64,000 nt of DNA from Leeia speluncae (GTDB lineage: Bacteria; Pseudomonadota; Gammaproteobacteria; Burkholderiales; Leeiaceae): positions 149,202 through 213,201 of the forward strand of contig NZ_JAJBZT010000007.1 in NCBI RefSeq assembly GCF_020564625.1. Direction: 5' to 3'. The stretch's first letter is position 1, and every line of letters starts with the position of its first letter. Of this stretch, positions 1-64,000 are shown in pieces. Under the pieces are notes generated by a model. The model ran no database searches. It was not told where the DNA came from and saw nothing but the letters and a program-made list of their open reading frames with translations. The position numbers were made by a program, and so were the translations under genes.

Positions 1-1
1 C

Positions 2-1873
2 GGGCAAAAGGCAGTGAATCAACTATGGACAATGCGTAAGAAATCCGTTGGCTTGTTGGGTGGCGCAGCAGGAGACCGTCGCCCCTTACCTTTTGTAGAA
101 GATACCGCTGTACCGCCAGAAAATTTGGCAGATTACATTGCCGAGTTCCGAGCCTTACTAGATAGCCATGGTTTACGTTACGGTATGTTCGGGCATGCTG
201 ATGCTGGCGTTTTGCACGTCAGACCAGCGCTAGATATGAAAGACACCAACCAAGAACCTCTTATTCGGACGATTACCGAAGGGGTGGCCGCCTTAACCAA
301 AAAATATAACGGTTTGTTGTGGGGCGAACATGGTAAAGGTCTACGCTCTGAATACGCGCCCGCTTTTTTTGGCAAGCTCTACCCCGTACTGCAGCAAATC
401 AAACAAACTTTTGACCCGTTTAACCAATATAACCCAGGTAAGATCGCGACTATCCCTGGGGCAACCTTAACGGCAGTAGATGCCGTACCTTTACGTGGGC
501 ATTTTGATCGCCAAATCCCGATTGTTGTGCGCCAAGCCTATGATGAGGGTTTGCATTGCAATGGGAATGGCGCTTGCTACAACTATGATCAAGATGACTA
601 CATGTGTCCATCTTGGAAGGTGACTAGAGATCGTCGACATTCACCGAAGGGGCGTGCATCCCTATTGCGAGAGTGGTTACGGCAACTGGCTCAAAAGGGT
701 ATTCAGCCGGTGGGGAAAATTAGCCAACTCTCTCAACTTGCTTCGCTACCAAAAAAGCTTTGGTTTACTATTTCGAATACAGAAAAGGCAGATTTTTCGC
801 ATGAAGTAAAATCTGCCATGGATGGTTGTTTGGCCTGTAAATCTTGCGCAGGACAATGCCCCATTAAAGTAGACGTGCCAAGTTTCCGTTCTAAATTTCT
901 TTACTACTATCATCAGCGTTATTTAAGGCCAGCAAAAGACTACCTAGTGGCCAGCATGGAGTTTATTGCTCCTATCGCGGCAAAACTCCCTGCAGCCTAC
1001 AACTTACTCACCCAGTCTGCTATCGGTAGTTATTTGCTTGAAAAATTGGGGTTGGTGCATTCTCCAGCGCTAAAACCACTAGCAATAGAGCCGATGCTAA
1101 AACAAAGCTTGGTTCAGCTTGCAACGCCTGCCAAATTAGCTGCGTTAAGTGATGCCCAAAAAGCAAATAGTGTCATCATTGTTCAGGACGTATTCACCCG
1201 CTATTTCGAGCCAAAAGTGCTACAAGATTTGATCTTGTTATTGAATCACTTAGGCATCACTCCATGGCTTGCTCCTTTGCTACCTAACGGAAAACCACTG
1301 CATGTACATGGTTTTCTGGGTTGGTTTGAAAAAGTAGCAAAGAAAAACCAGCAAAATTTAGCACCATTGGCAACATCTGGCGTCCCTCTGGTTGGGGTAG
1401 ACCCATCCATGACGCTTACGTATCGCGGTGAATACGCAAAAACACTCGATGCCGAACAAGCAATCCAAGTGATGTTGGTGCAAGAATGGCTAAATGCGTG
1501 GTTAAAAAAGCAAACCAACTTACCGCAGGCCAAAGTATCGGCAACGCATTGGTTGTTATCCCATTGCAGCGAGAAAACCAGCCAGCCGCAAAGCCATCTC
1601 CAGTGGCAAAGCATTTATGAACAGCTTGGGGTCACACTCAAGCCTCTGCAAACAGGTTGTTGTGGCATGGCTGGTACATTTGGGCACGAAGCAAAGCACC
1701 GTGAAACTTCACAAGCCATTTATGCGCAAAGCTGGAAAAAAGTGGTTGAAGACGAAGCTAAGCGAGATCACTTAGTGGCAACCGGTTATTCATGCCGTTG
1801 TCAGGCAAAGTTAGAAAGCCAAACCGAATTACCTCATCCGGTTTCGGTACTAAAGACGGCGTTAGTTGGCTAG
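2..1873 (+). CDS. ydiJ: FAD-binding and Fe-S oxidoreductase, YdiJ family (3' part)
   Basis: This is the C-terminal part of a large FAD/FMN dehydrogenase of the YdiJ / D-2-hydroxyglutarate dehydrogenase family. The reading frame is open to the left edge, so the gene starts outside the window (family members are about 1000 aa; about 623 codons are seen). The first 150 residues match the end of the FAD-linked oxidase domain. A ferredoxin-like part follows with the clusters CNGNGACYN and CLACKSCAGQCP, which would bind 4Fe-4S. The last 130 residues carry the heterodisulfide-reductase-like CCGMAGTFGHEA motif. The family oxidises a 2-hydroxyacid and passes electrons through the Fe-S clusters. The exact substrate is not shown here. 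A clear terminator follows. Confidence 0.85.
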   Translation, partial: GQKAVNQLWTMRKKSVGLLGGAAGDRRPLPFVEDTAVPPENLADYIAEFRALLDSHGLRYGMFGHADAGVLHVRPALDMKDTNQEPLIRTITEGVAALTKKYNGLLWGEHGKGLRSEYAPAFFGKLYPVLQQIKQTFDPFNQYNPGKIATIPGATLTAVDAVPLRGHFDRQIPIVVRQAYDEGLHCNGNGACYNYDQDDYMCPSWKVTRDRRHSPKGRASLLREWLRQLAQKGIQPVGKISQLSQLASLPKKLWFTISNTEKADFSHEVKSAMDGCLACKSCAGQCPIKVDVPSFRSKFLYYYHQRYLRPAKDYLVASMEFIAPIAAKLPAAYNLLTQSAIGSYLLEKLGLVHSPALKPLAIEPMLKQSLVQLATPAKLAALSDAQKANSVIIVQDVFTRYFEPKVLQDLILLLNHLGITPWLAPLLPNGKPLHVHGFLGWFEKVAKKNQQNLAPLATSGVPLVGVDPSMTLTYRGEYAKTLDAEQAIQVMLVQEWLNAWLKKQTNLPQAKVSATHWLLSHCSEKTSQPQSHLQWQSIYEQLGVTLKPLQTGCCGMAGTFGHEAKHRETSQAIYAQSWKKVVEDEAKRDHLVATGYSCRCQAKLESQTELPHPVSVLKTALVG

Positions 1874-1919
1874 GTGTACGTTATTTGCTTAGTGCTACCT
1901 AGCTGGGTTTTGGGAAGAG

Positions 1920-1943
1920 GGCGGTTGAAAACCGCCTTTTTTT
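1920..1943 (+). terminator. Rho-independent terminator after ydiJ
   Basis: A perfect 7-bp stem GGCGGTT / AACCGCC with a GAA loop is followed directly by seven T residues. Confidence 0.9.
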
Positions 1944-2200
1944 CATGAGTATTGAATTTTTATTAGTATATAAAGCATCTAGTATTTCTACATTTATTTG
2001 CCGAGTATGTTTATGAAACAGATCGGATTTGTTTACTGATGTTTATGGTGTATTTTCTAAGTAAAACTACTATCTATCGGATAATTTGAACGATACAGGC
2101 TAAAAATTAACTAAACAAATATAGTCTTACATGTAGCTTACATTGTTAAATGTAACTATACTACGCAACTTTTTGCGATAAACAAAAAGGTTGCACGCGT
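1944..2200. other. AT-rich intergenic region before the MFS gene
   Basis: The gap from the ydiJ stop codon (1873) to the MFS start (2201) is 327 bases. Beyond the terminator it is AT-rich and holds no supportable ORF. It must contain the promoter of the sugar transporter, but I see no clear -35/-10 pair or operator that I would defend. Confidence 0.5.
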
Positions 2201-3439
2201 ATGTCTAATCCTCATGGCGCACAAAACTATCAAAAACCCTTGGTAGCCTTAACCTCATTATTTTTCATGTGGGGCTTAATTACTTCTTTAAATGACATTC
2301 TGATTCCTCATTTAAAAGGGATGTTTTCTCTAAGCTACTTTGAAGCTGCGTTGGTGCAATTTTGCTTCTTTACGGCTTATTTTATTGTGTCTTTTCCTGC
2401 TGGCCGTCTGGTTGAAAGCTGGGGCTTTAAGCGCGGCATTATTACAGGGCTGTTAATTGCCGGTGCTGGCTGTGCCTTGTTTTACCCTTCTGCTAGTTTG
2501 GCTTCTTACCCCTTCTTTTTGGCATCACTATTTGTACTTGCTGCAGGTATTACTATTTTGCAGGTGGCTGCCAACCCGTATGTCACTATTCTTGGCCCAG
2601 CCAAAACAGCATCTAGCCGCTTAAATCTAACCCAAGCATTTAACTCATTAGGTACAACTGTCGCACCACTACTTGGGGCTATGCTAATTCTGACGCAACA
2701 ACATGCAGATGGAAGTAAGCTATCCGCTGCCGAAAACGCTGCATCAGTGCAAGGCCCGTATTTAGTGCTAGCAGTTGCGTTGGTTGTCATTGCTTTGGCG
2801 TTTGCCTATTTACAATTGCCAGAGGTTTCTTTGAAAGAAGACCAGCAAGCCGCTAGTGCAAATGATTCAAACGTCAAAAGCGTATGGGCGTATCGCCATC
2901 TTTCATTAGGCGTGGTGGCAATTTTTGCTTATGTTGGTGGTGAGGTATCGATTGGCAGTTTCTTAGTAAACTTTATGGAGCAAAAATCCATTGCCGCACT
3001 TAGCTTAGAAGAAGCAGGCAAAATGCTTTCTTTCTATTGGGGTGGTGCAATGATTGGCCGCTTTGCGGGTAGTGCCATTATGCGTGTGGTGCCAGCGAAT
3101 AAAGTATTGGCGTTTAATGCTGCTATCGTTGTGGTGTTTATCTTGCTATCTATGCTCATTGGCGGACACACTGCCATGTGGCTAATGTTGGGAATTGGAC
3201 TGTTTAACTCGATCATGTTTCCAACCATTTTCTCTTTAGCCCTGCAAGGCTTAGGCAAATGGACTAGCGCAGGATCTGGCGCATTATGTATGGCGATTGT
3301 TGGTGGTGCGTTAATGCCGGTGATTCAAGCTTGGTTTGCAGATAACATTAATCTACTCATGTCGTTCTCTATTCCAATGGTGTGTTACCTATACATCCTG
3401 TTTTATGGATTAAAAGGCTACCAGCCAAAGTCTGCTTAA
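2201..3439 (+). CDS. gluP: Glucose/galactose-type MFS transporter (FucP/GluP family)
   Basis: A 412-aa inner-membrane protein with about 12 hydrophobic segments. The start FFMWGLITSLNDILIPHLK and the segment LQVAANPYVTILGP are typical of the FHS (fucose-galactose-glucose H+ symporter) family, which imports hexoses with protons. The RLNLTQAFNSLGTTVAPLLGA stretch is also characteristic. It is a single gene, flanked upstream by the ydiJ terminator and downstream by a bidirectional terminator. The exact sugar (glucose, galactose, fucose, or N-acetylglucosamine as in NagP relatives) cannot be told from sequence alone. Confidence 0.85.
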   Translation: MSNPHGAQNYQKPLVALTSLFFMWGLITSLNDILIPHLKGMFSLSYFEAALVQFCFFTAYFIVSFPAGRLVESWGFKRGIITGLLIAGAGCALFYPSASLASYPFFLASLFVLAAGITILQVAANPYVTILGPAKTASSRLNLTQAFNSLGTTVAPLLGAMLILTQQHADGSKLSAAENAASVQGPYLVLAVALVVIALAFAYLQLPEVSLKEDQQAASANDSNVKSVWAYRHLSLGVVAIFAYVGGEVSIGSFLVNFMEQKSIAALSLEEAGKMLSFYWGGAMIGRFAGSAIMRVVPANKVLAFNAAIVVVFILLSMLIGGHTAMWLMLGIGLFNSIMFPTIFSLALQGLGKWTSAGSGALCMAIVGGALMPVIQAWFADNINLLMSFSIPMVCYLYILFYGLKGYQPKSA

Positions 3440-3467
3440 GTTATCAACATTTGGTAATTGAAAATGC

Positions 3468-3495
3468 AAAAAAGGAAGCTCGCGCTTCCTTTTTT
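3468..3495. terminator. Bidirectional terminator between gluP and arsN2
   Basis: Stem GGAAGC / GCTTCC with loop TCGC is preceded by six A and followed by six T. It can therefore stop transcription from both the plus-strand transporter and the minus-strand arsenic operon. Confidence 0.9.
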
Positions 3496-3514
3496 GTTGG
3501 GTAGCCTAACTTGC

Positions 3515-3943
3515 TCAAGATAATACTTTCTTAAGCAATCCTGCACTCGCTGGGCAGAGTTGCCTAAATTGCATTGTTTGCTGAATGCCAATGGGCGCAT
3601 CACTTCGTTCTGCTAATTCGTAACCTTTATGAATGAAGTATTGGCTAGCGGTGTTGGTTAGCAAATAAAGCGCCTCAACGCCAAGCTCTACTGCAATTTG
3701 CTCTACTTTTTCTAACAGGCGACTAGCTAAATAAGTATTACGTAAACGCTCTGAAACGGCTAAAGACCTGACCAACGCAAAAGGCATCGCCATTTCTAGG
3801 CCAACCACGGCAATCAATTCTTCGTTTTCTTTAACACCATAGAAATGAGTCAGCATTTCCTCGCTAATATCGCTCGCATCTAGGCCGGATATTTGAAGCA
3901 AAGAGGCAACTTCAGTTAAGGTAAGAGATTGAATAATTTCCAT
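3515..3943 (-). CDS. arsN2: GNAT acetyltransferase, ArsN2-like
   Basis: A 142-aa GNAT-fold N-acetyltransferase. The core shows the acetyl-CoA region around VRSLAVSERLRNTYLASRLL (a variant of the Q/RxxGxG/A loop) and the C-terminal NTASQYFIHKGYELAER strand, where the FxKxGF-like motif normally lies. It is the last gene of a minus-strand operon arsR-acr3-arsC-arsN2. GNAT proteins at this place in ars operons are called ArsN2; some ArsN proteins acetylate arsenic-containing antimetabolites, but the substrate of this group is not settled by sequence. The distance to arsC is 26 bases. No good ribosome binding site is seen before the ATG. Confidence 0.7.
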   Translation of the reverse strand: MEIIQSLTLTEVASLLQISGLDASDISEEMLTHFYGVKENEELIAVVGLEMAMPFALVRSLAVSERLRNTYLASRLLEKVEQIAVELGVEALYLLTNTASQYFIHKGYELAERSDAPIGIQQTMQFRQLCPASAGLLKKVLS

Positions 3944-3969
3944 GGTGTTTGATTTAGCATTAAGGTTTA

Positions 3970-4473
3970 TTAAGCCGCTTCTACATCAAATTCAGCGACG
4001 CTTCTAACCGTTTCTTTAATACGTTCTGGGGCAAATGCATCTTCACCCAAGCTCATTAAGTAGGCTGTACGGCGTTGAATCTGTGCGAAAATTTTCTCAA
4101 ATGATGCACGTAGCTCTTCTTCTGTTTCGCCATGTGGGTCTTCATAACCCCAGTGGGCAGAAGTAGGGTGGCCTGGCCAAATTGGGCAGACTTCATTTTT
4201 GGCATTGCCACAGACCGTAATGATCAAATCCATTTTTGGTGCGTCGTCCCCCCCAAATTCATCCCAAGATTTAGAGCGAAGTTGGGTGGTGTCATAGCCA
4301 ATGGTATCTAGCATAGCAATAGCGTGAGGGTTAACACGGCCAGAAGGCTTGCTACCCGCGCTAAAACAACGGAAGCGGCCATTGCCCATCGTGGCGAGCA
4401 CACCTTCACTCATCACACTTCTTGCCGAGTTGGCGGTACATAAAAACAATACATTATAGATTGGGTTAGACAT
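3970..4473 (-). CDS. arsC: Arsenate reductase, low-molecular-weight phosphatase type
   Basis: A 167-aa cytoplasmic enzyme that reduces arsenate to arsenite for export by the adjacent ACR3 pump. The N-terminus has the P-loop CTANSARS (CX5R-S) found in protein-tyrosine-phosphatase-like arsenate reductases. DLIITVCGNAKNEVCP carries further cysteines of the kind used in the disulfide cascade, and the WGYEDPHG segment follows. I place the start at the ATG at 4473, because GGAG lies six bases upstream (4483-4480). An ATG four codons earlier (4485) overlaps that Shine-Dalgarno sequence. Confidence 0.88.
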   Translation of the reverse strand: MSNPIYNVLFLCTANSARSVMSEGVLATMGNGRFRCFSAGSKPSGRVNPHAIAMLDTIGYDTTQLRSKSWDEFGGDDAPKMDLIITVCGNAKNEVCPIWPGHPTSAHWGYEDPHGETEEELRASFEKIFAQIQRRTAYLMSLGEDAFAPERIKETVRSVAEFDVEAA

Positions 4474-4496
4474 GTGATTCTCCAATATAGTCTGGC

Positions 4497-5540
4497 TTAT
4501 TTGCAGCCTTGCTCATACCAAGGTTTAGATGCATTGACTACTTTTACTACCAATAGCATCACAGGAACCTCAATCAACACGCCCACCACTGTGGCAAGCG
4601 CTGCGCCAGAATGAAAGCCAAATAAACTAATGGCGGCCGCCACGGCCAATTCAAAAAAGTTAGATGCGCCAATTAGTGCAGAAGGGCAGGCAACATTATG
4701 TTTTTCGCCCAACTTCCGGTTTAACCAATACGCAAGGCCAGAGTTAAACACCACTTGAATCAAGATGGGCACCGCTAACAAAGCAATAATTAGCGGCTGC
4801 TTAATAATCTGTTCTCCTTGGAAGGCAAACAACAGCACTAATGTGGCTAGCAGTGCGGTGATAGACCACGGCGCTATACGCTGCATGGCTACTTCAAATG
4901 CCTCATTTCCGCGTGACATTAATTTCTTACGCCAAATTTGCGCCAAGATGACAGGGATAATAATGTACAAAACGACCGAGGTAATTAAGGTGGCCCAAGG
5001 CACGGTAATTGAAGAAATACCGAGTAATAAACCCACAATTGGTGCGAAAGCAACCACCATAATGGCATCGTTTAACGCTACTTGAGATAACGTAAATAAT
5101 GGATCTCCGTTGGTTAGCCGGCTCCAGACAAACACCATGGCCGTACAAGGTGCGGCAGCGAGTAAAATTAACCCAGCAATGTAGCTATCTAGTTGATCTG
5201 CAGGTAAAAGGTGTGCAAATAAGGTACGCACAAACAGCCAGCCAAGCAACGCCATCGAAAATGGTTTAACCAGCCAGTTTACAAACAAGGTAACGCCAAT
5301 TCCTTTAACGTGTTGGCGAACTTCATGAATGGTAGAAAAGTCTACTTTTACCAACATCGGGATAATCATTACCCAAATGAGTAAGCCTACTGGTAGATTG
5401 ACCTTTGCTATCTCCATCGCGCCAATTTGCTGGAAAAGGCTTGGCAAAAATTGACCTAGCAAAATGCCCAGTACAATACATAAAAATACCCAAACAGTTA
5501 GGTATCTTTCAAAAAAGCTCATCGGTGTTGGTTTGTTCAT
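4497..5540 (-). CDS. acr3: Arsenite efflux permease ACR3
   Basis: A 347-aa inner-membrane transporter with about ten hydrophobic helices. It belongs to the ACR3 group of the BASS superfamily, which exports arsenite, and is not the ArsB type. Recognisable family segments are LAAAPCTAMVFVWS with the essential membrane cysteine, the NDAIMVVAFAPIVGLLLG helix, and LIGASNFFELAVAAAI near the end. It sits between arsR and arsC, so detoxification is arsenate to arsenite to export. The gap to arsR is 39 bases. Confidence 0.92.
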   Translation of the reverse strand: MNKPTPMSFFERYLTVWVFLCIVLGILLGQFLPSLFQQIGAMEIAKVNLPVGLLIWVMIIPMLVKVDFSTIHEVRQHVKGIGVTLFVNWLVKPFSMALLGWLFVRTLFAHLLPADQLDSYIAGLILLAAAPCTAMVFVWSRLTNGDPLFTLSQVALNDAIMVVAFAPIVGLLLGISSITVPWATLITSVVLYIIIPVILAQIWRKKLMSRGNEAFEVAMQRIAPWSITALLATLVLLFAFQGEQIIKQPLIIALLAVPILIQVVFNSGLAYWLNRKLGEKHNVACPSALIGASNFFELAVAAAISLFGFHSGAALATVVGVLIEVPVMLLVVKVVNASKPWYEQGCK

Positions 5541-5579
5541 TTTGATATTTCAACAAAAATTAAAATGACGAATAAAATC

Positions 5580-5927
5580 TCAGCATTTTGAGAAAGATGT
5601 CTCGCAACATGCAGAAGATTCGGTGGTAGATGTTTCAGAACTATTGCTGCAGCAAGCTTCTGTTAAGTAAGAAATCACAGATTGCATGAGCGCCAAGTTT
5701 GCACGGTAGCGAAGGAAACGGCCTTCTTGCTCAACAGAAACCAGCCCCGCCTGCGTGAGTGATTTCAAATGAAACGAAAGGTTTGTCGCTGGCAAATCTA
5801 ATTGGTTAGCAATTTCACCTGCTACAAGGCCATTTGGTGCAAAGCTAACTAATAATCGAAACACGTCTAGACGAATGCCAGAAGAGAGAGATTCAAAAAT
5901 TTGCGTGGCAGTGCGTTGTTCCATCAT
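5580..5927 (-). CDS. arsR: ArsR-family metalloregulator
   Basis: A 115-aa winged-helix repressor, first gene of the arsenic operon. The DNA-reading helix region is LDLPATNLSFHLKSLTQAGLVS and the wing is EQEGRFLRYRAN. The C-terminus is cysteine-rich: two vicinal Cys pairs (EACCSNSS and SACCETS) and a final Cys. These are good candidates for an arsenite-binding site unlike the classic ELCVCDL site in helix 3, which is absent. On arsenite binding the repressor should leave the operator just upstream at 5934-5953. Two tandem ATG codons are possible starts. Confidence 0.88.
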   Translation of the reverse strand: MMEQRTATQIFESLSSGIRLDVFRLLVSFAPNGLVAGEIANQLDLPATNLSFHLKSLTQAGLVSVEQEGRFLRYRANLALMQSVISYLTEACCSNSSETSTTESSACCETSFSKC

Positions 5928-5933
5928 GGCTTT

Positions 5934-5953
5934 ATTTCAAGAATTATTGAAAT
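5934..5953. promoter_or_regulatory. Candidate ArsR operator
   Basis: A perfect inverted repeat ATTTCAA-N6-TTGAAAT lies 7 bases upstream of the arsR start codon. Position and symmetry fit autoregulation by ArsR. The protein-DNA match itself is an inference. Confidence 0.55.
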
Positions 5954-5979
5954 GATCATAGCTGAGAATTAGCGTTTGA

Positions 5980-6283
5980 TCAATCTGCAGACGGTGACGG
6001 TTTTGTGACAGCATTGGGGCCAAATGTTTCAATGGCGAAGGCAATAAAGGCACTTAACTTTGGCGTCATCCGTCTATCTTTGGCGTAGATTAGATGAAAT
6101 TGTCTAACCGGTAATGGAAAGTCAGGCAGAACTTCAACTAATCTGCCAGAGGCAATATCTTCTGCGAGTAATTCTAACGGTTGTAAAATTAAACCTAGCC
6201 CATTTCTTGCTGCCGTTAATAATGCCTCACCATTATCAATCATCAATTGCCCAGAGACTGGCACAACGATTTCGCCTTCTACC
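5980..6283 (-). pseudogene. C-terminal remnant of a LysR-family regulator
   Basis: About 100 codons encode the end of a LysR substrate-binding domain: EIVVPVSGQLMIDNGEALL, then AARNGLGLILQP and the PLPVRQFHLIYAKDRRMTPK strand. The frame runs directly into the IS element at 6284, so the DNA-binding half is missing. It is not found on the other side of the IS, so the N-terminal part was deleted and not merely separated. A GTG at 6264 opens a 94-codon frame, but a LysR protein without its HTH would not be functional. Confidence 0.8.
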
Positions 6284-7318
6284 GGCTTTGTTGCACAAAT
6301 GAATTAACAGTCGAACTACCCCAATCCCCAGACGGACTTATCCCATGCGTACCGTCTGTGGCGTGCCCAACGCAGTAAAGCGATTTAAAATCGCTGCACA
6401 GATTTGAAGCTCGACAACCTGCCTGTCAAAGTATCGTGACTTGACCCGATCAGCTAGTAATTTGAAACAGTGCATTTTCGTTTCAACCAAACTTCATCGA
6501 TGGTAGCCACTCCACTTTTTCCAAAGCGTTCTCCCCAACCGTCTCAGCGAGCGTAGCGACTCATTCCTGGCACTGTTACCTAGTGAGGACTTTTTCCAAG
6601 GCTGATCGTTTCGCCGTGGTGGAACAATGGCGGCGGCACCGCGTTCGGTAATTGCCTCATAACATGAGCGTGTATCGTAAGCGCCGTCTGCCGTTACGGT
6701 TTGCAACGCCACTGTCGTAGGGATTTGTGAGAGCAACTCTGGCAACATCATTGCGTCACCGGTACGATTGTCAGTGACTTCCATCGCACGTATTTCCAGG
6801 GTTTCTGCATCTATGCCTAAATGGAGCTTGCGCCACTGACGGCGGTAATCCGCACCATGCTTTTTTACCTTCCACTCACCTTCACCCATCATTTTGATAC
6901 CTGTGCTATCCACTAACAGATGCAGATCACCTTGTTTCTTCTGCACAGGAATGCGTACAAGCAGGTATTTCTGGCGACGGGAGAGCGTACTGAAATCTGG
7001 CACCGACCAGTCCAATCCTGCTAAGCGTAGGATGCTTTCTACCATGCCAGTTGCTTGCCGTAGTGCCAGTCCAAACAGGCATTTGATGGTGAGACAGATT
7101 GAATCGCGGCATCAGAGAATGTTTGCTGTCGCCCCCGTTTACCAGTAGCAGGGGCTAACCAGTCCATCCCCTTATCGAGCCAGAGTAGTATCTGTCCGCG
7201 TTGCTTTAATGACTGGTTGTATGCCCGCCAGTTGGTGGTCCGGTACTTGGTAGAATGGTGCTTACTCATGCCAGCATTCTACCAAAATGGCTTAGGTGCT
7301 GATTTGTGCAACAAAGCC
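6284..7318 (-). mobile_element. IS5-family (IS903-like) insertion sequence, inactive
   Basis: A 1035-bp element bounded by terminal inverted repeats beginning GGCTTTGTTGCACAAAT at both ends (6284-6300 and 7302-7318 inverted). Ends and size match the IS903 type of the IS5 family. The transposase inside is broken by a frameshift and a stop. The 9-bp flanks (CCTTCTACC and TAGCTTCAC) do not match, so no target duplication is visible. Confidence 0.9.
6338..7269 (-). pseudogene. IS5/IS903-type transposase, frameshifted and nonsense-mutated
   Basis: The ATG at 7269 starts a typical IS903-like transposase, with the N-terminal part KYRTTNWRAYNQSLKQRG. A single missing base near 7098 shifts the frame; the correct frame resumes as CLTIKCLFGLALRQATG. 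The catalytic parts are visible: LLVDSTGIKMMG with the first Asp, VTADGAYDT with the second, and SLVETKMHCFK with the Glu. Just before that last motif an in-frame TGA (6494-6496) replaces what is normally Arg, so a CGA to TGA change is likely. The frame then continues to the native TAA at 6338. With two lesions this copy cannot make a full transposase. Confidence 0.88.
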
Positions 7319-7573
7319 TAGCTTCACCCAACTGTTAAGGAAGTACCAAATCCTTCAATAGCTCTCTCGCTTTTACTGGCCATTTTTCTTTTTTTTCTCT
7401 TCAATTTATTATGTTATCAATTCTTATTCATTTAACATGTGAACAGGGTTGCGATTGTCTCTAATTTTCAGTAGTTTCTAGATAATACATCCTGCTTCAT
7501 CGATCAAATTTAATATTCAGTAAGCAACATTTGTACAGGGTAATTTTAATCATCCACTCACCCCTTTAGATGC

Positions 7574-10500
7574 ATGAATATTCCTTACCAGCCGCTAGAA
7601 AAAACAACGCATAAGCTATTGCTCACCGCCATTTTGGCTGTGTTATATGCATTATTAGGTGCCTTAGGATTAGCCTTGGCACTTGGGCCAAAATTAGTGA
7701 CTGCGATTTGGCCGCCGTCTGGTTTGGCCTTGGCTGCGTTTATTCTTTTTCGTTGGCAATCTATCCCCGGTGTACTGATAGGCAGCATGTGGTTAAACGT
7801 TAACTATATGCATGGCATGGGGATGGTGGGTTCTACTGCTTGGCAGGGCGCTTTTTTTATGGCAGCTGGTTCTGCTTTGCAAGCCTGCATCGCTGGGCTT
7901 GCTACTTCTAAACTCATCCACCAAGTGGTTGTTAGTCATCTCCTGAAGCGTTCTTTTCTATTTGTTGTCACGATCATAGTGTGCAGCCTAATTGCACCGA
8001 GCATCGGTACATTTGGCTTAATAAAAGCAGGTGTACTCAACCCTGCGGATCTATCTTATTTTTGGTATGTGTGGTGGGGTGGGGATTGCGCGGGTATTTT
8101 GGTATTTTCCCCCTTCATTTTATGGCTAGTCAGCCCTGATTTCCGAAAATCAAATAGTGAATGGCTTTCTTTCCTGATTATGTCGGTTGGTTTTGGTTTA
8201 ACGACCATGGCAGTGCTGGTGGTGGGTAGTTTGGAAAGAGAGAAGTGGGTGCAGTCTTTTCAATCTCGCAGCCAATTGCTTGCCGCTACACTACAAAACC
8301 ATATTGATTTGGTTTCTAAAGACCTGCAGTCCTTCCAATTATTGTTTTATAAAGCCGACATTCAAAATGAAGATTTTGTTCGTGTGGCGCAGCAATTAAA
8401 AAACAAGTCTCCCTTTGTGACAGGGTTTTATTATTTACCGCGCGTTTCTGAAGATCAGCAGCCTAATTTTGAAGATACTGTGCTGGGTGGGAAAGGGATA
8501 ACAGAACGAAATCTGGATGAAGCAATTTTGCCTGTGACCCCTCGGCTGGAGTACTTCCCATTACAGGTGAGTTATCCGCCGGTGGCAAACCGATTTAAAG
8601 GGGTTGATGAATCGGTCGATTGGTACAGAAATAAGGCGTTTGAATACGCAAGACGGACGGGCAAGATTGGATTAACGAATCTTGTGCCATCTCATCATCT
8701 ATTTATTGATAGAAGCGCTGCTACTCAGCAAGTAATGATTGCCTATATTCCTATCTTCTTTAATTCGATAAATGGAGATAACACGCCTTATTCAAATAAT
8801 ATTTTAGGAATGGTGGCGGCGGAAATTCGCCCGGATAAATTGCTGGATGAAGCATTAGAACTAACTCCAATTGATGCAGAGGTGGTGTTTGGGGATGTGG
8901 AAGCGCCAAGAACATCTATTATTGCTAGGCAGCTATTAGCTGACCCCGCGGCTGATGTGTTTGTAAAGAAAAATGGTGTTTATGCAAAACAAACCTTCTC
9001 TTTTGCTAACCAGCGCTGGAGCTTGGTCACTACACCGCGTGATACAGTGGTTAGCCATTTTAGCCTGTTGCAGGCAGGTATCTTGGCGTTTGGGGTGACC
9101 TTCTCGCTATTACTAGCGAGTTATATCTTCCTTAAGCGGGCAAGAGAGCGTGATTTATTGGTTATTAATGAAAGTCTTGAAAATCTGGTAGAAGAGCGCA
9201 CGGCTAGTTTGGCGAATGCCAATGTTCAATTAAAAAATGAAATTGATAGCGTGAAGTTGCTAACAGCAGAGTTAGAGGTAGCAAGAGAGCATGCAGATTC
9301 TGCAAATCATGCGAAGTCGATCTTCCTCGCTAACATGAGCCACGAAATTCGGACGCCGTTAAATTCGGTGATTGGCTATACACAGCTTTTACTAGAAGAT
9401 AAGTCGGTTAACCCAACGGTAAAAAATAAGCTAGAAACCATCTTAATTGCAGGGCAACGGTTGCTTCGGCTGATTAACGATATTCTAGATATTAGCAAAA
9501 TTGAATCTGGCAAAATCCAGTTGAAGTATTCCTCTTTTCATTTAAAAGAAGAATTACTCGAAACCATTGCATTATTCCAAGATAAAGCCGCCAAAAAAGA
9601 CCTGCAATTAGCGAGTGTCATTCATTTACCGAGTGATTTGACGGTGATTACAGACAAAACCAAGCTTAGCCAAATTGTGAGTAATCTACTGAGTAATGCG
9701 GTGAAGTATACCGATGAGGGTGGTATCCATTGTAGTGCCTACATGGATGAATCCGCTTTGGTTATCTTGGTGAAAGATACCGGGCCTGGGCTTTCTCCTG
9801 AAATGCAAGCACATTTATTTATGCCGTTTGTTCAAGGACTAGAAGGACTGAACAAAGGAGGCACAGGGCTTGGTTTATCGCTAAGTCGTGAGTTTGCTCA
9901 CGCGTTGGGTGGAGAATTGGTACTAGAAAATTTACCTGTTGGTGGGCTCATTGCGAAATTAACCTTGCCCTTAGTGAACTTGCAAGTACAACAAGTTAGC
10001 CAATCTGCCGGCATACAGTCTCCACTTCTTTTGCAGCAAAACATGCAGCTAAAGCCACAAACAAGTTGCCATGCTTTGGTGGTGGATGATGATGTACAAA
10101 GCTTAGATATTTTAAATGCGTTGCTGACCGCTTGTGGTTGTAACACTTATGTTGCAAAGCATGGTTTAGAAGCGTTAGATCAATTAGCAAATCATCCGAT
10201 TGATATCATCTTTTCAGACATCCGTATGCCAGAAATGGATGGCGTGACGATGATTCAACAGATTCGTAAAGACGCTAAATGGTCGGATATTCCGGCTATT
10301 GCCGTGACGGCATCTAGCTTATTAGCCGAGCATGAGTTTTTTATTCGACAAGGCTATAACGAGTTTGTCGGCAAGCCTTATGAATTTAAAACCATTTTAG
10401 CTTTACTATTAAAGTACCAATCTGATAAGTTTGAATTAGTCGATCATGCGGCAACGAACCCACTGCAAAATGATCCATTAACGAACGTTCAGTTGGCGCA

Positions 10501-10696
10501 ATTGCAGTTATTATTACAAGCGGCCGTATCAGAAGAGTATTCTAGTATTAGCAAGCAAATGAAGGATATTCGAATTAAATTTGAAGGTCATTCGTTCTTG
10601 GCTGAGATAGAAAAAGCATACAATGCATTAGATTTTGCCTTAATTAAAACATTAGTAAATGATGTAATTACACAGTCAACGAAGATGGATAACTAG
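7574..10696 (+). CDS. MASE1-CHASE hybrid sensor histidine kinase with receiver
   Basis: A 1040-aa inner-membrane sensor kinase. Residues about 10-190 form the multi-helix MASE1 sensor domain (AIWPPSGLALAAFILF and WYVWWGGDCAGILVFSPF are typical). A further helix follows near 195-215, then a periplasmic CHASE-like domain (about 225-430) and a helix near 495-520. The HisKA box ANMSHEIRTPLNSVIGY has its phospho-His near residue 592. The HATPase domain ends with GGTGLGLSLSREFAHALGG. The C-terminal receiver has DDD and DIRMPEMDG with the phospho-Asp near 883. The regulator gene starts one base after the stop, so the two form a phosphorelay pair that should control c-di-GMP turnover. The ligand is unknown. 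No strong ribosome binding site precedes the ATG. Confidence 0.9.
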   Translation: MNIPYQPLEKTTHKLLLTAILAVLYALLGALGLALALGPKLVTAIWPPSGLALAAFILFRWQSIPGVLIGSMWLNVNYMHGMGMVGSTAWQGAFFMAAGSALQACIAGLATSKLIHQVVVSHLLKRSFLFVVTIIVCSLIAPSIGTFGLIKAGVLNPADLSYFWYVWWGGDCAGILVFSPFILWLVSPDFRKSNSEWLSFLIMSVGFGLTTMAVLVVGSLEREKWVQSFQSRSQLLAATLQNHIDLVSKDLQSFQLLFYKADIQNEDFVRVAQQLKNKSPFVTGFYYLPRVSEDQQPNFEDTVLGGKGITERNLDEAILPVTPRLEYFPLQVSYPPVANRFKGVDESVDWYRNKAFEYARRTGKIGLTNLVPSHHLFIDRSAATQQVMIAYIPIFFNSINGDNTPYSNNILGMVAAEIRPDKLLDEALELTPIDAEVVFGDVEAPRTSIIARQLLADPAADVFVKKNGVYAKQTFSFANQRWSLVTTPRDTVVSHFSLLQAGILAFGVTFSLLLASYIFLKRARERDLLVINESLENLVEERTASLANANVQLKNEIDSVKLLTAELEVAREHADSANHAKSIFLANMSHEIRTPLNSVIGYTQLLLEDKSVNPTVKNKLETILIAGQRLLRLINDILDISKIESGKIQLKYSSFHLKEELLETIALFQDKAAKKDLQLASVIHLPSDLTVITDKTKLSQIVSNLLSNAVKYTDEGGIHCSAYMDESALVILVKDTGPGLSPEMQAHLFMPFVQGLEGLNKGGTGLGLSLSREFAHALGGELVLENLPVGGLIAKLTLPLVNLQVQQVSQSAGIQSPLLLQQNMQLKPQTSCHALVVDDDVQSLDILNALLTACGCNTYVAKHGLEALDQLANHPIDIIFSDIRMPEMDGVTMIQQIRKDAKWSDIPAIAVTASSLLAEHEFFIRQGYNEFVGKPYEFKTILALLLKYQSDKFELVDHAATNPLQNDPLTNVQLAQLQLLLQAAVSEEYSSISKQMKDIRIKFEGHSFLAEIEKAYNALDFALIKTLVNDVITQSTKMDN

Positions 10697-10697
10697 A

Positions 10698-12533
10698 ATG
10701 GATAATCCACATACCCAAAAGCCTAGAGTGTTGCTGGTTGATGATACACCGCAAAACTTGCACCTTTTAGGTGAGATGCTTTCTTCTTTAGATATTGAAA
10801 TCTTTGTGGCTAGTGATGGGCAGAAATGCCTAGATATTGCTGCAACTCATCATCCTGTGTTGATTTTGCTTGATGTCATGATGCCAAACATGGATGGTTT
10901 TGAGGTATGTCGGCGTTTAAAAGCGAACCCTGATACCGCTTCTATCCCTGTGATTTTTGTAACGGCAAAAACAGAAGATGTCGCAATTGGCTTTTCTGTT
11001 GGCGGGGCAGATTACATTACCAAGCCTGTTCGGCAAGAAGAGGTGTTGGCAAGAGTGTCTTACCAGCTAGACATGTACTTTTTGCAAAACAAGCTAACAC
11101 TTGCCAATGCCAATTTAGAGGAAAAAGTGAGAGAACGCACGGCTGAACTCACTTTACTCAACTTTCAGTTGCGAGAAGAAATTAACGAAAGGCGCTATCT
11201 GCAAGATAGGCTTAGCTACTTGGCTAGCCATGATTTTGTGACGAAAGCGCACAATGTGAGCGCGTTAAATAGCCACTGCAGCCATTTATTAGCCAAGGTG
11301 CAATTAAATCCGCAAATCGCTGCAGATTTTATCTTGCTGGATATTTCGCAGTTTAAATCGCTTAGCGAATCTTTTGGTTATGTCGCGGGGGATGAGGTCT
11401 TACGCCAATTTACCGATTTAGTCTCTGCCCAGTTAGACAAAGGAGATTTCTTCGCCAGAATTGGTGGGGATAAGTTTGGGATAGTTAGGGAAAGTTTTGT
11501 TGGCGATGGCTCGACAGTCTCTTCTGAAGTCTTTTTAAAAGGGCTGATAGAAACGATCAATGAGCATAAGTTCATTTGGAATAGCTACGTTATCAAGTTG
11601 CAGATTTCCAGTGCCATTGTTGGTTTTAGTACGGAGATTTTCTCATTTGATCATCTGATGCTGATTGCGGATGAAGTACTATTTGAGTGTAAGCGAGAAA
11701 AATCTGGTGTTTTAGTCTATACCCCAAAATCGAATGATGATGCGCAACATCGGCACCACTATGATTGGGCGGTTACAATATTAGATGCGCTAGAACATGA
11801 TCACTTCCGAGTGTATTTTCAGTGTCAATATCCTGTCAATGCCACACAAGCCAAATTACGTTTTGAGACGTTGGTTCGGATGTGGGATAACAAAAATAAC
11901 AGCTTAATTTTACCAGGTAACTTTATTAAATCTGCTGAACGCTTTATGCTGATTAGTGAATTAGACCGCTGGATGATTAAGCATGTGTTTGAATTCTTTA
12001 ATACGCATAGAGAGTTGATTCCTTCGATCGATAAAGTCTCCATCAATCTATCGGCGGTTTCTCTAAGAGAACCGCATCTTTGTGACTTTATTCTGAATCT
12101 TTTATTGTCTTACGATTTACCTGGCAGCATGTTTTGCTTTGAAATTACCGAGACAGAAGCCATTATCAATATTGCGAAAGCAAGAGGCTTAATGGAAAGG
12201 TTAAAAGAAGCCGGTTGTTACTTTGCATTAGATGATTTTGGTAGTGGTTTTGCGTCTTTCTCTTACCTGAAAGACTTGCCGTTTGACTATATTAAAATTG
12301 ATGGGGTGTTTATTCGTGAAATGGATACCGACCCAACTCAATTGGCGTTGGTTAAATCGATGGTGGAAATGGCTCATCGCTTAGATAAGCCAGTGGTGGC
12401 TGAATATGTAGAGAACACAACTGTGTTAGATCGTTTGTCTCAGTTAAATGTGGAGTGGGCACAAGGGTTTGCTTTACACAAACCAGAAGAGCTCACTGTT
12501 TTGGCGATCAATAACAAAATGGCGTCTTCGTAA
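10698..12533 (+). CDS. Response regulator REC-GGDEF-EAL, degenerate cyclase
   Basis: A 611-aa response regulator. Residues 8-125 are a receiver (LLVDDTPQN; phospho-Asp in LLDVMMPNMDG near 60; Lys in ITKPV). A short coiled coil leads to a GGDEF-type domain whose signature is GGDKF (near 255), so diguanylate cyclase activity is probably lost. The C-terminal EAL domain reads ETLVRMW in place of EAL, but the other catalytic motifs are kept: NLSA, ITETE, DDFGSG, KIDG, EYVE, and QGF. It is probably an active c-di-GMP phosphodiesterase switched by the upstream kinase; a pure binding role is the alternative. Gap to the kinase gene is 1 base, so expression is coupled. Confidence 0.9.
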   Translation: MDNPHTQKPRVLLVDDTPQNLHLLGEMLSSLDIEIFVASDGQKCLDIAATHHPVLILLDVMMPNMDGFEVCRRLKANPDTASIPVIFVTAKTEDVAIGFSVGGADYITKPVRQEEVLARVSYQLDMYFLQNKLTLANANLEEKVRERTAELTLLNFQLREEINERRYLQDRLSYLASHDFVTKAHNVSALNSHCSHLLAKVQLNPQIAADFILLDISQFKSLSESFGYVAGDEVLRQFTDLVSAQLDKGDFFARIGGDKFGIVRESFVGDGSTVSSEVFLKGLIETINEHKFIWNSYVIKLQISSAIVGFSTEIFSFDHLMLIADEVLFECKREKSGVLVYTPKSNDDAQHRHHYDWAVTILDALEHDHFRVYFQCQYPVNATQAKLRFETLVRMWDNKNNSLILPGNFIKSAERFMLISELDRWMIKHVFEFFNTHRELIPSIDKVSINLSAVSLREPHLCDFILNLLLSYDLPGSMFCFEITETEAIINIAKARGLMERLKEAGCYFALDDFGSGFASFSYLKDLPFDYIKIDGVFIREMDTDPTQLALVKSMVEMAHRLDKPVVAEYVENTTVLDRLSQLNVEWAQGFALHKPEELTVLAINNKMASS

Positions 12534-12566
12534 GTTTGTGTAAGGCATTATTTAACGTAGAGCGTT

Positions 12567-13718
12567 TTATTCGCTTCTTTTAATCGCGAGTGTATTCCAT
12601 ACTCCATGTTTAAATTGAAATACGCTTGCAGCCGCATGGTTAAGGTCACCCTTTGCATCAAATGAAATTTTGCCTGTGATTCCTTCAAACTGTATTGCGT
12701 GTAACGCTGGCAAGTATTGCTTTGGATTGGAGGAATTAGCTTGTTTCATCGCTGTGATGGCAGTCCAAGTGGCATCGTAGGCAAATGGTGAAAATTGCAG
12801 TACGCCATGACCAAACTTCGCCTTTAGCTTCTTATCAAAAGTAGCGCCTTTAGGCATGTATGATAGTGGTAATCCATAATTTAGCGCATAAACCCCTTCC
12901 GCTGCATGCCCTGACAACTTAACAAAGTTTTCGTTGGGTAAGTCACCAATATTTAAGAATGCCGCCTTTAAACCAAGATTACGAATCTGCTTTGCCATGG
13001 GGGCTGCTTGGTAATCTAGCCCAGCAAAAAAGATAAGATCTACTTTGGCTGCTTTACAACGTGTCAGTAAAGCGCTGAAGTCTGTTGCCTTATCGTTTGT
13101 AAACTCTCTAACGGCAATGTTTCCTTTGGACTTACCAATAAATTGCGCTACCGCATCGGCAAGCCCTTGCCCGTAAGCGGTTCTATCGTCGATCACCGCA
13201 ATTTTTTTGGCTTTTAGATCTTTAACGATAAAACTTCCCGCATAACGTCCGAGGGTTGCATCACTATTTAAAACTCTAAAGACGCTTTTAAATCCTTGGT
13301 TTGTTAAGGTTGGGTTGGTTGCAGAGGGCGATATCTGCGGAATGCCCGCACCTGCGTATAAACGAGAGGCGGGGATACTGGTACCAGAATTGTAATGGCC
13401 GATGACTACACTCACTTTTGCATCGATTAAACGCTGTGCCACCGTCGTCGCAGTTTTTGGGTCTGCAGCGTCGTCTTCTGCGATTAGTTTAAATTCGGTA
13501 ACTTTTCCATCTAGTTTTATCTTCTGTGCATTTGCTTCTTCAATAGCAAGCATGACGCCATGCATTACATCTTCGCCATTCGGGGCGGAAGGGCCTGTTA
13601 GTGGGGCTGCAAAACCAATTTTGACGACGTTTATTGGCGCTGCGTAAGCAAGAGACCCAAGGCTAGTAAAGCAAAATGTAACTAGCAAACAGGGTAATTT
13701 TTTTAATGAGGGGGACAT
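12567..13718 (-). CDS. Branched-chain amino acid-type ABC binding protein (LivK-like)
   Basis: A 383-aa periplasmic binding protein (type I, Leu/Ile/Val-binding family). It has a signal peptide ending near LAYAAP and the family start VVKIGFAAPLTGPSA followed by NGEDVMHGVMLAIEEAN. The later motif AVIDDRTAYGQGLADAV is also typical. Such proteins capture amino acids or related solutes for a LivHMGF importer, but no permease or ATPase gene is next to it. It ends 33 bases from the convergent REC-GGDEF-EAL gene. An orphan LivK-like protein can serve a remote transporter or act as ligand receptor for a sensor; neither is shown here. Confidence 0.85.
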   Translation of the reverse strand: MSPSLKKLPCLLVTFCFTSLGSLAYAAPINVVKIGFAAPLTGPSAPNGEDVMHGVMLAIEEANAQKIKLDGKVTEFKLIAEDDAADPKTATTVAQRLIDAKVSVVIGHYNSGTSIPASRLYAGAGIPQISPSATNPTLTNQGFKSVFRVLNSDATLGRYAGSFIVKDLKAKKIAVIDDRTAYGQGLADAVAQFIGKSKGNIAVREFTNDKATDFSALLTRCKAAKVDLIFFAGLDYQAAPMAKQIRNLGLKAAFLNIGDLPNENFVKLSGHAAEGVYALNYGLPLSYMPKGATFDKKLKAKFGHGVLQFSPFAYDATWTAITAMKQANSSNPKQYLPALHAIQFEGITGKISFDAKGDLNHAAASVFQFKHGVWNTLAIKRSE

Positions 13719-14191
13719 TGATCATTCCTTGTTTTACTTTTTTTGGGGCTAGCGAGTGTAAAGCATTTGTTTTTGCCTTGATTTAAAGATAGTTGAAAAA
13801 AAGACCTCTACCAATACAAGTCTTCTTATCTATCATGAATGTGACGATATTCACTTGTTGCGTACGCCATAATCAAAAGGATATTTTTACTAAGGTTCTC
13901 AGCGTTGACTAAGAGATGGAGCGCGCTAAGTTTCGTGGGATCGAAACATATCATCATTACAGACGTTACTTTTATGTATAAATGACTTTGCATTCACCTT
14001 AAAAATTTATCCAACTTCCTTAAAATTAACAAAGATTTAGAAATAGTTGTGTAGTGTTCTGTTATGCTAAGTTTGCGTAATAATGCACACAAATTTTCAA
14101 TCGATGTTGATAAGACATTGTGCAATTTTCCGTAAACTAACAAAAGCACAAAATAAACGACACCTCGACTACTTTCTATTGGTCTAACGAT
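13719..14191. other. Divergent promoter region, 473 bases
   Basis: This gap lies between the divergent LivK-like gene and the diguanylate cyclase gene. It is AT-rich and has no supportable ORF. It should hold promoters for both directions. I see no convincing operator palindrome or RNA gene. Confidence 0.45.
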
Positions 14192-16573
14192 ATGCCTAGA
14201 AGATTACACACCTTTCGAATTCGCTTGACGCTGATCATTGGTGGTCTTTCTATCTTAACAAGTATCTTGCTGGTGACACTCCTTAGTAATTTTGCTAAAC
14301 AACAAGTCGTTCGTGATAGCGGTCATACTCTAGAAGGTATGGCAAATTCGGTTTCGTATGCCATTACCGAAAATTTACGTGAACGAGCGCGGGAAGTTTT
14401 TTTACTGAGCAAAAGTAACTTATTGCGTGAAAATGAACTGACTTCGCCTAATGTAAAAGAAAGACTAGGCATCATTAAAAGCACCTACCGCTTTTATGAA
14501 TGGGTTGGGGTGACGGATATCAATGGCAACGTTTTGTCTGCTGCCAACGGGTTATTAGAAGGCAAAAGTGTGGCTGAACGGCCTTGGTTTAAAGCTGCCA
14601 AAACGCATCCCTATATTGGAGATGTTCACAAAGCTGTTTTACTCGCGAAATTACTCAATAAACCAAACACTGGTGAACCGCTCCGCTTTATTGATTTTGC
14701 TGCACCAATTAATCATCCTAACGGATCATTAAAAGGGGTGATTGGTGTGCACGCAGATTGGTCTTGGATTGGGTCTATTATTCAGGGGGCCATTGGTGCA
14801 GAAGCGAAAGCGAAAGATATTTCTATTCTTATTACAAACGCAGATGGTGAAATTTTGTACCCATTTGCTGCAATTGGTAAAGAAACCTTGCCTGCCTGGG
14901 TGAAAAGTCCAAACCGGATTAAGACTACCTACCAAGCTGATAATCAAACGTATTTATTGAGCCAAATTCCAATTAATACACTGAATGCTAGCAACTTAAG
15001 TTGGCGCGTTATTGTCCGTCAGCCCTTAGCAAAGGCGACAGAATCGATTACACAACTTAACCAACTGTTAATTATTGCAGGGATTCTCTCAACGCTCATC
15101 TTTATGGCGGTGATTTATCATTTTGTCTCACGCATTTCTAGGCCGTTAGAAAAACTGGCTGAAGCAGCCTTAGAAATAGGCAGCGGCAATGAAACCCCCC
15201 GTTTTGATATGCTAACCAAAACACTGGAAGTAGCTCATTTAGCCTCTGCGCTTCAAAATATGTCTGATTCTTTGCTAACAAAACAGCATGAGTTGGAAGC
15301 TAGCTACCATTCCTTAGAAATTAAGGTAGCCGAGCGAACGAAAGAATTAGCAGATCTCTATCATCTTGCTCCTGTTGGCTACCACACCCTAGACAGTAAG
15401 GGGTTAATCACCAAAATCAACGATCGAGAACTCAAGTTATTAGGATATGAACGTCATGAGGTTGAAGGGGTAAAGCCGTTTTCTGCGTTCATTCACCCCG
15501 CTAAGTTAGCAGAGTTCACGGATAAATTAGCTGTGTTAGAGGCAAAATTGGCGGTTGCCCCATTTGATACGCAATTAGTTGATCATCATGGGATCGTGCA
15601 TACGGTGCAGATTAGTGCTAATGCAGTATTTGATGAAAATGATGAATTGCTCGAGATTCATTCTGCTGTAATGGATGTGAGTGAAATTAAATCATTAGAA
15701 AAAGAACTCCGTAATCAAGAGGCACTTAGCCAAGCGATTGTTCATACCACTGGTGTTGGTGTGTTGCTATATCAAGAGAATGGAACGTGTATTCTAGCCA
15801 ACGAAGCTGCCGCGATGATGGTGGGGGCTACTCGCGAAGGCTTGTTGACGCAGAATTTCCATCAAATTAAATCGTGGAAAGAAACAGAGCTTTACACGCG
15901 TTCGTTAAAGGCTTTAGAAGGTGAGCCAAGCCAGTTTACTCTCAGTGTGCAAACCACATTTGGCAAACAAGTGGATGCATTAGCTAGTGTCATGTCTTTG
16001 CACCATCATTCAGATACCTTGTTACTGGTTGTTTTAAAAGACGTATCCGAATTAATGAAGGCGAATCGCGAACTAACCTTGCTAGCACGTAGAGATGCTT
16101 TAACCGGTATTCCAAATCGCTTAGCGTTAAACGAAAGAGTACGAGAAGAGTTCCTTCGCATGAAGAGAACCGGTATTCGATACTGTGTGTTGCTGTCGGA
16201 TGTCGATTTCTTTAAGAAAATAAATGACACCTACGGTCATGAAACAGGTGATGAAGTATTAAGAAGAATAGGGCAATTATTAAAGCAGTCTGTCAGAGAG
16301 TCTGACTTTGTGGCGAGATACGGCGGAGAAGAGTTTGTTATTCTTCTGCCTGATACCGCAACGAATGAAGCTTACCTGTTTGCTGAAAAACTACGTTTAG
16401 CAATCGCCAAGGCTGAAATGCCGGGGGCAGGTAAAGTGACTATGAGTTTTGGTTTAGTCACCGCTGATTTATCGAATGAAAATGAATATTTTGCATTGGG
16501 TCGGGCGGATGAGGCGTTGTATGAAGCCAAAGCGGGTGGTCGTAATAAAGTGGTGATTGGCCAATCTACTTAA
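14192..16573 (+). CDS. Membrane diguanylate cyclase, Cache-HAMP-PAS-PAS-GGDEF
   Basis: A 793-aa inner-membrane enzyme that makes c-di-GMP from two GTP. An N-terminal helix (about 10-32) is followed by a periplasmic dCache-type sensor (about 35-280, with WVGVTDINGNVLSAANG and AERPWFKAA). A second helix near 290-310 and a HAMP segment (ISRPLEKLAEAALEIGSG) come next. Two PAS domains follow (about 395-510 and 520-625). The GGDEF domain begins at RRDALTGIPNR and has the intact signature GGEEF near 711. Five residues ahead is RESD, the RxxD inhibitory I-site, so product feedback is expected. It is a single gene with a terminator behind it. Cache ligands are usually small molecules; this one is unknown. 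Confidence 0.92.
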   Translation: MPRRLHTFRIRLTLIIGGLSILTSILLVTLLSNFAKQQVVRDSGHTLEGMANSVSYAITENLRERAREVFLLSKSNLLRENELTSPNVKERLGIIKSTYRFYEWVGVTDINGNVLSAANGLLEGKSVAERPWFKAAKTHPYIGDVHKAVLLAKLLNKPNTGEPLRFIDFAAPINHPNGSLKGVIGVHADWSWIGSIIQGAIGAEAKAKDISILITNADGEILYPFAAIGKETLPAWVKSPNRIKTTYQADNQTYLLSQIPINTLNASNLSWRVIVRQPLAKATESITQLNQLLIIAGILSTLIFMAVIYHFVSRISRPLEKLAEAALEIGSGNETPRFDMLTKTLEVAHLASALQNMSDSLLTKQHELEASYHSLEIKVAERTKELADLYHLAPVGYHTLDSKGLITKINDRELKLLGYERHEVEGVKPFSAFIHPAKLAEFTDKLAVLEAKLAVAPFDTQLVDHHGIVHTVQISANAVFDENDELLEIHSAVMDVSEIKSLEKELRNQEALSQAIVHTTGVGVLLYQENGTCILANEAAAMMVGATREGLLTQNFHQIKSWKETELYTRSLKALEGEPSQFTLSVQTTFGKQVDALASVMSLHHHSDTLLLVVLKDVSELMKANRELTLLARRDALTGIPNRLALNERVREEFLRMKRTGIRYCVLLSDVDFFKKINDTYGHETGDEVLRRIGQLLKQSVRESDFVARYGGEEFVILLPDTATNEAYLFAEKLRLAIAKAEMPGAGKVTMSFGLVTADLSNENEYFALGRADEALYEAKAGGRNKVVIGQST

Positions 16574-16582
16574 TATTCTCCA

Positions 16583-16631
16583 AAAAAATGGCCTTATTTA
16601 ACCAATAAACAGTTAGTGAAGGCCATTTTTT
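16583..16631. terminator. Bidirectional terminator
   Basis: Arms AAAAAATGGCCTT (16583-16595) and AAGGCCATTTTTT (16619-16631) are perfectly complementary and flanked by A and T runs. The hairpin separates the convergent cyclase gene and the DUF411 gene. The loop is rather long (23 bases). Confidence 0.75.
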
Positions 16632-16644
16632 CTAGATTTTTAAA

Positions 16645-17073
16645 TCAATACTTGCCATATAGTTTTGGCATGACAGATTTTGCATTTATCTCAAACACCG
16701 CTAATGTCCCTGGCTTTTCAACGCCCATTCCGGGGCTATTTGCAGGCATACCTGGGACGGTGATGCCAGTGATACTTGGCTTATCTTTTAGCATCTTTTG
16801 GATGGCTTTAACTGGTACATGTCCTTCCACAATATAGTTACCAATTTTCATGGTGTGGCAACTCGCCTCGTTTGTTTTCACGCCGAGTTGGTTTTTTAAT
16901 TGGGCCATATCGTTACGATTAACGGCTGTAACAGTAAAGCCATGTTGCTGCAAATATGCGATATAAGCCTCACAACAACCACAGTATGGATCTTTGTAGA
17001 CGGTAGCGTTAATTGCAGAAAAGGCAGATGTGCTAATCAATAGCGCGGCAACAAAGCTAAGTGCTTTTTTCAT
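16645..17073 (-). CDS. DUF411 exported metal-binding protein
   Basis: A 142-aa protein with a signal peptide (KKALSFVAALLISTSAFSA) and a DUF411 domain (COG3019). The DUF411 core shows VYKDPYCGCCEAYIAYLQQ with a CGCC cluster, then NEASCHTMKIGNYIVEGHVP with Cys and His, and the conserved end GMPANSPGMGV. Members often sit in copper or other heavy-metal loci and resemble thioredoxin-fold proteins, but no activity is established. Its upstream neighbour on the same strand is a small Met/Cys-rich exported protein 46 bases away, so a shared role with metal ions in the periplasm is a fair inference. Confidence 0.8.
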   Translation of the reverse strand: MKKALSFVAALLISTSAFSAINATVYKDPYCGCCEAYIAYLQQHGFTVTAVNRNDMAQLKNQLGVKTNEASCHTMKIGNYIVEGHVPVKAIQKMLKDKPSITGITVPGMPANSPGMGVEKPGTLAVFEINAKSVMPKLYGKY

Positions 17074-17119
17074 GATGGTTCCTTAACAAGTTAAATAACA
17101 AGCGGTTGAAGCGAGTTAT

Positions 17120-17479
17120 TTAGATGCAAGGAGGCTTAATGGGGGGGCTTGCGGGAATGCCGATAAGCGTAGAATGAAGTGCTGGTTGAAAAACTAAATG
17201 GCCAATCCACTCTTTTTCCAAAAGGTTGGATAAATTGGGATGAATCATGGTGTTTACTTGTAATGCCGCACATTGTGTTAAGCAATCTTTATCAGACAGG
17301 CCCTGATCGCATGAACTAGCATGATCAAGTGGTATGACCATGCCCATGCCCATGCCCATGCAATCTGCGCTTGTGATACTGCTAGATTGCTGGTGTAAGT
17401 TTTGTGTGCCTTTTGCAAATGCACTAGGTACGGTTACACAGAAAAATAGCAGTAATAGAGAAAGAAAAAACTTTTTCAT
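17120..17479 (-). CDS. Small exported Met/Cys/His-containing protein
   Basis: I do not recognise this 119-aa protein by family. It has a clear signal peptide (KKFFLSLLLLFFCVTVPSAFA). The mature part holds DCMGMGMGM, several further Cys (SSCDQG, KDCLTQC) and a C-terminal PPIKPPCI. Such clusters of Met, Cys and His suggest periplasmic metal binding, similar to CzcI/DUF2946-type proteins, though the match is only in style. It is upstream of and probably cotranscribed with the DUF411 gene. I choose the ATG at 17479; a TTG two codons earlier is less likely. Confidence 0.6.
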   Translation of the reverse strand: MKKFFLSLLLLFFCVTVPSAFAKGTQNLHQQSSSITSADCMGMGMGMVIPLDHASSCDQGLSDKDCLTQCAALQVNTMIHPNLSNLLEKEWIGHLVFQPALHSTLIGIPASPPIKPPCI

Positions 17480-17529
17480 GCTCAAATTATCGCTAAGTTT
17501 GATATGAATAAACCACGATTAAATCAAAC

Positions 17530-17952
17530 TTAGCGCCCACAAATAGCGGCAAGGGATAAGAGTTCTTCCAATAGTGATAAACACTGATCACCAGACATGG
17601 CAAATGGGTCGATCTTTGGTTTTGGGGCGTATTTTAACAAGGTAGCTGGGTTTACCTTTGCTAGGTTGACTTCCCCCATTGTCCAATGGGCAAACTGACG
17701 CTCTTTAATTTCTTCAAAGCCTAGTAGTTCAATATCTTTGTGACGGGTATCTCGGACAATTTCATTGTAAAGTGCGGATACCTCGCTACGCGAACCTTCT
17801 AGTACCTGAATAAACGTATCTTCAGTAAAACACAAAATCCCCGTGACGCCACGTTGGGGATTGTGCACTTTCGACTGTTTTAAAATCACATCGGTTAACT
17901 GCGCATTGATTGCAGCAGTAGAGCGGCTTGCGTAAATCAATCTAACCAACAT
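17530..17952 (-). CDS. BLUF-domain blue-light sensor
   Basis: A 140-aa stand-alone BLUF protein that should bind FAD and sense blue light. The key residues are present: Tyr in LVRLIYASR, Asn and Arg in HNPQRGVTGIL, Gln in FIQVLEGS, and Trp and Met in FAHWTMG. There is no output domain, only about 40 C-terminal residues beyond the core, as in short BLUF proteins that act on a partner. The start at 17952 is preceded by GAGG at proper distance. It begins 7 bases after folE ends, so it is probably cotranscribed with GTP cyclohydrolase I. Confidence 0.88.
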   Translation of the reverse strand: MLVRLIYASRSTAAINAQLTDVILKQSKVHNPQRGVTGILCFTEDTFIQVLEGSRSEVSALYNEIVRDTRHKDIELLGFEEIKERQFAHWTMGEVNLAKVNPATLLKYAPKPKIDPFAMSGDQCLSLLEELLSLAAICGR

Positions 17953-17959
17953 GATTGCC

Positions 17960-18670
17960 TCATTTCTCTTTTCTAGGAAGTAAAGACAAGAATTCACGAC
18001 GTAAGTGGGTATCTTTCAGAAACACGCCACGCATCACACTATTTAGCATTTTAGAATCGGCATCTTTCACACCGCGCCAATGCATGCAGAAATGATCCGC
18101 TTCCATCACCACTGCTAAACCATCCGGGTTCATTTTGTGCATTAATACGTCTGCAATTTGCGTGACTGCTTCTTCTTGAATTTGCGGTCTATTCATTACC
18201 CAGTGGGCAAGGCGTGCATATTTGGATAAACCAATTAGGTTGGAGTGTGCATTTGGCATCACGCCAATCCACAATTTTCCAATAATCGGGCATAGGTGGT
18301 GAGAACACGCACTATGCACGGTAATTGGTCCAACAATCATTAACTCTTTAAGATTTTCCACATTCGGGAATTCAGTCACCGAAGGAGCTGGATGGTAGCG
18401 TCCACGGAAAACTTCTTGAATGTACATTTTTGCTACGCGACGTGCGGTATCTTGCGTGTTGTGATCGTGTTCAATATCAATCACTAAGCTTTGTAGTACT
18501 TCTCTTAGCTTACTTTCTACTTCAGATTGAAGCTCGGTTAGTTCACCTTCTTCAATGAAGTCAGAAATATTGTCATTGGCGTGAAAGCGCTTGTTTGCTG
18601 CTTTAATCCGCTCACGAATTCTAGTTGACACCGGTAGGGCTGTTGCTGGGGTATTCTCTTTTGTACTCAC
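17960..18670 (-). CDS. folE: GTP cyclohydrolase I
   Basis: A 236-aa cytoplasmic enzyme that converts GTP to dihydroneopterin triphosphate, the entry to folate and tetrahydrobiopterin. Zinc ligands and catalytic residues are visible in VHSACSHHLCPIIGK and in FCMHWRGVKD. The N-terminal 45 residues are extra and low in similarity. The start is GTG at 18670 with AGGAAAC upstream. The next gene on the strand is the BLUF sensor. Confidence 0.93.
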   Translation of the reverse strand: MSTKENTPATALPVSTRIRERIKAANKRFHANDNISDFIEEGELTELQSEVESKLREVLQSLVIDIEHDHNTQDTARRVAKMYIQEVFRGRYHPAPSVTEFPNVENLKELMIVGPITVHSACSHHLCPIIGKLWIGVMPNAHSNLIGLSKYARLAHWVMNRPQIQEEAVTQIADVLMHKMNPDGLAVVMEADHFCMHWRGVKDADSKMLNSVMRGVFLKDTHLRREFLSLLPRKEK

Positions 18671-18856
18671 AGTAGTTTCCTGGCTAAAGTGATTCTTCGT
18701 TTCTATGAACCACTCGTTTTAAGTTTGCTACTTACTGTCGCAATCATCAAAACGGATAAATAGGAATGACTATATATTTACCATTGTAGATGAGTCGTTG
18801 CAATACTATTTGGTAAAAATAGTTACTGATTGGTAGTTTTTTTTAATCTACCTATT

Positions 18857-19309
18857 CTATAAGGGCAGTGGACGATTATCGATAATGCTTTTCATGACTA
18901 GTGTGGAAGAAAGCCTTAGCACGCTGGGTAAACGAGATAACTGACGATCATACAGCGTTTGAAAGGCGAGTAAGTCTTTTGCGACAACATGCAGCATAAA
19001 GTCCGGGTCGCCAAACAAGCGTTCTGCACGGACGACTTCTTCAATATCTAATACCGCGTTTTCAAATGCCTGTACGCTTTCGCCACTTGTATCTCTAAGT
19101 GAAACAAACACAATGGCGGAAAATTGCAGTCCAACCGCACGTGCGTTAATTTTGGGTACATAGCCAGTGATGACGCCACTTGTTTCTAACGCGCGAAGTC
19201 GACGATGGCATGGAGACAAACTGAGCCCGACGCGTTCTGCTAAGTCTGTAACAGAAAGTCGCCCATCTTTTTGTAATTCAGCAAGAATTTTTCTATCTAA
19301 AGCATCCAT
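18857..19309 (-). CDS. Lrp/AsnC-family regulator
   Basis: A 150-aa feast/famine regulator. The N-terminal HTH is LDRKILAELQKDGRLSVTDLAERVGLS with SLSPCHRRLRALETSG as reading helix. The C-terminal RAM domain (about 70-145) includes the DFMLHVVAKDL strand. It is divergent from the LysE-type exporter 112 bases away, so it probably activates that gene when an amino acid accumulates, as many Lrp-LysE pairs do. Confidence 0.88.
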   Translation of the reverse strand: MDALDRKILAELQKDGRLSVTDLAERVGLSLSPCHRRLRALETSGVITGYVPKINARAVGLQFSAIVFVSLRDTSGESVQAFENAVLDIEEVVRAERLFGDPDFMLHVVAKDLLAFQTLYDRQLSRLPSVLRLSSTLVMKSIIDNRPLPL

Positions 19310-19420
19310 GAAGAAGATACTACCAATTTATGAAACCAACTAGCAAGAAATAGGGAGCATATTCCTTTGTAAAATTTATAAAATTTTCCTCATCAACAGA
19401 CATGCAAAAAGAGGAAAAAA

Positions 19421-20029
19421 ATGCCAACCAGTATGATTATCGCCTTCTGGATTGTTAGTATCTCGTTGGTATTGGTGCCTGGTGCAGATTGGGCATATGC
19501 CATTTCGGCGGGAATGAAAGAACGAGCGATTGCGCCTGCAATAGGTGGAATGTTGCTTGGGTATACCGTCATTACCATTGCTGTGGCTGCTGGTGTTGGC
19601 GCGTTAGTCGCAAGCTTTCCTATTGTATTAAATGTCATGAGTATTGTAGGCGGGGCATACCTACTCTGGTTAGGTATTCTAGTACTAAGAAACCCTGTGA
19701 TGCCAAGTGCGGGTAATGAAGAAAGCCATTCTGCGACTGATTGGGTAAAACGTGGCTTTATGGTGAGTGGAATGAACCCAAAAGCATTGTTACTGATGCT
19801 AGCTTTGTTGCCTCAATTCACCAACCCACATGCTAGCTGGAATGTGGGTTTACAAATTGGTGCCCTTGGTATTGTGCAAATGATGAACTGTGCTGTGGTG
19901 TATTCATTAGTGGCGGTAACAGCCAAAGTGGTACTTAAAGCTAAACCAGAGGCAGCAATTTGGGTTAGCCGCTTCTCCGGCGTAGCGATGATCACGGTGT
20001 CGATCATTTTGTTTGTAGAGCAGATGTAG
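19421..20029 (+). CDS. LysE/RhtB-family amino acid exporter
   Basis: A 202-aa inner-membrane protein with about six hydrophobic helices. The family signature VPGADWAYAISAGMKERAIAPAI lies near the N-terminus (PGPxxxxxxxxGxxxG type, here PGAD). GMNPKALLLMLALLPQF in the middle is also typical. It likely exports an amino acid or a homoserine-lactone-like compound. GAGG lies just upstream of the start. The Lrp-type gene is divergent from it. Confidence 0.88.
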   Translation: MPTSMIIAFWIVSISLVLVPGADWAYAISAGMKERAIAPAIGGMLLGYTVITIAVAAGVGALVASFPIVLNVMSIVGGAYLLWLGILVLRNPVMPSAGNEESHSATDWVKRGFMVSGMNPKALLLMLALLPQFTNPHASWNVGLQIGALGIVQMMNCAVVYSLVAVTAKVVLKAKPEAAIWVSRFSGVAMITVSIILFVEQM

Positions 20030-20176
20030 CGAAGTAATTGGCTATGTTATTTGATACGGAAATAATTCTGCAGTGCTTCTAAAGTAGAGATTGTATTTTC
20101 AGATTGAAAATGACAAAGTAATAAAGTGCAATGTGATTTTTATACATAGCCCGTAACGATTTCATTTACCTTAGAA

Positions 20177-20574
20177 AGCCCCAACAAAGCATCTATTTGA
20201 TTTCGCTTACAAGCAGATGAATGGCGAGAAACCACCGCCGTGATGACTGCTATCTTAAAAGATCTTTCACTAACTCCATTCGAAAGATTTGCCAAATTAG
20301 TGATGCTGCACCGCTATATAACAAATCACCTGAAGTAGATGAGATCATGGCGGAGTCAGACATCACGTTTAATTTGTTTATTGAGGAAGTATTACCAAAA
20401 GTAAGTAAACCAAAACAACAGATTGCCGCCCACTTAGTAATGTCTGCATGTACCGCTGCGGGAAAAGATATTTCAGAACTGAAACTTAGTAACCCAGAAC
20501 TGAATGATCATATTGCAGAACTGACAGAAATGTTGGTTGGTTATTTGGTCTCGCTCAACCAACGTGGGGGATAA
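20177..20574 (+). pseudogene. Probable decayed TetR-family regulator
   Basis: Two frames together resemble a TetR protein. From 20219 one frame reads EWRETTAVMTAILKDLSL and TPFERFAKLVMLHRYI, then stops at 20336. The other frame, open to 20574, continues with KSPEVDEIMAESDITFNLF and a C-terminal helix set ending EMLVGYLVSLNQ. A one-base shift around 20315-20330 would join them. Upstream, codons for NKASI then a TGA are compatible with the end of a TetR HTH. The second frame alone would give a 117-aa protein from 20221, whose first 30 residues look like out-of-frame sequence. I infer a degraded regulator; a real short protein is the alternative. Confidence 0.45.
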
Positions 20575-20610
20575 ATGGTCACGAAGGAATCCTTCATGAC
20601 CATCTGGGCA

Positions 20611-21501
20611 TTACAATAAGGTGGCGTGGCGTAAATCCGAAAGCAGTGAAGGGCCAGTTGGGTGCCAGCCTAGTTGCGATTGTGTCCAGTCACTGGAAGC
20701 ACGAAGGTTTAAACTAGCAAACATCGCGTACCAGCCAAAAAAGTCTGGCGCTTCTTTCTCAGAAATCGAGACAACAGGGAGTTGTAACAGCTCTCCCACC
20801 GCCTCTGCAATGGCTTTACTGCTAATCCCTATTTCACCGACTGCGTGATAGCGCTTTCCTTTTTCTCCTTTTGATAGGACTAGGCTATATAAATTGGCGA
20901 CATCAGAAACATGGCCGGCCGAAAATTCATTTGTCCCATCATTTACATAGGCAACAGCACCTTTTTGCTGACTAATTGCAATGAAGTAGGTAATCAAACC
21001 ATGTTTTACTTGATTATGTACTTGCGGTAGGCGGACTACGCGAACATCGATCCCTTGTTGTTCAAGAATTTCTGCCGCTAGTTCTGATGCAATTCTTGGA
21101 TTTGCATGTGCTTTATTAAAGACATCCTCTTGCGCTGGTTGACCGTGTCCCACTTCACCAATGCCAACGCCAGACGTGATAATCAGAGGGATATTTTTAT
21201 CTCTAGCAATGTCGCCTAAGCCTAAAATAACACCATGATCTTTTTTGCAATTATCCGCCATGGTAGCAAAGTGATGATCAAACGCAGTATGAATAATGGC
21301 ATCCGCTTTTACGGCACCAGCTTGTAGGCTGCTAATATCTTCTAACAGCCCAAAATGTGGCTCCACACCTTGTTGTTGCAACGTTTGTAAGCCTGCATCC
21401 GTTCTCGCTACACCAATGACCTGATGCCCTTGGGTTTGTAATACGGGGATCAAATGTGAGCCGATAAAACCTGTCGCGCCAGTTAAAAATACTTTCATCA
21501 T
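20611..21501 (-). CDS. NAD(P)-dependent epimerase/SDR-family protein
   Basis: A 296-aa extended short-chain dehydrogenase/reductase. The N-terminal cofactor motif GATGFIGSHLIPVLQ is clear. The catalytic Tyr of YxxxK is not seen in the usual place, where ITSGVGIGEVGHG stands, so it fits the atypical SDR group of NAD-binding reductase/epimerase-like proteins. GGAGAC precedes the double ATG. It is divergent from an XRE-type regulator 97 bases away that probably controls it. Substrate unknown. Confidence 0.8.
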   Translation of the reverse strand: MMKVFLTGATGFIGSHLIPVLQTQGHQVIGVARTDAGLQTLQQQGVEPHFGLLEDISSLQAGAVKADAIIHTAFDHHFATMADNCKKDHGVILGLGDIARDKNIPLIITSGVGIGEVGHGQPAQEDVFNKAHANPRIASELAAEILEQQGIDVRVVRLPQVHNQVKHGLITYFIAISQQKGAVAYVNDGTNEFSAGHVSDVANLYSLVLSKGEKGKRYHAVGEIGISSKAIAEAVGELLQLPVVSISEKEAPDFFGWYAMFASLNLRASSDWTQSQLGWHPTGPSLLSDLRHATLL

Positions 21502-21598
21502 GAGTCTCCTGAAGGTTGACAGAAGGCATCATAGGCTTTCACTATAAAAGGAAAAGTAGTGACGTTATCCTATTAAAATAACTAACAGGCAATTGTGC

Positions 21599-22417
21599 AT
21601 GACAGCTGAAAATCGGCTTGGTGAATTTCTGAAAGACAAACGTGGCAGGTTAGATCCCGCCTTGTTTGGATTTAGTGTCGCGCGAAGAAGAACACCAGGC
21701 TTACGCCGAGAAGAAGTTGCGCAATTAGCCCATATTAGTCCTGCTTGGTACACATGGCTTGAACAAGGGCGTGGCGGTGCACCATCTAAAGAAGTGCTCA
21801 ATCGCTTATCTACTACCTTACAGTTAAATGCCGCTGAAAAAGAATATTTGTTTTTGCTCGCTTTTGGTCATCCACCAGATAGCAAGATGGCGGTCTCGCA
21901 TGAGCTTAGTCCTAGAATTCAGCGGGTGTTAGATGCTTTCGGACATTGTCCTGCCATTATTAAAACCGCTACATGGGATGTGATTGCTTGGAATAAGGCC
22001 GCTAGGTTTGTGCTAAATGACTATGAAAAGCTGCCAAGTAACTTACGCAATACATTGAAGTTAATTTTTCTTGATCCCAAATCCAAAGTGATTCAACAAG
22101 ATTGGGAAGTGGTTGCTCAGTTTGTTGTGAATAGTTTTAGGGCAGATGTTACCCGCATTGGCATCTCTGATAGTGTTCAGGCGCTGATAGATGAACTCAG
22201 CCAGCAGAGTGAAGACTTTGTTAGATTCTGGCAAAGTAATGAAGTAAGTGACCATGCCGGTGGGGAAAAGCGATTACATCATCCTATATTAGGTGCGATT
22301 GATTTAGAATTTTCCTCTTTTGTGGTTGAAGGGCGACCAGACTTAAATATGTTGGTGTTTAACCCATCATCACAGGAAACCAAGCAAAAAATTGAGTCTC
22401 ATTTAGTTTCTCTATAA
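21599..22417 (+). CDS. XRE-family regulator, MmyB-like
   Basis: A 272-aa DNA-binding protein. The N-terminal HTH (about 8-75) includes RRTPGLRREEVAQLAHIS and WYTWLEQGRGGAPS, standard for the XRE/MmyB group. The C-terminal part (about 100-265) is the MmyB-like ligand domain with WDVIAWNKAARFVLNDY, thought to bind a small lipid-like ligand. In related bacteria such genes stand divergent to an SDR oxidoreductase, as here. Start at the ATG 21599; an in-frame TTG two codons earlier is unlikely. Confidence 0.87.
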   Translation: MTAENRLGEFLKDKRGRLDPALFGFSVARRRTPGLRREEVAQLAHISPAWYTWLEQGRGGAPSKEVLNRLSTTLQLNAAEKEYLFLLAFGHPPDSKMAVSHELSPRIQRVLDAFGHCPAIIKTATWDVIAWNKAARFVLNDYEKLPSNLRNTLKLIFLDPKSKVIQQDWEVVAQFVVNSFRADVTRIGISDSVQALIDELSQQSEDFVRFWQSNEVSDHAGGEKRLHHPILGAIDLEFSSFVVEGRPDLNMLVFNPSSQETKQKIESHLVSL

Positions 22418-22822
22418 GCAAATTCCACATACAGTCCTATCGCGTAAATCCGCAAATTTTTCTGGCAAACAGAGGCTTGTTTATCTGGTTTTTCTAAACA
22501 AGCTTTGTGTTTCAAAAAAAACATTCTGTCTATACAAGTTGTTTCGTCAAAAACTTATTCTGTTAAACACCGACCGTATAACTACGTATTCGCTAAAAAA
22601 CACTTCAAAATATCTACGTAAGTATCTGTAAATAAATATAAATACATTATTTTGTCATGTGTTTATCTTGTCGTTTTTAGTCAAAAAAGCGTTGTTTTTT
22701 ATACGGTTGACACGAAGTTGTATAGTCAACTGTAGTATCCCTGCAAACACAAATACTAACTAATGTGTTTAAACCACTTAAGCAGCAAAATTTACTTTAT
22801 GAATAATCGGAGGGAGTGTTTC
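22418..22822 (+). promoter_or_regulatory. Leader region with repeated TTGTATAG-type motif
   Basis: This 405-base gap precedes the chimeric binding-protein gene. It contains TGTCTATACAAG (22527-22538), the reverse complement of CTTGTATAGACA, and TTGTATAGTCAA (22718-22729). The latter is inside a larger inverted pair GTTGAC (22706-22711) / GTCAAC (22725-22730). The core resembles operators of GntR/HutC-type regulators. No ORF is supportable here. Confidence 0.4.
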
Positions 22823-24013
22823 ATGAGGCTAAAAAATACGATTGCGTTGACTTCTATCGCGCTAGGTACTTTGTTTGTTTTTAATGCGGCAAATGCGGCA
22901 GATGTGAAAAGCATTACCTTAGCAACAGAAGCAGCGTACGAACCATGGAACCTAACTAAACCAGATGGCACGATCAGTGGCTTTGAACCAGAGTTACTGC
23001 AAAATTTGTGTGCACGAATGAAAATTCAGTGCAAAGTCATCCCTCAAGATTGGGATGGCATGATTACCGGCCTAAAAGCGCATAAATACGATGTAATTAT
23101 TGATGCAATTTTGGCGACGGAAGAGCGTAAAAAAGAAGTCGCTTTTTCTGTTCCTTACGCAACGACACCGGGTGTATTTGCAGCACTCAAGGGCGGCAAA
23201 TTAGCGGCACTTCCTAACAATGGAAAAACATTTAAATTTACGAAAGCAAACGTAGATAAGAATGTGATTGCTAGCTTAAAAGCAGCACTTAAAGGCAAAA
23301 CAATTGGTATTCAGGCGGGCACGGTTTACTCACCATTTATCTATGAAAACTTCAAAGACGTTGCAACCATTCGTGAATACAAAGCAGCGTCAGAACACGA
23401 TATGGATTTAAGCACCGGCCGTATTGATGTTGTATTTGATGATGCTACTTACTTCAAGAGTGCATTCGAAAAGCCTAGCAACAAAAATATGACCATGAGC
23501 GGTCCGCTCATTGGTGGTTCAATCTGGGGTGATGGCGAAGCCTTTGGTGCCATGTCAGAAAGACGAATCGATCGATTAGTGAATCCATTAGTTAGTGGGC
23601 TACCGGCGTTCTTGGCTGCAAATAATGGCTGCAGCTCTGGCTTTATGATCGCCCAGTACACTGCTGTATCTTTAGTAAACGAAAATAGACGCTTAAGTGC
23701 GCCAGCTTCTCTGGATGGTGGTATTACTTCTGCCCTACAAGAAGATCATCTTTCGCACGCGACACCTGCTGCAGTAAAGCTGCTTAAAGTGATCGAAAAC
23801 ACTAAGCTGATATTAGCGATAGAGTTGCTCGCAGCGACGCAAGCTTATGATTTACAAGTAGGTAAAGAAAAGAAAGCGGCTAAAACCGATGCAATCTATC
23901 AATTGGTTAGAGAGCATATTCCTTTTTATGCAGATGATCGCCCGTTAGCAGAAGACTTTAAGACAGCCATTGGGCTAATGTCGCAACATCAGCCCTTAAC
24001 TGCCATTGTTTAA
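22823..24013 (+). CDS. Chimera: amino-acid ABC binding protein fused to ammonia-lyase C-terminus
   Basis: The 396-aa product has a signal peptide (MRLKNTIALTSIALGTLF, cleavage after NAANA) and a type II polar amino acid binding domain (about 28-241: EAAYEPWNLTKPDGTISGFEPE, DWDGMITGLKAHKYDVIID, VFDDATYFKSAF). At GDGEAFG / AMSERR (around 23545-23552) it changes to the C-terminal part of a histidine/aromatic amino acid ammonia-lyase. That part includes GLPAFLAANNGCSSGFMIAQ, LVNENRRLSAPASLDG, SALQEDHLSHATPAAV and ENTKLILAIELLAATQAYDL. The lyase active-site Ala-Ser-Gly (MIO) region is absent. The frame is intact through the join. GGAGGGAG precedes the ATG. It most likely arose by a deletion joining two genes of a histidine-uptake and hut-type locus. 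Lyase activity is not expected. Confidence 0.8.
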   Translation: MRLKNTIALTSIALGTLFVFNAANAADVKSITLATEAAYEPWNLTKPDGTISGFEPELLQNLCARMKIQCKVIPQDWDGMITGLKAHKYDVIIDAILATEERKKEVAFSVPYATTPGVFAALKGGKLAALPNNGKTFKFTKANVDKNVIASLKAALKGKTIGIQAGTVYSPFIYENFKDVATIREYKAASEHDMDLSTGRIDVVFDDATYFKSAFEKPSNKNMTMSGPLIGGSIWGDGEAFGAMSERRIDRLVNPLVSGLPAFLAANNGCSSGFMIAQYTAVSLVNENRRLSAPASLDGGITSALQEDHLSHATPAAVKLLKVIENTKLILAIELLAATQAYDLQVGKEKKAAKTDAIYQLVREHIPFYADDRPLAEDFKTAIGLMSQHQPLTAIV

Positions 24014-24024
24014 GTACCTCAATC

Positions 24025-24058
24025 ACCGGTGATCGTTCGACAGTTATCGATCACCGGT
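24025..24058. terminator. Hairpin between convergent genes
   Basis: Perfect 11-bp arms ACCGGTGATCG and CGATCACCGGT enclose a 12-base loop. Only a short T-rich tail follows, so it is a plausible but not classic terminator. Confidence 0.55.
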
Positions 24059-24063
24059 TCGGT

Positions 24064-24918
24064 TTACGTTTCAATTGTCTGTAACGCATCCTGCCAACAA
24101 GCTTGCGCCCATTCTCGCAGCATCAACGCTTCTTTCCATCTATCGGTAATGTCTAGGCCATCACTCCCTGTAATGGCATAAGGGGTGGGGCCAAGCTCAC
24201 AGGTAAAGGTCAGTGTGTCATCTGCTTTTGCACGTTTTTGCCAACTGGACATGCCATACGTCCACCATGCTTTAAAGACGTCTACCCACGGTTGGTGTTG
24301 AGCAAAGCTAACGGGGATTTGTACCTGATGCCCATTAGAAACCCGGCCATGAAAACCCCAGCCATGATCAAGAATAGTTTTAATCTGTTGATCATCCGCT
24401 TCTGCTGGCGGAAGAGGGAATTCTCTTGCCACTACATAGTGAGACAAATCTGATAGCAGCTTGAGATTTGGCATTTCCGCGAGCAGATCGAGTGTAAATA
24501 GTAAATCATTCGTGACCCGGTAGCGGTGCGTCTCGATTAACACAGGAAAAGCCACTTGCTCAGCCAATCGCTGCCAACCTTCAATTACTCGAATCGCTTC
24601 TTTCAGCGTGCGTGGTCGAAAATCTGCTTGAATCGTTATGTGATGGCAGCCAAATTCAGTGCCGTTTTCTAAAGCGGGGATGAGTTCTTCAATATTGGTT
24701 GGGAAGACTTGCCCCTCTGCTTGTAGGCCTAAGGGTTTAAATGTCTCTGCTAAACGCGCCACATGCTGACGATTGTAGTAGTGGTCTGTAAAACCAGCAA
24801 AGCCAGCGGCGGCAATTTGCGTTAGCCTTTCTTCGTGGCTTGCAGACTTACCCCCTGGTAATAGGTTTTCCATTGCCCACATGGATTGAAAAACCAATAA
24901 CGCTTGATTGGTCGACAT
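24064..24918 (-). CDS. TIM-barrel sugar phosphate isomerase/epimerase-like, MocC-like
   Basis: A 284-aa protein of the xylose-isomerase-like TIM-barrel family (AP endonuclease 2 fold). Visible strand ends are ITIQADFRPRT, PVLIETHRYR (with Glu and His as metal-ligand candidates), KLLSDLSHYVV and HGRVSNGHQ. It is the last gene of the minus-strand cluster with desaturase-like oxygenase, Rieske ferredoxin and reductase, three bases behind the reductase. The set MocC, MocF, MocE, MocD of rhizopine (methyl-inosamine) catabolism has these same four protein types. MocC-like function on an inositol derivative is therefore an inference from context. Confidence 0.75.
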   Translation of the reverse strand: MSTNQALLVFQSMWAMENLLPGGKSASHEERLTQIAAAGFAGFTDHYYNRQHVARLAETFKPLGLQAEGQVFPTNIEELIPALENGTEFGCHHITIQADFRPRTLKEAIRVIEGWQRLAEQVAFPVLIETHRYRVTNDLLFTLDLLAEMPNLKLLSDLSHYVVAREFPLPPAEADDQQIKTILDHGWGFHGRVSNGHQVQIPVSFAQHQPWVDVFKAWWTYGMSSWQKRAKADDTLTFTCELGPTPYAITGSDGLDITDRWKEALMLREWAQACWQDALQTIET

Positions 24919-24921
24919 CTG

Positions 24922-26157
24922 CTAATTTCCTTTAAGCAATGATTTTAGATTGGTGGATGGGTCTGCTAACGTTTCCATTGAAACCACCTTTTTCATCGCG
25001 ATTAGACGCTCAATCAGCTTAATGTCTTTTGCAATACAGCCATCTTTTCCCATGCCTGCGGCACCGCGAATACAACCCACTTCATCTTGGTAGATCACAA
25101 AAGTGGCTACTTCATTTTGCTGGCGTACAGTCGCTTTTAAGGTTGGACTAGTCTCGCCAACCACTTGCAAGCCCTCATCAAATTGATCTGACCAAAACCA
25201 CATCAAATCTTCAAATTCGGATTGTGGGCTAACTAGGTGCTTGGCTAAGTAGCGTGCTTGATGTTCTGCATTGCGCCAAGTTTCAATACGCTGATGACCA
25301 CCATTCATCGGAATGGCAGCAACATCGCCAATTGCATAAATATCTGGATGGGACGTTTGCAAATAGGCATCTACCAAAATGCCATTGCCCACCTTCAACC
25401 CTGCGGCTTCTGCCAATGTTTGATTCGGGATAATGCCTATACCCGCCACTAAAACATCGAATACAAACCGTTCTCCTGTTTTCAGTAGCACACTGGTTTT
25501 ATCTTCATGGTGGGATAATTGCTCAATACCTGCTTGTAGCTTAATCGTGACGTCATTTTGTTGATGAAGCTCGAACAAACGGTTAGAAATTTCAGCAGGT
25601 AGTACACGGCTCGCAAGTTGATTTGCCGCCTCAAAAACAACGACGTCACAACCAAGTTGTTTGGCGGAAGAGGCGATTTCTAGTCCAATAAAACCACCGC
25701 CAATAATGCCAACCCTCTTGCTAGGATGAAGCGCGGTTTTTAACGCAGCCGCATCGGCCTGATTACGTAAGTACAAAATAGGCACAGCCTCACATCCGGG
25801 TAGGCTTAATTTTCTTGGTACACCACCCGTTGCAAAAACAAGCGCCTGGTAACTAAGCGATTCACCGTTTTCTAAGGTAAGCAGATGATTACTCGGGTCT
25901 ACCTTAGTTACCGGAGTACTTACACGCCAATCAATCGAATATTCAGCGAGCTGTACTACTGTCGTCATGCTTAGCTGTGTTGGGGTAGATTCACCTAGCA
26001 GCACTTGTTTAGAGAGTGGTGGGCGTTCGTAGGGTAGATGGGGCTCATCACCAATTAGACAAATTGTCCCTCTATAGCCTTCCTCACGCAGGTGAAGCGC
26101 CAATCGCCCACCTGCTTGCCCGGCACCAATAATGACAATGGGGGCTTGGGTATACAT
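24922..26157 (-). CDS. FAD-dependent ferredoxin reductase (MocF-like)
   Basis: A 411-aa NAD(P)H:ferredoxin reductase of the oxygenase-coupled type. It has the FAD motif GAGQAGGRLALHLRE, the NAD(P) motif GIIGGGFIGLEIASSAKQLG, and YAIGDVAAIPM near the end of the FAD domain. The last 90 residues form the reductase C-terminal domain. It should pass electrons from NAD(P)H to the Rieske ferredoxin encoded 4 bases upstream, and from there to the di-iron oxygenase. Confidence 0.85.
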   Translation of the reverse strand: MYTQAPIVIIGAGQAGGRLALHLREEGYRGTICLIGDEPHLPYERPPLSKQVLLGESTPTQLSMTTVVQLAEYSIDWRVSTPVTKVDPSNHLLTLENGESLSYQALVFATGGVPRKLSLPGCEAVPILYLRNQADAAALKTALHPSKRVGIIGGGFIGLEIASSAKQLGCDVVVFEAANQLASRVLPAEISNRLFELHQQNDVTIKLQAGIEQLSHHEDKTSVLLKTGERFVFDVLVAGIGIIPNQTLAEAAGLKVGNGILVDAYLQTSHPDIYAIGDVAAIPMNGGHQRIETWRNAEHQARYLAKHLVSPQSEFEDLMWFWSDQFDEGLQVVGETSPTLKATVRQQNEVATFVIYQDEVGCIRGAAGMGKDGCIAKDIKLIERLIAMKKVVSMETLADPSTNLKSLLKGN

Positions 26158-26161
26158 CGCC

Positions 26162-26476
26162 TTACTCCACTTCTATCCACACTTTTCCACCTTCTACTTT
26201 GGTGGGGAAGGTCGGCAGGTTGACACACACCGGCGCACCTTGTGCTTTACCTGTTCGGTAGTCAAAGCGACCGTTATGTTTCGGGCATTCGATGATGTGA
26301 TCCATGACTAGCCCATTAGACAGGTGGACTTTTTCGTGGGTGCAATGGCCTGCCGTAGCAAAAAACTCACTATCTGGAGAGCGGTAAATCGCGTAGGTAA
26401 GACCATTGTGGTCAAACCGGCTGACATCTTCTTCATCAATGTCTTCAATTTCGCAAACTTCAATCCACTGGCTCAT
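26162..26476 (-). CDS. Rieske-type 2Fe-2S ferredoxin (MocE-like)
   Basis: A 104-aa soluble Rieske ferredoxin. Both ligand boxes are complete: AGHCTHEKVHLSNG (Cys-X-His) and IECPKHNGRFDYRTG (Cys-X2-His). It is the electron carrier between the reductase encoded just downstream and the oxygenase encoded upstream. AAGGAG lies at a suitable distance upstream of the ATG. Confidence 0.88.
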   Translation of the reverse strand: MSQWIEVCEIEDIDEEDVSRFDHNGLTYAIYRSPDSEFFATAGHCTHEKVHLSNGLVMDHIIECPKHNGRFDYRTGKAQGAPVCVNLPTFPTKVEGGKVWIEVE

Positions 26477-26548
26477 TTTGTATCTCCTTTTTGGGAATCA
26501 CCTATGTATGGGTGATTCCATTTGTTATTTTTTAATGGTGATTCGTTG

Positions 26549-27586
26549 TTAGTTGCTTTGTGGCAATGCACGGCGGATGCAGTAAGTTGGGTCACTGCGT
26601 TGGCGCATAATGGCGGGGAAAATTTCTTTGTAAGCCGCCCACAAGCTTTGCGGTGTTGGTGCGCATTGGCTCTTAATTAGCGCGTGTAATTGGGGTAGGT
26701 TATAAAACGGTACCATTGGGAACATATGGTGTTCGATGTGGTAATTCATGTTCATGTACATGAAGGCAGAGATTGGGTTAAAGATCACCGTACGGGTATT
26801 TAGGCGGTGGTCTAATACATCTTCAGCTAAACCTGCATGCTGAGTAATGTTAAAAATTTGGGTGAGTGGTGAGCCATAAAAGCGCGGTAAGACTACAAAC
26901 ATAGCGGGCAAGATGCTTTGGCTATAGAAACATGCAGCAACTGTCGCGGCATAAATTAGTGTATGGATGCGGCTAGAGAAAATCATTTTCGGGATTTCTG
27001 ACGCTGGAACAAACGAGCGTGTTGCTGGGCTAACCACACCAAACGCATGCTTAATGGTTCGGAAAAACTCGATGGAGCCCGCTTTTAGAAAGAAGAAATC
27101 TGCCAACCAACCTAAAATGCTAAATGGTCTTGGAAAGGCGATCTCTCTATCGTTGCCGACAATAAGGGTATCTGTATGATGCCTTGCATGGCTCCAGCGC
27201 CAAAACACAGTTTCGTGTAACGCCATAAAAGACGTCACTTGAAAAAAGAAGGTATTTAACCATTGGGTTTTAAAAGGCGTGCCGTGAGATAGCTCATGTG
27301 AGCCATGTTCTCCCGCTGCATAAAATAGGCCGTACACAAAAAAGGCCGGAATTGCCCACAGCGTCCCCCAAGAGAAATACGCCAACACACCAAAGGCAAT
27401 TAATAAAGCTAACCAAGACCCAAGCCAAGCAAGCGCCTTTTTATCATCCCGCTGCATGAGTTGTTTCATCACCTTGCGGTCTACCGTACAAGCAAACCAT
27501 TCTGCCGATACCAAGCCCTTGTCTGCTGCTTCTTTACCGCATGGGCCTTCCAGGCTGTAATCTCTACATTTGATAGAATCTATCAT
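26549..27586 (-). CDS. Membrane di-iron oxygenase, fatty acid desaturase family (MocD-like)
   Basis: A 345-aa integral-membrane protein. The three His boxes of the desaturase/hydroxylase superfamily are present: HGSHELSHG, HARHH and HIEHH. Four hydrophobic segments lie between 55-95 and 205-235. It heads the operon with Rieske ferredoxin and reductase, so it is an oxygenase supplied by that chain. Homologues called MocD take part in oxidative demethylation of the rhizopine methyl-scyllo-inosamine; ordinary lipid desaturation is less likely with a soluble Rieske partner. A palindrome TGATAGA-A-TCTATCA overlaps the start codon. Confidence 0.8.
   Translation of the reverse strand: MIDSIKCRDYSLEGPCGKEAADKGLVSAEWFACTVDRKVMKQLMQRDDKKALAWLGSWLALLIAFGVLAYFSWGTLWAIPAFFVYGLFYAAGEHGSHELSHGTPFKTQWLNTFFFQVTSFMALHETVFWRWSHARHHTDTLIVGNDREIAFPRPFSILGWLADFFFLKAGSIEFFRTIKHAFGVVSPATRSFVPASEIPKMIFSSRIHTLIYAATVAACFYSQSILPAMFVVLPRFYGSPLTQIFNITQHAGLAEDVLDHRLNTRTVIFNPISAFMYMNMNYHIEHHMFPMVPFYNLPQLHALIKSQCAPTPQSLWAAYKEIFPAIMRQRSDPTYCIRRALPQSN
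27571..27585. promoter_or_regulatory. Candidate LacI-type operator at the mocD-like start
   Basis: The 15-base palindrome TGATAGA-A-TCTATCA covers the translation start of the minus-strand oxygenase gene. It matches the palindrome before the divergent LacI gene (27738-27753) in both half-sites. Confidence 0.6.
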
Positions 27587-27737
27587 TTTATCATCCTCTT
27601 TTTCACGATTATTGTTGATTGTTTATGAACACATTCATCACAATCTTTGTGTGATAGAGTATTATTTAAGCTTGACATTACTTGCAATACATAGGCTATT
27701 TTGCATTTCAATTTCTATCAAAAATAAAAATCAAAGT

Positions 27738-27753
27738 TTGATAGATCTATCAA
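27738..27753. promoter_or_regulatory. Candidate LacI-type operator before the regulator gene
   Basis: The perfect 16-base palindrome TTGATAGATCTATCAA lies 12 bases upstream of the regulator ATG. It shares TGATAGA / TCTATCA halves with the site at 27571. It has the symmetry of a LacI/GalR operator, although the centre is not the usual CG. Confidence 0.6.
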
Positions 27754-27765
27754 GGATTGATAAAA

Positions 27766-28791
27766 ATGAAACCCACAATGGAAGACGTGGCAAAAGTCGC
27801 TGGGGTAGGGGTAGCAACGGTAGATCGGGTCATAAACAAACGGGCTGCTGTGCGCCCTGAAACCGCGCAAAAAGTACTAGAAGCCGCGGAGCAAATTGGA
27901 TTTCAACGCACGGGTTTAATCAAGAATCGAATCAAAGAACAAAGTGCAGGTTTGCATCTAGGCTTTATTTTGCAAAAGCAAACGACGCAGTTTTATAAAG
28001 ACCTAGGTGACGCTATCCAATTGCAAGGCAAGCAAAGCCCGTTCCCCATTGCGAAGACATCTGTTATTTATCTAGATGATTTAAGTCCTCAGGTCATTGC
28101 AGACGAATTGTTAACTTTGGGTGAAAAAGTCGATGCAATTGCCTTGGTATCAACAGACCATCCTCTGGTGAATCAGGCCATTCAATTGTTGGCGGAAAAA
28201 GGTAAACCGGTGATTTCATTGTTAAGCGACCTTACCGCAGAAAGCTGTGCCGGTTTTGTAGGGATTGATCACCGTAAAATAGGACGTATGGCAGCATGGA
28301 ATATCCAGCAACTTTGTCCTCAGCCGGGCAAGATCGGCTTAATTGTGGGAAGCCATCGATATCTATGCCAAGAACTCAGTGAAATGAGTTTTCGCTCTTT
28401 CTTTAGAGAGCATGCGCCAGACTTTCAAATTCTCGAAACACTGGTTAGCTTGGAAGACATTGCGCTGGCAGAGTCTGCAACCTTAGAGCTCTTAAAACAG
28501 CATCCAGACTTAACGGCTATTTTTGTTGCTGGCGGCGGGATAGAAGGGGTGATCAAAGGGCTACAAAGTACAGCCTTAAACAAGCATATCGTTACCATCT
28601 GCCTAGACCTGACGCGTATTACTCAACAAGCGTTAATCGATGGTGTCGTAGATACCATCTTGTCTCACCCAATGGAGTGGATGGTTTCGAAACTACTAGA
28701 AAGTATGGTGCAAACCTGCAAACTACCAGACTTTAAGCGGGTAATTAATGTCACCTTACCGGCACTAACATTTACAACTGCCAATGTATAA
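27766..28791 (+). CDS. LacI-family transcriptional regulator
   Basis: A 341-aa repressor. The N-terminal HTH and hinge (EDVAKVAGVGVATVDRVINKRAAVRPETAQKV begins here, residues about 5-60) is typical of LacI. The rest is a type I periplasmic-binding-like sugar sensor, with HPLVNQAIQLLAEKGKPVIS and FVGIDHRKIGRMAAWNI. It is divergent from the Moc-like oxygenase operon and probably represses it in the absence of a sugar or cyclitol ligand. AGGA lies 9 bases before the chosen ATG; a TTG three codons earlier is possible. Confidence 0.88.
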   Translation: MKPTMEDVAKVAGVGVATVDRVINKRAAVRPETAQKVLEAAEQIGFQRTGLIKNRIKEQSAGLHLGFILQKQTTQFYKDLGDAIQLQGKQSPFPIAKTSVIYLDDLSPQVIADELLTLGEKVDAIALVSTDHPLVNQAIQLLAEKGKPVISLLSDLTAESCAGFVGIDHRKIGRMAAWNIQQLCPQPGKIGLIVGSHRYLCQELSEMSFRSFFREHAPDFQILETLVSLEDIALAESATLELLKQHPDLTAIFVAGGGIEGVIKGLQSTALNKHIVTICLDLTRITQQALIDGVVDTILSHPMEWMVSKLLESMVQTCKLPDFKRVINVTLPALTFTTANV

Positions 28792-28819
28792 CTAGCATTT
28801 ACCTTTAGCGGAAAACCAG

Positions 28820-29212
28820 ATGATAAAACACCTAGACCATCTAGTGCTTACCACTGCCAACTTATCGGCTTGCACCTATTTCTATACCGAAGTGCTTGGC
28901 ATGCAAAAAGAAGAATTTATTGGCGGAACGCCTCCCGTGAAACGACTAGCGTTCAAGTTTGGTTTTCAGAAAATCAATATCCATGAAAAAGGAAAGGAAT
29001 TTCTACCCAAAGCCACACTCCCCACACCAGGTGCGCTAGATCTATGCTTTATTGTGAGTCTGCCGTTAGCTGATGTGGTCGCACAGTTACAGACGCATCA
29101 CATTGCAATAGAAGAAGGCCCTGTTACCAGAACTGGCGCAGTGGGGAAAATTACTTCAGTGTATGTCAGAGACCCAGATGGGAATTTAATTGAGCTTTCC
29201 GAGTACGATTAA
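28820..29212 (+). CDS. VOC-family (glyoxalase/bleomycin resistance-like) protein
   Basis: A 130-aa protein with two beta-alpha-beta3 modules of the vicinal-oxygen-chelate fold. HLDHLVLTTANLSACTYFYTE opens the first module and VYVRDPDGNLIELSEY closes the second, with His and Glu at metal-ligand positions. It follows the LacI gene after 28 bases on the same strand. Its last 47 bases overlap the end of the convergent heme oxygenase gene. Substrate unknown. Confidence 0.82.
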   Translation: MIKHLDHLVLTTANLSACTYFYTEVLGMQKEEFIGGTPPVKRLAFKFGFQKINIHEKGKEFLPKATLPTPGALDLCFIVSLPLADVVAQLQTHHIAIEEGPVTRTGAVGKITSVYVRDPDGNLIELSEYD

Positions 29213-29777
29213 GCTTTGCACATTCATCAAAATGGGCAATAAAAAAAGAAAATGTCGCTTTTGCGGCTTCTGTGGCATCTTCCTGATTGAGATGAGGCAG
29301 GCGTGGCGTAAGATAATTCCAAAAACGTTGCCAGCGCGTATATCCCTCTGATTCTGAAAAAAAACGGCACGGCAGTGAAATGGTTGAATGGTGATGCAAA
29401 TGTTTTGCAATAACACTACCACCAAGATGCGAACCTTCTAATACATATAAGCCACCGACAATTGCTGACTCACTCTCAAAAGTGGGTAAGGGAATTGAAC
29501 ATGGTAATAACTGTGCTTTCAAGTCTTGCAAGTCTTTGGCTATTAAGGCTGCACGAGGTGAGAATTTTTCTAATGGCAGATAGTCGGATAATGCAATTTC
29601 GAGTGCTTCTGTTGGGCCAAATAGCGCTGTTAATGCGATCGTATAATTCACTTCACTAATAGGCGTGCTCAGCAGACCGCGCAACATTTCATGATGATCT
29701 AACGCTCGGTGAAAATCGGTTGTAGCCGATTTCAACTGCTTCGCCATGTCAGGGAATATACCGGCAGGCATTTTCAT
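29166..29777 (-). CDS. bphO: Heme oxygenase, biliverdin-producing
   Basis: A 203-aa bacteriophytochrome-associated heme oxygenase, which opens heme to biliverdin, iron and CO. The proximal His is probably that of TTDFHRALDHHEML near residue 23. The distal helix GLYVLEGSHLGGSVIAKHL is diagnostic. The ATG at 29777 overlaps the stop of the phytochrome gene (ATGA), so the two are translationally coupled: the enzyme makes the chromophore for the upstream product. An ATG at 29810 would also be in frame. Confidence 0.9.
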   Translation of the reverse strand: MKMPAGIFPDMAKQLKSATTDFHRALDHHEMLRGLLSTPISEVNYTIALTALFGPTEALEIALSDYLPLEKFSPRAALIAKDLQDLKAQLLPCSIPLPTFESESAIVGGLYVLEGSHLGGSVIAKHLHHHSTISLPCRFFSESEGYTRWQRFWNYLTPRLPHLNQEDATEAAKATFSFFIAHFDECAKLNRTRKAQLNSHLGL

Positions 29778-31237
29778 CGCTTTTTTTCTTGCAAAAGTGT
29801 TTCTCGGCATTTGAGTGCAAACAATCGGTTCTCATTCGTCCAAGGACGGCTATACCCTAATCGTTTTTCCACCCATTTTTCAAATGAGCGCCTTGGAGCA
29901 ATACCAAGTAACCCATCATGGTACTCGATCGGTTTTTCGGGAGTTCCTCCCCATTCGACCTCGTACACGTATTCTGCGCGGGTTAGGTATACCCTTGTTT
30001 GTGCTTGTGAGTCGCCTTGCGGTCGTCCAAACTTAATGGCTAGCACCCCGGCAATCTCAGATAAAGGCATACCATCTACTTGTTTATGTAAGTGATCACT
30101 AGACCAGATCAACTCGGATTGTTCAGTAACAAACCAATGATCCAAATAATCTAATGCTTCAGACGAAAAACACAAACCAACCCCAAGCGCCAGATTGTTT
30201 TGCACCAAAATGGCTCCATCGGCATTGAATTCTTCGATTAGCCAAGCACCAAGCTCAGGCCATGCAGTACCTAAATCTCCATGTCTTTGTAGGATTTGTT
30301 CAAAGGGTTTAAATCGTTGTGCGATGCTATCTATTAAGCGAAGACGGCGTTGAGATAGATAGCTGATTAAGGTGAGGGTATGGTTTTTTACTTCACTCTG
30401 AGCAAGCTGTAATTCGTGAACAGTTGGATAGGCGGCCATCTGATGGTGAGCTGCAATTAGGGCAAATAACTTTCCACTCACTACAATTGGGAATGATAAC
30501 GATGCCCGTACCCCCATATTTTGCAAATACACTCGATGCATTTCCGATACGCTGCGTAAATCGGTAAAACTCAGATCAACCGGCGTTTCTTCGCCTACAA
30601 TAGGAACGGCATCAGCCACTACGTCTGGAATCAAGCGCCAAGGGTTTTTGATGTACAAGGCCCTAGCAATATGCGGAATATCTGAATCGGGGAATCTCAA
30701 TCCCAAATAACTGCCATATGCATCGGTTAATCGGGCTTCCGCCACCACTTCACCATCACCATTATCATGGAAAAGGTAGTACATCACCCGCTGAAATCCG
30801 GTCAATTCGGCAACCCGATTGACTAGAATCTTCCTTGCTTCTAACAGGCTCTCTTCATCCTGAATCATCACAGGTAAGCCCATGTATAAACGATTCCGAA
30901 TATCTGTTGCTCTAGAAGACAGGAACTCTAAAATAATTTGACCATTTTCCCCACGGCTAATGATGACATCGACTTGCTGTCGCATACCGTTTTGCAAGTG
31001 CTCAACGATTAACCTTTTTCCGGGTTCTTTGGATAATTGCGAAGCCAACACCTGTAGTTCATCTGGTAATTGACTATGAAGGGTAGGAGGGTAAATGAAA
31101 AAGTCGGCTATATTCTTAGCATAATGGGTAATGCATCCCGCTTCATTGGCAACTATCAATGTGCCATGCGACAAAATATGGCCCGACAAATGTAATAACT
31201 CTTGCTCACAAGTCGATATCTGCTCAATATGGTTCAT
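29774..31237 (-). CDS. bphP: Bacteriophytochrome photosensory module without output domain
   Basis: A 487-aa PAS-GAF-PHY protein that should bind biliverdin and sense red/far-red light. Cys10 in ISTCEQELLHLSGHI is at the biliverdin-attachment position of bacteriophytochromes. The GAF domain has FPDSDIPHIARALY (DIP motif) and FALIAAHHQ. The PHY tongue carries PRRSFEKW (PRxSF). The protein ends at the close of PHY; there is no histidine kinase, although family members normally go on for 230 or more residues. Its ATG overlaps the stop of the CheB/CheR/GGDEF/EAL gene (ATGA) and its stop overlaps bphO. It therefore probably acts in trans on the large signalling protein. Confidence 0.9.
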   Translation of the reverse strand: MNHIEQISTCEQELLHLSGHILSHGTLIVANEAGCITHYAKNIADFFIYPPTLHSQLPDELQVLASQLSKEPGKRLIVEHLQNGMRQQVDVIISRGENGQIILEFLSSRATDIRNRLYMGLPVMIQDEESLLEARKILVNRVAELTGFQRVMYYLFHDNGDGEVVAEARLTDAYGSYLGLRFPDSDIPHIARALYIKNPWRLIPDVVADAVPIVGEETPVDLSFTDLRSVSEMHRVYLQNMGVRASLSFPIVVSGKLFALIAAHHQMAAYPTVHELQLAQSEVKNHTLTLISYLSQRRLRLIDSIAQRFKPFEQILQRHGDLGTAWPELGAWLIEEFNADGAILVQNNLALGVGLCFSSEALDYLDHWFVTEQSELIWSSDHLHKQVDGMPLSEIAGVLAIKFGRPQGDSQAQTRVYLTRAEYVYEVEWGGTPEKPIEYHDGLLGIAPRRSFEKWVEKRLGYSRPWTNENRLFALKCRETLLQEKKR

Positions 31238-34200
31238 GCGGTAGCCCCTTCTGCACGCAGTAGGGCCTCAAATGCAGACGATTCTAGAGGACGGCTGAGT
31301 AAATATCCTTGCACGGAATCACAGTCATGTTGCACAAGCCAGTTTAGCTGCTCATCAGATTCCACACCTTCTGCAATCGTATGTAAATCTAATGCTTTGG
31401 CTAATCCTAGTACCGCCTTAGCAATTGCCTCGTCTTCAGGGTCTTTACCCAACCCATCTACAAAACTCTTGTCTATTTTTAATTCATGCAAAGGTAAACG
31501 TTTTAGATAAGATAATGAGGAGTATCCAGTGCCAAAGTCATCGATCGCAATATTTACCCCCGCACAATTCAATTCGTCTAAGTTGGATGTGACTACTTGG
31601 CTATTTTCTAGCAATGCACCTTCGGTAATTTCTACTTGAATCAATTGAGTGGAAATGTTGGCATTCATGATTTTATCAATTAATTTACTAGCAAACATGG
31701 GCTCACGGATAGAGCGTGCGGATACGTTAAACGCAATTGGAGGAATCACAAAGCCTTGGGCTTGCCATGCTATCAATTGGTTAATTAAAAGCATCTCCAC
31801 TGTTTGCGTTAATTCGATCACTAATCCAGATGCCTCTGCAACAGGGATAAACTCTGCTGGTGGTACATTGCCTAGTTCAGGGTCTTGCCAGCGAAGCAAT
31901 GCCTCTGCACCAATTAATAAGGGTTGATGAGCGATTGCATATTTTGGTTGGAACACTAAGCGTAAGCGATTTTTACGCATGGCTTCTCTCAGTGCGCCCT
32001 CTAAAATAGCGCGTTTCATGAGCCTTACTTGTAAATCTGCACGATAAAACTCAACCCGATTTCGGCCCAACTCTTTTGCTCTATACATTGCCGCATCAGC
32101 AGAGCGCACCAAGCTAGTTGCATCTTGGTGATCATCGGGATAAAACGCAACGCCGATACTGGCTGATACAAATAAGGTACGTCCCTGAACAATAAATGAA
32201 GCGGATAGATCATTTAAAATACGGTTAGCCACTTCACTGACCGACGTAGGGGTGCAATCCGATAAAATAGCCGTAAATTCATCACCTCCCAGTCTTGCTA
32301 CGGTATCTACATCTCTTACGACTGCACGGAGTCGATTGGCCGCTTCTCGCAATAGTTCGTCACCAACATCATGTCCTAAGGTATCGTTAATCGTCTTAAA
32401 GTCATCTAAATCAATAAACAGCAATGCTAATTGTTGTTTGTTTCTACTTGCCGTCGCAAGGTCGTGTTTTAAGCGATCATTAAATAAAGCGCGATTAGGC
32501 AACCCGGTTAATGCATCATGGGTAGATAGGTACTCTGCTTTTTGCTGAGATGTCTTGATCTCCGCAATATCAGAGAAGATCGCAATAAAATGCTCCGTAT
32601 TGCCGTGATTATCATCTAGTAGGTTAATGGTTAGCCAGCAAGGGTATTCTTCACCTGATCGATGCTTATTCCAAATTTCCCCCTGCCAAAATCCTTTTTC
32701 CTTGAGCGAAGCCCAAAGTTGCTGATAAAAGACTTCAGAATGTTTCTCTGATTTTAGAAATTGTAGCGGCTGACCAATTGCCTCTGAGCCATAACCTGTG
32801 ATCCGTTGAAAGGCTGTATTCACCGTCTGGATAATCGCATTTGAATCTGTCACTACAATGGCTTCACCCGCCTGTTCAAACACTTGCGCATTAATTCTTA
32901 GTTGCTCTGCGGCTTGTTTAGATAGGGTGATATCCTCGGCTTCGATAATAAAAGCACTAGGTTCGCCATTGATATCATGGAGAATTTGGTGGACAGTTTT
33001 TAAATATCTCGGCCCATCTTTACCAGGAATCATATGTTCACCAGAACACGATTCACCGGTACGCAACGCTCTAAGGTCTAACTCCCATAAAGAGGTAGCT
33101 ATGTCTGCAGACATCAAAGAAAAATTGGATTTTCCTTGATATTCATCGGCTGATAATCCAAAAAACATTAAAAAACGGCTATTTGCATATTGATAATGTC
33201 CATGCAAATCCTTCATCGCAAAGATCACCGTTGTTTTTTCCATCAACGCAAGTAGGCGATTTTGTGAAGCCATTAGCTGAGATTGTGTTTTTGCAACGTC
33301 AGTAATATCGATTAGGCACGTTACTAGGGTGCGAATATGACCATCAGAGTCAAAACCAGGGGTAATCACTAGACGTTGAACTTGCTCTAGGTCTGAGATA
33401 ATTTCTTCGATAATTTCCCCATGCTCAATGACCTGATAAAGCTTTGCTGGCAGCTCGGCAAGTTTGCTAGGCAGGCGCAGACTGTGCACGTTTTGGTTTA
33501 GTGCGGTTGTACGTAAGTCACATGCTTTTGCCGCACTCTTATTAAAACGAATGAGCTCCGCGTGCTGATCAAATACCATAATGGGAAAATGCAAAGCATC
33601 ATATAAATGCACATATTCTTCGGTTAGTATGCCAAGCTCGTAAGTTTTGACATTTAACTCTTCATTTAGGCTAATTAACTCTTCGTTTGTGGCTTGTAAT
33701 TCTTGGTTAGCCGCTTCAAGTTCTTCGTTGGTGGCTTGTAATTCTTCATTCGCTGCTTGTGCTTCTTCATTGAGTGTTTGCATCTCTTCATTGGAGGTCG
33801 CCATTTCCTCCACAAGGGTTTGCAAATGCTCTCTGGTAACGAGCAGTTCGTCTTCCATTTCTAGGGTTTGTGAGACAGGGCGCATTTCATCCGGTAGCAC
33901 AGCTTCTACCGGAATAATCAATACCAAGGTGTATTGCGTACCGGCATCATGAAGTGGGGAGACCAACAAATACACCCATTCAGATTCGAGTTTGCGCTGG
34001 CGGCCGTGCTGCGCCTGGTTTTCTTGCCTAGCACGGTGCATCATCGATAAAAGTTCTCCTCGAAGAGCAGGTAAGATGACTTCAGAGGCAATACATCTTG
34101 TTGCACCTTCTGGAAACTTCAGAAATTTGTCTACTTGACCTGCTGCATGTTGAATTGCACCATCTCGATCACACAACACGCACGTGACGCCTAGCTGTTG

Positions 34201-35694
34201 CACTATCCCTGTAAGCAGCATCTCCATCCGACGATCTTTTCGCACCATGGGAATCTCAACTTTTGATTCACTTGGGTTGAAAATCAACTCTGTCGGATTA
34301 TCTCCCGTTTTTTTATACAAACGCTCCCGACGGTTAATAGGAGAAAAACAATTATCGGATTGACCGATACTTTCAGATCGACCTAAAAATAATAATCCTT
34401 CTTTTTTTAGACCAAACTGAAACGTTTTTAGTACTTTTGCTTGTAACACTGCATCAAAATAAATAAGTACATTACGGCAAGAAACTAAATCTAAGCGAAA
34501 AAAGGGCGGGTCTGTAACGAGATTGTGCTTTGCAAACACAATCATGTCTCGCAGAGATTTTTTTGCCTCATAATTACTGCCTACTGCGTTGAAATACTTT
34601 TCTCGCATTTCCATCGGGACAATATTCATTGCAATCTGAGGGTAAATCCCTCTTCGCGCAATATTGAGTGCATCATCATCCACATCGGTCGCAAAGATTT
34701 GTACTGGAGGTGCAATTCCCAGCTGATATAGCGATTCTGCAATTAACATGGCAATCGAATAGACTTCCTCGCCACTGGCACAACCGGCTACCCACACTCT
34801 AATGTCGCCACCATCTTTACGTGACTGGCAAAGAAGGTTGATCGCGTCACGCAAAGCGTCAAATGCATCATGATCACGGAAAAATGCGGTAACAGAAATC
34901 AAAATATCTTTGGCAAGTAAATCTAGTTCCTCAGGATGTTGGTCTACCCAGTTTAGGTAAGTGTTGAGATCAAAATTGCCTGTGGCAATTTCACGTCGGC
35001 GAATGCGACGCATCAATGTACCAATTTTATATCCCGTGAAATCATAGTGAATTTGTGATTTTAATTTGCTGAGCAATTGCCCTAGCAAATCTTGTTCTGG
35101 CGGTAATGTATCTGCAGTCTCTAGAGATAAAATCATTTGCAGCGCGGCGGGCAAATCTTCTGGAGAGGCGATATGATCAGCAACCCCTGCATCTATTGCA
35201 GACTGAGGCATCCCTTCGTATTTTGCGGTTTCGGGTAATTGCACCAACGTATGACCGCCTGCAGTTTGAATCGCACGTAAGCCCGCAACGCCATCTGACC
35301 CGGTGCCGGATAACAAAATGCCCGTAGCAGCAGTGGCTTCCTCTTCGGCTAAAGAGCAGAAGAACTGGTTTATTGAAGGTTTGGGTGAAGATTCTGGTGG
35401 TGCTAACGAAAGACGAATTACCCCTTTTTCTAAGATAGCGTTATAACTAGCTGGAATCACACAAAGCATCCCGGCTTTTAACTGCAACCCGTCAGTCGCT
35501 TCAATAACGCTTAATACGGTTTCTCTGGATAGAATATCCACCATCATGCTTTTATAAGTGGGGGATAAATGCTGAAGAAGGACATAAGCACAAGGTAGTG
35601 TTGGGGATAGATTCGCAATCAACTTCGTCACTGCTTCTAAACCACCGGCGGAAGCGCCAATACCTACGATGTAGGTTTTACCTTCAATGCTCAT
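31234..35694 (-). CDS. CheB-CheR-coiled coil-PAS-GGDEF-EAL signalling protein
   Basis: A 1486-aa multidomain cytoplasmic protein. Residues about 3-185 are a CheB methylesterase domain with the triad Ser in GIGASAGG, His in LLQHLSP and Asp in GTGSDGVAG. About 205-470 is a CheR methyltransferase with the SAM motif WVAGCASGEEVYSIAM. A coiled coil (about 610-685) is built of repeated NEEL/NEELQAT heptads. PAS domains follow (about 710-1070). GGDEF is intact (ARLGGDEFTAIL, near 1135) and EAL is intact (GAEALLRW near 1264, DDFGTGYSS, KIDKSF, EGVE, QGYLLS). It heads the bph operon. Start at 35694 is preceded by GGGA; an ATG ten codons upstream has no ribosome site. CheB/CheR fusions of this kind are of unknown target, and both c-di-GMP activities may be present. 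Confidence 0.9.
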   Translation of the reverse strand: MSIEGKTYIVGIGASAGGLEAVTKLIANLSPTLPCAYVLLQHLSPTYKSMMVDILSRETVLSVIEATDGLQLKAGMLCVIPASYNAILEKGVIRLSLAPPESSPKPSINQFFCSLAEEEATAATGILLSGTGSDGVAGLRAIQTAGGHTLVQLPETAKYEGMPQSAIDAGVADHIASPEDLPAALQMILSLETADTLPPEQDLLGQLLSKLKSQIHYDFTGYKIGTLMRRIRRREIATGNFDLNTYLNWVDQHPEELDLLAKDILISVTAFFRDHDAFDALRDAINLLCQSRKDGGDIRVWVAGCASGEEVYSIAMLIAESLYQLGIAPPVQIFATDVDDDALNIARRGIYPQIAMNIVPMEMREKYFNAVGSNYEAKKSLRDMIVFAKHNLVTDPPFFRLDLVSCRNVLIYFDAVLQAKVLKTFQFGLKKEGLLFLGRSESIGQSDNCFSPINRRERLYKKTGDNPTELIFNPSESKVEIPMVRKDRRMEMLLTGIVQQLGVTCVLCDRDGAIQHAAGQVDKFLKFPEGATRCIASEVILPALRGELLSMMHRARQENQAQHGRQRKLESEWVYLLVSPLHDAGTQYTLVLIIPVEAVLPDEMRPVSQTLEMEDELLVTREHLQTLVEEMATSNEEMQTLNEEAQAANEELQATNEELEAANQELQATNEELISLNEELNVKTYELGILTEEYVHLYDALHFPIMVFDQHAELIRFNKSAAKACDLRTTALNQNVHSLRLPSKLAELPAKLYQVIEHGEIIEEIISDLEQVQRLVITPGFDSDGHIRTLVTCLIDITDVAKTQSQLMASQNRLLALMEKTTVIFAMKDLHGHYQYANSRFLMFFGLSADEYQGKSNFSLMSADIATSLWELDLRALRTGESCSGEHMIPGKDGPRYLKTVHQILHDINGEPSAFIIEAEDITLSKQAAEQLRINAQVFEQAGEAIVVTDSNAIIQTVNTAFQRITGYGSEAIGQPLQFLKSEKHSEVFYQQLWASLKEKGFWQGEIWNKHRSGEEYPCWLTINLLDDNHGNTEHFIAIFSDIAEIKTSQQKAEYLSTHDALTGLPNRALFNDRLKHDLATASRNKQQLALLFIDLDDFKTINDTLGHDVGDELLREAANRLRAVVRDVDTVARLGGDEFTAILSDCTPTSVSEVANRILNDLSASFIVQGRTLFVSASIGVAFYPDDHQDATSLVRSADAAMYRAKELGRNRVEFYRADLQVRLMKRAILEGALREAMRKNRLRLVFQPKYAIAHQPLLIGAEALLRWQDPELGNVPPAEFIPVAEASGLVIELTQTVEMLLINQLIAWQAQGFVIPPIAFNVSARSIREPMFASKLIDKIMNANISTQLIQVEITEGALLENSQVVTSNLDELNCAGVNIAIDDFGTGYSSLSYLKRLPLHELKIDKSFVDGLGKDPEDEAIAKAVLGLAKALDLHTIAEGVESDEQLNWLVQHDCDSVQGYLLSRPLESSAFEALLRAEGATA

Positions 35695-35973
35695 TTTTGT
35701 CCCATCGTTGCATGAAATTTGCATATCAACTTAAGCTATAGTGGAAAAACTCATTTTTTTCCAGTTAGATTGAGCGATTGTTGATCAAATTTATTTGATT
35801 ACGTGTGACGTTCTAGCTAAGGCAAATCTGCATTGATTGATCTAACGCAAAGCACCGAAATGGTGCTTTATGTCTATTACCGACGGTAAATCGTCGTATG
35901 AATGTTGTTTTAACTGTCAGGGCACGTTACGATGCAATATCAATGATTTTTCATGCCGTACCTGCAGACAGAC
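35695..35973. promoter_or_regulatory. Region between the bph operon and moaA, with hairpins
   Basis: This divergent gap contains a strong stem AAAGCACC / GGTGCTTT (35849-35869) with a 5-base loop. A second short stem CGACG / CGTCG (35881-35896) follows. Both lie in what would be the moaA leader. No T-run follows, so they look like leader structure and not a terminator. I could not fit them to the Moco riboswitch consensus with confidence. Confidence 0.4.
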
Positions 35974-36972
35974 ATGAACACCACGCTATCTAATCGCGCC
36001 TTAATCGACCCACACGGACGTGTGCTGGAATACCTGCGTCTTTCTGTGACAGACAGGTGCGATCTTCGCTGTAGCTATTGCATCCCAAAAGGCTTTAAAG
36101 GCTTTGAAGAACCAAAGCATTGGCTTACTTTTGACGAGATAGAACGCCTGATTGGTGCATTTGCACGTTTAGGCTTGCGTAGAGTCCGTCTAACGGGGGG
36201 CGAACCGCTACTTCGTAAAAATGTAGATCAACTCGCCAAGCGATTATCTAGTCTTCCAGGCATTGAAGACCTATCTCTTTCTACCAACGGTACACAACTT
36301 TCTAACGTTGCAGGGCAATTGGCTGCAGCGGGGGTAAACCGCATTAACGTCAGCCTAGATTCTTTAGATAAAGGCTGTGTTGAAACCGTGGCTGGTAGAA
36401 ATGTTTTAGAACAAGTGATGGATGGCTTGTTTGCCGCCAAAGCAGCTGGTATCGCCCCAATTAAGATCAATATGGTGGTCATGAAAGGGGTGAATGACCA
36501 CGAAGTAGATCAAATGGCAGATTTCTGCCTGGTTAATGGGTTTGTTCTACGGTTTATTGAAGCCATGCCAATGGGGGAAACCGGTCAAAATACCGAGTTC
36601 GTCTCTCTACAACCAATACGTGAGCGCTTGGTTGAACGTCTTCATTTGCAACCATGCCATACCGAATTGGGTGGCGGGCCTGCTAGATATTGGCAAACGG
36701 CGGATGGCAATGGGCAAATTGGCTTCATCACGCCCTTGTCGCAACACTTCTGTGCTACTTGCAACCGTGTGCGACTATCGGTTGATGGCACGCTATATCT
36801 TTGCCTTGGCCAAGAGTTTAAATATGAATTCCGCCCACTATTGCGTAGTGGCGCGACAGATGCAGAATTAGAAGCCGCAATTATCGAAGCCATTGCCCTT
36901 AAACCAGCTAAGCATGACTTTGTCGAACAACCGAAAAAAATCCTTCGTTTTATGTCACAAACAGGCGGCTAG
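35974..36972 (+). CDS. moaA: GTP 3',8-cyclase (molybdenum cofactor biosynthesis)
   Basis: A 332-aa radical-SAM enzyme for the first step of molybdopterin synthesis. The N-terminal cluster CDLRCSYC and the C-terminal cluster CATCNRVRLSVDGTLYLC are complete, and the protein ends in the conserved Gly-Gly. TGGEPLLRK is the SAM-binding GGE motif. I place the start at 35974, where homology begins; an ATG at 35953 is also in frame. A Crp/Fnr regulator follows. The other Moco genes of this window (mobB, moeA, moaC) are 18 kb away. Confidence 0.92.
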   Translation: MNTTLSNRALIDPHGRVLEYLRLSVTDRCDLRCSYCIPKGFKGFEEPKHWLTFDEIERLIGAFARLGLRRVRLTGGEPLLRKNVDQLAKRLSSLPGIEDLSLSTNGTQLSNVAGQLAAAGVNRINVSLDSLDKGCVETVAGRNVLEQVMDGLFAAKAAGIAPIKINMVVMKGVNDHEVDQMADFCLVNGFVLRFIEAMPMGETGQNTEFVSLQPIRERLVERLHLQPCHTELGGGPARYWQTADGNGQIGFITPLSQHFCATCNRVRLSVDGTLYLCLGQEFKYEFRPLLRSGATDAELEAAIIEAIALKPAKHDFVEQPKKILRFMSQTGG

Positions 36973-37047
36973 CCTAGTTTGAAGCGTCTCACACAATCTT
37001 TCAGATAGTCGATACAATCATCAATCTTCCGAATAGGTGGATCTACA

Positions 37048-37731
37048 ATGGCTAGTCGATTAGATGTGAAAGGGGTTTTACAAAAAGCCCCTTTATTCCA
37101 GCAGTTATCCGATATCCAATTAGATGAAGTTTTCCAAGCGACGACAGAAATCCGTGTCTCGAAAGGAGAGCTTTTATTCAGTAAAGGCGATATGCCCACA
37201 GGGATTCACCTAGTGGTGATTGGGCAAATCAAACTCGGCGTGATTAATCCGCAAGGGCAAGAAAAAGTCTTGGAAATGTTTGGGCCTAGGCAAACCTTTG
37301 GCGAGGCAGTAGTCTTTTTAGACCGCGCATATCCCGTATTTGCTCAAGCCTTGGTTGACTCTGTCGTACTACACATAGAGAAACAAGCTATTTTCAATGC
37401 ACTCAGTAGAGATGTTTCTATTGCTAAAAAGATGCTAGCTGGTTTATCGCTCCGGCTTCATGAACTCGTACTAGATGTAGAATCTTATAGCCTCTCAAAT
37501 GGCTTGCAGCGCGTCATTGGCTTTTTACTGAATGCTGATATCAGAGGGGAAGATGGCAACACTGGGTATATCGAATTACCCGCCTCTAAGAACGTTATTG
37601 CTTCTCGCCTAAACCTTACGCCAGAAAGCCTATCTCGAACGCTGAATCAGCTCAGTAACGAAGGCTTAATCAATGTAGAAAACCGCATTATTCATCTGCT
37701 AGACATCGCCAAACTGCGCACTCACCAATAA
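37048..37731 (+). CDS. Crp/Fnr-family regulator, Dnr-like
   Basis: A 227-aa regulator with a cyclic-nucleotide-like sensor domain (about 15-130, GELLFSKGDMPTGIHLVVIG and FGPRQTFGEAVVFL) and a C-terminal winged HTH (KNVIASRLNLTPESLSRTLNQL). It lacks the N-terminal cysteines of FNR. It is most like the Dnr/heme or NO-responsive branch. Its place behind moaA and the NsrR/RIC genes in the window suggest a link to nitrate or NO metabolism; that is inference. AGGTGG precedes the ATG. Confidence 0.83.
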   Translation: MASRLDVKGVLQKAPLFQQLSDIQLDEVFQATTEIRVSKGELLFSKGDMPTGIHLVVIGQIKLGVINPQGQEKVLEMFGPRQTFGEAVVFLDRAYPVFAQALVDSVVLHIEKQAIFNALSRDVSIAKKMLAGLSLRLHELVLDVESYSLSNGLQRVIGFLLNADIRGEDGNTGYIELPASKNVIASRLNLTPESLSRTLNQLSNEGLINVENRIIHLLDIAKLRTHQ

Positions 37732-37921
37732 TCTGCAATCCACGCTATACCGCCATTCAGCGGAATCTTACGATTTGTGACAATTACTACATTGACACTA
37801 CAGTTGACTCGCTCTAGAGTGCAAATAAATTACAGTTAAATGTAAAAACAAATAAATATAATCAAGTTAGCCCACTGCATTCTTTATTTCTCATCCACGT
37901 ATTTTCATAGGGTCTCGCAGT

Positions 37922-39241
37922 ATGTTTAATCGCAAAGAAAAAGAACAAATCGCTGAATTAACACAACAGTTACAGCGCCAACAAGCCATTCTCACTGCGC
38001 TAGACCGGGCAACGGCATTTGTAGAGTTTGATTTATCTGGCAAGGTGGTTCAAGCGAACTCACTTTTTGCCGCCACCATGGGTTTTGGCAACCCTTCGCA
38101 AGTCATTGGTAAATCTCACAGCGAGTTTTGCGAGCCTAGCTACACCCAATCGTCCGAATACCAGCAGTTTTGGACCAACCTAAGAAATGGTTCGCCGTTT
38201 CAGGGGGTAGTAAAGCGTCTAAAATCCAGCCATGAACCAGTGTGGTTAGAAGCTACCTACACACCCATCATCAATGCGCAAAACCAAGTCACTGGCGTGA
38301 TTAAAATTGCGAGTGATGTCACCGAGGCGATCCTATCTTCCGGCAGAAATAAAGCCATTCTTGCGTCTATTAACCGCGCAATGGCCGTTATCGAATTTAC
38401 AGTAGATGGCATTGTGAAAGAGTGTAATGATAATTTCCTTAGCACCATGGGCTATAGCAAATCCGAGCTGATTGGTAAGCACCATCAAATTTTCTGTTCC
38501 TCAGCCATTGTCTCTAGCCCTGAATATCAGCAATTTTGGTCATCGTTATCCCGTGGCCAACTAATGACAGGGAAATTCGAGCGTGTCAGTAAATCTGGTA
38601 AGCAAATCTGGTTAGAAGCTAGCTACAACCCGGTATTTGATGATCAAGGCCATGTGGTTAGTGTGATTAAATTCGCCACCGATATTACCGCCCAGATAGA
38701 GCAAAATCAGCTAGAGAGAGACAGTGCATTATTTGCCTTTACCACCTCTCAGCAAACCCAATCTTGGGCGGAAACGGGAGTCCAGAACGTAGACAATAGT
38801 GTGAAAGCCATCCGCTCTATGTCTGCTAATATTGATGCCGCCTCATCTAATATTCACGAGCTTGGCCAAAAATCGCAAGAGATTACCTCTATCGTCAACA
38901 CCATTAAAGAAATTGCCGATCAGACCAATTTGCTCGCGCTAAATGCTGCGATTGAAGCCGCTAGGGCAGGGGAAACCGGTCGTGGTTTTGCGGTGGTGGC
39001 AGATGAAGTCAGAAAACTATCCGAAAGAACCGGCCAATCTACCGCAGAAATTTCTAAAACCATTTCCGACATTCAATCTAAAACATCTATTGCCGTTCAA
39101 AGCATGGGGCTAATTCAATCTGAAGTTGGGAGTAGTGTAGACATCACCATGGCTACCGGCGAAACCATCCGCCAGATTAGCGAAGGGGCCAATGCAGTAG
39201 TGTCTGCTATCGGAAAACTACCTTATGTACATAAAGGGTAA
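37922..39241 (+). CDS. Soluble methyl-accepting chemotaxis protein with two PAS domains (BdlA/Aer-like)
   Basis: A 439-aa cytoplasmic chemoreceptor without transmembrane helices. Two tandem PAS domains (about 20-140 and 145-260) are close copies: [20 protein letters not shown] versus [21 protein letters not shown]. The MCP signalling hairpin holds the invariant [20 protein letters not shown] and [12 protein letters not shown]. This is the BdlA layout, proteins that affect biofilm dispersal with c-di-GMP, or an energy taxis sensor. It is a single gene followed by a strong hairpin. Confidence 0.88.
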
Positions 39242-39261
39242 GTAGTCGGTTTACCAAAAGC

Positions 39262-39293
39262 TACCAACCTAATTATTCGTCATTAGGTTGGTA
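39262..39293. terminator. Hairpin after the chemoreceptor gene
   Basis: A perfect 12-bp stem TACCAACCTAAT / ATTAGGTTGGTA with an 8-base loop. There is no clear T-run, but it lies between convergent genes. Confidence 0.6.
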
Positions 39294-39367
39294 TTCTCTG
39301 TTTTGCCATTGGCAAATTAGCAATACATTTCACCAACCCTAGATGTACGCGCAAATTCCCCAAGTAT

Positions 39368-40399
39368 TTAAGGCAACTGTATGCCTTCCCAAAGTGAACA
39401 TGCATAGTTAAGCAGGTCTGGGTCATCTGTCGTATGCAGTCCATCCAACATATTTAATTGATCTAAATTAATGCTGCTACACATCGGGTAGTCTCTGGTT
39501 CTTTTTACCGCTTTAATACTGACAAAATAAGCGATAGTAGGAATGTGGAAACCAGCTGCTAAGTGGACAGAGGCAGAATCTGTGGTGATGACACAAGTAG
39601 CATTAGAAATATGTTTTGCATAGTCATTTAGCGTGCGGGAATCATTGCTTAAATCGGTAAATTGAGGATGCTTGGCATTAGAAAACCCTTTGATAGGAAT
39701 ACCGTATTTCTTCCAGATTTGATCAATGATTTCAAAATGAAATGCTTCAGGAATACTCCGCAGTTTTGCGCAAGACCTAGGGCAAAATAGGACATACGGC
39801 ACTTCATGATTATTAAAAGAAAACGCACGTGATAACCACGTATTCGCTTTTTCACTAACTGGCATCATGAATGGGTCTAATCCCAGACTTTCTAAAAAGA
39901 AATCAATCATGGCTAGATTGTCAAAATCTGGCCGGAACATAAAGTCAGATAAATCGATAGACGCATCAAAATCTGAAATACGATTAGCAGGACAAGGGAG
40001 ATGTTTTATATGGAGCCGATTAGAACGGTTAATGTAAAGTGCTTCAACATAAGAAGGGGTAAATGAAGATCGCCAAAGCGTAATATGTAAGTGAGGGTAA
40101 GTATCTAACAACCACATCAGCACAGACATGCCAATAATTGAATCGCCTAATGTAATACCCATCCCATTGATAATTAACAGATTATGTATCTTGCTGTAAT
40201 CCAGCCTAAATCGCTGAAGATGCGCATTATTAATCTTTACCGAAGTAGATAACAGCCTAAATTCACTCGCCTGCTGTTTGGCTGCGACCCTATCATAAGG
40301 CAACCAAACTTGATCACGCCTATCGAGCAGCGCTTGCGCGGTAAGCGAATCTTTATTCTGACGTAACGTTAATCTCTGTTGTTCTAAAAGCTCAATCAT
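39368..40399 (-). CDS. Glycosyltransferase family 9-like protein
   Basis: A 343-aa protein with the GT-B fold of heptosyltransferases. The C-terminal nucleotide-sugar site resembles CVITTDSASVHLAAGFHIPT, as in ADP-heptose:LPS heptosyltransferases. The N-terminal domain has LLIINGMGITLGDSIIGMSVL (normally GDxLLxTP). About 60 extra N-terminal residues precede the fold. It stands alone with no LPS genes nearby, so acceptor and donor cannot be named. It may modify a cell-surface glycan or, given the chemoreceptor next door, a flagellar protein; this is only a guess. Confidence 0.65.
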   Translation of the reverse strand: MIELLEQQRLTLRQNKDSLTAQALLDRRDQVWLPYDRVAAKQQASEFRLLSTSVKINNAHLQRFRLDYSKIHNLLIINGMGITLGDSIIGMSVLMWLLDTYPHLHITLWRSSFTPSYVEALYINRSNRLHIKHLPCPANRISDFDASIDLSDFMFRPDFDNLAMIDFFLESLGLDPFMMPVSEKANTWLSRAFSFNNHEVPYVLFCPRSCAKLRSIPEAFHFEIIDQIWKKYGIPIKGFSNAKHPQFTDLSNDSRTLNDYAKHISNATCVITTDSASVHLAAGFHIPTIAYFVSIKAVKRTRDYPMCSSINLDQLNMLDGLHTTDDPDLLNYACSLWEGIQLP

Positions 40400-41188
40400 T
40401 TAAATGCATTACCATTCTTAATGGAATTGATTTAAAACATTAGCATTGGTGCGATTGGAAAAATAATAAAACAATCAACAAACTAGATCGTATTTGTAAA
40501 TTTGCTATTCACTAAAAATAAACATTTGGTGACTAATTAGTCATCTAGTAGCATCTTCAATCCGTTGGAATATGCTGTAAAGATTTTCTGGCTAGAATGG
40601 CTGTGCTTAGCCATGTTTTGTGGTTAAGTGGCTGTTTTAAAAGAACGGCAACCTCTAAAGGAAGCATAAACCAAGCAAAATGTTGACATTAAAATTGTTA
40701 ACATTTTTTTATTGCGAATCTGACTAACAAAAAAGAGTTGTAATAGTTAAGAACATTAACCTATAGAAATTCAAGTAAGAGATGTGGCTATACACTTAAA
40801 TAGATATGGCTATTTTGAATGGTCTACAGGATTAGTTAATTGATGAAAAGAAATGATTGAGAATGGATAAATTGATCCCATCTTTATTGATGGTAGCCAC
40901 TTGCCTTATCTTTGTTCTTTTGATGTATTGGTTAGGCTAAAACGTTTGTTTTCATTATTTTAATATCTGAGAAATATGTAAGGACTGCTTTCGGCCAAGC
41001 GATAGTTCTGAAGGTGGTTAACAATAAACAGCTTTACACTAGAGATCCAAACAAGCCAGACAAAAGTAGAATTCCCCCAGAGTCGAAGACAAAGCGCCTA
41101 CTTATCGAGCCAATTACAGTGCAGAAGAACACTAACGGTTTTTTCAGCAACTTCTAAGCTATAACTTGCTATTGGTATATAGGAATTA
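40400..41188. other. Long AT-rich intergenic region with one hydrophobic micro-ORF
   Basis: Nearly 800 bases without a normal gene. It is AT-rich and differs from its neighbours by having no conserved coding. Within it I see a 25-codon hydrophobic ORF (listed separately). No tRNA, repeat array or IS ends are visible. It may be the scar of a lost gene or hold an RNA gene that I cannot recognise. Confidence 0.5.
40863..40940 (+). CDS. Possible 25-aa single-helix membrane peptide
   Basis: The frame reads MDKLIPSLLMVATCLIFVLL and then MYWLG, with a charged N-terminus and one hydrophobic helix. The upstream GAG is weak. Peptides of this form include small subunits of membrane complexes and type I toxins. 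No homology is recognised, and chance is possible. Confidence 0.25.
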   Translation: MDKLIPSLLMVATCLIFVLLMYWLG

Positions 41189-41296
41189 ATGATATTAACA
41201 TTAGCAAATTTCACGAAATTAGATCAGCCTGTAAGGCAATTGGCCCGAGAGCTGAATCGTTTTGTGAAATTATCGATTGAACATGGAGACCCATGA
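41189..41296 (+). CDS. Small ORF overlapping the nuclease-like gene
   Basis: A 35-aa frame starts at ATG 41189 with AGGA four bases before it. It includes KLDQPVRQLARELNRFVKLS and ends in TGA at 41294-41296, inside the ATG of the next gene (ATGA overlap). The ribosome site and overlap suggest translational coupling. The peptide is amphipathic and charged; I do not recognise it. It might be a leader or a small partner of the nuclease-like protein. Confidence 0.4.
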   Translation: MILTLANFTKLDQPVRQLARELNRFVKLSIEHGDP

Positions 41297-42522
41297 GTGC
41301 CTTTACCAGCCCCTTTGTTGTGAGTAGCGATGGTAAAACCCATGTATGCAAACGCATTGAACTATCGGGTAAGGGAGGTTCTGGCTTTGATGAGAGATGG
41401 CTGCAAGAGCTACTTTTTCAGCAACCCGGATGTCTTCCTGTTCGCGAGATAGATCCGCACATTGGCATCTTGATTCCCATATGTATGGAGTTGGAAACGG
41501 GGGCTGGTCCGGCAGATATCTTGTATGTGACGCCTACCGGCCAACTCGTGATTGTCGAGACCAAGCTGTGGCGGAATTCAGAAGCTCGTCGCACGGTAGT
41601 GGCGCAAATTTTGGACTATGCAAAAGAGCTGACTGCATGGTCTTACGAAGATCTGGTACGGCAAACTGCTATGGCAAGCAAAATGGGGCCTAGGCATTTA
41701 CTCGAATCCGTTAATCGTGCCGTACCAATGCTGGATGAAGCAAGTTTTATAGATGGGATCAATAGAAGTTTAAGAGACGGTGATTTTTTATTGCTAATTG
41801 CCGGGGATGGAATTCGCTATGGTGCAGAAACTCTGGTAGGGTTTATTGAGCGATTTGGCAATCTCCGATTTACGCTCGCGTTAGTTGAGGTTGCAGCCTA
41901 TTCTCTTCCAGATCAGTCTACGCTGCTACAACCGAGGATTCTCGCAAAAACCGAATTGCTAACTCGTACAGTATTTGTTGGGCAAACAACTGATTCAATC
42001 GGAACTTCCGATGAGACGACGGAAGTTCCAGTTGACCCAATTCGTGCAAAACAAAGTCAGGAAACAGCAGACTGGCTAGAGAACTTTTGGGGAGAGTTTC
42101 TGCAGATCTTGCAACTTGATGATATGCAGCAACCCAGACCTACCAAGTGCAGATCTACAAATGTCGCATTTCATCAGCCACCAGGTCGATGTCGTGCATG
42201 GATCAGTACCTATCTAGCACGATCCTCCAATGAAGGAGGTGTGTTTCTGACCTTCTCACGTGATTTTTCTCCTGCTCGTGAAATTTATGAGGCTCTTTAT
42301 AGCCAACGAGAAGAAATCGAGCGCATAGTTCCGGGCATCACATGGCAAATCGAAGGCAATAACAAAGTATGGATTGCTACACCTAAGGTTTCTTTAGGCG
42401 ACCTTGACGATCCCTCAAATCGGGATCTAGTCCTTGAGCAACTCTCAGTTTTCACAAACCAAATGGTAAATGCTTTCCGAAATCGACTAGAGCAAATGGC
42501 TAGAGAGCGGAATCTTCTATAA
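41293..42522 (+). CDS. PD-(D/E)XK nuclease-like protein
   Basis: A 409-aa protein. Residues about 55-130 hold the PD-(D/E)XK pattern: GPADILYVTPTGQLVIVETK supplies Asp and the Glu-X-Lys, and AQILDYAKELTAW follows as in NucS/DUF91-like and restriction-like nucleases. The rest (about 140-409) is not recognised; PGITWQIEGNNKVWIATPK near the end looks like a beta-rich DUF4268-like domain. It is a single gene after a long AT-rich gap. A role in DNA repair or defence is possible but not shown. Confidence 0.65.
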   Translation: MSAFTSPFVVSSDGKTHVCKRIELSGKGGSGFDERWLQELLFQQPGCLPVREIDPHIGILIPICMELETGAGPADILYVTPTGQLVIVETKLWRNSEARRTVVAQILDYAKELTAWSYEDLVRQTAMASKMGPRHLLESVNRAVPMLDEASFIDGINRSLRDGDFLLLIAGDGIRYGAETLVGFIERFGNLRFTLALVEVAAYSLPDQSTLLQPRILAKTELLTRTVFVGQTTDSIGTSDETTEVPVDPIRAKQSQETADWLENFWGEFLQILQLDDMQQPRPTKCRSTNVAFHQPPGRCRAWISTYLARSSNEGGVFLTFSRDFSPAREIYEALYSQREEIERIVPGITWQIEGNNKVWIATPKVSLGDLDDPSNRDLVLEQLSVFTNQMVNAFRNRLEQMARERNLL

Positions 42523-42716
42523 TCTTGCAATTATTTGCCACAAAGTCTAGTTTCGAGTAGATAAGCGGGCCTTTTCCTTTTGAACAGCCCTTTGAAATAA
42601 GATAATGCAGACTACTTCACATAATCCTGTGACTGTCTGCAATGTCTTATTCTAGCCATCAATAACAGAACTTAACAGGTAGATCGTAAATGCTTAGTAA
42701 GCTTTTATTAACGATC

Positions 42717-43445
42717 TCACCAAATCAATCCCCACTTGGTTTTCAGCCGCTGTAGTTCTCCTGAATCCGTTAACTCATTTAGGGCTTTTTGCCATTGTTG
42801 CCGTTGCTGGGGTGTCCAGTCTTTAGTGACCGCCATCCAAGTTTCATATTGGGCGACTGGGTAGCTCATGTAAACCGATTCTCTCGTCAGCGATAGGGTT
42901 TTAAGCGCGTTCATGGCGGCTAGGTTGGTAGCTAGCCAAACATCTATTCTGCCGGCGATTAGCTTTTTTGCATTGGTGACTTCGTCTTGCGATACATCGA
43001 TTTGTTTCAGTTCTGCTTTGGTGGCGATTTGTTCGCCAATAGATCCTTTGGCGACGCCAACGGAGAAGTTCTTTGCATCAGCTAAGTTTTTGGGGCGTTT
43101 GGTGGTAGTGGTTAGGCTAATTAGTACATAGGGTTGTTCGAAAACTTTATTTAACCAGATGCCAAGTTTTTCTCGTTCTGGTGTTCTGGCGATAAAGGTA
43201 ACAATCTCTGGCGTTGTGTCCATGTAAAGCAAAATGCGGGGTAGGGGGACGACTTCGCCTTTTAGTTTTAAGCCTAGTTGTTTGTTGATTGCTTCTAGTA
43301 GATCTGCGTCAAACCCTTTAACTTCTCCATTTTCTTCATAGGCAAAAGGCCGAATCGCAGGGAGTAATACTCTAGGCGCTGCATACGCTTCTAAGATGGG
43401 TAGGCAGCAAATGAAACCCGCTAATAGTAGGGATAGGGTCTTCAA
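42717..43445 (-). CDS. Periplasmic solute-binding protein, family 3
   Basis: A 242-aa exported protein with a signal peptide ending near AYAAP. The fold is the type II polar amino acid-binding kind: PFAYEENGEVKGFDADLLEAI, and KNLADAKNFSVGVAKGSIGE. It is shorter and more divergent than amino acid importers and has no transport genes beside it, so it may be a sensor-type or orphan binding protein. Ligand unknown. Confidence 0.75.
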   Translation of the reverse strand: MKTLSLLLAGFICCLPILEAYAAPRVLLPAIRPFAYEENGEVKGFDADLLEAINKQLGLKLKGEVVPLPRILLYMDTTPEIVTFIARTPEREKLGIWLNKVFEQPYVLISLTTTTKRPKNLADAKNFSVGVAKGSIGEQIATKAELKQIDVSQDEVTNAKKLIAGRIDVWLATNLAAMNALKTLSLTRESVYMSYPVAQYETWMAVTKDWTPQQRQQWQKALNELTDSGELQRLKTKWGLIW

Positions 43446-43523
43446 TTAACTTCTTCTATAAAGTGGGGGAAGGTGTCTTATGTCCCTTTCAGTATAGGAA
43501 AACCCTGCATAAATGCGAGGTGA

Positions 43524-44270
43524 TTATTTGCTGTATCTAGAGTTCTCTATTTTAAAACTTACCCGTTGTGGGTGGTTTTGCGAGACCACATATTCGATTG
43601 GCTTGCCTGCTTGGTCCACGATGATGCCTCGGTAGGTAAGGGCAAGGCTATTGGCTGGTAGGCCAAGGTGGGTTGCGTCTTCATCGGACAATTCTGTACA
43701 GACAATTTCGCCAGTATCTCCTCCTTGAATAAAACCGTACTGCGTAAATAAGAGTTGGTATAAAGAGGAGGCCGCCGCAATAGATTCTTCTGTGATGCCT
43801 GGCAGAAGTTGGCTAGGGAAATAACTGGTTTCAATGCAAAATGGTTTGTCATCTACCGTTCTTAAGCGTTTGATCACCACTAATTCTGCTTCTTTGGCGA
43901 TGTGAAGTTGCTGATTAATGAATGGGTTGGCCGCTTGGTGCTGAAAGCTGAGTAGCCGACTTCCCGCTTTGCTGCCCGAAATTTCTAGCATACGAGAAAG
44001 GCTTTGCGGGTGGCTCATCGAGCGGCTAACTTCGATTGGGGTAACAAACGTGCCTCGGTTGCTTCTGCGTTCTAACCGGCCTTCTTCAATCAGTTGTTCT
44101 ATTGCTTTTCGTAATGTCATCCGGCTGATTTGAAGAAAACTGGCTAAATCTCTTTCTGCTGGAATCTGGTTGCCTGGTGCATATTCTGGTGTTTGTAAAA
44201 GCTGTAGCAGGGCTTGTTTAGCCTTTTGGGACACGCGCTTTTCTTCTCGGATGATGGGGTTGATGGTCAT
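43524..44270 (-). CDS. frlR: GntR-family (HutC/UTRA) regulator of fructoselysine genes
   Basis: A 248-aa regulator. The N-terminal winged HTH reads IPAERDLASFLQISRMTLRKAI and EGRLERRSNRGTFV. The C-terminal UTRA domain (about 95-240) binds a phosphosugar in this family. It is divergent from a fructoselysine-6-phosphate deglycase/kinase pair, like FrlR in Escherichia coli. The shared intergenic region contains TGGTCTAA repeats, which are half-sites of known NagR/DasR-type operators. Confidence 0.8.
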   Translation of the reverse strand: MTINPIIREEKRVSQKAKQALLQLLQTPEYAPGNQIPAERDLASFLQISRMTLRKAIEQLIEEGRLERRSNRGTFVTPIEVSRSMSHPQSLSRMLEISGSKAGSRLLSFQHQAANPFINQQLHIAKEAELVVIKRLRTVDDKPFCIETSYFPSQLLPGITEESIAAASSLYQLLFTQYGFIQGGDTGEIVCTELSDEDATHLGLPANSLALTYRGIIVDQAGKPIEYVVSQNHPQRVSFKIENSRYSK

Positions 44271-44275
44271 TTTTA

Positions 44276-44465
44276 TGGTCTAGTAATTTATTTATGTATT
44301 ACTTTAAATATACTTTATAAGTAATTGAAATAAAATGTTTATCTATTTATATGTTTTGCAAGTTAGTTAGACCATTACCGTGGTTTCTCTGTATTTTTAG
44401 TCTAACCTTTGATTGCAAAAACGGTAACTGATATAACGTTTTCTGTGGTCTAAATGATGGTCTAA
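44276..44465. promoter_or_regulatory. Candidate GntR/UTRA operators TGGTCTAA
   Basis: TGGTCTAG stands at 44276-44283, TTAGACCA (inverted) at 44367-44374, and two direct TGGTCTAA copies at 44446-44453 and 44458-44465, 12 bases apart. The NagR/DasR consensus is TGGTCTAGACCA, so these are half-sites of the right family, located at both gene starts. Confidence 0.6.
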
Positions 44466-44490
44466 ACAATACAGGAAATTTGGGGCGTAT

Positions 44491-45498
44491 ATGCAGATAG
44501 ATAAAGCAAAATTTGTGTCTTCCTTGTCTGGTGCCGTAGATGGTTTATCTGCTGCGGCTGCTTTTGGTAGGGAGATAGCTAAAGACATCGATCGGATTTA
44601 CTTCGTTTCTTGCGGCGCGCCAAACCGTACCATGTTAGGTCTACAGTATTGGATAGAGGCCATTAGCCCAAGCATTGAAGTACGCCGTTATTTCCCTGCA
44701 GAATTTATGGATATGAATCCGCCACGGATGAACGAGCGTACCTTGGTGGTATTGGCATCTAAATCTGGTACGACGAAAGAAACATTAGCAGCAGCGAATT
44801 TTGTGAAAGACAAACCATGCAAAACGGTAGCGGTAACCCAGCATGCAGATTTACCACTTGCTCAGTTGGTAGACCATGTGTTTTTTACGGGGAAAACCAA
44901 TGATGCTTACTTTGGCTGCTTTATGCTGCTGCAAGCATTGGTTGGAGGGGTATTGGCAGAAAAAGATCAGTGGCCATTGTTAGATAAGCTGGTTGTTTCT
45001 TTAGCCAATTTACCAACCGTGTTAGCTGATGCTGCCATTGCTAGTTCAGACAGAGGTTTGAAAGAGGCCAGTGCTTTTCTGAATGACCAAATCTTGTATC
45101 ACCTAGGATCTGGCCCGATGTTTACGGCGGCTTATGTACACGGGACGTGTGTGTTGGCAGAAAGCCAGTGGTTACATAGCCACGCTTTAGAGGCGGCAGA
45201 GTTCTTTCATGGGCCATTCGAGATAATTGATGAAACCACACCGTTAATGCTGTATTTGGGTGAAGACCCATCTCGCCCACAAATGGAACGTGTGGTTACC
45301 TTTTGCCAAAAATACACAAGCCGTTTAATGATCTATGATTCAAAAGACTTCCCTATGGAAGGGATTGCACCCGAAATCCGCGCAATTGTTGCTCCGTATG
45401 TAGTGGGGATTGCCGCAGAGCAATTTGCCTATCATTTATCGGTATTAAAAAACCAACCGCTCACCACACGCCGCTATATGTGGAAAACGGAGTATTAA
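44491..45498 (+). CDS. frlB: Fructoselysine-6-phosphate deglycase
   Basis: A 335-aa cytoplasmic SIS-domain enzyme. It cleaves fructoselysine 6-phosphate (or glucoselysine/related Amadori compounds) to glucose 6-phosphate and the amine. First SIS: IYFVSCGAPNRTMLG and VLASKSGTTKETLAAANF. The active-site part EAAEFFHGPFEIIDE matches the FrlB glutamate/histidine motif, and the end HLSVLKNQPLTTRRYMW is typical. It is one base before frlD. I see no transporter gene in the unit. The exact Amadori substrate is not fixed by sequence. Confidence 0.8.
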   Translation: MQIDKAKFVSSLSGAVDGLSAAAAFGREIAKDIDRIYFVSCGAPNRTMLGLQYWIEAISPSIEVRRYFPAEFMDMNPPRMNERTLVVLASKSGTTKETLAAANFVKDKPCKTVAVTQHADLPLAQLVDHVFFTGKTNDAYFGCFMLLQALVGGVLAEKDQWPLLDKLVVSLANLPTVLADAAIASSDRGLKEASAFLNDQILYHLGSGPMFTAAYVHGTCVLAESQWLHSHALEAAEFFHGPFEIIDETTPLMLYLGEDPSRPQMERVVTFCQKYTSRLMIYDSKDFPMEGIAPEIRAIVAPYVVGIAAEQFAYHLSVLKNQPLTTRRYMWKTEY

Positions 45499-45499
45499 G

Positions 45500-46369
45500 A
45501 TGAATAGTATTTTAGGTTTGGGGGATAACACATTTGATGTGTACTTAGACCAAGCAAAAGAATTCCCCGGCGGTAATGCAGTGAATGTGGCTGTATTTGC
45601 CGCTAGGCTAGGGATGCGCGCTGCGTACTTGGGCAGAGTAGGGGAGGATGCAGAAGGTGCTTGGCTAAAAACGGCCTTGCAAACCGAAAAGGTAGAGACT
45701 GCCTATGTGCAAACAGATAAGCAAACGTCTACAGCTTGGACATGTGTTCGGCACGAAGCAGGTAACCGCGTATTTATTGGCAGTGATCAAGGCGCATCGG
45801 CAAAGTTAGTATTAAACGAAGCACAACAAGCGTATTTGGCTAGCTTTGCGATGATTCATACCAGTATTTACAGCCATACCGTAAAGTACTTGCCAGCTTT
45901 TCAGCGCATGGGTTTACGCGTTTCTTTTGATTTCTCAGATGAGTGGAAGGATCGCTTTTTAACGGATATTTGTCCGTATATAGAAGTGGGGATCATTTCT
46001 TTGGCTGGTTCTTCTGAAACCCTCATTCAAGCGCAATTAGAAAAGATGCTACAAGCCGGTGCGAAAGTAGCAATTGCGACGATGGGTGCAGATGGTGTGA
46101 TGGTGAAATCTAGGCTTGGCTTTGTGAAGGCAAAAGGAGAGCCCATTAACGTTGTCGATACGCTTGGTGCAGGAGATGGCTTTATTGCTGGTTTCTTGGC
46201 TAGCTATATCACTAACCAGTCATTACCTGATGCAACGCAGGCGGGTATTCAGTTTGCGGAAAAAGTCTGCCAAGAAGAAGGTGGCTGGGGTCATGCTAGA
46301 GCGTTGTCTCCAGACAGAGCCGACGCTATTTTAAGGTACTGTGAATCTCATACGCTAAGCCCTGTTTAA
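45500..46369 (+). CDS. frlD: Fructoselysine kinase, PfkB family
   Basis: A 289-aa sugar kinase. PfkB motifs are GGNAVNVAVFAARLGM near the N-terminus and VDTLGAGDGFIAGFL with the catalytic Asp. It resembles FrlD in order of motifs and in DFSDEWKDRFL. It phosphorylates the Amadori sugar at C6 for FrlB. Stop and start of frlB/frlD are one base apart. A hairpin terminator follows. Confidence 0.82.
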   Translation: MNSILGLGDNTFDVYLDQAKEFPGGNAVNVAVFAARLGMRAAYLGRVGEDAEGAWLKTALQTEKVETAYVQTDKQTSTAWTCVRHEAGNRVFIGSDQGASAKLVLNEAQQAYLASFAMIHTSIYSHTVKYLPAFQRMGLRVSFDFSDEWKDRFLTDICPYIEVGIISLAGSSETLIQAQLEKMLQAGAKVAIATMGADGVMVKSRLGFVKAKGEPINVVDTLGAGDGFIAGFLASYITNQSLPDATQAGIQFAEKVCQEEGGWGHARALSPDRADAILRYCESHTLSPV

Positions 46370-46370
46370 G

Positions 46371-46400
46371 CAAGTGGGGCAACCCACTTGTTATCATTTT
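46371..46400 (+). terminator. Terminator after frlD
   Basis: Stem CAAGTGGG / CCCACTTG with a GCAA loop is followed by a T-rich tract. Confidence 0.75.
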
Positions 46401-46476
46401 GCGTTTCGAAAGTGACAATGGAAATTGGGTTGAATTGATATTTTTATTCATATTTTCTATATCAAAGTCATATTAT

Positions 46477-46502
46477 AATTGCAATTAATTCTCATTTGCA
46501 AT
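46477..46502. promoter_or_regulatory. Possible Fur box before the TonB receptor
   Basis: The reverse strand reads GCAAATGAGAATTAATTGC, which shares AATGAGAAT with common Fur-box variants. The site lies about 140 bases before the siderophore receptor gene. Confidence 0.45.
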
Positions 46503-46637
46503 AAAATCCTGCCTCGCGTTGAAACTATCCAGTAAGCAATTTATTGGATTTTTGCCGACCATTAAATAAAGACAATTTGCACAAGCCAGCCGTCGCCAGC
46601 CAGTGCCATACCTTGTAGCGTTCTAATAAGGAGATGC

Positions 46638-48797
46638 ATGATGCTGCGCATGACGCCCATTGCACTGGCGTTGACAGTTGCTAGTTTTCCACCATTGTTG
46701 CTGGCGGAAGAAACCACCAAAGATTCCACCACCGATATAACAATTCTTCCTGTTGTCAAAGTAACAGCAACCGCCAATCCATCAACCGATTCGCCAGCGC
46801 CTTATGCTGGTGGCCAAGTGGCAACTGGCGCAAAACTAGGGGCATTGGGTAATCAGTCGATTATGGACACGCCATTTAGCGTGACCAGCTACACCGAACA
46901 ACTGATTAAAGATCAGCAAGCCAAAACACTAGCAGATGTGTTGCAAAGTGATCCTTCTGTGCGGTTTACTACCTCTAGCGGACATGCCTATGAAAATTAT
47001 CGAATTCGTGGCTTTGACGTTAGTGCAAATGATTTAGCGATTAACGGGATGTATGGTTTAGCACCATCTGGCCATACCCCTGTTGAATACATTGAAAGAG
47101 TTGAGGTATTAAAAGGGCCAAGTGCATTATTTAGTGGCATGGCTCCGAGCGGTGGGGTTGGTGGGGTGATTAATCTGGTGCCAAAACGGGCATCAGATAC
47201 GCCACTGACGCAAGTAACGGTTGGTTATCAAAGTGATAGCCAACTGAGTACCGCCGTGGATGTAGGAAGGCGGTTTGGTGAAGACAATGAATGGGGTTTA
47301 CGCGTTAACCATGCGTATAGTGATGGCGATACGACACTAAATGGACAGTCGAAAAAGCGTGACTTTTTATCTGCCGCCATTGATTACCGCGGTGAGCGCT
47401 TAAAAGCATCTTTCGATGCTTATAAAAGCAAAGAGTCTTTTAGCGGTGGTACCCCTGCAATGTACTGGTTTGCCACGACAAGTATTCCAGACGCACTAGA
47501 TGCTAGCACCAATTTATTCCCAAATGCCTATGGTTCATTAACGAGCCAAGCGGCTATTTTGCGCGCAGAGTATGAAGTGAATCCAAATGTCACTGTATTT
47601 GGTGGCATTGGCCAAATGCAGCATGATTATCAAGGCTTTATTAACGGTACCCATGCGCGAAGTATTCAGGCAAATGGTGATTTTACCGGCCGTATGGTGG
47701 CGCAACTTGGCTTTGAAAATAATCTTTCCGCAGAGGCGGGCGTTCGTAGCAAGCTAAATACCGGTTCGGTAGGGCATGAAATTGTGCTGCACGCTTCTGA
47801 GCTGAAACAAGAAACTGGCTCTGCGGTGAACATGAGCACGTTTTCATCAAATATATACAACCCAACGACTGCAGCCATGGTCGCGATGCCAACTTCTGTG
47901 TCTAAGACGGGTGAAACTAGATTATCTAGCCTAGCCCTGATGGATACATTGTCTTTTAAAGATGATTTGGTAAAGCTAACGCTTGGTTTACGTGATCAAC
48001 GAGTCAGAACAAAGACATTTAATACCTCGGGAAGTGTGACTGCTAGCTATGATAAGTCTGCCATTACACCGGCGGTAGGCTTAGTTATCAAACCATGGGG
48101 GCCTTCTGTTTCTCTTTATGCAAACTATGTGGAAGGTTTGAGTAAAGGCGATACCGTTACCGATACCGCGGCAACAAACTACAACCAAGTATTTTCGCCT
48201 TATAAGACCCAGCAAAAAGAAACTGGCGTGAAATGGGATGCCGGTAGCTTTAGCCACACCGCTAGTGTCTTCGAAATCACCAAACCGACGCTGGTGACGA
48301 TTGGTAGTTCGTCAAACCCTACTTATATTGATGGTGGGGAAAAGCGCGTCAGAGGGATTGAGTGGAGCACATTTGGTGAATTAAGCCGGTCTGTCCGCCT
48401 ATTAGGTGGCGTGACCTACAGTAAAGGCGTGCAAACGAAGACAGCCTATGACCAATACAATGGTAATGAGGCGATTGGTGTGCCGCGTTGGCAAGGTAAT
48501 GTGGGCGTAGAGTGGGATACACCTTGGCTTGCTGGCTTAACGCTTACTGGTAGAGTAACAGCCACTAGCAGTGTTTTCTTAGATTCTGCCAATACCATGA
48601 AAGTTAAAGGATGGAATCAGGTAGATGTAGGCGGGCGTTACACTACCAAAGTAGCGGGGAAAAAAACCGTTTTCCGCTTGAATGTCGCCAATCTATTTAA
48701 CCGTAAATACTATTCCGGCAGTTTTAGCGATAGCACGCCAATCGCCACGTTGGGGCAAGCGCGAACAGTTACTTTATCTGCAACCATGGACTTTTAA
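46638..48797 (+). CDS. TonB-dependent siderophore receptor
   Basis: A 719-aa outer-membrane receptor for ferric siderophores. A signal peptide precedes a plug domain (about 80-185) with DTPFSVTSYTEQLI, YRIRGFD, VEYIERVEVLKGPSALFSG and GVGGVINLVPK. The 22-strand barrel follows and ends in a C-terminal Phe (TVTLSATMDF), needed for outer-membrane insertion. It heads an operon with an esterase, DUF3325, DUF3649 and PepSY proteins, all linked to iron uptake. The siderophore type cannot be read off. Confidence 0.9.
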   Translation: MMLRMTPIALALTVASFPPLLLAEETTKDSTTDITILPVVKVTATANPSTDSPAPYAGGQVATGAKLGALGNQSIMDTPFSVTSYTEQLIKDQQAKTLADVLQSDPSVRFTTSSGHAYENYRIRGFDVSANDLAINGMYGLAPSGHTPVEYIERVEVLKGPSALFSGMAPSGGVGGVINLVPKRASDTPLTQVTVGYQSDSQLSTAVDVGRRFGEDNEWGLRVNHAYSDGDTTLNGQSKKRDFLSAAIDYRGERLKASFDAYKSKESFSGGTPAMYWFATTSIPDALDASTNLFPNAYGSLTSQAAILRAEYEVNPNVTVFGGIGQMQHDYQGFINGTHARSIQANGDFTGRMVAQLGFENNLSAEAGVRSKLNTGSVGHEIVLHASELKQETGSAVNMSTFSSNIYNPTTAAMVAMPTSVSKTGETRLSSLALMDTLSFKDDLVKLTLGLRDQRVRTKTFNTSGSVTASYDKSAITPAVGLVIKPWGPSVSLYANYVEGLSKGDTVTDTAATNYNQVFSPYKTQQKETGVKWDAGSFSHTASVFEITKPTLVTIGSSSNPTYIDGGEKRVRGIEWSTFGELSRSVRLLGGVTYSKGVQTKTAYDQYNGNEAIGVPRWQGNVGVEWDTPWLAGLTLTGRVTATSSVFLDSANTMKVKGWNQVDVGGRYTTKVAGKKTVFRLNVANLFNRKYYSGSFSDSTPIATLGQARTVTLSATMDF

Positions 48798-48799
48798 GC

Positions 48800-49735
48800 A
48801 TGACACGCCAAAGAAAAATCCTTTCTTTTGGCGTGCGAAAGCTGATGGCGTTATCGCTATTGGCTTTCGCAACCGGGACAACGGTTTTTGCTGAAGCAAA
48901 TTGGGCACCCATTACGCTTTTAGCAAGCAAACAGTATGATTTCACCGCTAAAGTGAATGGTACACAGTACCGAATTTTTGCTTCTATACCGTCAACTCCT
49001 GCGCCAAGCGAAGGTTACCCTGTTTTGTACGTCTTAGATGGCAATGCCGCATTTCCTATCGCAGCGTTTATTGCGAGAGGGATAGAGAGCCGTCATGAAG
49101 TCACAGGCATCACGCCGCCCATCATTATTGGTATTGGTTATCCTTCGGCCAAAGACTTTGATATCGAACATCGTGCCAAAGACTACACTCCCGCTGCGAC
49201 CGGGCAAACCATTCCATATGATCACGGTGGTGCCGACGCATTCTTCCAATTTATACAAACAGAGCTTAAACCCTTGGTCGCAAGCCAATTTGCGATAAAT
49301 CCCAAAAAACAGGCTATTTTTGGGCATTCATTCGGCGGTTTATTTGTTAGCTATGCCTGCGTCACGCACCCAGAAAGTTTTTCAACCTGCCTAGCGTCTA
49401 GTCCATCTTTATGGTGGGGAGACCAGCAACTTGTGAAGCAACTTTCCGCTGCTAACTTTGCTAGTCAAACAGATCTACCTTCCTTCCAGATTACTGTCGG
49501 GGCATTAGAGGATGACCTTCCCAAAGGAAGCTATCCGGCAGATGTCATCGCCGAATTAAAAAAACGCTCAATGATTTTGCCAGCAAAGGCATTCGCGGCC
49601 CGATTACAGGAAATCTCTTCCCAAACTGACCGGGTGCGATTTGAAGTGTTAGAGAAAGAAGATCATGGATTTGTTTGGTTACCCGCGCTTAGCCGCGGCA
49701 TCGAGTTTTTTCTAATGCAGGCTTCAGAAAAATGA
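48800..49735 (+). CDS. Periplasmic siderophore esterase-like alpha/beta hydrolase (IroE/Fes type)
   Basis: A 311-aa hydrolase with an N-terminal signal (MALSLLAFATGTTVFAEA). The nucleophile elbow is FGHSFGGLFVSYA; the His is in KEDHGFVWLPAL. It belongs to the esterase D-like family with IroE and Fes, which cut cyclic or linear ester siderophores. It starts 2 bases after the receptor gene. It might trim the siderophore in the periplasm; a catecholate triester is likely but not shown. Confidence 0.78.
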   Translation: MTRQRKILSFGVRKLMALSLLAFATGTTVFAEANWAPITLLASKQYDFTAKVNGTQYRIFASIPSTPAPSEGYPVLYVLDGNAAFPIAAFIARGIESRHEVTGITPPIIIGIGYPSAKDFDIEHRAKDYTPAATGQTIPYDHGGADAFFQFIQTELKPLVASQFAINPKKQAIFGHSFGGLFVSYACVTHPESFSTCLASSPSLWWGDQQLVKQLSAANFASQTDLPSFQITVGALEDDLPKGSYPADVIAELKKRSMILPAKAFAARLQEISSQTDRVRFEVLEKEDHGFVWLPALSRGIEFFLMQASEK

Positions 49736-50007
49736 CTATTTATTTTGTACTCTCGCTCGTCACCTTAACGCTTGCGAATTTATGTTTGTTTTTAAGATCA
49801 CCCAACCAAAACTGGTTAAACCAGCGAATGTCTCGTAAAGCAAGCCTTATTCTTACTTTGGTTTGCTTTTCGGTAAGTTTGCTTAGTTTATTTCACGCCA
49901 AGTTACCACTAGCAGCTGTGTTTATCTGGGTGACCTATAGCATGCTAAGTTTCATTTCTTTTCCCTATGTTGGTGCCGTCTGTTTTCAACATAGGAGGTC
50001 ATCATGA
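49732..50007 (+). CDS. DUF3325 small membrane protein
   Basis: A 91-aa protein with three hydrophobic helices (about 1-18, 36-54, 58-80). The size, helix pattern and place between receptor and PepSY protein match DUF3325, found in ferrisiderophore operons of proteobacteria. Its ATG overlaps the esterase stop (ATGA), and its stop overlaps the next start. Function unknown. Confidence 0.7.
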   Translation: MTIYFVLSLVTLTLANLCLFLRSPNQNWLNQRMSRKASLILTLVCFSVSLLSLFHAKLPLAAVFIWVTYSMLSFISFPYVGAVCFQHRRSS

Positions 50008-50288
50008 ATAAAGGTGTGGTTCAAAAAGATTGGTTAAGTAAAAGCATTGCTGGCGGCGTATTAGGGCTGTTATTTGCCTTTGCTTGCAGTGGCATTTTCA
50101 CAGAGTTAATGACACATCTTCCATTGGCAACAAGAGCGCAATTAGCCATGTGGTTAGTTGCACCAGTCTGGTTGGCTATTTTTGGATTGGTTTATCTATT
50201 TAACACCGGAAAACAAGCTTGGTTAGTGCTTGGCCTCATGAACATGCTGGTTTGGGCGGTAGTTTTTGCCTTATTTAGGCATGCCTAA
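50004..50288 (+). CDS. DUF3649 small membrane protein
   Basis: A 94-aa protein with three hydrophobic helices. Pattern and context match DUF3649, the usual partner of DUF3325 and PepSY proteins in iron-siderophore operons. AGGAGG lies before the ATG. It overlaps the DUF3325 stop by ATGA and the PepSY gene starts 24 bases later. Function unknown. Confidence 0.72.
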   Translation: MNKGVVQKDWLSKSIAGGVLGLLFAFACSGIFTELMTHLPLATRAQLAMWLVAPVWLAIFGLVYLFNTGKQAWLVLGLMNMLVWAVVFALFRHA

Positions 50289-50312
50289 CATCTGCGAAAA
50301 AGTGAGTTAAAC

Positions 50313-51941
50313 ATGCGCTCAGAGTTTATTCGAATTTACAAATCTGTTCATACGTGGACAGGAATAATTGCAGGGCTAGCGTTATTTATTGCGTTTTATG
50401 CCGGTGCTTTTGCTGTCTTTAAAGCGCCTATCAATCAGTGGGTTAGCCCAGAGGTGGAAGCACCTGCTACCCCTTTCGCTCGTTCAGATCGCTTGATCAA
50501 AGAAACCTTAGAAAAATACCCTGAAGTAAAGAAGGGCTTTACGCTACAAGTTGATGATTCGGTATCTAATCCTTCACGATTAAATTGGGAAATTAGAGAA
50601 GAGGGCGAAGAACAAGAGCATCAACCAGCGACCATGATGGGGGCAGGGTTTGACCGCCAAGGAAACTTGCAGGTAGCAGAGCAACATCCATCAGAATTAG
50701 CCAACTTTATTGATACGCTTCATCGCGTCGTCGGGCTTCCTATTGATTCTGATGCCAACCGTTGGATCATGGGGGTAATTGCCGTCTTATATACGCTTGC
50801 CATGATTTCTGGCTTGATTGTGCTACTGCCATCGTTAGTAAAAGATTTTTTTGCCTTACGTGTAGGCAAAAACATAAAGCGAATGTGGTTAGATGCACAT
50901 AATATCGTTGGGATAATTAGTTTGCCATTTCATCTGGTGATGGCATTAACGGCGGTTGTGTTTGCTTTTCATGATGGTATTTATAGCGTTCAAAATAGTG
51001 TCTGGCACAAAGGAGAGTTCGCAGCAGCAGGGCGTACAGCACCACCCGCAAAACTAAAAATAGCCACCAATAATACAACACTCTTACCCGTTGGAACGCT
51101 GCTTCAACAAGCTAAAAACTATGCACCAAACCTCGTCATTACCTCATTGCAGTATCAGCATCTTGAAGGCCCGAAAGCCACTGTGCGTGTTTGGGGAAAT
51201 GATGATAGTGCGGTCATGCCAAGGGCTAGGGGCGGTTTTTTAGTTATTCATCCATATACGGGCAAATTGCTAAATAAAGAGTTTCTTCCCGGTCAACAAA
51301 ATACGGCGAATGCGGTGATTAGCAGCTTTTTCGCGCTGCATATGGCATCGTTTGGCGGAGTAAGCGTGGCATGGATGTACTTCATTTTGGCCATGATGGG
51401 GGCTTGGCTATTTTATAGCGGCAACCTTTTATGGCTCGAATCTAGGCGAAAGAAAACCAATAAACAAACCGGAGAAGTCCCCACTCAACGAAAAGATGTT
51501 CGTTGGATGGCGGCACTTACGGTTGGCGTATGTAGCGGATGCGTGATAGGTATTTCATTGGCGATGGCGGTAACCAAAGTCGTGAGTATATTTCACATTG
51601 ATACGACAATTTACTTACCGGTTTATTATGTCGCCTTTTTCTTTGCGATTGGTTGGGCGTTTTTCAAGGGGGCAGCAAATTCGTTGGTACCTTTGCTTTG
51701 GATGTGTGTGCTTTCTACGCTATGTATTCCATTATCTTCATGCATTAATGCTTTTGTTTTCCAATCCTATACAGGGGAAATTAGCATCGACCTAACCGCC
51801 ATTTTAGGGTCGTCACTCTTTATTTGGCTGACAGTTTCTACCGAAACTAGATTAGCGAAAAGTCCACCAGACAGTGTCTGGTTTCAAGCGAGAAAACAAA
51901 CGGCGTTAAACCAGCAAAAGATCATATCTGCAATCAAATAA
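50313..51941 (+). CDS. PepSY-associated membrane protein, iron-siderophore operon
   Basis: A 542-aa inner-membrane protein with an N-terminal helix preceded by YKSVHTWTGIIAGLALFIAF. Further helices lie at about 150-170, 200-225, 340-370 and four more in the C-terminal 150 residues. PepSY-type domains stand in the periplasm between helices. His residues in the helices (HTWTG, AHNIVGI, FHLVM) are as in PepSY_TM proteins such as FoxB/PiuB, thought to reduce or release iron from siderophores. Last gene of the operon, followed by a terminator. Confidence 0.82.
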   Translation: MRSEFIRIYKSVHTWTGIIAGLALFIAFYAGAFAVFKAPINQWVSPEVEAPATPFARSDRLIKETLEKYPEVKKGFTLQVDDSVSNPSRLNWEIREEGEEQEHQPATMMGAGFDRQGNLQVAEQHPSELANFIDTLHRVVGLPIDSDANRWIMGVIAVLYTLAMISGLIVLLPSLVKDFFALRVGKNIKRMWLDAHNIVGIISLPFHLVMALTAVVFAFHDGIYSVQNSVWHKGEFAAAGRTAPPAKLKIATNNTTLLPVGTLLQQAKNYAPNLVITSLQYQHLEGPKATVRVWGNDDSAVMPRARGGFLVIHPYTGKLLNKEFLPGQQNTANAVISSFFALHMASFGGVSVAWMYFILAMMGAWLFYSGNLLWLESRRKKTNKQTGEVPTQRKDVRWMAALTVGVCSGCVIGISLAMAVTKVVSIFHIDTTIYLPVYYVAFFFAIGWAFFKGAANSLVPLLWMCVLSTLCIPLSSCINAFVFQSYTGEISIDLTAILGSSLFIWLTVSTETRLAKSPPDSVWFQARKQTALNQQKIISAIK

Positions 51942-51942
51942 G

Positions 51943-51972
51943 AAAAGGGCTGAAGTTCATTCAGCCCTTTTT
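51943..51972. terminator. Bidirectional terminator
   Basis: Stem AAAAGGGCTGAA / TTCAGCCCTTTT with a 5-base loop and T-run. It stands between the convergent PepSY and RIC genes. Confidence 0.9.
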
Positions 51973-51994
51973 GTTTATTTATTTAGCAAATAAG

Positions 51995-52726
51995 TTAGTG
52001 ACAACCACAGTTTCCTTCACATTTTTCTTCCGACTTTACTTCAGGTTTTACTTCAAAAATAGGGAACAACACATTGTTTTCTAAATGAATATGGTTGATC
52101 AGATCATCGCACAATTGCTGAATACCGGAAAATAGCGCGCGCCATGTATTACATGCATGAGCGGGTGGTGTCATATCGTTGGTTATCAGCATGAGTGCAG
52201 CTACATTCTCACCGTGATCTGTATGTTCAGAACGCATCACCGCAATCGGGTGAACCACAAATGGGTTTCCCCCTGCTTTTAACATCGGAAAGAGGATTTG
52301 TTCTTCTTTTTGCATGTGGGATTCAAGTTCGTCAGCCACTTTGGCAAGTAATGCGGCTAAACCTGATGGCACGTCTGGGTCATCTCTATGAACCGCTTCA
52401 ACCCTTTTTGCCATGGCAATCAGTTCTGGTAATTGTTGGCGGTGTACTTCGTGGTAGCGGGCAAGAATATGGTCGATTAGTTCAGCTGTTGGTAAATCTA
52501 CTGGCAGATCATTGGTTCTTTGCAGATTAGCTAAACGTGCCAATACGTCTTCAAGCGTTAGTCCTTTTTTAGCGACAGCTTCAGCAAGGCTAAGTTGTCC
52601 ACCACAGCAGTAATCCAGCTTTAACTCTCTAAACACTGCCGTTGAACCAGGTAAGGCAACTGCAATTTGCCCAATAGCAAGGGTAGGGTCTAATTCAAAT
52701 ACTTGTTGGTTAGTTGGGGCATTCAT
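51995..52726 (-). CDS. ytfE: RIC-type di-iron protein for Fe-S repair (YtfE/ScdA/NorA)
   Basis: A 243-aa protein that repairs iron-sulfur clusters after NO or oxidative damage. The N-terminal ScdA_N part has LKLDYCCGGQLSLAEAV with the vicinal Cys. The hemerythrin-like domain supplies His and Glu ligands in IDHILARYHEVHRQQL, ESHMQKEEQILFP, MRSEHTDHGENV and NHIHLENNVLFP. The C-terminus EKCEGNCGCH adds Cys and His. Start at 52726 has AAAGGAAG upstream. DUF2249 and an NsrR-like gene follow upstream on the strand, so it is very likely NO-induced. Confidence 0.9.
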   Translation of the reverse strand: MNAPTNQQVFELDPTLAIGQIAVALPGSTAVFRELKLDYCCGGQLSLAEAVAKKGLTLEDVLARLANLQRTNDLPVDLPTAELIDHILARYHEVHRQQLPELIAMAKRVEAVHRDDPDVPSGLAALLAKVADELESHMQKEEQILFPMLKAGGNPFVVHPIAVMRSEHTDHGENVAALMLITNDMTPPAHACNTWRALFSGIQQLCDDLINHIHLENNVLFPIFEVKPEVKSEEKCEGNCGCH

Positions 52727-52745
52727 GCTGCTTCCTTTCTTTTGA

Positions 52746-53030
52746 TTAATATGCGGCGGCTTCAAAGTGAGCTTCAATGTGAAAATCGATGACAATTTCA
52801 CCAGGGCTGCGATGGCGATAGACGGTTTTAATTCGGGAACCAAAAAAGAGTTCGATCTGCTTTAGTAGTGGTACAGGATCGTGATCATTCAAAAAACGCA
52901 TGCTCTCGCCGGGTTTTAATTCGCTAAGTGCACCAAAAATGGCAGCATGGCGGATGCGCCTAGCGATACCCCTTGCATCAAAGGTATACGTACCGTTTGG
53001 GATGATAGGTAGTGTGCAATCGTTCTTCAT
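52746..53030 (-). CDS. DUF2249 domain protein
   Basis: A 94-aa protein of the DUF2249 family, which has a SirA/TusA-like alpha/beta fold. The segment GESMRFLNDHDPVPLLKQIE is typical. Such proteins accompany RIC and hemerythrin-like proteins in nitrosative-stress loci. It is 19 bases upstream of the RIC gene in the same operon. A conserved palindrome, a likely NsrR site, lies 49 bases before its ATG. Confidence 0.8.
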   Translation of the reverse strand: MKNDCTLPIIPNGTYTFDARGIARRIRHAAIFGALSELKPGESMRFLNDHDPVPLLKQIELFFGSRIKTVYRHRSPGEIVIDFHIEAHFEAAAY

Positions 53031-53078
53031 TTTGTTGATCTGAAGTTGGTTTCGATGAAGTGATTATGTGAAGCCGCA

Positions 53079-53107
53079 TTAAATATGTAAATATAATACA
53101 TATTTAA
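53079..53107. promoter_or_regulatory. Candidate NsrR operator
   Basis: Perfect 11-base arms TTAAATATGTA and TACATATTTAA with a 7-base centre. It matches the spacing and ATG-A/T-rich halves of NsrR sites (AAGATGYATTT type) and stands between DUF2249 and the NsrR-like gene. Confidence 0.65.
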
Positions 53108-53154
53108 AGTTTTTAAAAAATTGAGCTAAAACAAGTTTTTGAGGAAGAAAGGGG

Positions 53155-53583
53155 TCAAAGATGTAACTGAATAGTCAGATGCTTGGCATTAGTGACTAAA
53201 TCTGACAAATAATATTGAGAGAGTGATTGGTACATGGCTTCACGCGCTTCGGCCAATATCCCTTTTAGACGGCACATGCCATCGATCTTACATTGGCTCT
53301 CATCTTCAAAGCATTCCACCATCGCAATATCTTCTTCGCACAAACGGACAAGCTCTCCAATATTGAGTTTGCTAGGGGCTAGTGCAAGACGAATCCCTCC
53401 ATTTCTCCCTTTTTGTGTGACGAGAAAGCCATTTAACCCCAAAAAGTGTATTACTTTCATTAAGTGGTTATCAGAAATCTGGTAAGCCTGTGCAATCTCG
53501 GCTCTAGTCACCATTTGTTCTGGCTGCAAAGCAAGATAAATTAAGGTTCTTAGGCAGTAATCTGTGAACGTGTTTAGCTTCAT
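53155..53583 (-). CDS. nsrR: Rrf2-family NO-sensing repressor, NsrR-like
   Basis: A 142-aa winged-helix regulator. The start KLNTFTDYCLRTLIYLALQ and the helix ISDNHLMKVIHFLGLNGFL with KGRNGGIRLA are NsrR-like. Three cysteines (VECFEDESQCKIDGMC, spacing 6 and 5) fit a 4Fe-4S cluster that NO destroys. It should repress the adjacent DUF2249-RIC operon and possibly itself. A longer frame to 53631 exists, but homology starts at the chosen ATG. Confidence 0.85.
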   Translation of the reverse strand: MKLNTFTDYCLRTLIYLALQPEQMVTRAEIAQAYQISDNHLMKVIHFLGLNGFLVTQKGRNGGIRLALAPSKLNIGELVRLCEEDIAMVECFEDESQCKIDGMCRLKGILAEAREAMYQSLSQYYLSDLVTNAKHLTIQLHL

Positions 53584-53775
53584 AACTTCAGTTGCAAGAC
53601 GAAATCGATTGAATACATTCGAACTGTACACCTAATTGGTTTCTAGCCGTTTGAAATACTAAGTGCAATTGCACAATAAAAGCATGTATTTTCAGCATCC
53701 CTACAAAGGAATCCAGCAAAATAGGCATTGAGAACACAAAAACACGTTAGTGATTATCAGCAGGAGGGCATCAGG

Positions 53776-54450
53776 TTGAAAGATATTAATCAATTTGTCG
53801 AAGGATTTAGAGCATTTCAGCAAACCTACTTTGCCGGAGAGGACGCCTTATTTGAAACGCTAGCAAAAGGTCAAACGCCAGAGACCTTACTGATTGGCTG
53901 TTGTGATTCTCGGGTTGACCCCGCCTTACTTACCCAATGTGCACCGGGTGAAATGTTTGTGATTCGTAACGTAGCGAATCTTGTTCCAGAATGCGAAATT
54001 GGGAGTCACCATCAAGGCGTGTCTGCCGGTATTCAGTTTGCGGTGTGTGATCTGGGCGTAAAACGTATTATTGTGCTTGGGCATGCGCAATGTGGCGGCA
54101 TAAAAGCTCTAATGGATGGACGTGGCGAACATGCGGCCCCCGAAGACTATATTGGTAAATGGATTGGTATTGCAGAGCCGGCACGCCAACGCGTGAAGAA
54201 CGAACTAGGCCACAAACCGCTTGAGGTACAAAGAAGAGCTGCTGAATTAACTAGTATTCTGGTGTCTTTAGAAAACTTGCTGACATTCCCTTGGATTAAA
54301 GAAAAAGTCGATGCCGGTTTACTAACACTGCATGGCTGGTTTTTCGATATCGAGCAGGGCGCTTTGTTAGCGTATGACGCTAAAACTAGGCATTTTGAAG
54401 CATTGGTTTGCCCGCTAGGTCAGCCATACCATGCTAGCACATCTGCCTAA
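53776..54450 (+). CDS. can: Beta-class carbonic anhydrase
   Basis: A 224-aa zinc enzyme for CO2/bicarbonate exchange. Ligands are visible: Cys and Asp in GCCDSRVDPA, His and Cys in LGHAQCGGIKA. The start is an unusual TTG at 53776, chosen because AGGAGGG lies 7 bases before it and homology begins there. An upstream TTG at 53728 has no ribosome site. Confidence 0.9.
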   Translation: MKDINQFVEGFRAFQQTYFAGEDALFETLAKGQTPETLLIGCCDSRVDPALLTQCAPGEMFVIRNVANLVPECEIGSHHQGVSAGIQFAVCDLGVKRIIVLGHAQCGGIKALMDGRGEHAAPEDYIGKWIGIAEPARQRVKNELGHKPLEVQRRAAELTSILVSLENLLTFPWIKEKVDAGLLTLHGWFFDIEQGALLAYDAKTRHFEALVCPLGQPYHASTSA

Positions 54451-54568
54451 ATTACTTAGTCATCCTAGCGCTAGGTAGATAAATGGTGTTATCTACCTAG
54501 TTGTCGCGTTATTATTCATCTAATTTTCTTAATCGCCTTGGCAAGTTCTGCAAGATTAGGTGTTACCC

Positions 54569-55090
54569 ATGCAAAACATCCCGAAAAATGTACTAGGTAT
54601 TGCCGGTTGGTCTGGCAGTGGTAAAACTACGCTAATCGAACGCTTATTACCTTTGCTGCGCGAACGTGGGCTAATGGTAAATGTCATTAAGCATAGCCAC
54701 CATGATTTTGTAATGGAACCAGCACATAAAGATAGTGCTAGGTTTCGTACAGCAGGGGCGCAAGAAGTGATGATAGCCTCTCCTTACCGCTGGGCGATTG
54801 TTCACGAATTAGCAGGCAACCCAGAGCCAACACTAAAAGAACAATTAGCAAAACTGAGCACTGTAGACTTAGTGTTATTAGAAGGCTTTAAAAATGAGCA
54901 AATCCCAAAAGTCGAGGTTTGGCGGGAAGCGAACGGAAAGCCGCTATTGGCAGCAGAAGATAAGACCATAATAGCGGTGATCAGTGATACCGCTTTAAAT
55001 CAAACAAATGCTACTTACGAATGGCTAGATTTAAATCAACCAGCATTGTTAGCAGACTGGATCTGCGCTTGGTTGAAAACACAGCCTTAA
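54569..55090 (+). CDS. mobB: Molybdopterin-guanine dinucleotide biosynthesis protein B
   Basis: A 173-aa GTP-binding adapter that helps MobA attach GMP to molybdopterin. P-loop GWSGSGKTTLIERLLP at the N-terminus; VIKHSHHDFVMEPAHKDSARF and LVLLEGFKNEQIPKVEV are typical. moeA follows after 36 bases and then moaC, forming a Moco operon. mobA is not in the window. Confidence 0.9.
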   Translation: MQNIPKNVLGIAGWSGSGKTTLIERLLPLLRERGLMVNVIKHSHHDFVMEPAHKDSARFRTAGAQEVMIASPYRWAIVHELAGNPEPTLKEQLAKLSTVDLVLLEGFKNEQIPKVEVWREANGKPLLAAEDKTIIAVISDTALNQTNATYEWLDLNQPALLADWICAWLKTQP

Positions 55091-55126
55091 TCAGGCTGCG
55101 AATCCCTAATATTAGAAGAGACACCC

Positions 55127-56338
55127 ATGAAACCTGCAGAATTACTCTCTGTTGACGATGCACTAGCCTTGTTGCTGCAAAATGCAAAACCAGCCAGACC
55201 GACAGAAACCATTGATACCCTCTATGCGGATGGCCGAGTATTAGCCGCAGATGTGGTTTCTCCTATTGCGGTACCGGGCTTCGATAATAGTGCGATGGAT
55301 GGTTACGGATTGCATCTTTCTAGCATTCCAGAAGCGCCGTTTTCATTACCAGTAGTGCAGCGAATTGCAGCAGGACAAACCGGCGCTCCGCTAGCAGAGA
55401 ATACGGCCGCCAGAATCTTTACCGGTGCGCCAATTCCAACTGGTTGCAATATAGTGGTGATGCAAGAAGATACCGAAGTAGATGGTGAAAATATCCGCAT
55501 TCTTCGTACCCCAAAAGCAGGGCAAAATATCCGCCTAACCGGGGAAGACATTGCGCCTAATGCAGTGGTGGTTACAAAGGGAACAAAACTTACGCCGGTA
55601 GAGTTATCGTTAATTGCATCCGTTGGGGTAGCAGAGGTCTCTGTTTATAAACCTCTACGCGTCGCGACATTATTTACTGGTGATGAACTCACCATGCCGG
55701 GCGAGCCACTACCACCCGGTGGAATTTATAACTCGAATCGTTTTGCGATTACTGCCTTACTTCGCCGTTTGGGTTGCGTAGTAACAGATCTCGGCAATGT
55801 GCCAGATAATCTGGAAGCAACCAAAGCCGCCTTAGCTGATGCAGCGGCAGAGCACGATGTGGTGATCACAAGTGGTGGTGTGTCAGTAGGCGAAGAAGAT
55901 CATGTAAAAGCAGCCGTGTCTGCTTTGGGTGAGTTATCCCTTTGGAAAATTGCGATGAAGCCGGGTAAGCCGCTCGCATTTGGCAAAATTGGCACGACTT
56001 CTTTTGTCGGGTTACCGGGTAACCCAGTGTCCAGCTATATTACGTTGGGTATTTTGGTGCGGCCGTACTTACTTAGCCTAATGGGGGCGACAACAAAAGG
56101 GATTGTTAGCTTGCCATTGGTGGCCAATTTTACGTGGAAAAAGGCGGATAAACGCCGAGAGTTCTTACGCGCACAAGTGGATAGCGAAGGAAAACTCAGC
56201 CTATTTGGTAACCAGGGTTCTGGCGTGATGACATCGCTAGCATGGGCAGACGGGGTGATTGATCTCCCTCCTAACACACAGGTTAGCCCGGGCGATGTGG
56301 TGAGGTTTATCCCGCTTAACACCTTATTAGACGCGTAA
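55127..56338 (+). CDS. moeA: Molybdopterin molybdenumtransferase
   Basis: A 403-aa enzyme that inserts molybdate into adenylylated molybdopterin. Recognised by PGFDNSAMDGYG, RIFTGAPIPTGCN, VVMQEDTE, the MoCF-binding core TSGGVSVGEEDHVK, and KPGKPLAFG with GLPGNPVSS. Length is normal. It is the middle gene of mobB-moeA-moaC. Confidence 0.94.
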   Translation: MKPAELLSVDDALALLLQNAKPARPTETIDTLYADGRVLAADVVSPIAVPGFDNSAMDGYGLHLSSIPEAPFSLPVVQRIAAGQTGAPLAENTAARIFTGAPIPTGCNIVVMQEDTEVDGENIRILRTPKAGQNIRLTGEDIAPNAVVVTKGTKLTPVELSLIASVGVAEVSVYKPLRVATLFTGDELTMPGEPLPPGGIYNSNRFAITALLRRLGCVVTDLGNVPDNLEATKAALADAAAEHDVVITSGGVSVGEEDHVKAAVSALGELSLWKIAMKPGKPLAFGKIGTTSFVGLPGNPVSSYITLGILVRPYLLSLMGATTKGIVSLPLVANFTWKKADKRREFLRAQVDSEGKLSLFGNQGSGVMTSLAWADGVIDLPPNTQVSPGDVVRFIPLNTLLDA

Positions 56339-56359
56339 TTGGGAAAAGGATAGAAAATC

Positions 56360-56842
56360 GTGAGTGAGTTAACACACTTCGATCAGTGTGGAAATGCTTG
56401 GATGGTCAATGTTAGCCAAAAAGCAGAAACACATCGTATTGCAACGGCGTATGGTGAGATTGTGATGTTGCCTGAAACGCTTACCCGTATTTTGTCTGGC
56501 GGTATGGCAAAAGGCGATGTACTAGGCATTGCCAGAATTGCAGCAATCCAAGGTTGCAAACAAACGTCTAGCTTAATTCCGCTTTGTCATCCCTTGCCAT
56601 TAACCAAAGTAAATGTGTCTTTTGAAGCGTCAGTAGAAAAATCTTTAGTAGCAGTGACGGTGGTGGCGGAAACAGTAGGGCGCACAGGGGTGGAAATGGA
56701 AGCGCTGACTGGCGTGCAAGTGGCGTTGCTTACCATTTACGATATGTGCAAAGCCATCGATAAAGGGATGGTCATGCAGAATATTCGCCTACTAGAAAAA
56801 ATTGGCGGCAAATCTGGTCACTGGCAGTATCAGGCCTCTTAA
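56360..56842 (+). CDS. moaC: Cyclic pyranopterin monophosphate synthase
   Basis: A 160-aa enzyme of the second half-step of cPMP formation after MoaA. It shows [33 protein letters not shown] and [11 protein letters not shown]. The start is GTG at 56360 with AGGA upstream. It is last in the mobB-moeA-moaC group; a weak hairpin (56855-56890) follows. Confidence 0.94.
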
Positions 56843-56891
56843 TCTTTGTCTGCCCATGCTAATGCTACTTTTATGAGTGGTATTAGCATGT

Positions 56892-57335
56892 TTAGAGTGC
56901 TTTCTCAAAATACACGCGATGGAATCCATCTTCCGTTCGTCTAGCGACTTCTACAAAACCAAGATGTGGATAGATAGACAGGTTTTCCGTCATCTTTTCA
57001 TTGGTATAGAGCTGAATACTCTTTAACCCTAAGCGTTTTGCTTCTTCCTCACAAAATTTTATCAGTGCTTTTCCTATGCCACGACCTGTAACTGTTGGAT
57101 CGACAGCTACATTCTCTAATCGCATTTCGTTCCCAAGCGGGAAATAAACGATGAAACCAAGTAATGCATCTTCATCTCTCACGAAAAGATACACTTACCC
57201 TTCTGCAATCTGCTTACCATAATCTGCCAGCATAGGGGCTGGTTTTTGACCTATCGCTGCTATATAGCGTTGGTATGCCTGTTCTGCGCAATGCAATATT
57301 GCCGCTAAGTCTGTTTGATTGGCTTTTCTGATCAT
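56892..57335 (-). pseudogene. GNAT acetyltransferase interrupted by a stop codon
   Basis: The ATG at 57335 begins IRKANQTDLAAILHCAEQAY and runs to KQIAEG, followed by an in-frame TAA at 57195-57197. The same frame then continues VYLFVRDEDALLGFIVYF, RLENVAVDPTVTGRGIGKAL (acetyl-CoA site) and YPHLGFVEVARR to 56892. The full 148-codon unit matches a complete GNAT protein, so a single nonsense change (for example CAA to TAA) explains the break. A GTG directly after the stop could restart a 100-residue fragment without the N-terminal helix. Confidence 0.75.
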
Positions 57336-58006
57336 GAAAGTCTCTTTCTAAAGGTGGTTTTCTCTATCTAGCTAAACATTATTGGGTAAATTGCCCCCTC
57401 AAACCGCCGAGAAACAGCCTCTATACTTTGTTGCAGACCTGAAGGTTGTCATTTTTCGTCATCAATATGCGCTTAAAAATTGCTGCAGGGTAAAAATTTT
57501 TCGGTTTTAAAAATAATTTTCACTGTTGAAGGTGTTAAAAAAACCTTTTTTCTTATGCATTGCAACATTGAAAATATAAATTTGTTCAAATATAAATTAA
57601 ATATTTTTTGATTTAATAAAAATAGAAAAAAATTAGATAAAACTATGTTTTAAATTAATTTTATGTTTTTGCGTAATTTTTGTTATCCAAATTAAAACTG
57701 CCTAGCCAATCGAATCCAATTCTCTTCAAATCTTAATTCCAACATCATTCAACCAAAAATGCTGCAGCGCACACAATTTAGTGTGCTTATATTTAGGGTT
57801 TCATGACGAAAAATCGTCATCTTTCGTAATGTAATGACGAATTCCCTATGGTTATATTCACCCATCGAATTTAGTTACAGGGCAGTACTTGAGTAGCCCG
57901 GCGTTAAGCCAAACCTTGTTAAGTTAGCTGAGGGGCAAGAAGCATTCGCAAGGGGGCTACACTTTTTTACTGTATGACGACTCTCTTTTATCAAAGGACT
58001 TTTGAA
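57336..58006. promoter_or_regulatory. Long AT-rich leader of the inositol-type operon
   Basis: A 671-base region with a very AT-rich middle (about 57500-57670). It contains the palindrome ATGACGA-AAAA-TCGTCAT (57803-57820), another ATGACGAA at 57834-57841 and an inverted copy TTTTCGTCAT at 57453-57462. These repeats are probable sites of the operon regulator. No ORF is supportable. Confidence 0.5.
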
Positions 58007-58834
58007 ATGTCGATTAAGTTTTCGTTAAACCGTATGAGCATCCCAAGATCATCTTATGCTGACTTTTTAACAGTCGCTAAAAACCTTGGCGTTAGCGGCG
58101 TTGAAATCCGTAACGATCTTCCTGGTGTGGAATTAAATGATGGTAGCAAAGCAGAAGACATTTTGGCTGCGACAAACGCTGCAGGCGTAGAGATTGCATC
58201 TATTAATGCATTGCAACGTTTTGATCAGTTCAACCCTGAGAAAAAAGCAGAAGCCGAAGCATTGGCACAATATGCAAAAGCATGTGGTTCTAAAGCAATT
58301 GTGCTTTGCCCAACATGTGACCGTAACGATAAGCGTTCTACAGAAGAGCGTTTTGCAGACTTAGTTGATTCATTGACCAATCTTGGTCCAATCCTTGAAG
58401 CAAACCAATTAATTGGTTTGATCGAGCCACTAGGCTTTGAAATCTGTGCGCTTCGTCTAAAAGGCGTTGCAGTGAAGGCAATCAAAGAAAGTGGCTTCCC
58501 GAATGTTTTCAAGGTTGTTCACGACACTTTCCACCACTATGTGGCTGGCGAGCAGGAGTTTTTTCCTGAGTGGACAGGCTTGATTCATATCTCTGGCGTG
58601 GAATCTGTACAAGTAGAGCGCCCAGGCATGCTAGACATGCACCGCGTTTTAGTTGGTAAAGAAGACCGCTTGGGTAATATTCCCCAATTGCAGTATTTGC
58701 TGAATGCAGGTTTTAATGGCTACGTTTCATTTGAACCATTTGCAGAAGAAGTGGCATCTCTGTCAATTGAGGAAGCTGAAAAGCAACTAGGCGAGAGCAT
58801 TGCGTTCATTAAAGCAGGTGTCAATCTGTCTTAA
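58007..58834 (+). CDS. TIM-barrel isomerase/epimerase, inosose isomerase-like
   Basis: A 275-aa xylose-isomerase-like TIM-barrel protein. It has GVSGVEIRNDLPG, SINALQRFDQFN, LIGLIEPLGFE (metal Glu), KVVHDTFHHYV (metal Asp and His), IHISGVE and YVSFEPFAEE (Glu). The pattern SINAL with NP after it is like IolI, inosose isomerase. It heads the operon with a sugar ABC importer and iolC, so it most likely converts an inosose or related intermediate. IolH is the other candidate. Start at 58007 has AGGA upstream. Confidence 0.75.
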   Translation: MSIKFSLNRMSIPRSSYADFLTVAKNLGVSGVEIRNDLPGVELNDGSKAEDILAATNAAGVEIASINALQRFDQFNPEKKAEAEALAQYAKACGSKAIVLCPTCDRNDKRSTEERFADLVDSLTNLGPILEANQLIGLIEPLGFEICALRLKGVAVKAIKESGFPNVFKVVHDTFHHYVAGEQEFFPEWTGLIHISGVESVQVERPGMLDMHRVLVGKEDRLGNIPQLQYLLNAGFNGYVSFEPFAEEVASLSIEEAEKQLGESIAFIKAGVNLS

Positions 58835-58860
58835 TTAGCCGTTAGTTGTCTATGGCTAGA

Positions 58861-58891
58861 GGAGTGCGCTCACTCCCGCTTCTCTAGCAAA
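58861..58891 (+). other. Hairpin between isomerase and binding-protein genes
   Basis: GGAGTG / CACTCC with a CGCT loop, inside a wider CTAGAG-type inverted pair. There is no T-run, so it is a possible mRNA processing or stabilising structure. Confidence 0.4.
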
Positions 58892-58932
58892 TTTGATGTA
58901 GTTCACGTGATGCCATAATGAGAGGAAGACAC

Positions 58933-59853
58933 ATGAAGAAATTCACTAAAAGTATCATCATCGCTGCACTATTCCCTTTGTCTGCATTCGCAGATACCAA
59001 AATCGGTGTGAGTATGGCTCACTTCGATGACAACTTTTTAACTGTTTTGCGTGAAGGAATGTCTAGCTACGCAAAAGGCCAAAAAGACGTCAATGTTCAG
59101 TTCGAAGATGCGCGTGGTGATGTAGGCCGCCAAGTTAGCCAAGTTGAAAACTTCATTTCACAAAAAGTATCTGCAATTGTTGTTAACCCAGCAGATACCT
59201 CTGCAACAAAGCGCATGACAGAAGCTGCACGCAAAGCGGGTATTCCTATTGTTTACGTAAACCGTAAGCCAGACGAAAAAATGGGTAATGGCGCAGCATT
59301 TGTGGGTTCAGACAGCTTGATCGCAGGTCACTTACAAGGAGAATACATTGCTAAGAAGCTAAATGGCAAAGGCAATGTGGTGATTATGCAAGGTGAGCTT
59401 TCTACCGATGCACAGCGTGATCGTACCAAGGGTGTGAAAGACATCTTCGCTAAATTTCCAGGCATCAAAGTAGTAGAAGAGCAAACCGCTAACTTCGACC
59501 GTTCTCAAGCCATTAACTTGATGAGTAAGTGGGTAAGTGCTGGCGTGAAGTTTGATGCGGTTGCTGCTAACAATGATGAAATGGCATTAGGCGCAATCAT
59601 TGCGATGAAACAGGCAAAAATCGATCCTAAGAAAGTGGTCATTGGCGGCGTAGATGCAACGAAAGATGCGTTGGCTTCTATGCAAAAAGGCGAATTAACC
59701 ATGACCGTGTTCCAGAATGCCAAAGGTCAGGGTGAAGGTGCGATCAATACCGCAATCAAACTAGCTAAAGGTGATAAGTCTCAAGCCAAAGACATCATGA
59801 TCCCTTACGAGCTTGTAACACCAGAAAACATGAAAAAATACATGAGCAAGTAA
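58933..59853 (+). CDS. ibpA: Sugar/inositol ABC binding protein
   Basis: A 306-aa periplasmic protein with a signal peptide (KKFTKSIIIAALFPLSAFA). It is a type I binding protein of the ribose/galactose family: KIGVSMAHFDDNFLTVLREG, AIVVNPADTSATKRMTEAA, VGSDSLIAGHLQGEYIAKKL. It feeds the ABC transporter encoded downstream. Inositol as ligand is inferred from iolC at the end of the operon. GAGGAAG precedes the ATG at 58933. Confidence 0.82.
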   Translation: MKKFTKSIIIAALFPLSAFADTKIGVSMAHFDDNFLTVLREGMSSYAKGQKDVNVQFEDARGDVGRQVSQVENFISQKVSAIVVNPADTSATKRMTEAARKAGIPIVYVNRKPDEKMGNGAAFVGSDSLIAGHLQGEYIAKKLNGKGNVVIMQGELSTDAQRDRTKGVKDIFAKFPGIKVVEEQTANFDRSQAINLMSKWVSAGVKFDAVAANNDEMALGAIIAMKQAKIDPKKVVIGGVDATKDALASMQKGELTMTVFQNAKGQGEGAINTAIKLAKGDKSQAKDIMIPYELVTPENMKKYMSK

Positions 59854-59873
59854 TTTATTGTCTCGATGTTAGA

Positions 59874-59895
59874 CCAAGGGGGATTTCCCCCTTGG
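59874..59895 (+). other. Strong intercistronic hairpin
   Basis: CCAAGGGGGA / TCCCCCTTGG with a tight loop, without T-run, between the binding-protein and ATPase genes. Such hairpins often keep the 5' mRNA for the binding protein stable. Confidence 0.55.
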
Positions 59896-59970
59896 GGTAA
59901 TCTAAGTGTTGCTTGCCTAGCAGGGTTAGCAATGATGATTGGGTTACTAGCTGTGTGATAAGGATTCGAA

Positions 59971-61503
59971 ATGTCAGTAGCGCAACTCAAAGAAGACCTA
60001 CAAACAGCATCCAAATATGGCGAATATATTTTCGTTGCCGAGGGTGTCGCAAAATCATTTCCTGGTGTGCAGGCTTTAAAAAAAGTTTCACTTAAAATTC
60101 GTCCAGGTAAAGTTCATGCACTAATGGGTGAAAACGGTGCCGGTAAATCCACCATGATGAAAATCATTGCGGGGGTTTATATCCCGAACGAGGGCAAGCT
60201 GTTCTTCAAAGGAAACCCCATTGTATTGAAATCTCCTCGTGATGCTTTAGGTAAGGGCATTGCGATGATTCACCAAGAATTAAACCTACTGCCGTTCATG
60301 ACCGTCGCAGAAAACATCTGGATTGGTCGTGAACCGCGTAACTTGATTGGTCTTGTTGATCACAAGGCGTTAAATCGTCAAACACAAGAACTGCTAGATA
60401 AATTAAATATTGATATCGATCCTGAAATCGATCTTGGCCAATTAAGTATTGCTAACCGCCAGATGGTCGAGATTGCCAAAGCAGTGTCGTTTAACTCTGA
60501 TCTATTGATTATGGATGAGCCAACTTCTGCCATTACAGAGAAAGAAGTTGAGCACTTGTTCCGCATCATTGCGCAGCTGCGTGCGGAAGGCAAAGCCATC
60601 ATTTACATCACACATAAGATGGATGAGGTTTTCAAGATTGCCGATGAGATCTCTATTTTCCGCGATGGGCAACATATCGTGACCAAGCCTTCAGAAGACT
60701 TCGATCATGATTCACTCATCACAGCGATGGTAGGGCGAGAGTTGTCACAAGTCTTCCCTAAAGAAGATGTCCCAATTGGTCACGTTGCTTTAGATGTGAA
60801 GCATCTGAATGTGAAAGGCATCTGTAAAGATGTGTCATTCGATGTGCGTTTTGGCGAAATTTTTGGTATTGCCGGCCTAATGGGTTCTGGCCGTACCGAA
60901 GTGATCGAATCTATCTTTGGGATTAACAAAATAGATTCCGGCACCATTATTTTCGATGGCAAAGAATTAAAGGTGAAATCACCATCTGACGCGATTCAAG
61001 CGGGTATGGCGTTGCTCACGGAAGACCGTAAAAAGTCTGGGCTGTTCTTAAGCTTGTCTGTTGGCGAAAACATGGAAATGGCGGCTTTACCATCGTATTG
61101 CAAGATGGGGTTTGTTCAACAAAAGTCGATGGATGTGATTTGCCAAGAAATGCTCGGGAAGCTCAAGGTAAAAACCCCTGGTTTATATGAAGTTATTGAA
61201 AACCTAAGTGGTGGTAATCAACAAAAGGTGTTGATTGCACGCTGGTTAATCAATAACCCGAAGCTGTTGATTTTAGATGAACCAACACGCGGTGTAGACG
61301 TTGGTGCAAAAGCAGAAATCCACAAACTAATTACCCAACTTGCCAAACAAGGCGTGGCAATCATCATGATTTCTTCCGAATTGCCTGAAGTACTGGGCAT
61401 GAGCGATAGAGTGATGGTCATGCATGAAGGTACGGTGGGTGGAATCCTATCCCGTGAAGAAGCTACTCAAGAGAGGATTCTTGAAATCGCTTCTGGTATG
61501 TAA
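59971..61503 (+). CDS. iatA: Sugar/inositol ABC transporter ATP-binding protein
   Basis: A 510-aa double ATPase. NBD1 has Walker [13 protein letters not shown] and Walker [16 protein letters not shown] with a degenerate signature LSIANRQ. NBD2 has the typical altered P-loop [13 protein letters not shown], signature [15 protein letters not shown] and [14 protein letters not shown]. This is the RbsA/MglA architecture. It energises import with the permease 61 bases downstream. Confidence 0.9.
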
Positions 61504-61564
61504 GACAAGACACTAAGAAAAAAAGACCGCTAACTGCAGTCACCCTAGCAAAGAGGAATACAGA

Positions 61565-62581
61565 ATGAGCGAAGCAACAACGGTTGTAGAACAACCCAAA
61601 AAAACTGCTAAGAAATTCAAAATGCCGCAAGAATTTAGCATTTTACTCGTGCTAATTGGTATTGCCGCTGTATTTGAAATTTTAGGCTGGATGCAACGTG
61701 ACCAGTCCTTCCTATATAACCCGCAAGGTCTGCTGATTATGATCTTGCAAGTATCAGAAATTGGTCTGATTGCCGTTGGCGTGACGATGATCATCATCGC
61801 GGGTGGTATTGATCTGGCTTCTGGCTCCGTCGTGGCGTTAAGTGCCATGGTAGCAGCTAGTTTGGCACAAGCAGCAGGGTACGATCGTGCCGTTTATCCA
61901 GGCTTAGTCAACCTACCTGTATTGTTACCGGTGCTCGCTGGCCTTGCTGTTGGTGCATTAACCGGTTTAATTAACGGGGCTATTACCGTCAAAATGCGTG
62001 TGCCAGCCTTTATCGCGACCCTAGGCATGATGGTTTCTGCTCGTGGCTTGGCGCGTTACTACACCGGCGGTCAGCCAATTAGTATGTTCACAGATGACTA
62101 CATGTGGATTGGTAGTGGCTCTAATCCAGTGATTATCTTCTTAGCGGTAGCCATGTTCTTCCACGTTGTTTTACGTTATACCCGCTTTGGTAAGTCGGTT
62201 TACGCCATCGGCGGTAACGTACAAGCAGCCCGCGTTTCAGGTATTAATGTTGGCCGTACATTAATGATTGTCTACATGATCGGCGGTTTACTGTCTGGTC
62301 TAGCAGGGATTGTGGTGTCTGCTCGTGCTCAAACTGGCCAATCCGGCATGGGGATGTCTTATGAGCTAGATGCCATTGCCGCTGCCGTGATTGGTGGTAC
62401 TAGTCTGGCCGGTGGGGTTGGACGTATTACCGGTACGGTAATTGGTGCATTGATTCTAGGTGTGATTTCTAGTGGCTTCACTTTCTTGGGGATTGACTCT
62501 TATCTACAAGAAATTGTGAAAGGTCTGATCATCGTAGCTGCGGTGGTGGCAGATCAGTTCCGTAAGAAACGTGTTCATTAA
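61565..62581 (+). CDS. iatP: Sugar/inositol ABC transporter permease
   Basis: A 338-aa membrane protein of the RbsC-like family, about 8-10 helices. GVTMIIIAGGIDLASGSVVAL and ATLGMMVSARGLARYYTGG are family motifs, as is AAAVIGGTSLAGGVGRITGT. It is preceded by a Lys-rich 20-residue N-terminus. It forms the channel for the adjacent binding protein and ATPase. Confidence 0.9.
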   Translation: MSEATTVVEQPKKTAKKFKMPQEFSILLVLIGIAAVFEILGWMQRDQSFLYNPQGLLIMILQVSEIGLIAVGVTMIIIAGGIDLASGSVVALSAMVAASLAQAAGYDRAVYPGLVNLPVLLPVLAGLAVGALTGLINGAITVKMRVPAFIATLGMMVSARGLARYYTGGQPISMFTDDYMWIGSGSNPVIIFLAVAMFFHVVLRYTRFGKSVYAIGGNVQAARVSGINVGRTLMIVYMIGGLLSGLAGIVVSARAQTGQSGMGMSYELDAIAAAVIGGTSLAGGVGRITGTVIGALILGVISSGFTFLGIDSYLQEIVKGLIIVAAVVADQFRKKRVH

Positions 62582-62626
62582 TCACTAACGTTTAACCTAG
62601 TTAGTCACTGGAAAGAACCTTTTACC

Positions 62627-64000
62627 ATGAAGAATAACACCGTATTTGCCGCAGATCGCACACTCGATCTGATCAGCATCGGCCGGGTAGCGGTAGACTT
62701 GTACGCGCACCAAGTGGGTTCCCCACTGGAAGACGCAGCAAGCTTCGCCAAATACCTGGGCGGCTCTTCCGGCAACATCGCTTTTGGCACCGCCCGTCTG
62801 GGACTAAAGTCAGCGATGTTGTCCCGTGTGGGCGACGAACAAATGGGCCAGTTCCTGATTGATACCCTTAGCGCAGAAGGTTGCGATGTCTCTCATCTAG
62901 TGAAGGATTCAGAACATCTTACCGGCTTGGTGATGCTAGGTCTGAAAGACCGCGACACCTTCCCATTGCTGTTCTACCGTGATCACTGTGCCGACATGGC
63001 ACTGACCGAAGCGGATATCGACGAAGCGTTTATCGCCAAGAGCAAAGCGCTACTCATTACCGGTACGCATTTCTCTACGCCAACGGTACATGCAGCGTCC
63101 GTCAAAGCCCTTAAAGCCGCACGTGCCAACAACGTCCGCACCGTGATCGACATCGACTATCGTCCAGTGTTGTGGGGCTTAACCGGCAAAGGTGATGGCG
63201 AAACCCGTTTTATCGCCAACGACCAAGTCAGCAAACACTTACAAGGTATCTTGCCGTACTTTGACCTGATTGTTGGTACGGAAGAAGAGATCAATATTGC
63301 CGGTGGTTCAGAGGACGTTATTACGTCTCTTAACACTATCCGCCAACTGAACCCAACCGCTGTACTAGTGGTGAAGCGTGGTCCACTTGGTTGTTGTGTG
63401 ATCGAAGGGGCGATTCCAGCCAAGATCGACGATGCCTTTACCATTAAAGGTGTGCAAGTCGAAGTGCTGAACGTACTCGGCGCAGGGGATGCGTTTATCT
63501 CTGGGTTCCTCTCTGGCTGGATTCGTGGTGAAGACTATGATGCCTGCTGCCGTTACGCTAACGGATGTGGCGCGCTAGTGGTAAGTCGTCATGGTTGTGC
63601 ACCAGCGATGCCAACACCGGTGGAACTGGATTACTTCTTAAAGAATCAACCTGCCAAACCCGCAGAAGACGCGACCTTAAACCGCCTACACCGCGTGACA
63701 GTCCCGCGTGTTAGCCGTGACGAAGTCTTGGTCTTCGCATTTGACCACCGTAACCAATTCTTCGATGTCGTACAGAAGACCGGTGCCGACATTAGCCGTC
63801 TACCAAAACTGAAACAACTGTTTGTGCAAGCGGTTGGCGAAGTCGAAGCCGAACTGGGTTTAGCCGGCAAAGTAGGTATCCTGGCAGATGACCGTTATGG
63901 ACAAGATGCACTCAGCGCCGCCTCTGGCCGCAACTGGTGGATTGGTCGTCCGGTAGAGCTACCATTATCGAACCCACTCGAGTTTGATCTGGGACGTTCA
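62627..64000 (+). CDS. iolC: 5-dehydro-2-deoxygluconokinase fused to DUF2090 aldolase (partial)
   Basis: The frame is open to the right edge after 458 codons. The first 335 residues are a PfkB kinase: LISIGRVAVDLYAHQVGS, YLGGSSGNIAFGTARLGL and NVLGAGDAFISGFLSGW. It phosphorylates 5-dehydro-2-deoxygluconate in myo-inositol breakdown. From about 360 the DUF2090 part begins (VLVFAFDHRNQFFDVVQ), related to the IolJ/LacD-type aldolase, so kinase and aldolase may be joined as in many proteobacteria. No strong ribosome site is seen. Codons here are richer in G and C than in most of the window. Confidence 0.92.
   Translation, partial: MKNNTVFAADRTLDLISIGRVAVDLYAHQVGSPLEDAASFAKYLGGSSGNIAFGTARLGLKSAMLSRVGDEQMGQFLIDTLSAEGCDVSHLVKDSEHLTGLVMLGLKDRDTFPLLFYRDHCADMALTEADIDEAFIAKSKALLITGTHFSTPTVHAASVKALKAARANNVRTVIDIDYRPVLWGLTGKGDGETRFIANDQVSKHLQGILPYFDLIVGTEEEINIAGGSEDVITSLNTIRQLNPTAVLVVKRGPLGCCVIEGAIPAKIDDAFTIKGVQVEVLNVLGAGDAFISGFLSGWIRGEDYDACCRYANGCGALVVSRHGCAPAMPTPVELDYFLKNQPAKPAEDATLNRLHRVTVPRVSRDEVLVFAFDHRNQFFDVVQKTGADISRLPKLKQLFVQAVGEVEAELGLAGKVGILADDRYGQDALSAASGRNWWIGRPVELPLSNPLEFDLGRS

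What the first reader, a model, noticed from the sequence alone, without database searches (positions are those of the whole stretch)
29166..35694. Phytochrome sensor without output domain, coupled to a CheB-CheR-PAS-GGDEF-EAL giant and heme oxygenase
Seen: three minus-strand genes joined by two ATGA overlaps. The first encodes CheB, CheR, coiled coil, PAS, GGDEF and EAL with intact signatures. The second is a bacteriophytochrome (Cys10, DIP motif, PRxSF tongue) that ends after PHY. The third is heme oxygenase. Known: phytochromes normally carry a kinase or cyclase on the same chain. Inference: here the photosensor acts in trans on a separate protein that could change both methylation and c-di-GMP. 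I do not know a described system of this form.
Basis: partly seen in the sequence, partly recalled or inferred. Interest (0 to 1): 0.75.

Follow-up and report, generated by a model that had tools for sequence, protein, structure and literature searches.

The report
Two-protein red-light switch for c-di-GMP
Many proteobacteria carry, side by side, a phytochrome light sensor that ends where its signalling part normally begins and a giant protein with the active-site residues of four enzymes intact, so light is predicted to control the messenger c-di-GMP through contact between two separate proteins.

Summary
In detail: three minus-strand genes with two ATGA overlaps encode a CheB-CheR-coil-PAS-GGDEF-EAL giant (1486 aa), a 487-aa PAS-GAF-PHY phytochrome without output domain, and heme oxygenase. 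It is a conserved system. Among the best 80 of 271 loci found by the phytochrome alone, 77 can be judged: 61 have a fused giant directly upstream, 12 a cut, split, disrupted, kinase-bearing or downstream form, 4 none. 75 short phytochromes form one clade apart from 16 ordinary ones. Residues of all four active sites are kept in 58-60 of 60 giants. Phytochrome and giant distances correlate (r 0.88, 56 pairs), better than either with heme oxygenase. Regulation in trans is inferred; contact was not tested. A bolder reading: the helix behind CheR repeats EExxA[ST] every seven residues, like chemoreceptor methylation helices (consensus recalled). Of 1603 ORFs, 63 of 72 with CheB or CheR have three or more such units, against 2 of the other 1531, both chemoreceptor-like. 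The giant may methylate itself, giving adaptation inside one chain. My literature searches found neither idea described.

The parts
31234..35694 (-). giant CheB-CheR-PAS-like-coil-PAS1-PAS2-PAS3-GGDEF-EAL protein, 1486 aa (ORF open to 35724, 1496 aa; residue numbers in this report follow the 1496-aa form)
35140..35667 (-). CheB methylesterase domain (residues 20-195), no receiver domain; Ser25, His52, Asp144
   Evidence: Pfam; residue conservation; structure match to CheB
34330..35079 (-). CheR methyltransferase, N-terminal plus SAM-binding domain (residues 216-465)
   Evidence: Pfam
33907..34248 (-). PAS-like fold between CheR and the coil (residues about 493-606), fast-evolving
   Evidence: predicted model (my reading of its secondary structure)
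33595..33858 (-). single uninterrupted 88-residue helix (residues 623-710), the NEEL coiled coil
   Evidence: predicted model; conservation
33688..33768 (-). four 7-spaced [EQ][EQ]xx[AST][AST] units (residues 653-679), proposed methylation sites
   Evidence: function inferred
33259..33609 (-). PAS1 (residues 706-822), the most family-specific domain, proposed docking site of the phytochrome
   Evidence: docking inferred
32539..33258 (-). PAS2 and PAS3 (residues 823-1062)
   Evidence: Pfam
32056..32523 (-). GGDEF domain (residues 1068-1223) with GGDEF motif and RxxD I-site
31288..31995 (-). EAL domain (residues 1244-1479), catalytic residues kept
31234..31237 (-). ATGA overlap of giant stop and phytochrome start
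29774..31237 (-). phytochrome PAS-GAF-PHY, 487 aa, no output domain
29780..29836 (-). short C-terminal PHY helix (residues 468-486), where an output domain would follow
   Evidence: predicted model; conservation
29774..29777 (-). ATGA overlap of phytochrome stop and heme oxygenase start
29166..29777 (-). heme oxygenase (203 aa from the ATGA start; ORF open to 29810)

Best explanation
The three overlapping genes encode a phytochrome without an output domain, a CheB-CheR-coil-PAS-GGDEF-EAL giant and a heme oxygenase, and the phytochrome is predicted to switch the giant in trans by docking on it, which would change c-di-GMP. Heme oxygenase would make biliverdin, which would attach to Cys10 of the phytochrome (inferred from the families). 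Red or far-red light would refold the PHY tongue and shift the short C-terminal helix, as established for other phytochromes. This helix and tongue would contact the giant, most likely at PAS1 directly behind the 88-residue coil (inferred), and the strain would run along coil and PAS tandem to the GGDEF-EAL pair. CheB and CheR, both with intact active-site residues, would adjust the sensitivity of the switch by reversible methylation, in my preferred version on the giant's own coil (inferred).
For: Adjacency: 61 of 77 judgeable loci have a fused giant directly upstream, stop-to-start distance -20 to +124 nt, overlapping in 35 of 61 (my start rule). Two same-genus genomes have no phytochrome match and no giant at E 1e-140. 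Clades: 75 short phytochromes apart from 16 ordinary ones, support 0.998; 61 linked CheB-CheR halves apart from 5 unlinked, support 0.92, with L035 and L036 outside. Distances: r 0.884 for 56 pairs, 0 of 999 permutations; BphO against either 0.44-0.46 in 41. Four active sites kept in 58-60 of 60. PAS1 is the most family-specific domain (best unlinked score / linked score 0.44, against 0.76-0.91 for CheB, CheR, coil, PAS3, GGDEF, EAL; PAS2 0.60, pre-coil fold 0.57), and the kinase-bearing linked giant L084 has a linked-type PAS1 (median 87 bits, unlinked at most 39). Tongue and C-terminal helix are more conserved in short than in ordinary phytochromes (0.61 v 0.41; 0.37 v 0.19).
Against: No contact was shown or modelled. 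4 of 77 judgeable loci (L038, L042, L047, L085) have a short phytochrome without a giant, though L042 and L047 have another GGDEF gene in the locus. In the class sample G422 has a divergent 454-aa frame with a PHY match (60 bits), a GGDEF ORF next to it and no giant. Distance correlation does not single out PAS1 (0.73, against 0.85 for EAL and 0.83 for GGDEF), so docking at PAS1 rests on specificity only, part of which is common ancestry of the linked clade; L084's PAS2 is no closer to linked than to unlinked giants (median 66 v best 77 bits). Short phytochromes are more conserved throughout, not only at the C terminus (0.32 v 0.26 in PAS, 0.47 v 0.39 in GAF). Genes of one operon that move together correlate without touching. 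BphO is short and its copy was the best hit in the locus, which lowers its correlation.
Confidence: 0.7

Rival explanations
1. CheB and CheR of the giant act on ordinary chemoreceptors in trans, so light tunes chemotaxis adaptation, and c-di-GMP is a second, parallel output.
For: A PAS-PAS-MCP protein is encoded at 37922-39241 with two genes between it and the giant. CheR and c-di-GMP are known to meet: a structure of CheR1 with c-di-GMP-bound MapZ is in the PDB (title).
Against: MCP genes were found within the fetched flanks of only 10 of 80 loci (blastp with the window's MCP, E 1e-5). The giant's own helix matches the methylation consensus.
Confidence: 0.3
2. It is merely a split version of the known one-chain phytochrome-GGDEF-EAL proteins: the same chain cut in two, with no new principle.
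For: Phytochromes fused to GGDEF are common: 7 of the 11 output-bearing ones in the class sample have a GGDEF match in the same ORF; see also PMC9587094 (passages).
Against: The short phytochromes form their own clade and the giants belong to the CheB-CheR fusion family, which also has unlinked members with the same coil. In L084 the partner carries a kinase and receiver in place of GGDEF-EAL.
Confidence: 0.12
3. The phytochrome signals to another partner or serves as a bilin or redox sensor, and the giant is only co-transcribed.
For: 4 of 77 loci have the short phytochrome without the giant, beside other genes such as a receiver protein (L047); G422 in the class sample likewise.
Against: Gene order and distance correlation in loci from Alpha-, Beta- and Gammaproteobacteria.
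Confidence: 0.15

Closest known systems
PapB-PapA (BLUF photosensor and EAL phosphodiesterase; species, Rhodopseudomonas palustris, recalled)
   Same: A stand-alone photosensor acts on a separate c-di-GMP enzyme (passage in PMC8846402).
   Different: BLUF sensor and EAL partner; no CheB-CheR part (recalled).
pyp operons with GGDEF/EAL genes
   Same: Stand-alone photosensor gene beside a c-di-GMP gene; GGDEF/EAL proteins in 29 of 113 predicted pyp operons (PMC12826048 passages).
   Different: Photoactive yellow protein; that survey found no pyp operon with a phytochrome, and the words CheB and CheR do not occur in its text.
PadC, PadC-EAL and BphG-type phytochrome-linked cyclases
   Same: Phytochrome control of c-di-GMP through a coiled coil.
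   Different: Sensor and enzyme in one chain, without methylation enzymes (partly recalled; PMC9587094 passages; the same paper mentions an output-less sensory module in R. palustris).
CheB/CheR fusion proteins (CheBR hybrids)
   Same: Same CheB-CheR-coil core; JGI names relatives so; a hybrid is mentioned in Rhodospirillum centenum and cheBR fusions in Geobacter.
   Different: The linked clade carries the family-specific PAS1 and sits beside a short phytochrome; the 5 unlinked ones compared do not.
Methyl-accepting chemotaxis receptors
   Same: 7-spaced EExxA[ST] on a long helix, changed by CheR and CheB (consensus recalled).
   Different: No MCP signalling domain in the giant; enzymes and proposed substrate are one chain.

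Membership tests
phytochrome photosensory module | PAS-GAF-PHY with bilin-binding Cys, DIP, conserved His and PRxSF tongue | tested here: met
phytochrome photosensory module | bilin binding and photoconversion | not testable with these tools
   needs protein
BphP kinase (NCBIfam NF041576 equivalog) | whole-protein score over the curated cut-off of 1040 bits | tested here: not met
   150 bits; ends after PHY
phytochrome-linked diguanylate cyclase (PadC, BphG) | GGDEF on the same chain | tested here: not met
CheB-CheR fusion protein | CheB and CheR in one chain with intact catalytic residues | tested here: met
bifunctional GGDEF-EAL protein | intact GGDEF, I-site and EAL residues | tested here: met
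PapB-PapA-like two-protein photoswitch | photosensor gene beside a c-di-GMP enzyme gene, conserved | tested here: met
PapB-PapA-like two-protein photoswitch | physical interaction that alters enzyme activity | not testable with these tools
   no complex prediction on hand
chemoreceptor (MCP) | MCP signalling domain PF00015 | tested here: not met
   P0001
CheR/CheB methylation substrate | heptad-spaced EExxA[ST] helix (consensus recalled) | tested here: met
CheR/CheB methylation substrate | actual methyl esters | not testable with these tools
   needs SAM labelling or mass spectrometry

The most novel reading that the evidence does not exclude
The giant is a complete adapting sensory circuit in one chain: CheR and CheB write and erase methyl groups on its own chemoreceptor-like helix, which sets how strongly a separate, output-less phytochrome drives the attached GGDEF-EAL pair. 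By extension every CheB-CheR fusion would be a self-methylating receptor, which would answer what this large, little-studied family does.
Probability: 0.35. Interest if true: 0.92.

Novelty: new variant of a known kind. Interest (0 to 1): 0.77.

Why it matters
It gives output-less phytochromes a conserved candidate partner in Proteobacteria, a natural two-protein (sensor plus enzyme) red-light control of c-di-GMP that could be used in optogenetics, and a directly testable proposal for the substrate of CheB-CheR fusions: their own coil. Memory by methylation inside a c-di-GMP enzyme would be a new form of adaptation.

Tried and rejected
Truncation, pseudogene or frameshift as the cause of the missing output domain: rejected, relatives end at the same place. 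A coincidental operon: rejected. Splitting as a clue to the docking domain: L025 looked like a separate CheB-CheR gene, but its CheB-CheR frame runs out in the pre-coil fold and overlaps, in another frame, a phytochrome that lacks its first 40 or so residues, so I set it aside as a disrupted or misassembled locus; L078 and L061 are also disrupted. L035 and L036 have a split pair whose CheB-CheR is outside the linked clade. A solved structure for the coil: only designed or generic coiled coils, E 0.019 at best. The structure comparison of the giant model returned mainly CheB, CheR and other methyltransferases; the PAS parts were hardly tested. The Pfam scan of 9 proteins beside the exceptions and in L084 showed no partner common to the exceptions. 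Promoter scan: 5 found, 14.7 expected, nothing usable. Literature: (open-access papers only; some returned nothing; 46 was a poor query, swamped by surnames); none of the listings or passages seen describes this operon or a self-methylating CheB-CheR fusion. Dropped or set aside before counts: L012, L015, L044 (contig starts within 421 nt upstream of the phytochrome); G149 (147-aa piece under cut-off) from the class comparison; L028 from the domain comparison, L028 and L020 from the distance test; 6 of 80 phytochromes outside 470-530 aa from conservation and tree. The domain comparison used 25 of 60 linked giants and 5 unlinked ones, of which one (L108) has no GGDEF or EAL match. The 80 loci are the best of 271, found through two motifs of the short family; the other 191 were not seen.
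Full report
What is there. Three genes on the minus strand overlap by ATGA. The first encodes a giant of 1486 aa (ORF 1496 aa): CheB 20-195, CheR 216-465, a PAS-like fold, an 88-residue helix, three PAS regions, GGDEF 1068-1223 and EAL 1244-1479 (Pfam; predicted model of residues 16-830, mean pLDDT 83.9 but pTM only 0.46). CheB has no receiver domain. The second is a phytochrome of 487 aa; its model (mean pLDDT 86.6, residues 426-458 in the tongue region under 50) matches PAS-GAF-PHY modules of Pseudomonas, Deinococcus and Agrobacterium phytochromes and ends with a 19-residue helix. The third is a heme oxygenase. The host is probably a betaproteobacterium near Leeia: MoaA from the next gene is 78% identical to that of Leeia oryzae. 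The host genome has one PHY match and one further, unlinked CheB-CheR-coil-PAS-GGDEF-EAL protein of 1791 aa.

Conservation. The phytochrome alone, as an alignment of 38 proteins, was used to search one genome per species; 271 relatives were found and the best 80 kept. No selection was made on the neighbour, but the two motifs used favour the short family. 3 of 80 cannot be judged (L012, L015, L044: contig start). Of 77, 61 have a fused giant directly upstream (58 with CheB and CheR seen, 3 without a CheB match: L013, L026, L054); 3 show its C-terminal part up to the contig end (L041, L060, L076); 9 have a split, disrupted, incomplete, kinase-bearing or downstream form (L025, L035, L036, L056, L061, L078, L081, L084, L088); 4 have none (L038, L042, L047, L085), two of which have another GGDEF gene in the locus. 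Organisms include Azonexus, Parazoarcus, Hydrogenophilus, Nitrosomonas, Methylomonas, Halomonas/Vreelandella, Shewanella, Idiomarina, Nitrincola, Paramagnetospirillum and Skermanella (labels as deposited, some MAG labels look wrong).

Specificity. In 369 genomes of the class, 16 (own included) have a PHY match. Four output-less phytochromes (own, G307, G138, G204) lie beside CheB-CheR; 11 output-bearing ones in 10 genomes have no giant beside them, though one (G260) has a piece of an EAL gene next to it. Against the rule, G422 has a divergent 454-aa frame with a PHY match, a GGDEF ORF next to it and no giant; its second, weaker match lies in a GGDEF ORF. G307 and G204 have the contig lengths of L087 and L025 and are not independent. 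In one search the matches shown were limited to E 1e-140 and 28 candidates a genome were scored. Of 60 relatives searched with the phytochrome (own included) 5 matched; the 4 others have frames of 749-967 aa. Two same-genus genomes have neither gene by these searches: the pair was gained or lost together.

A pair that evolves together. 75 short phytochromes (74 loci and the window) split cleanly from 16 ordinary ones (0.998), and 61 linked giants, including the kinase-bearing L084, from 5 unlinked ones (0.92). Pairwise distances correlate at 0.884 over 56 pairs (0 of 999 permutations reach it); heme oxygenase correlates at 0.455 with the phytochrome and 0.441 with the giant, where phytochrome and giant give 0.876 in the same 41. 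All genes of an operon share history, so this is support and not proof of contact.

Active sites. In 60 giants: CheB Ser 59, His 59, Asp 58; CheR Arg, Gly, two Glu, Asp, Asn 60, Tyr 59; GGDEF motif and two further GGDEF-domain residues 60; I-site Arg 59, Asp 60; ten EAL positions 60 (which residues are catalytic is recalled). This points to selection on four activities together.

Where the phytochrome could dock. Comparing each domain with 5 unlinked giants (25 linked ones used), the enzymes, coil and PAS3 are shared (ratio 0.76-0.91) but PAS1 is not (0.44), then the pre-coil fold (0.57) and PAS2 (0.60). L084, with kinase and receiver instead of GGDEF-EAL, still has a linked-type PAS1, while its coil and PAS2 do not tell linked from unlinked. 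On the sensor side tongue and last helix are relatively more conserved than in ordinary phytochromes. Against this, the distance test does not favour PAS1.

The coil. Behind CheR most giants carry NEEAQASNEELQATNEELEAANEELQATNEEL or close to it; length changes are by 7 (L033) or 14 residues (L072, L074, L075, L083), and L028 lacks the repeat. Each heptad has the form EExxA[ST], which is the methylation-site consensus of chemoreceptors as I recall it (two source papers were looked up and are not held). Three or more 7-spaced [EQ][EQ]xx[AST][AST] units occur in 55 of 60 linked giants and 5 of 5 unlinked ones. Among the 1603 ORFs of at least 150 aa in the 80 loci, 63 of 72 with a CheB or CheR match have them, and 2 of the other 1531. 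These two are PAS proteins cut by the locus end; L043 has the start of an MCP domain in Pfam, L057 only PAS, and I call it a chemoreceptor by its likeness to L043. I moved both into the chemoreceptor class after they had matched; of the 14 chemoreceptors found by blastp beforehand none has three units and one has two. 0 of 2000 composition shuffles of the coil reach three. The expression was written after I had seen the coil, it finds few known chemoreceptors, and the 72 proteins are related, so the test shows specificity and not independent origin. A plain dimeric coiled coil is the sober alternative.

Mechanism and limits. Light to phytochrome to giant to c-di-GMP is the best-supported chain; the contact, the sign of the effect and the methylation target are inferred. 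Known relatives are given under Closest known systems. My ten literature searches and passages of eight papers showed neither this operon nor self-methylation of CheB-CheR fusions; most subscription papers are not covered.

Noticed in passing
L084:11474-14269: Phytochrome histidine kinase of 931 aa with a C-terminal partial heme-oxygenase match (PF01126, 33.6 bits, best stretch 755-813), directly behind the short phytochrome: sensor and chromophore-maker possibly in one chain.
   Followed up: no
L084:5216-9943: CheB-CheR-coil-PAS-GAF-HisKA-HATPase-receiver protein in the place of the giant: same front, other output.
   Followed up: partly
L107:6251-11626 (G000 contig C2): Unlinked 1791-aa CheB-CheR-coil-PAS-GGDEF-EAL paralogue in the host genome, no phytochrome match in the stretch read.
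   Followed up: partly
window 37922-39241: PAS-PAS-MCP chemoreceptor gene near the operon, a possible alternative CheR/CheB target.
   Followed up: partly
L042:9198-9989: 263-aa protein with a weak HAMP-like match (under Pfam's cut-off) overlapping the start of a short phytochrome that has no giant.
   Followed up: partly
host genome G000: 64 places match the giant's domains, most of them GGDEF or EAL: a large c-di-GMP repertoire.
   Followed up: no
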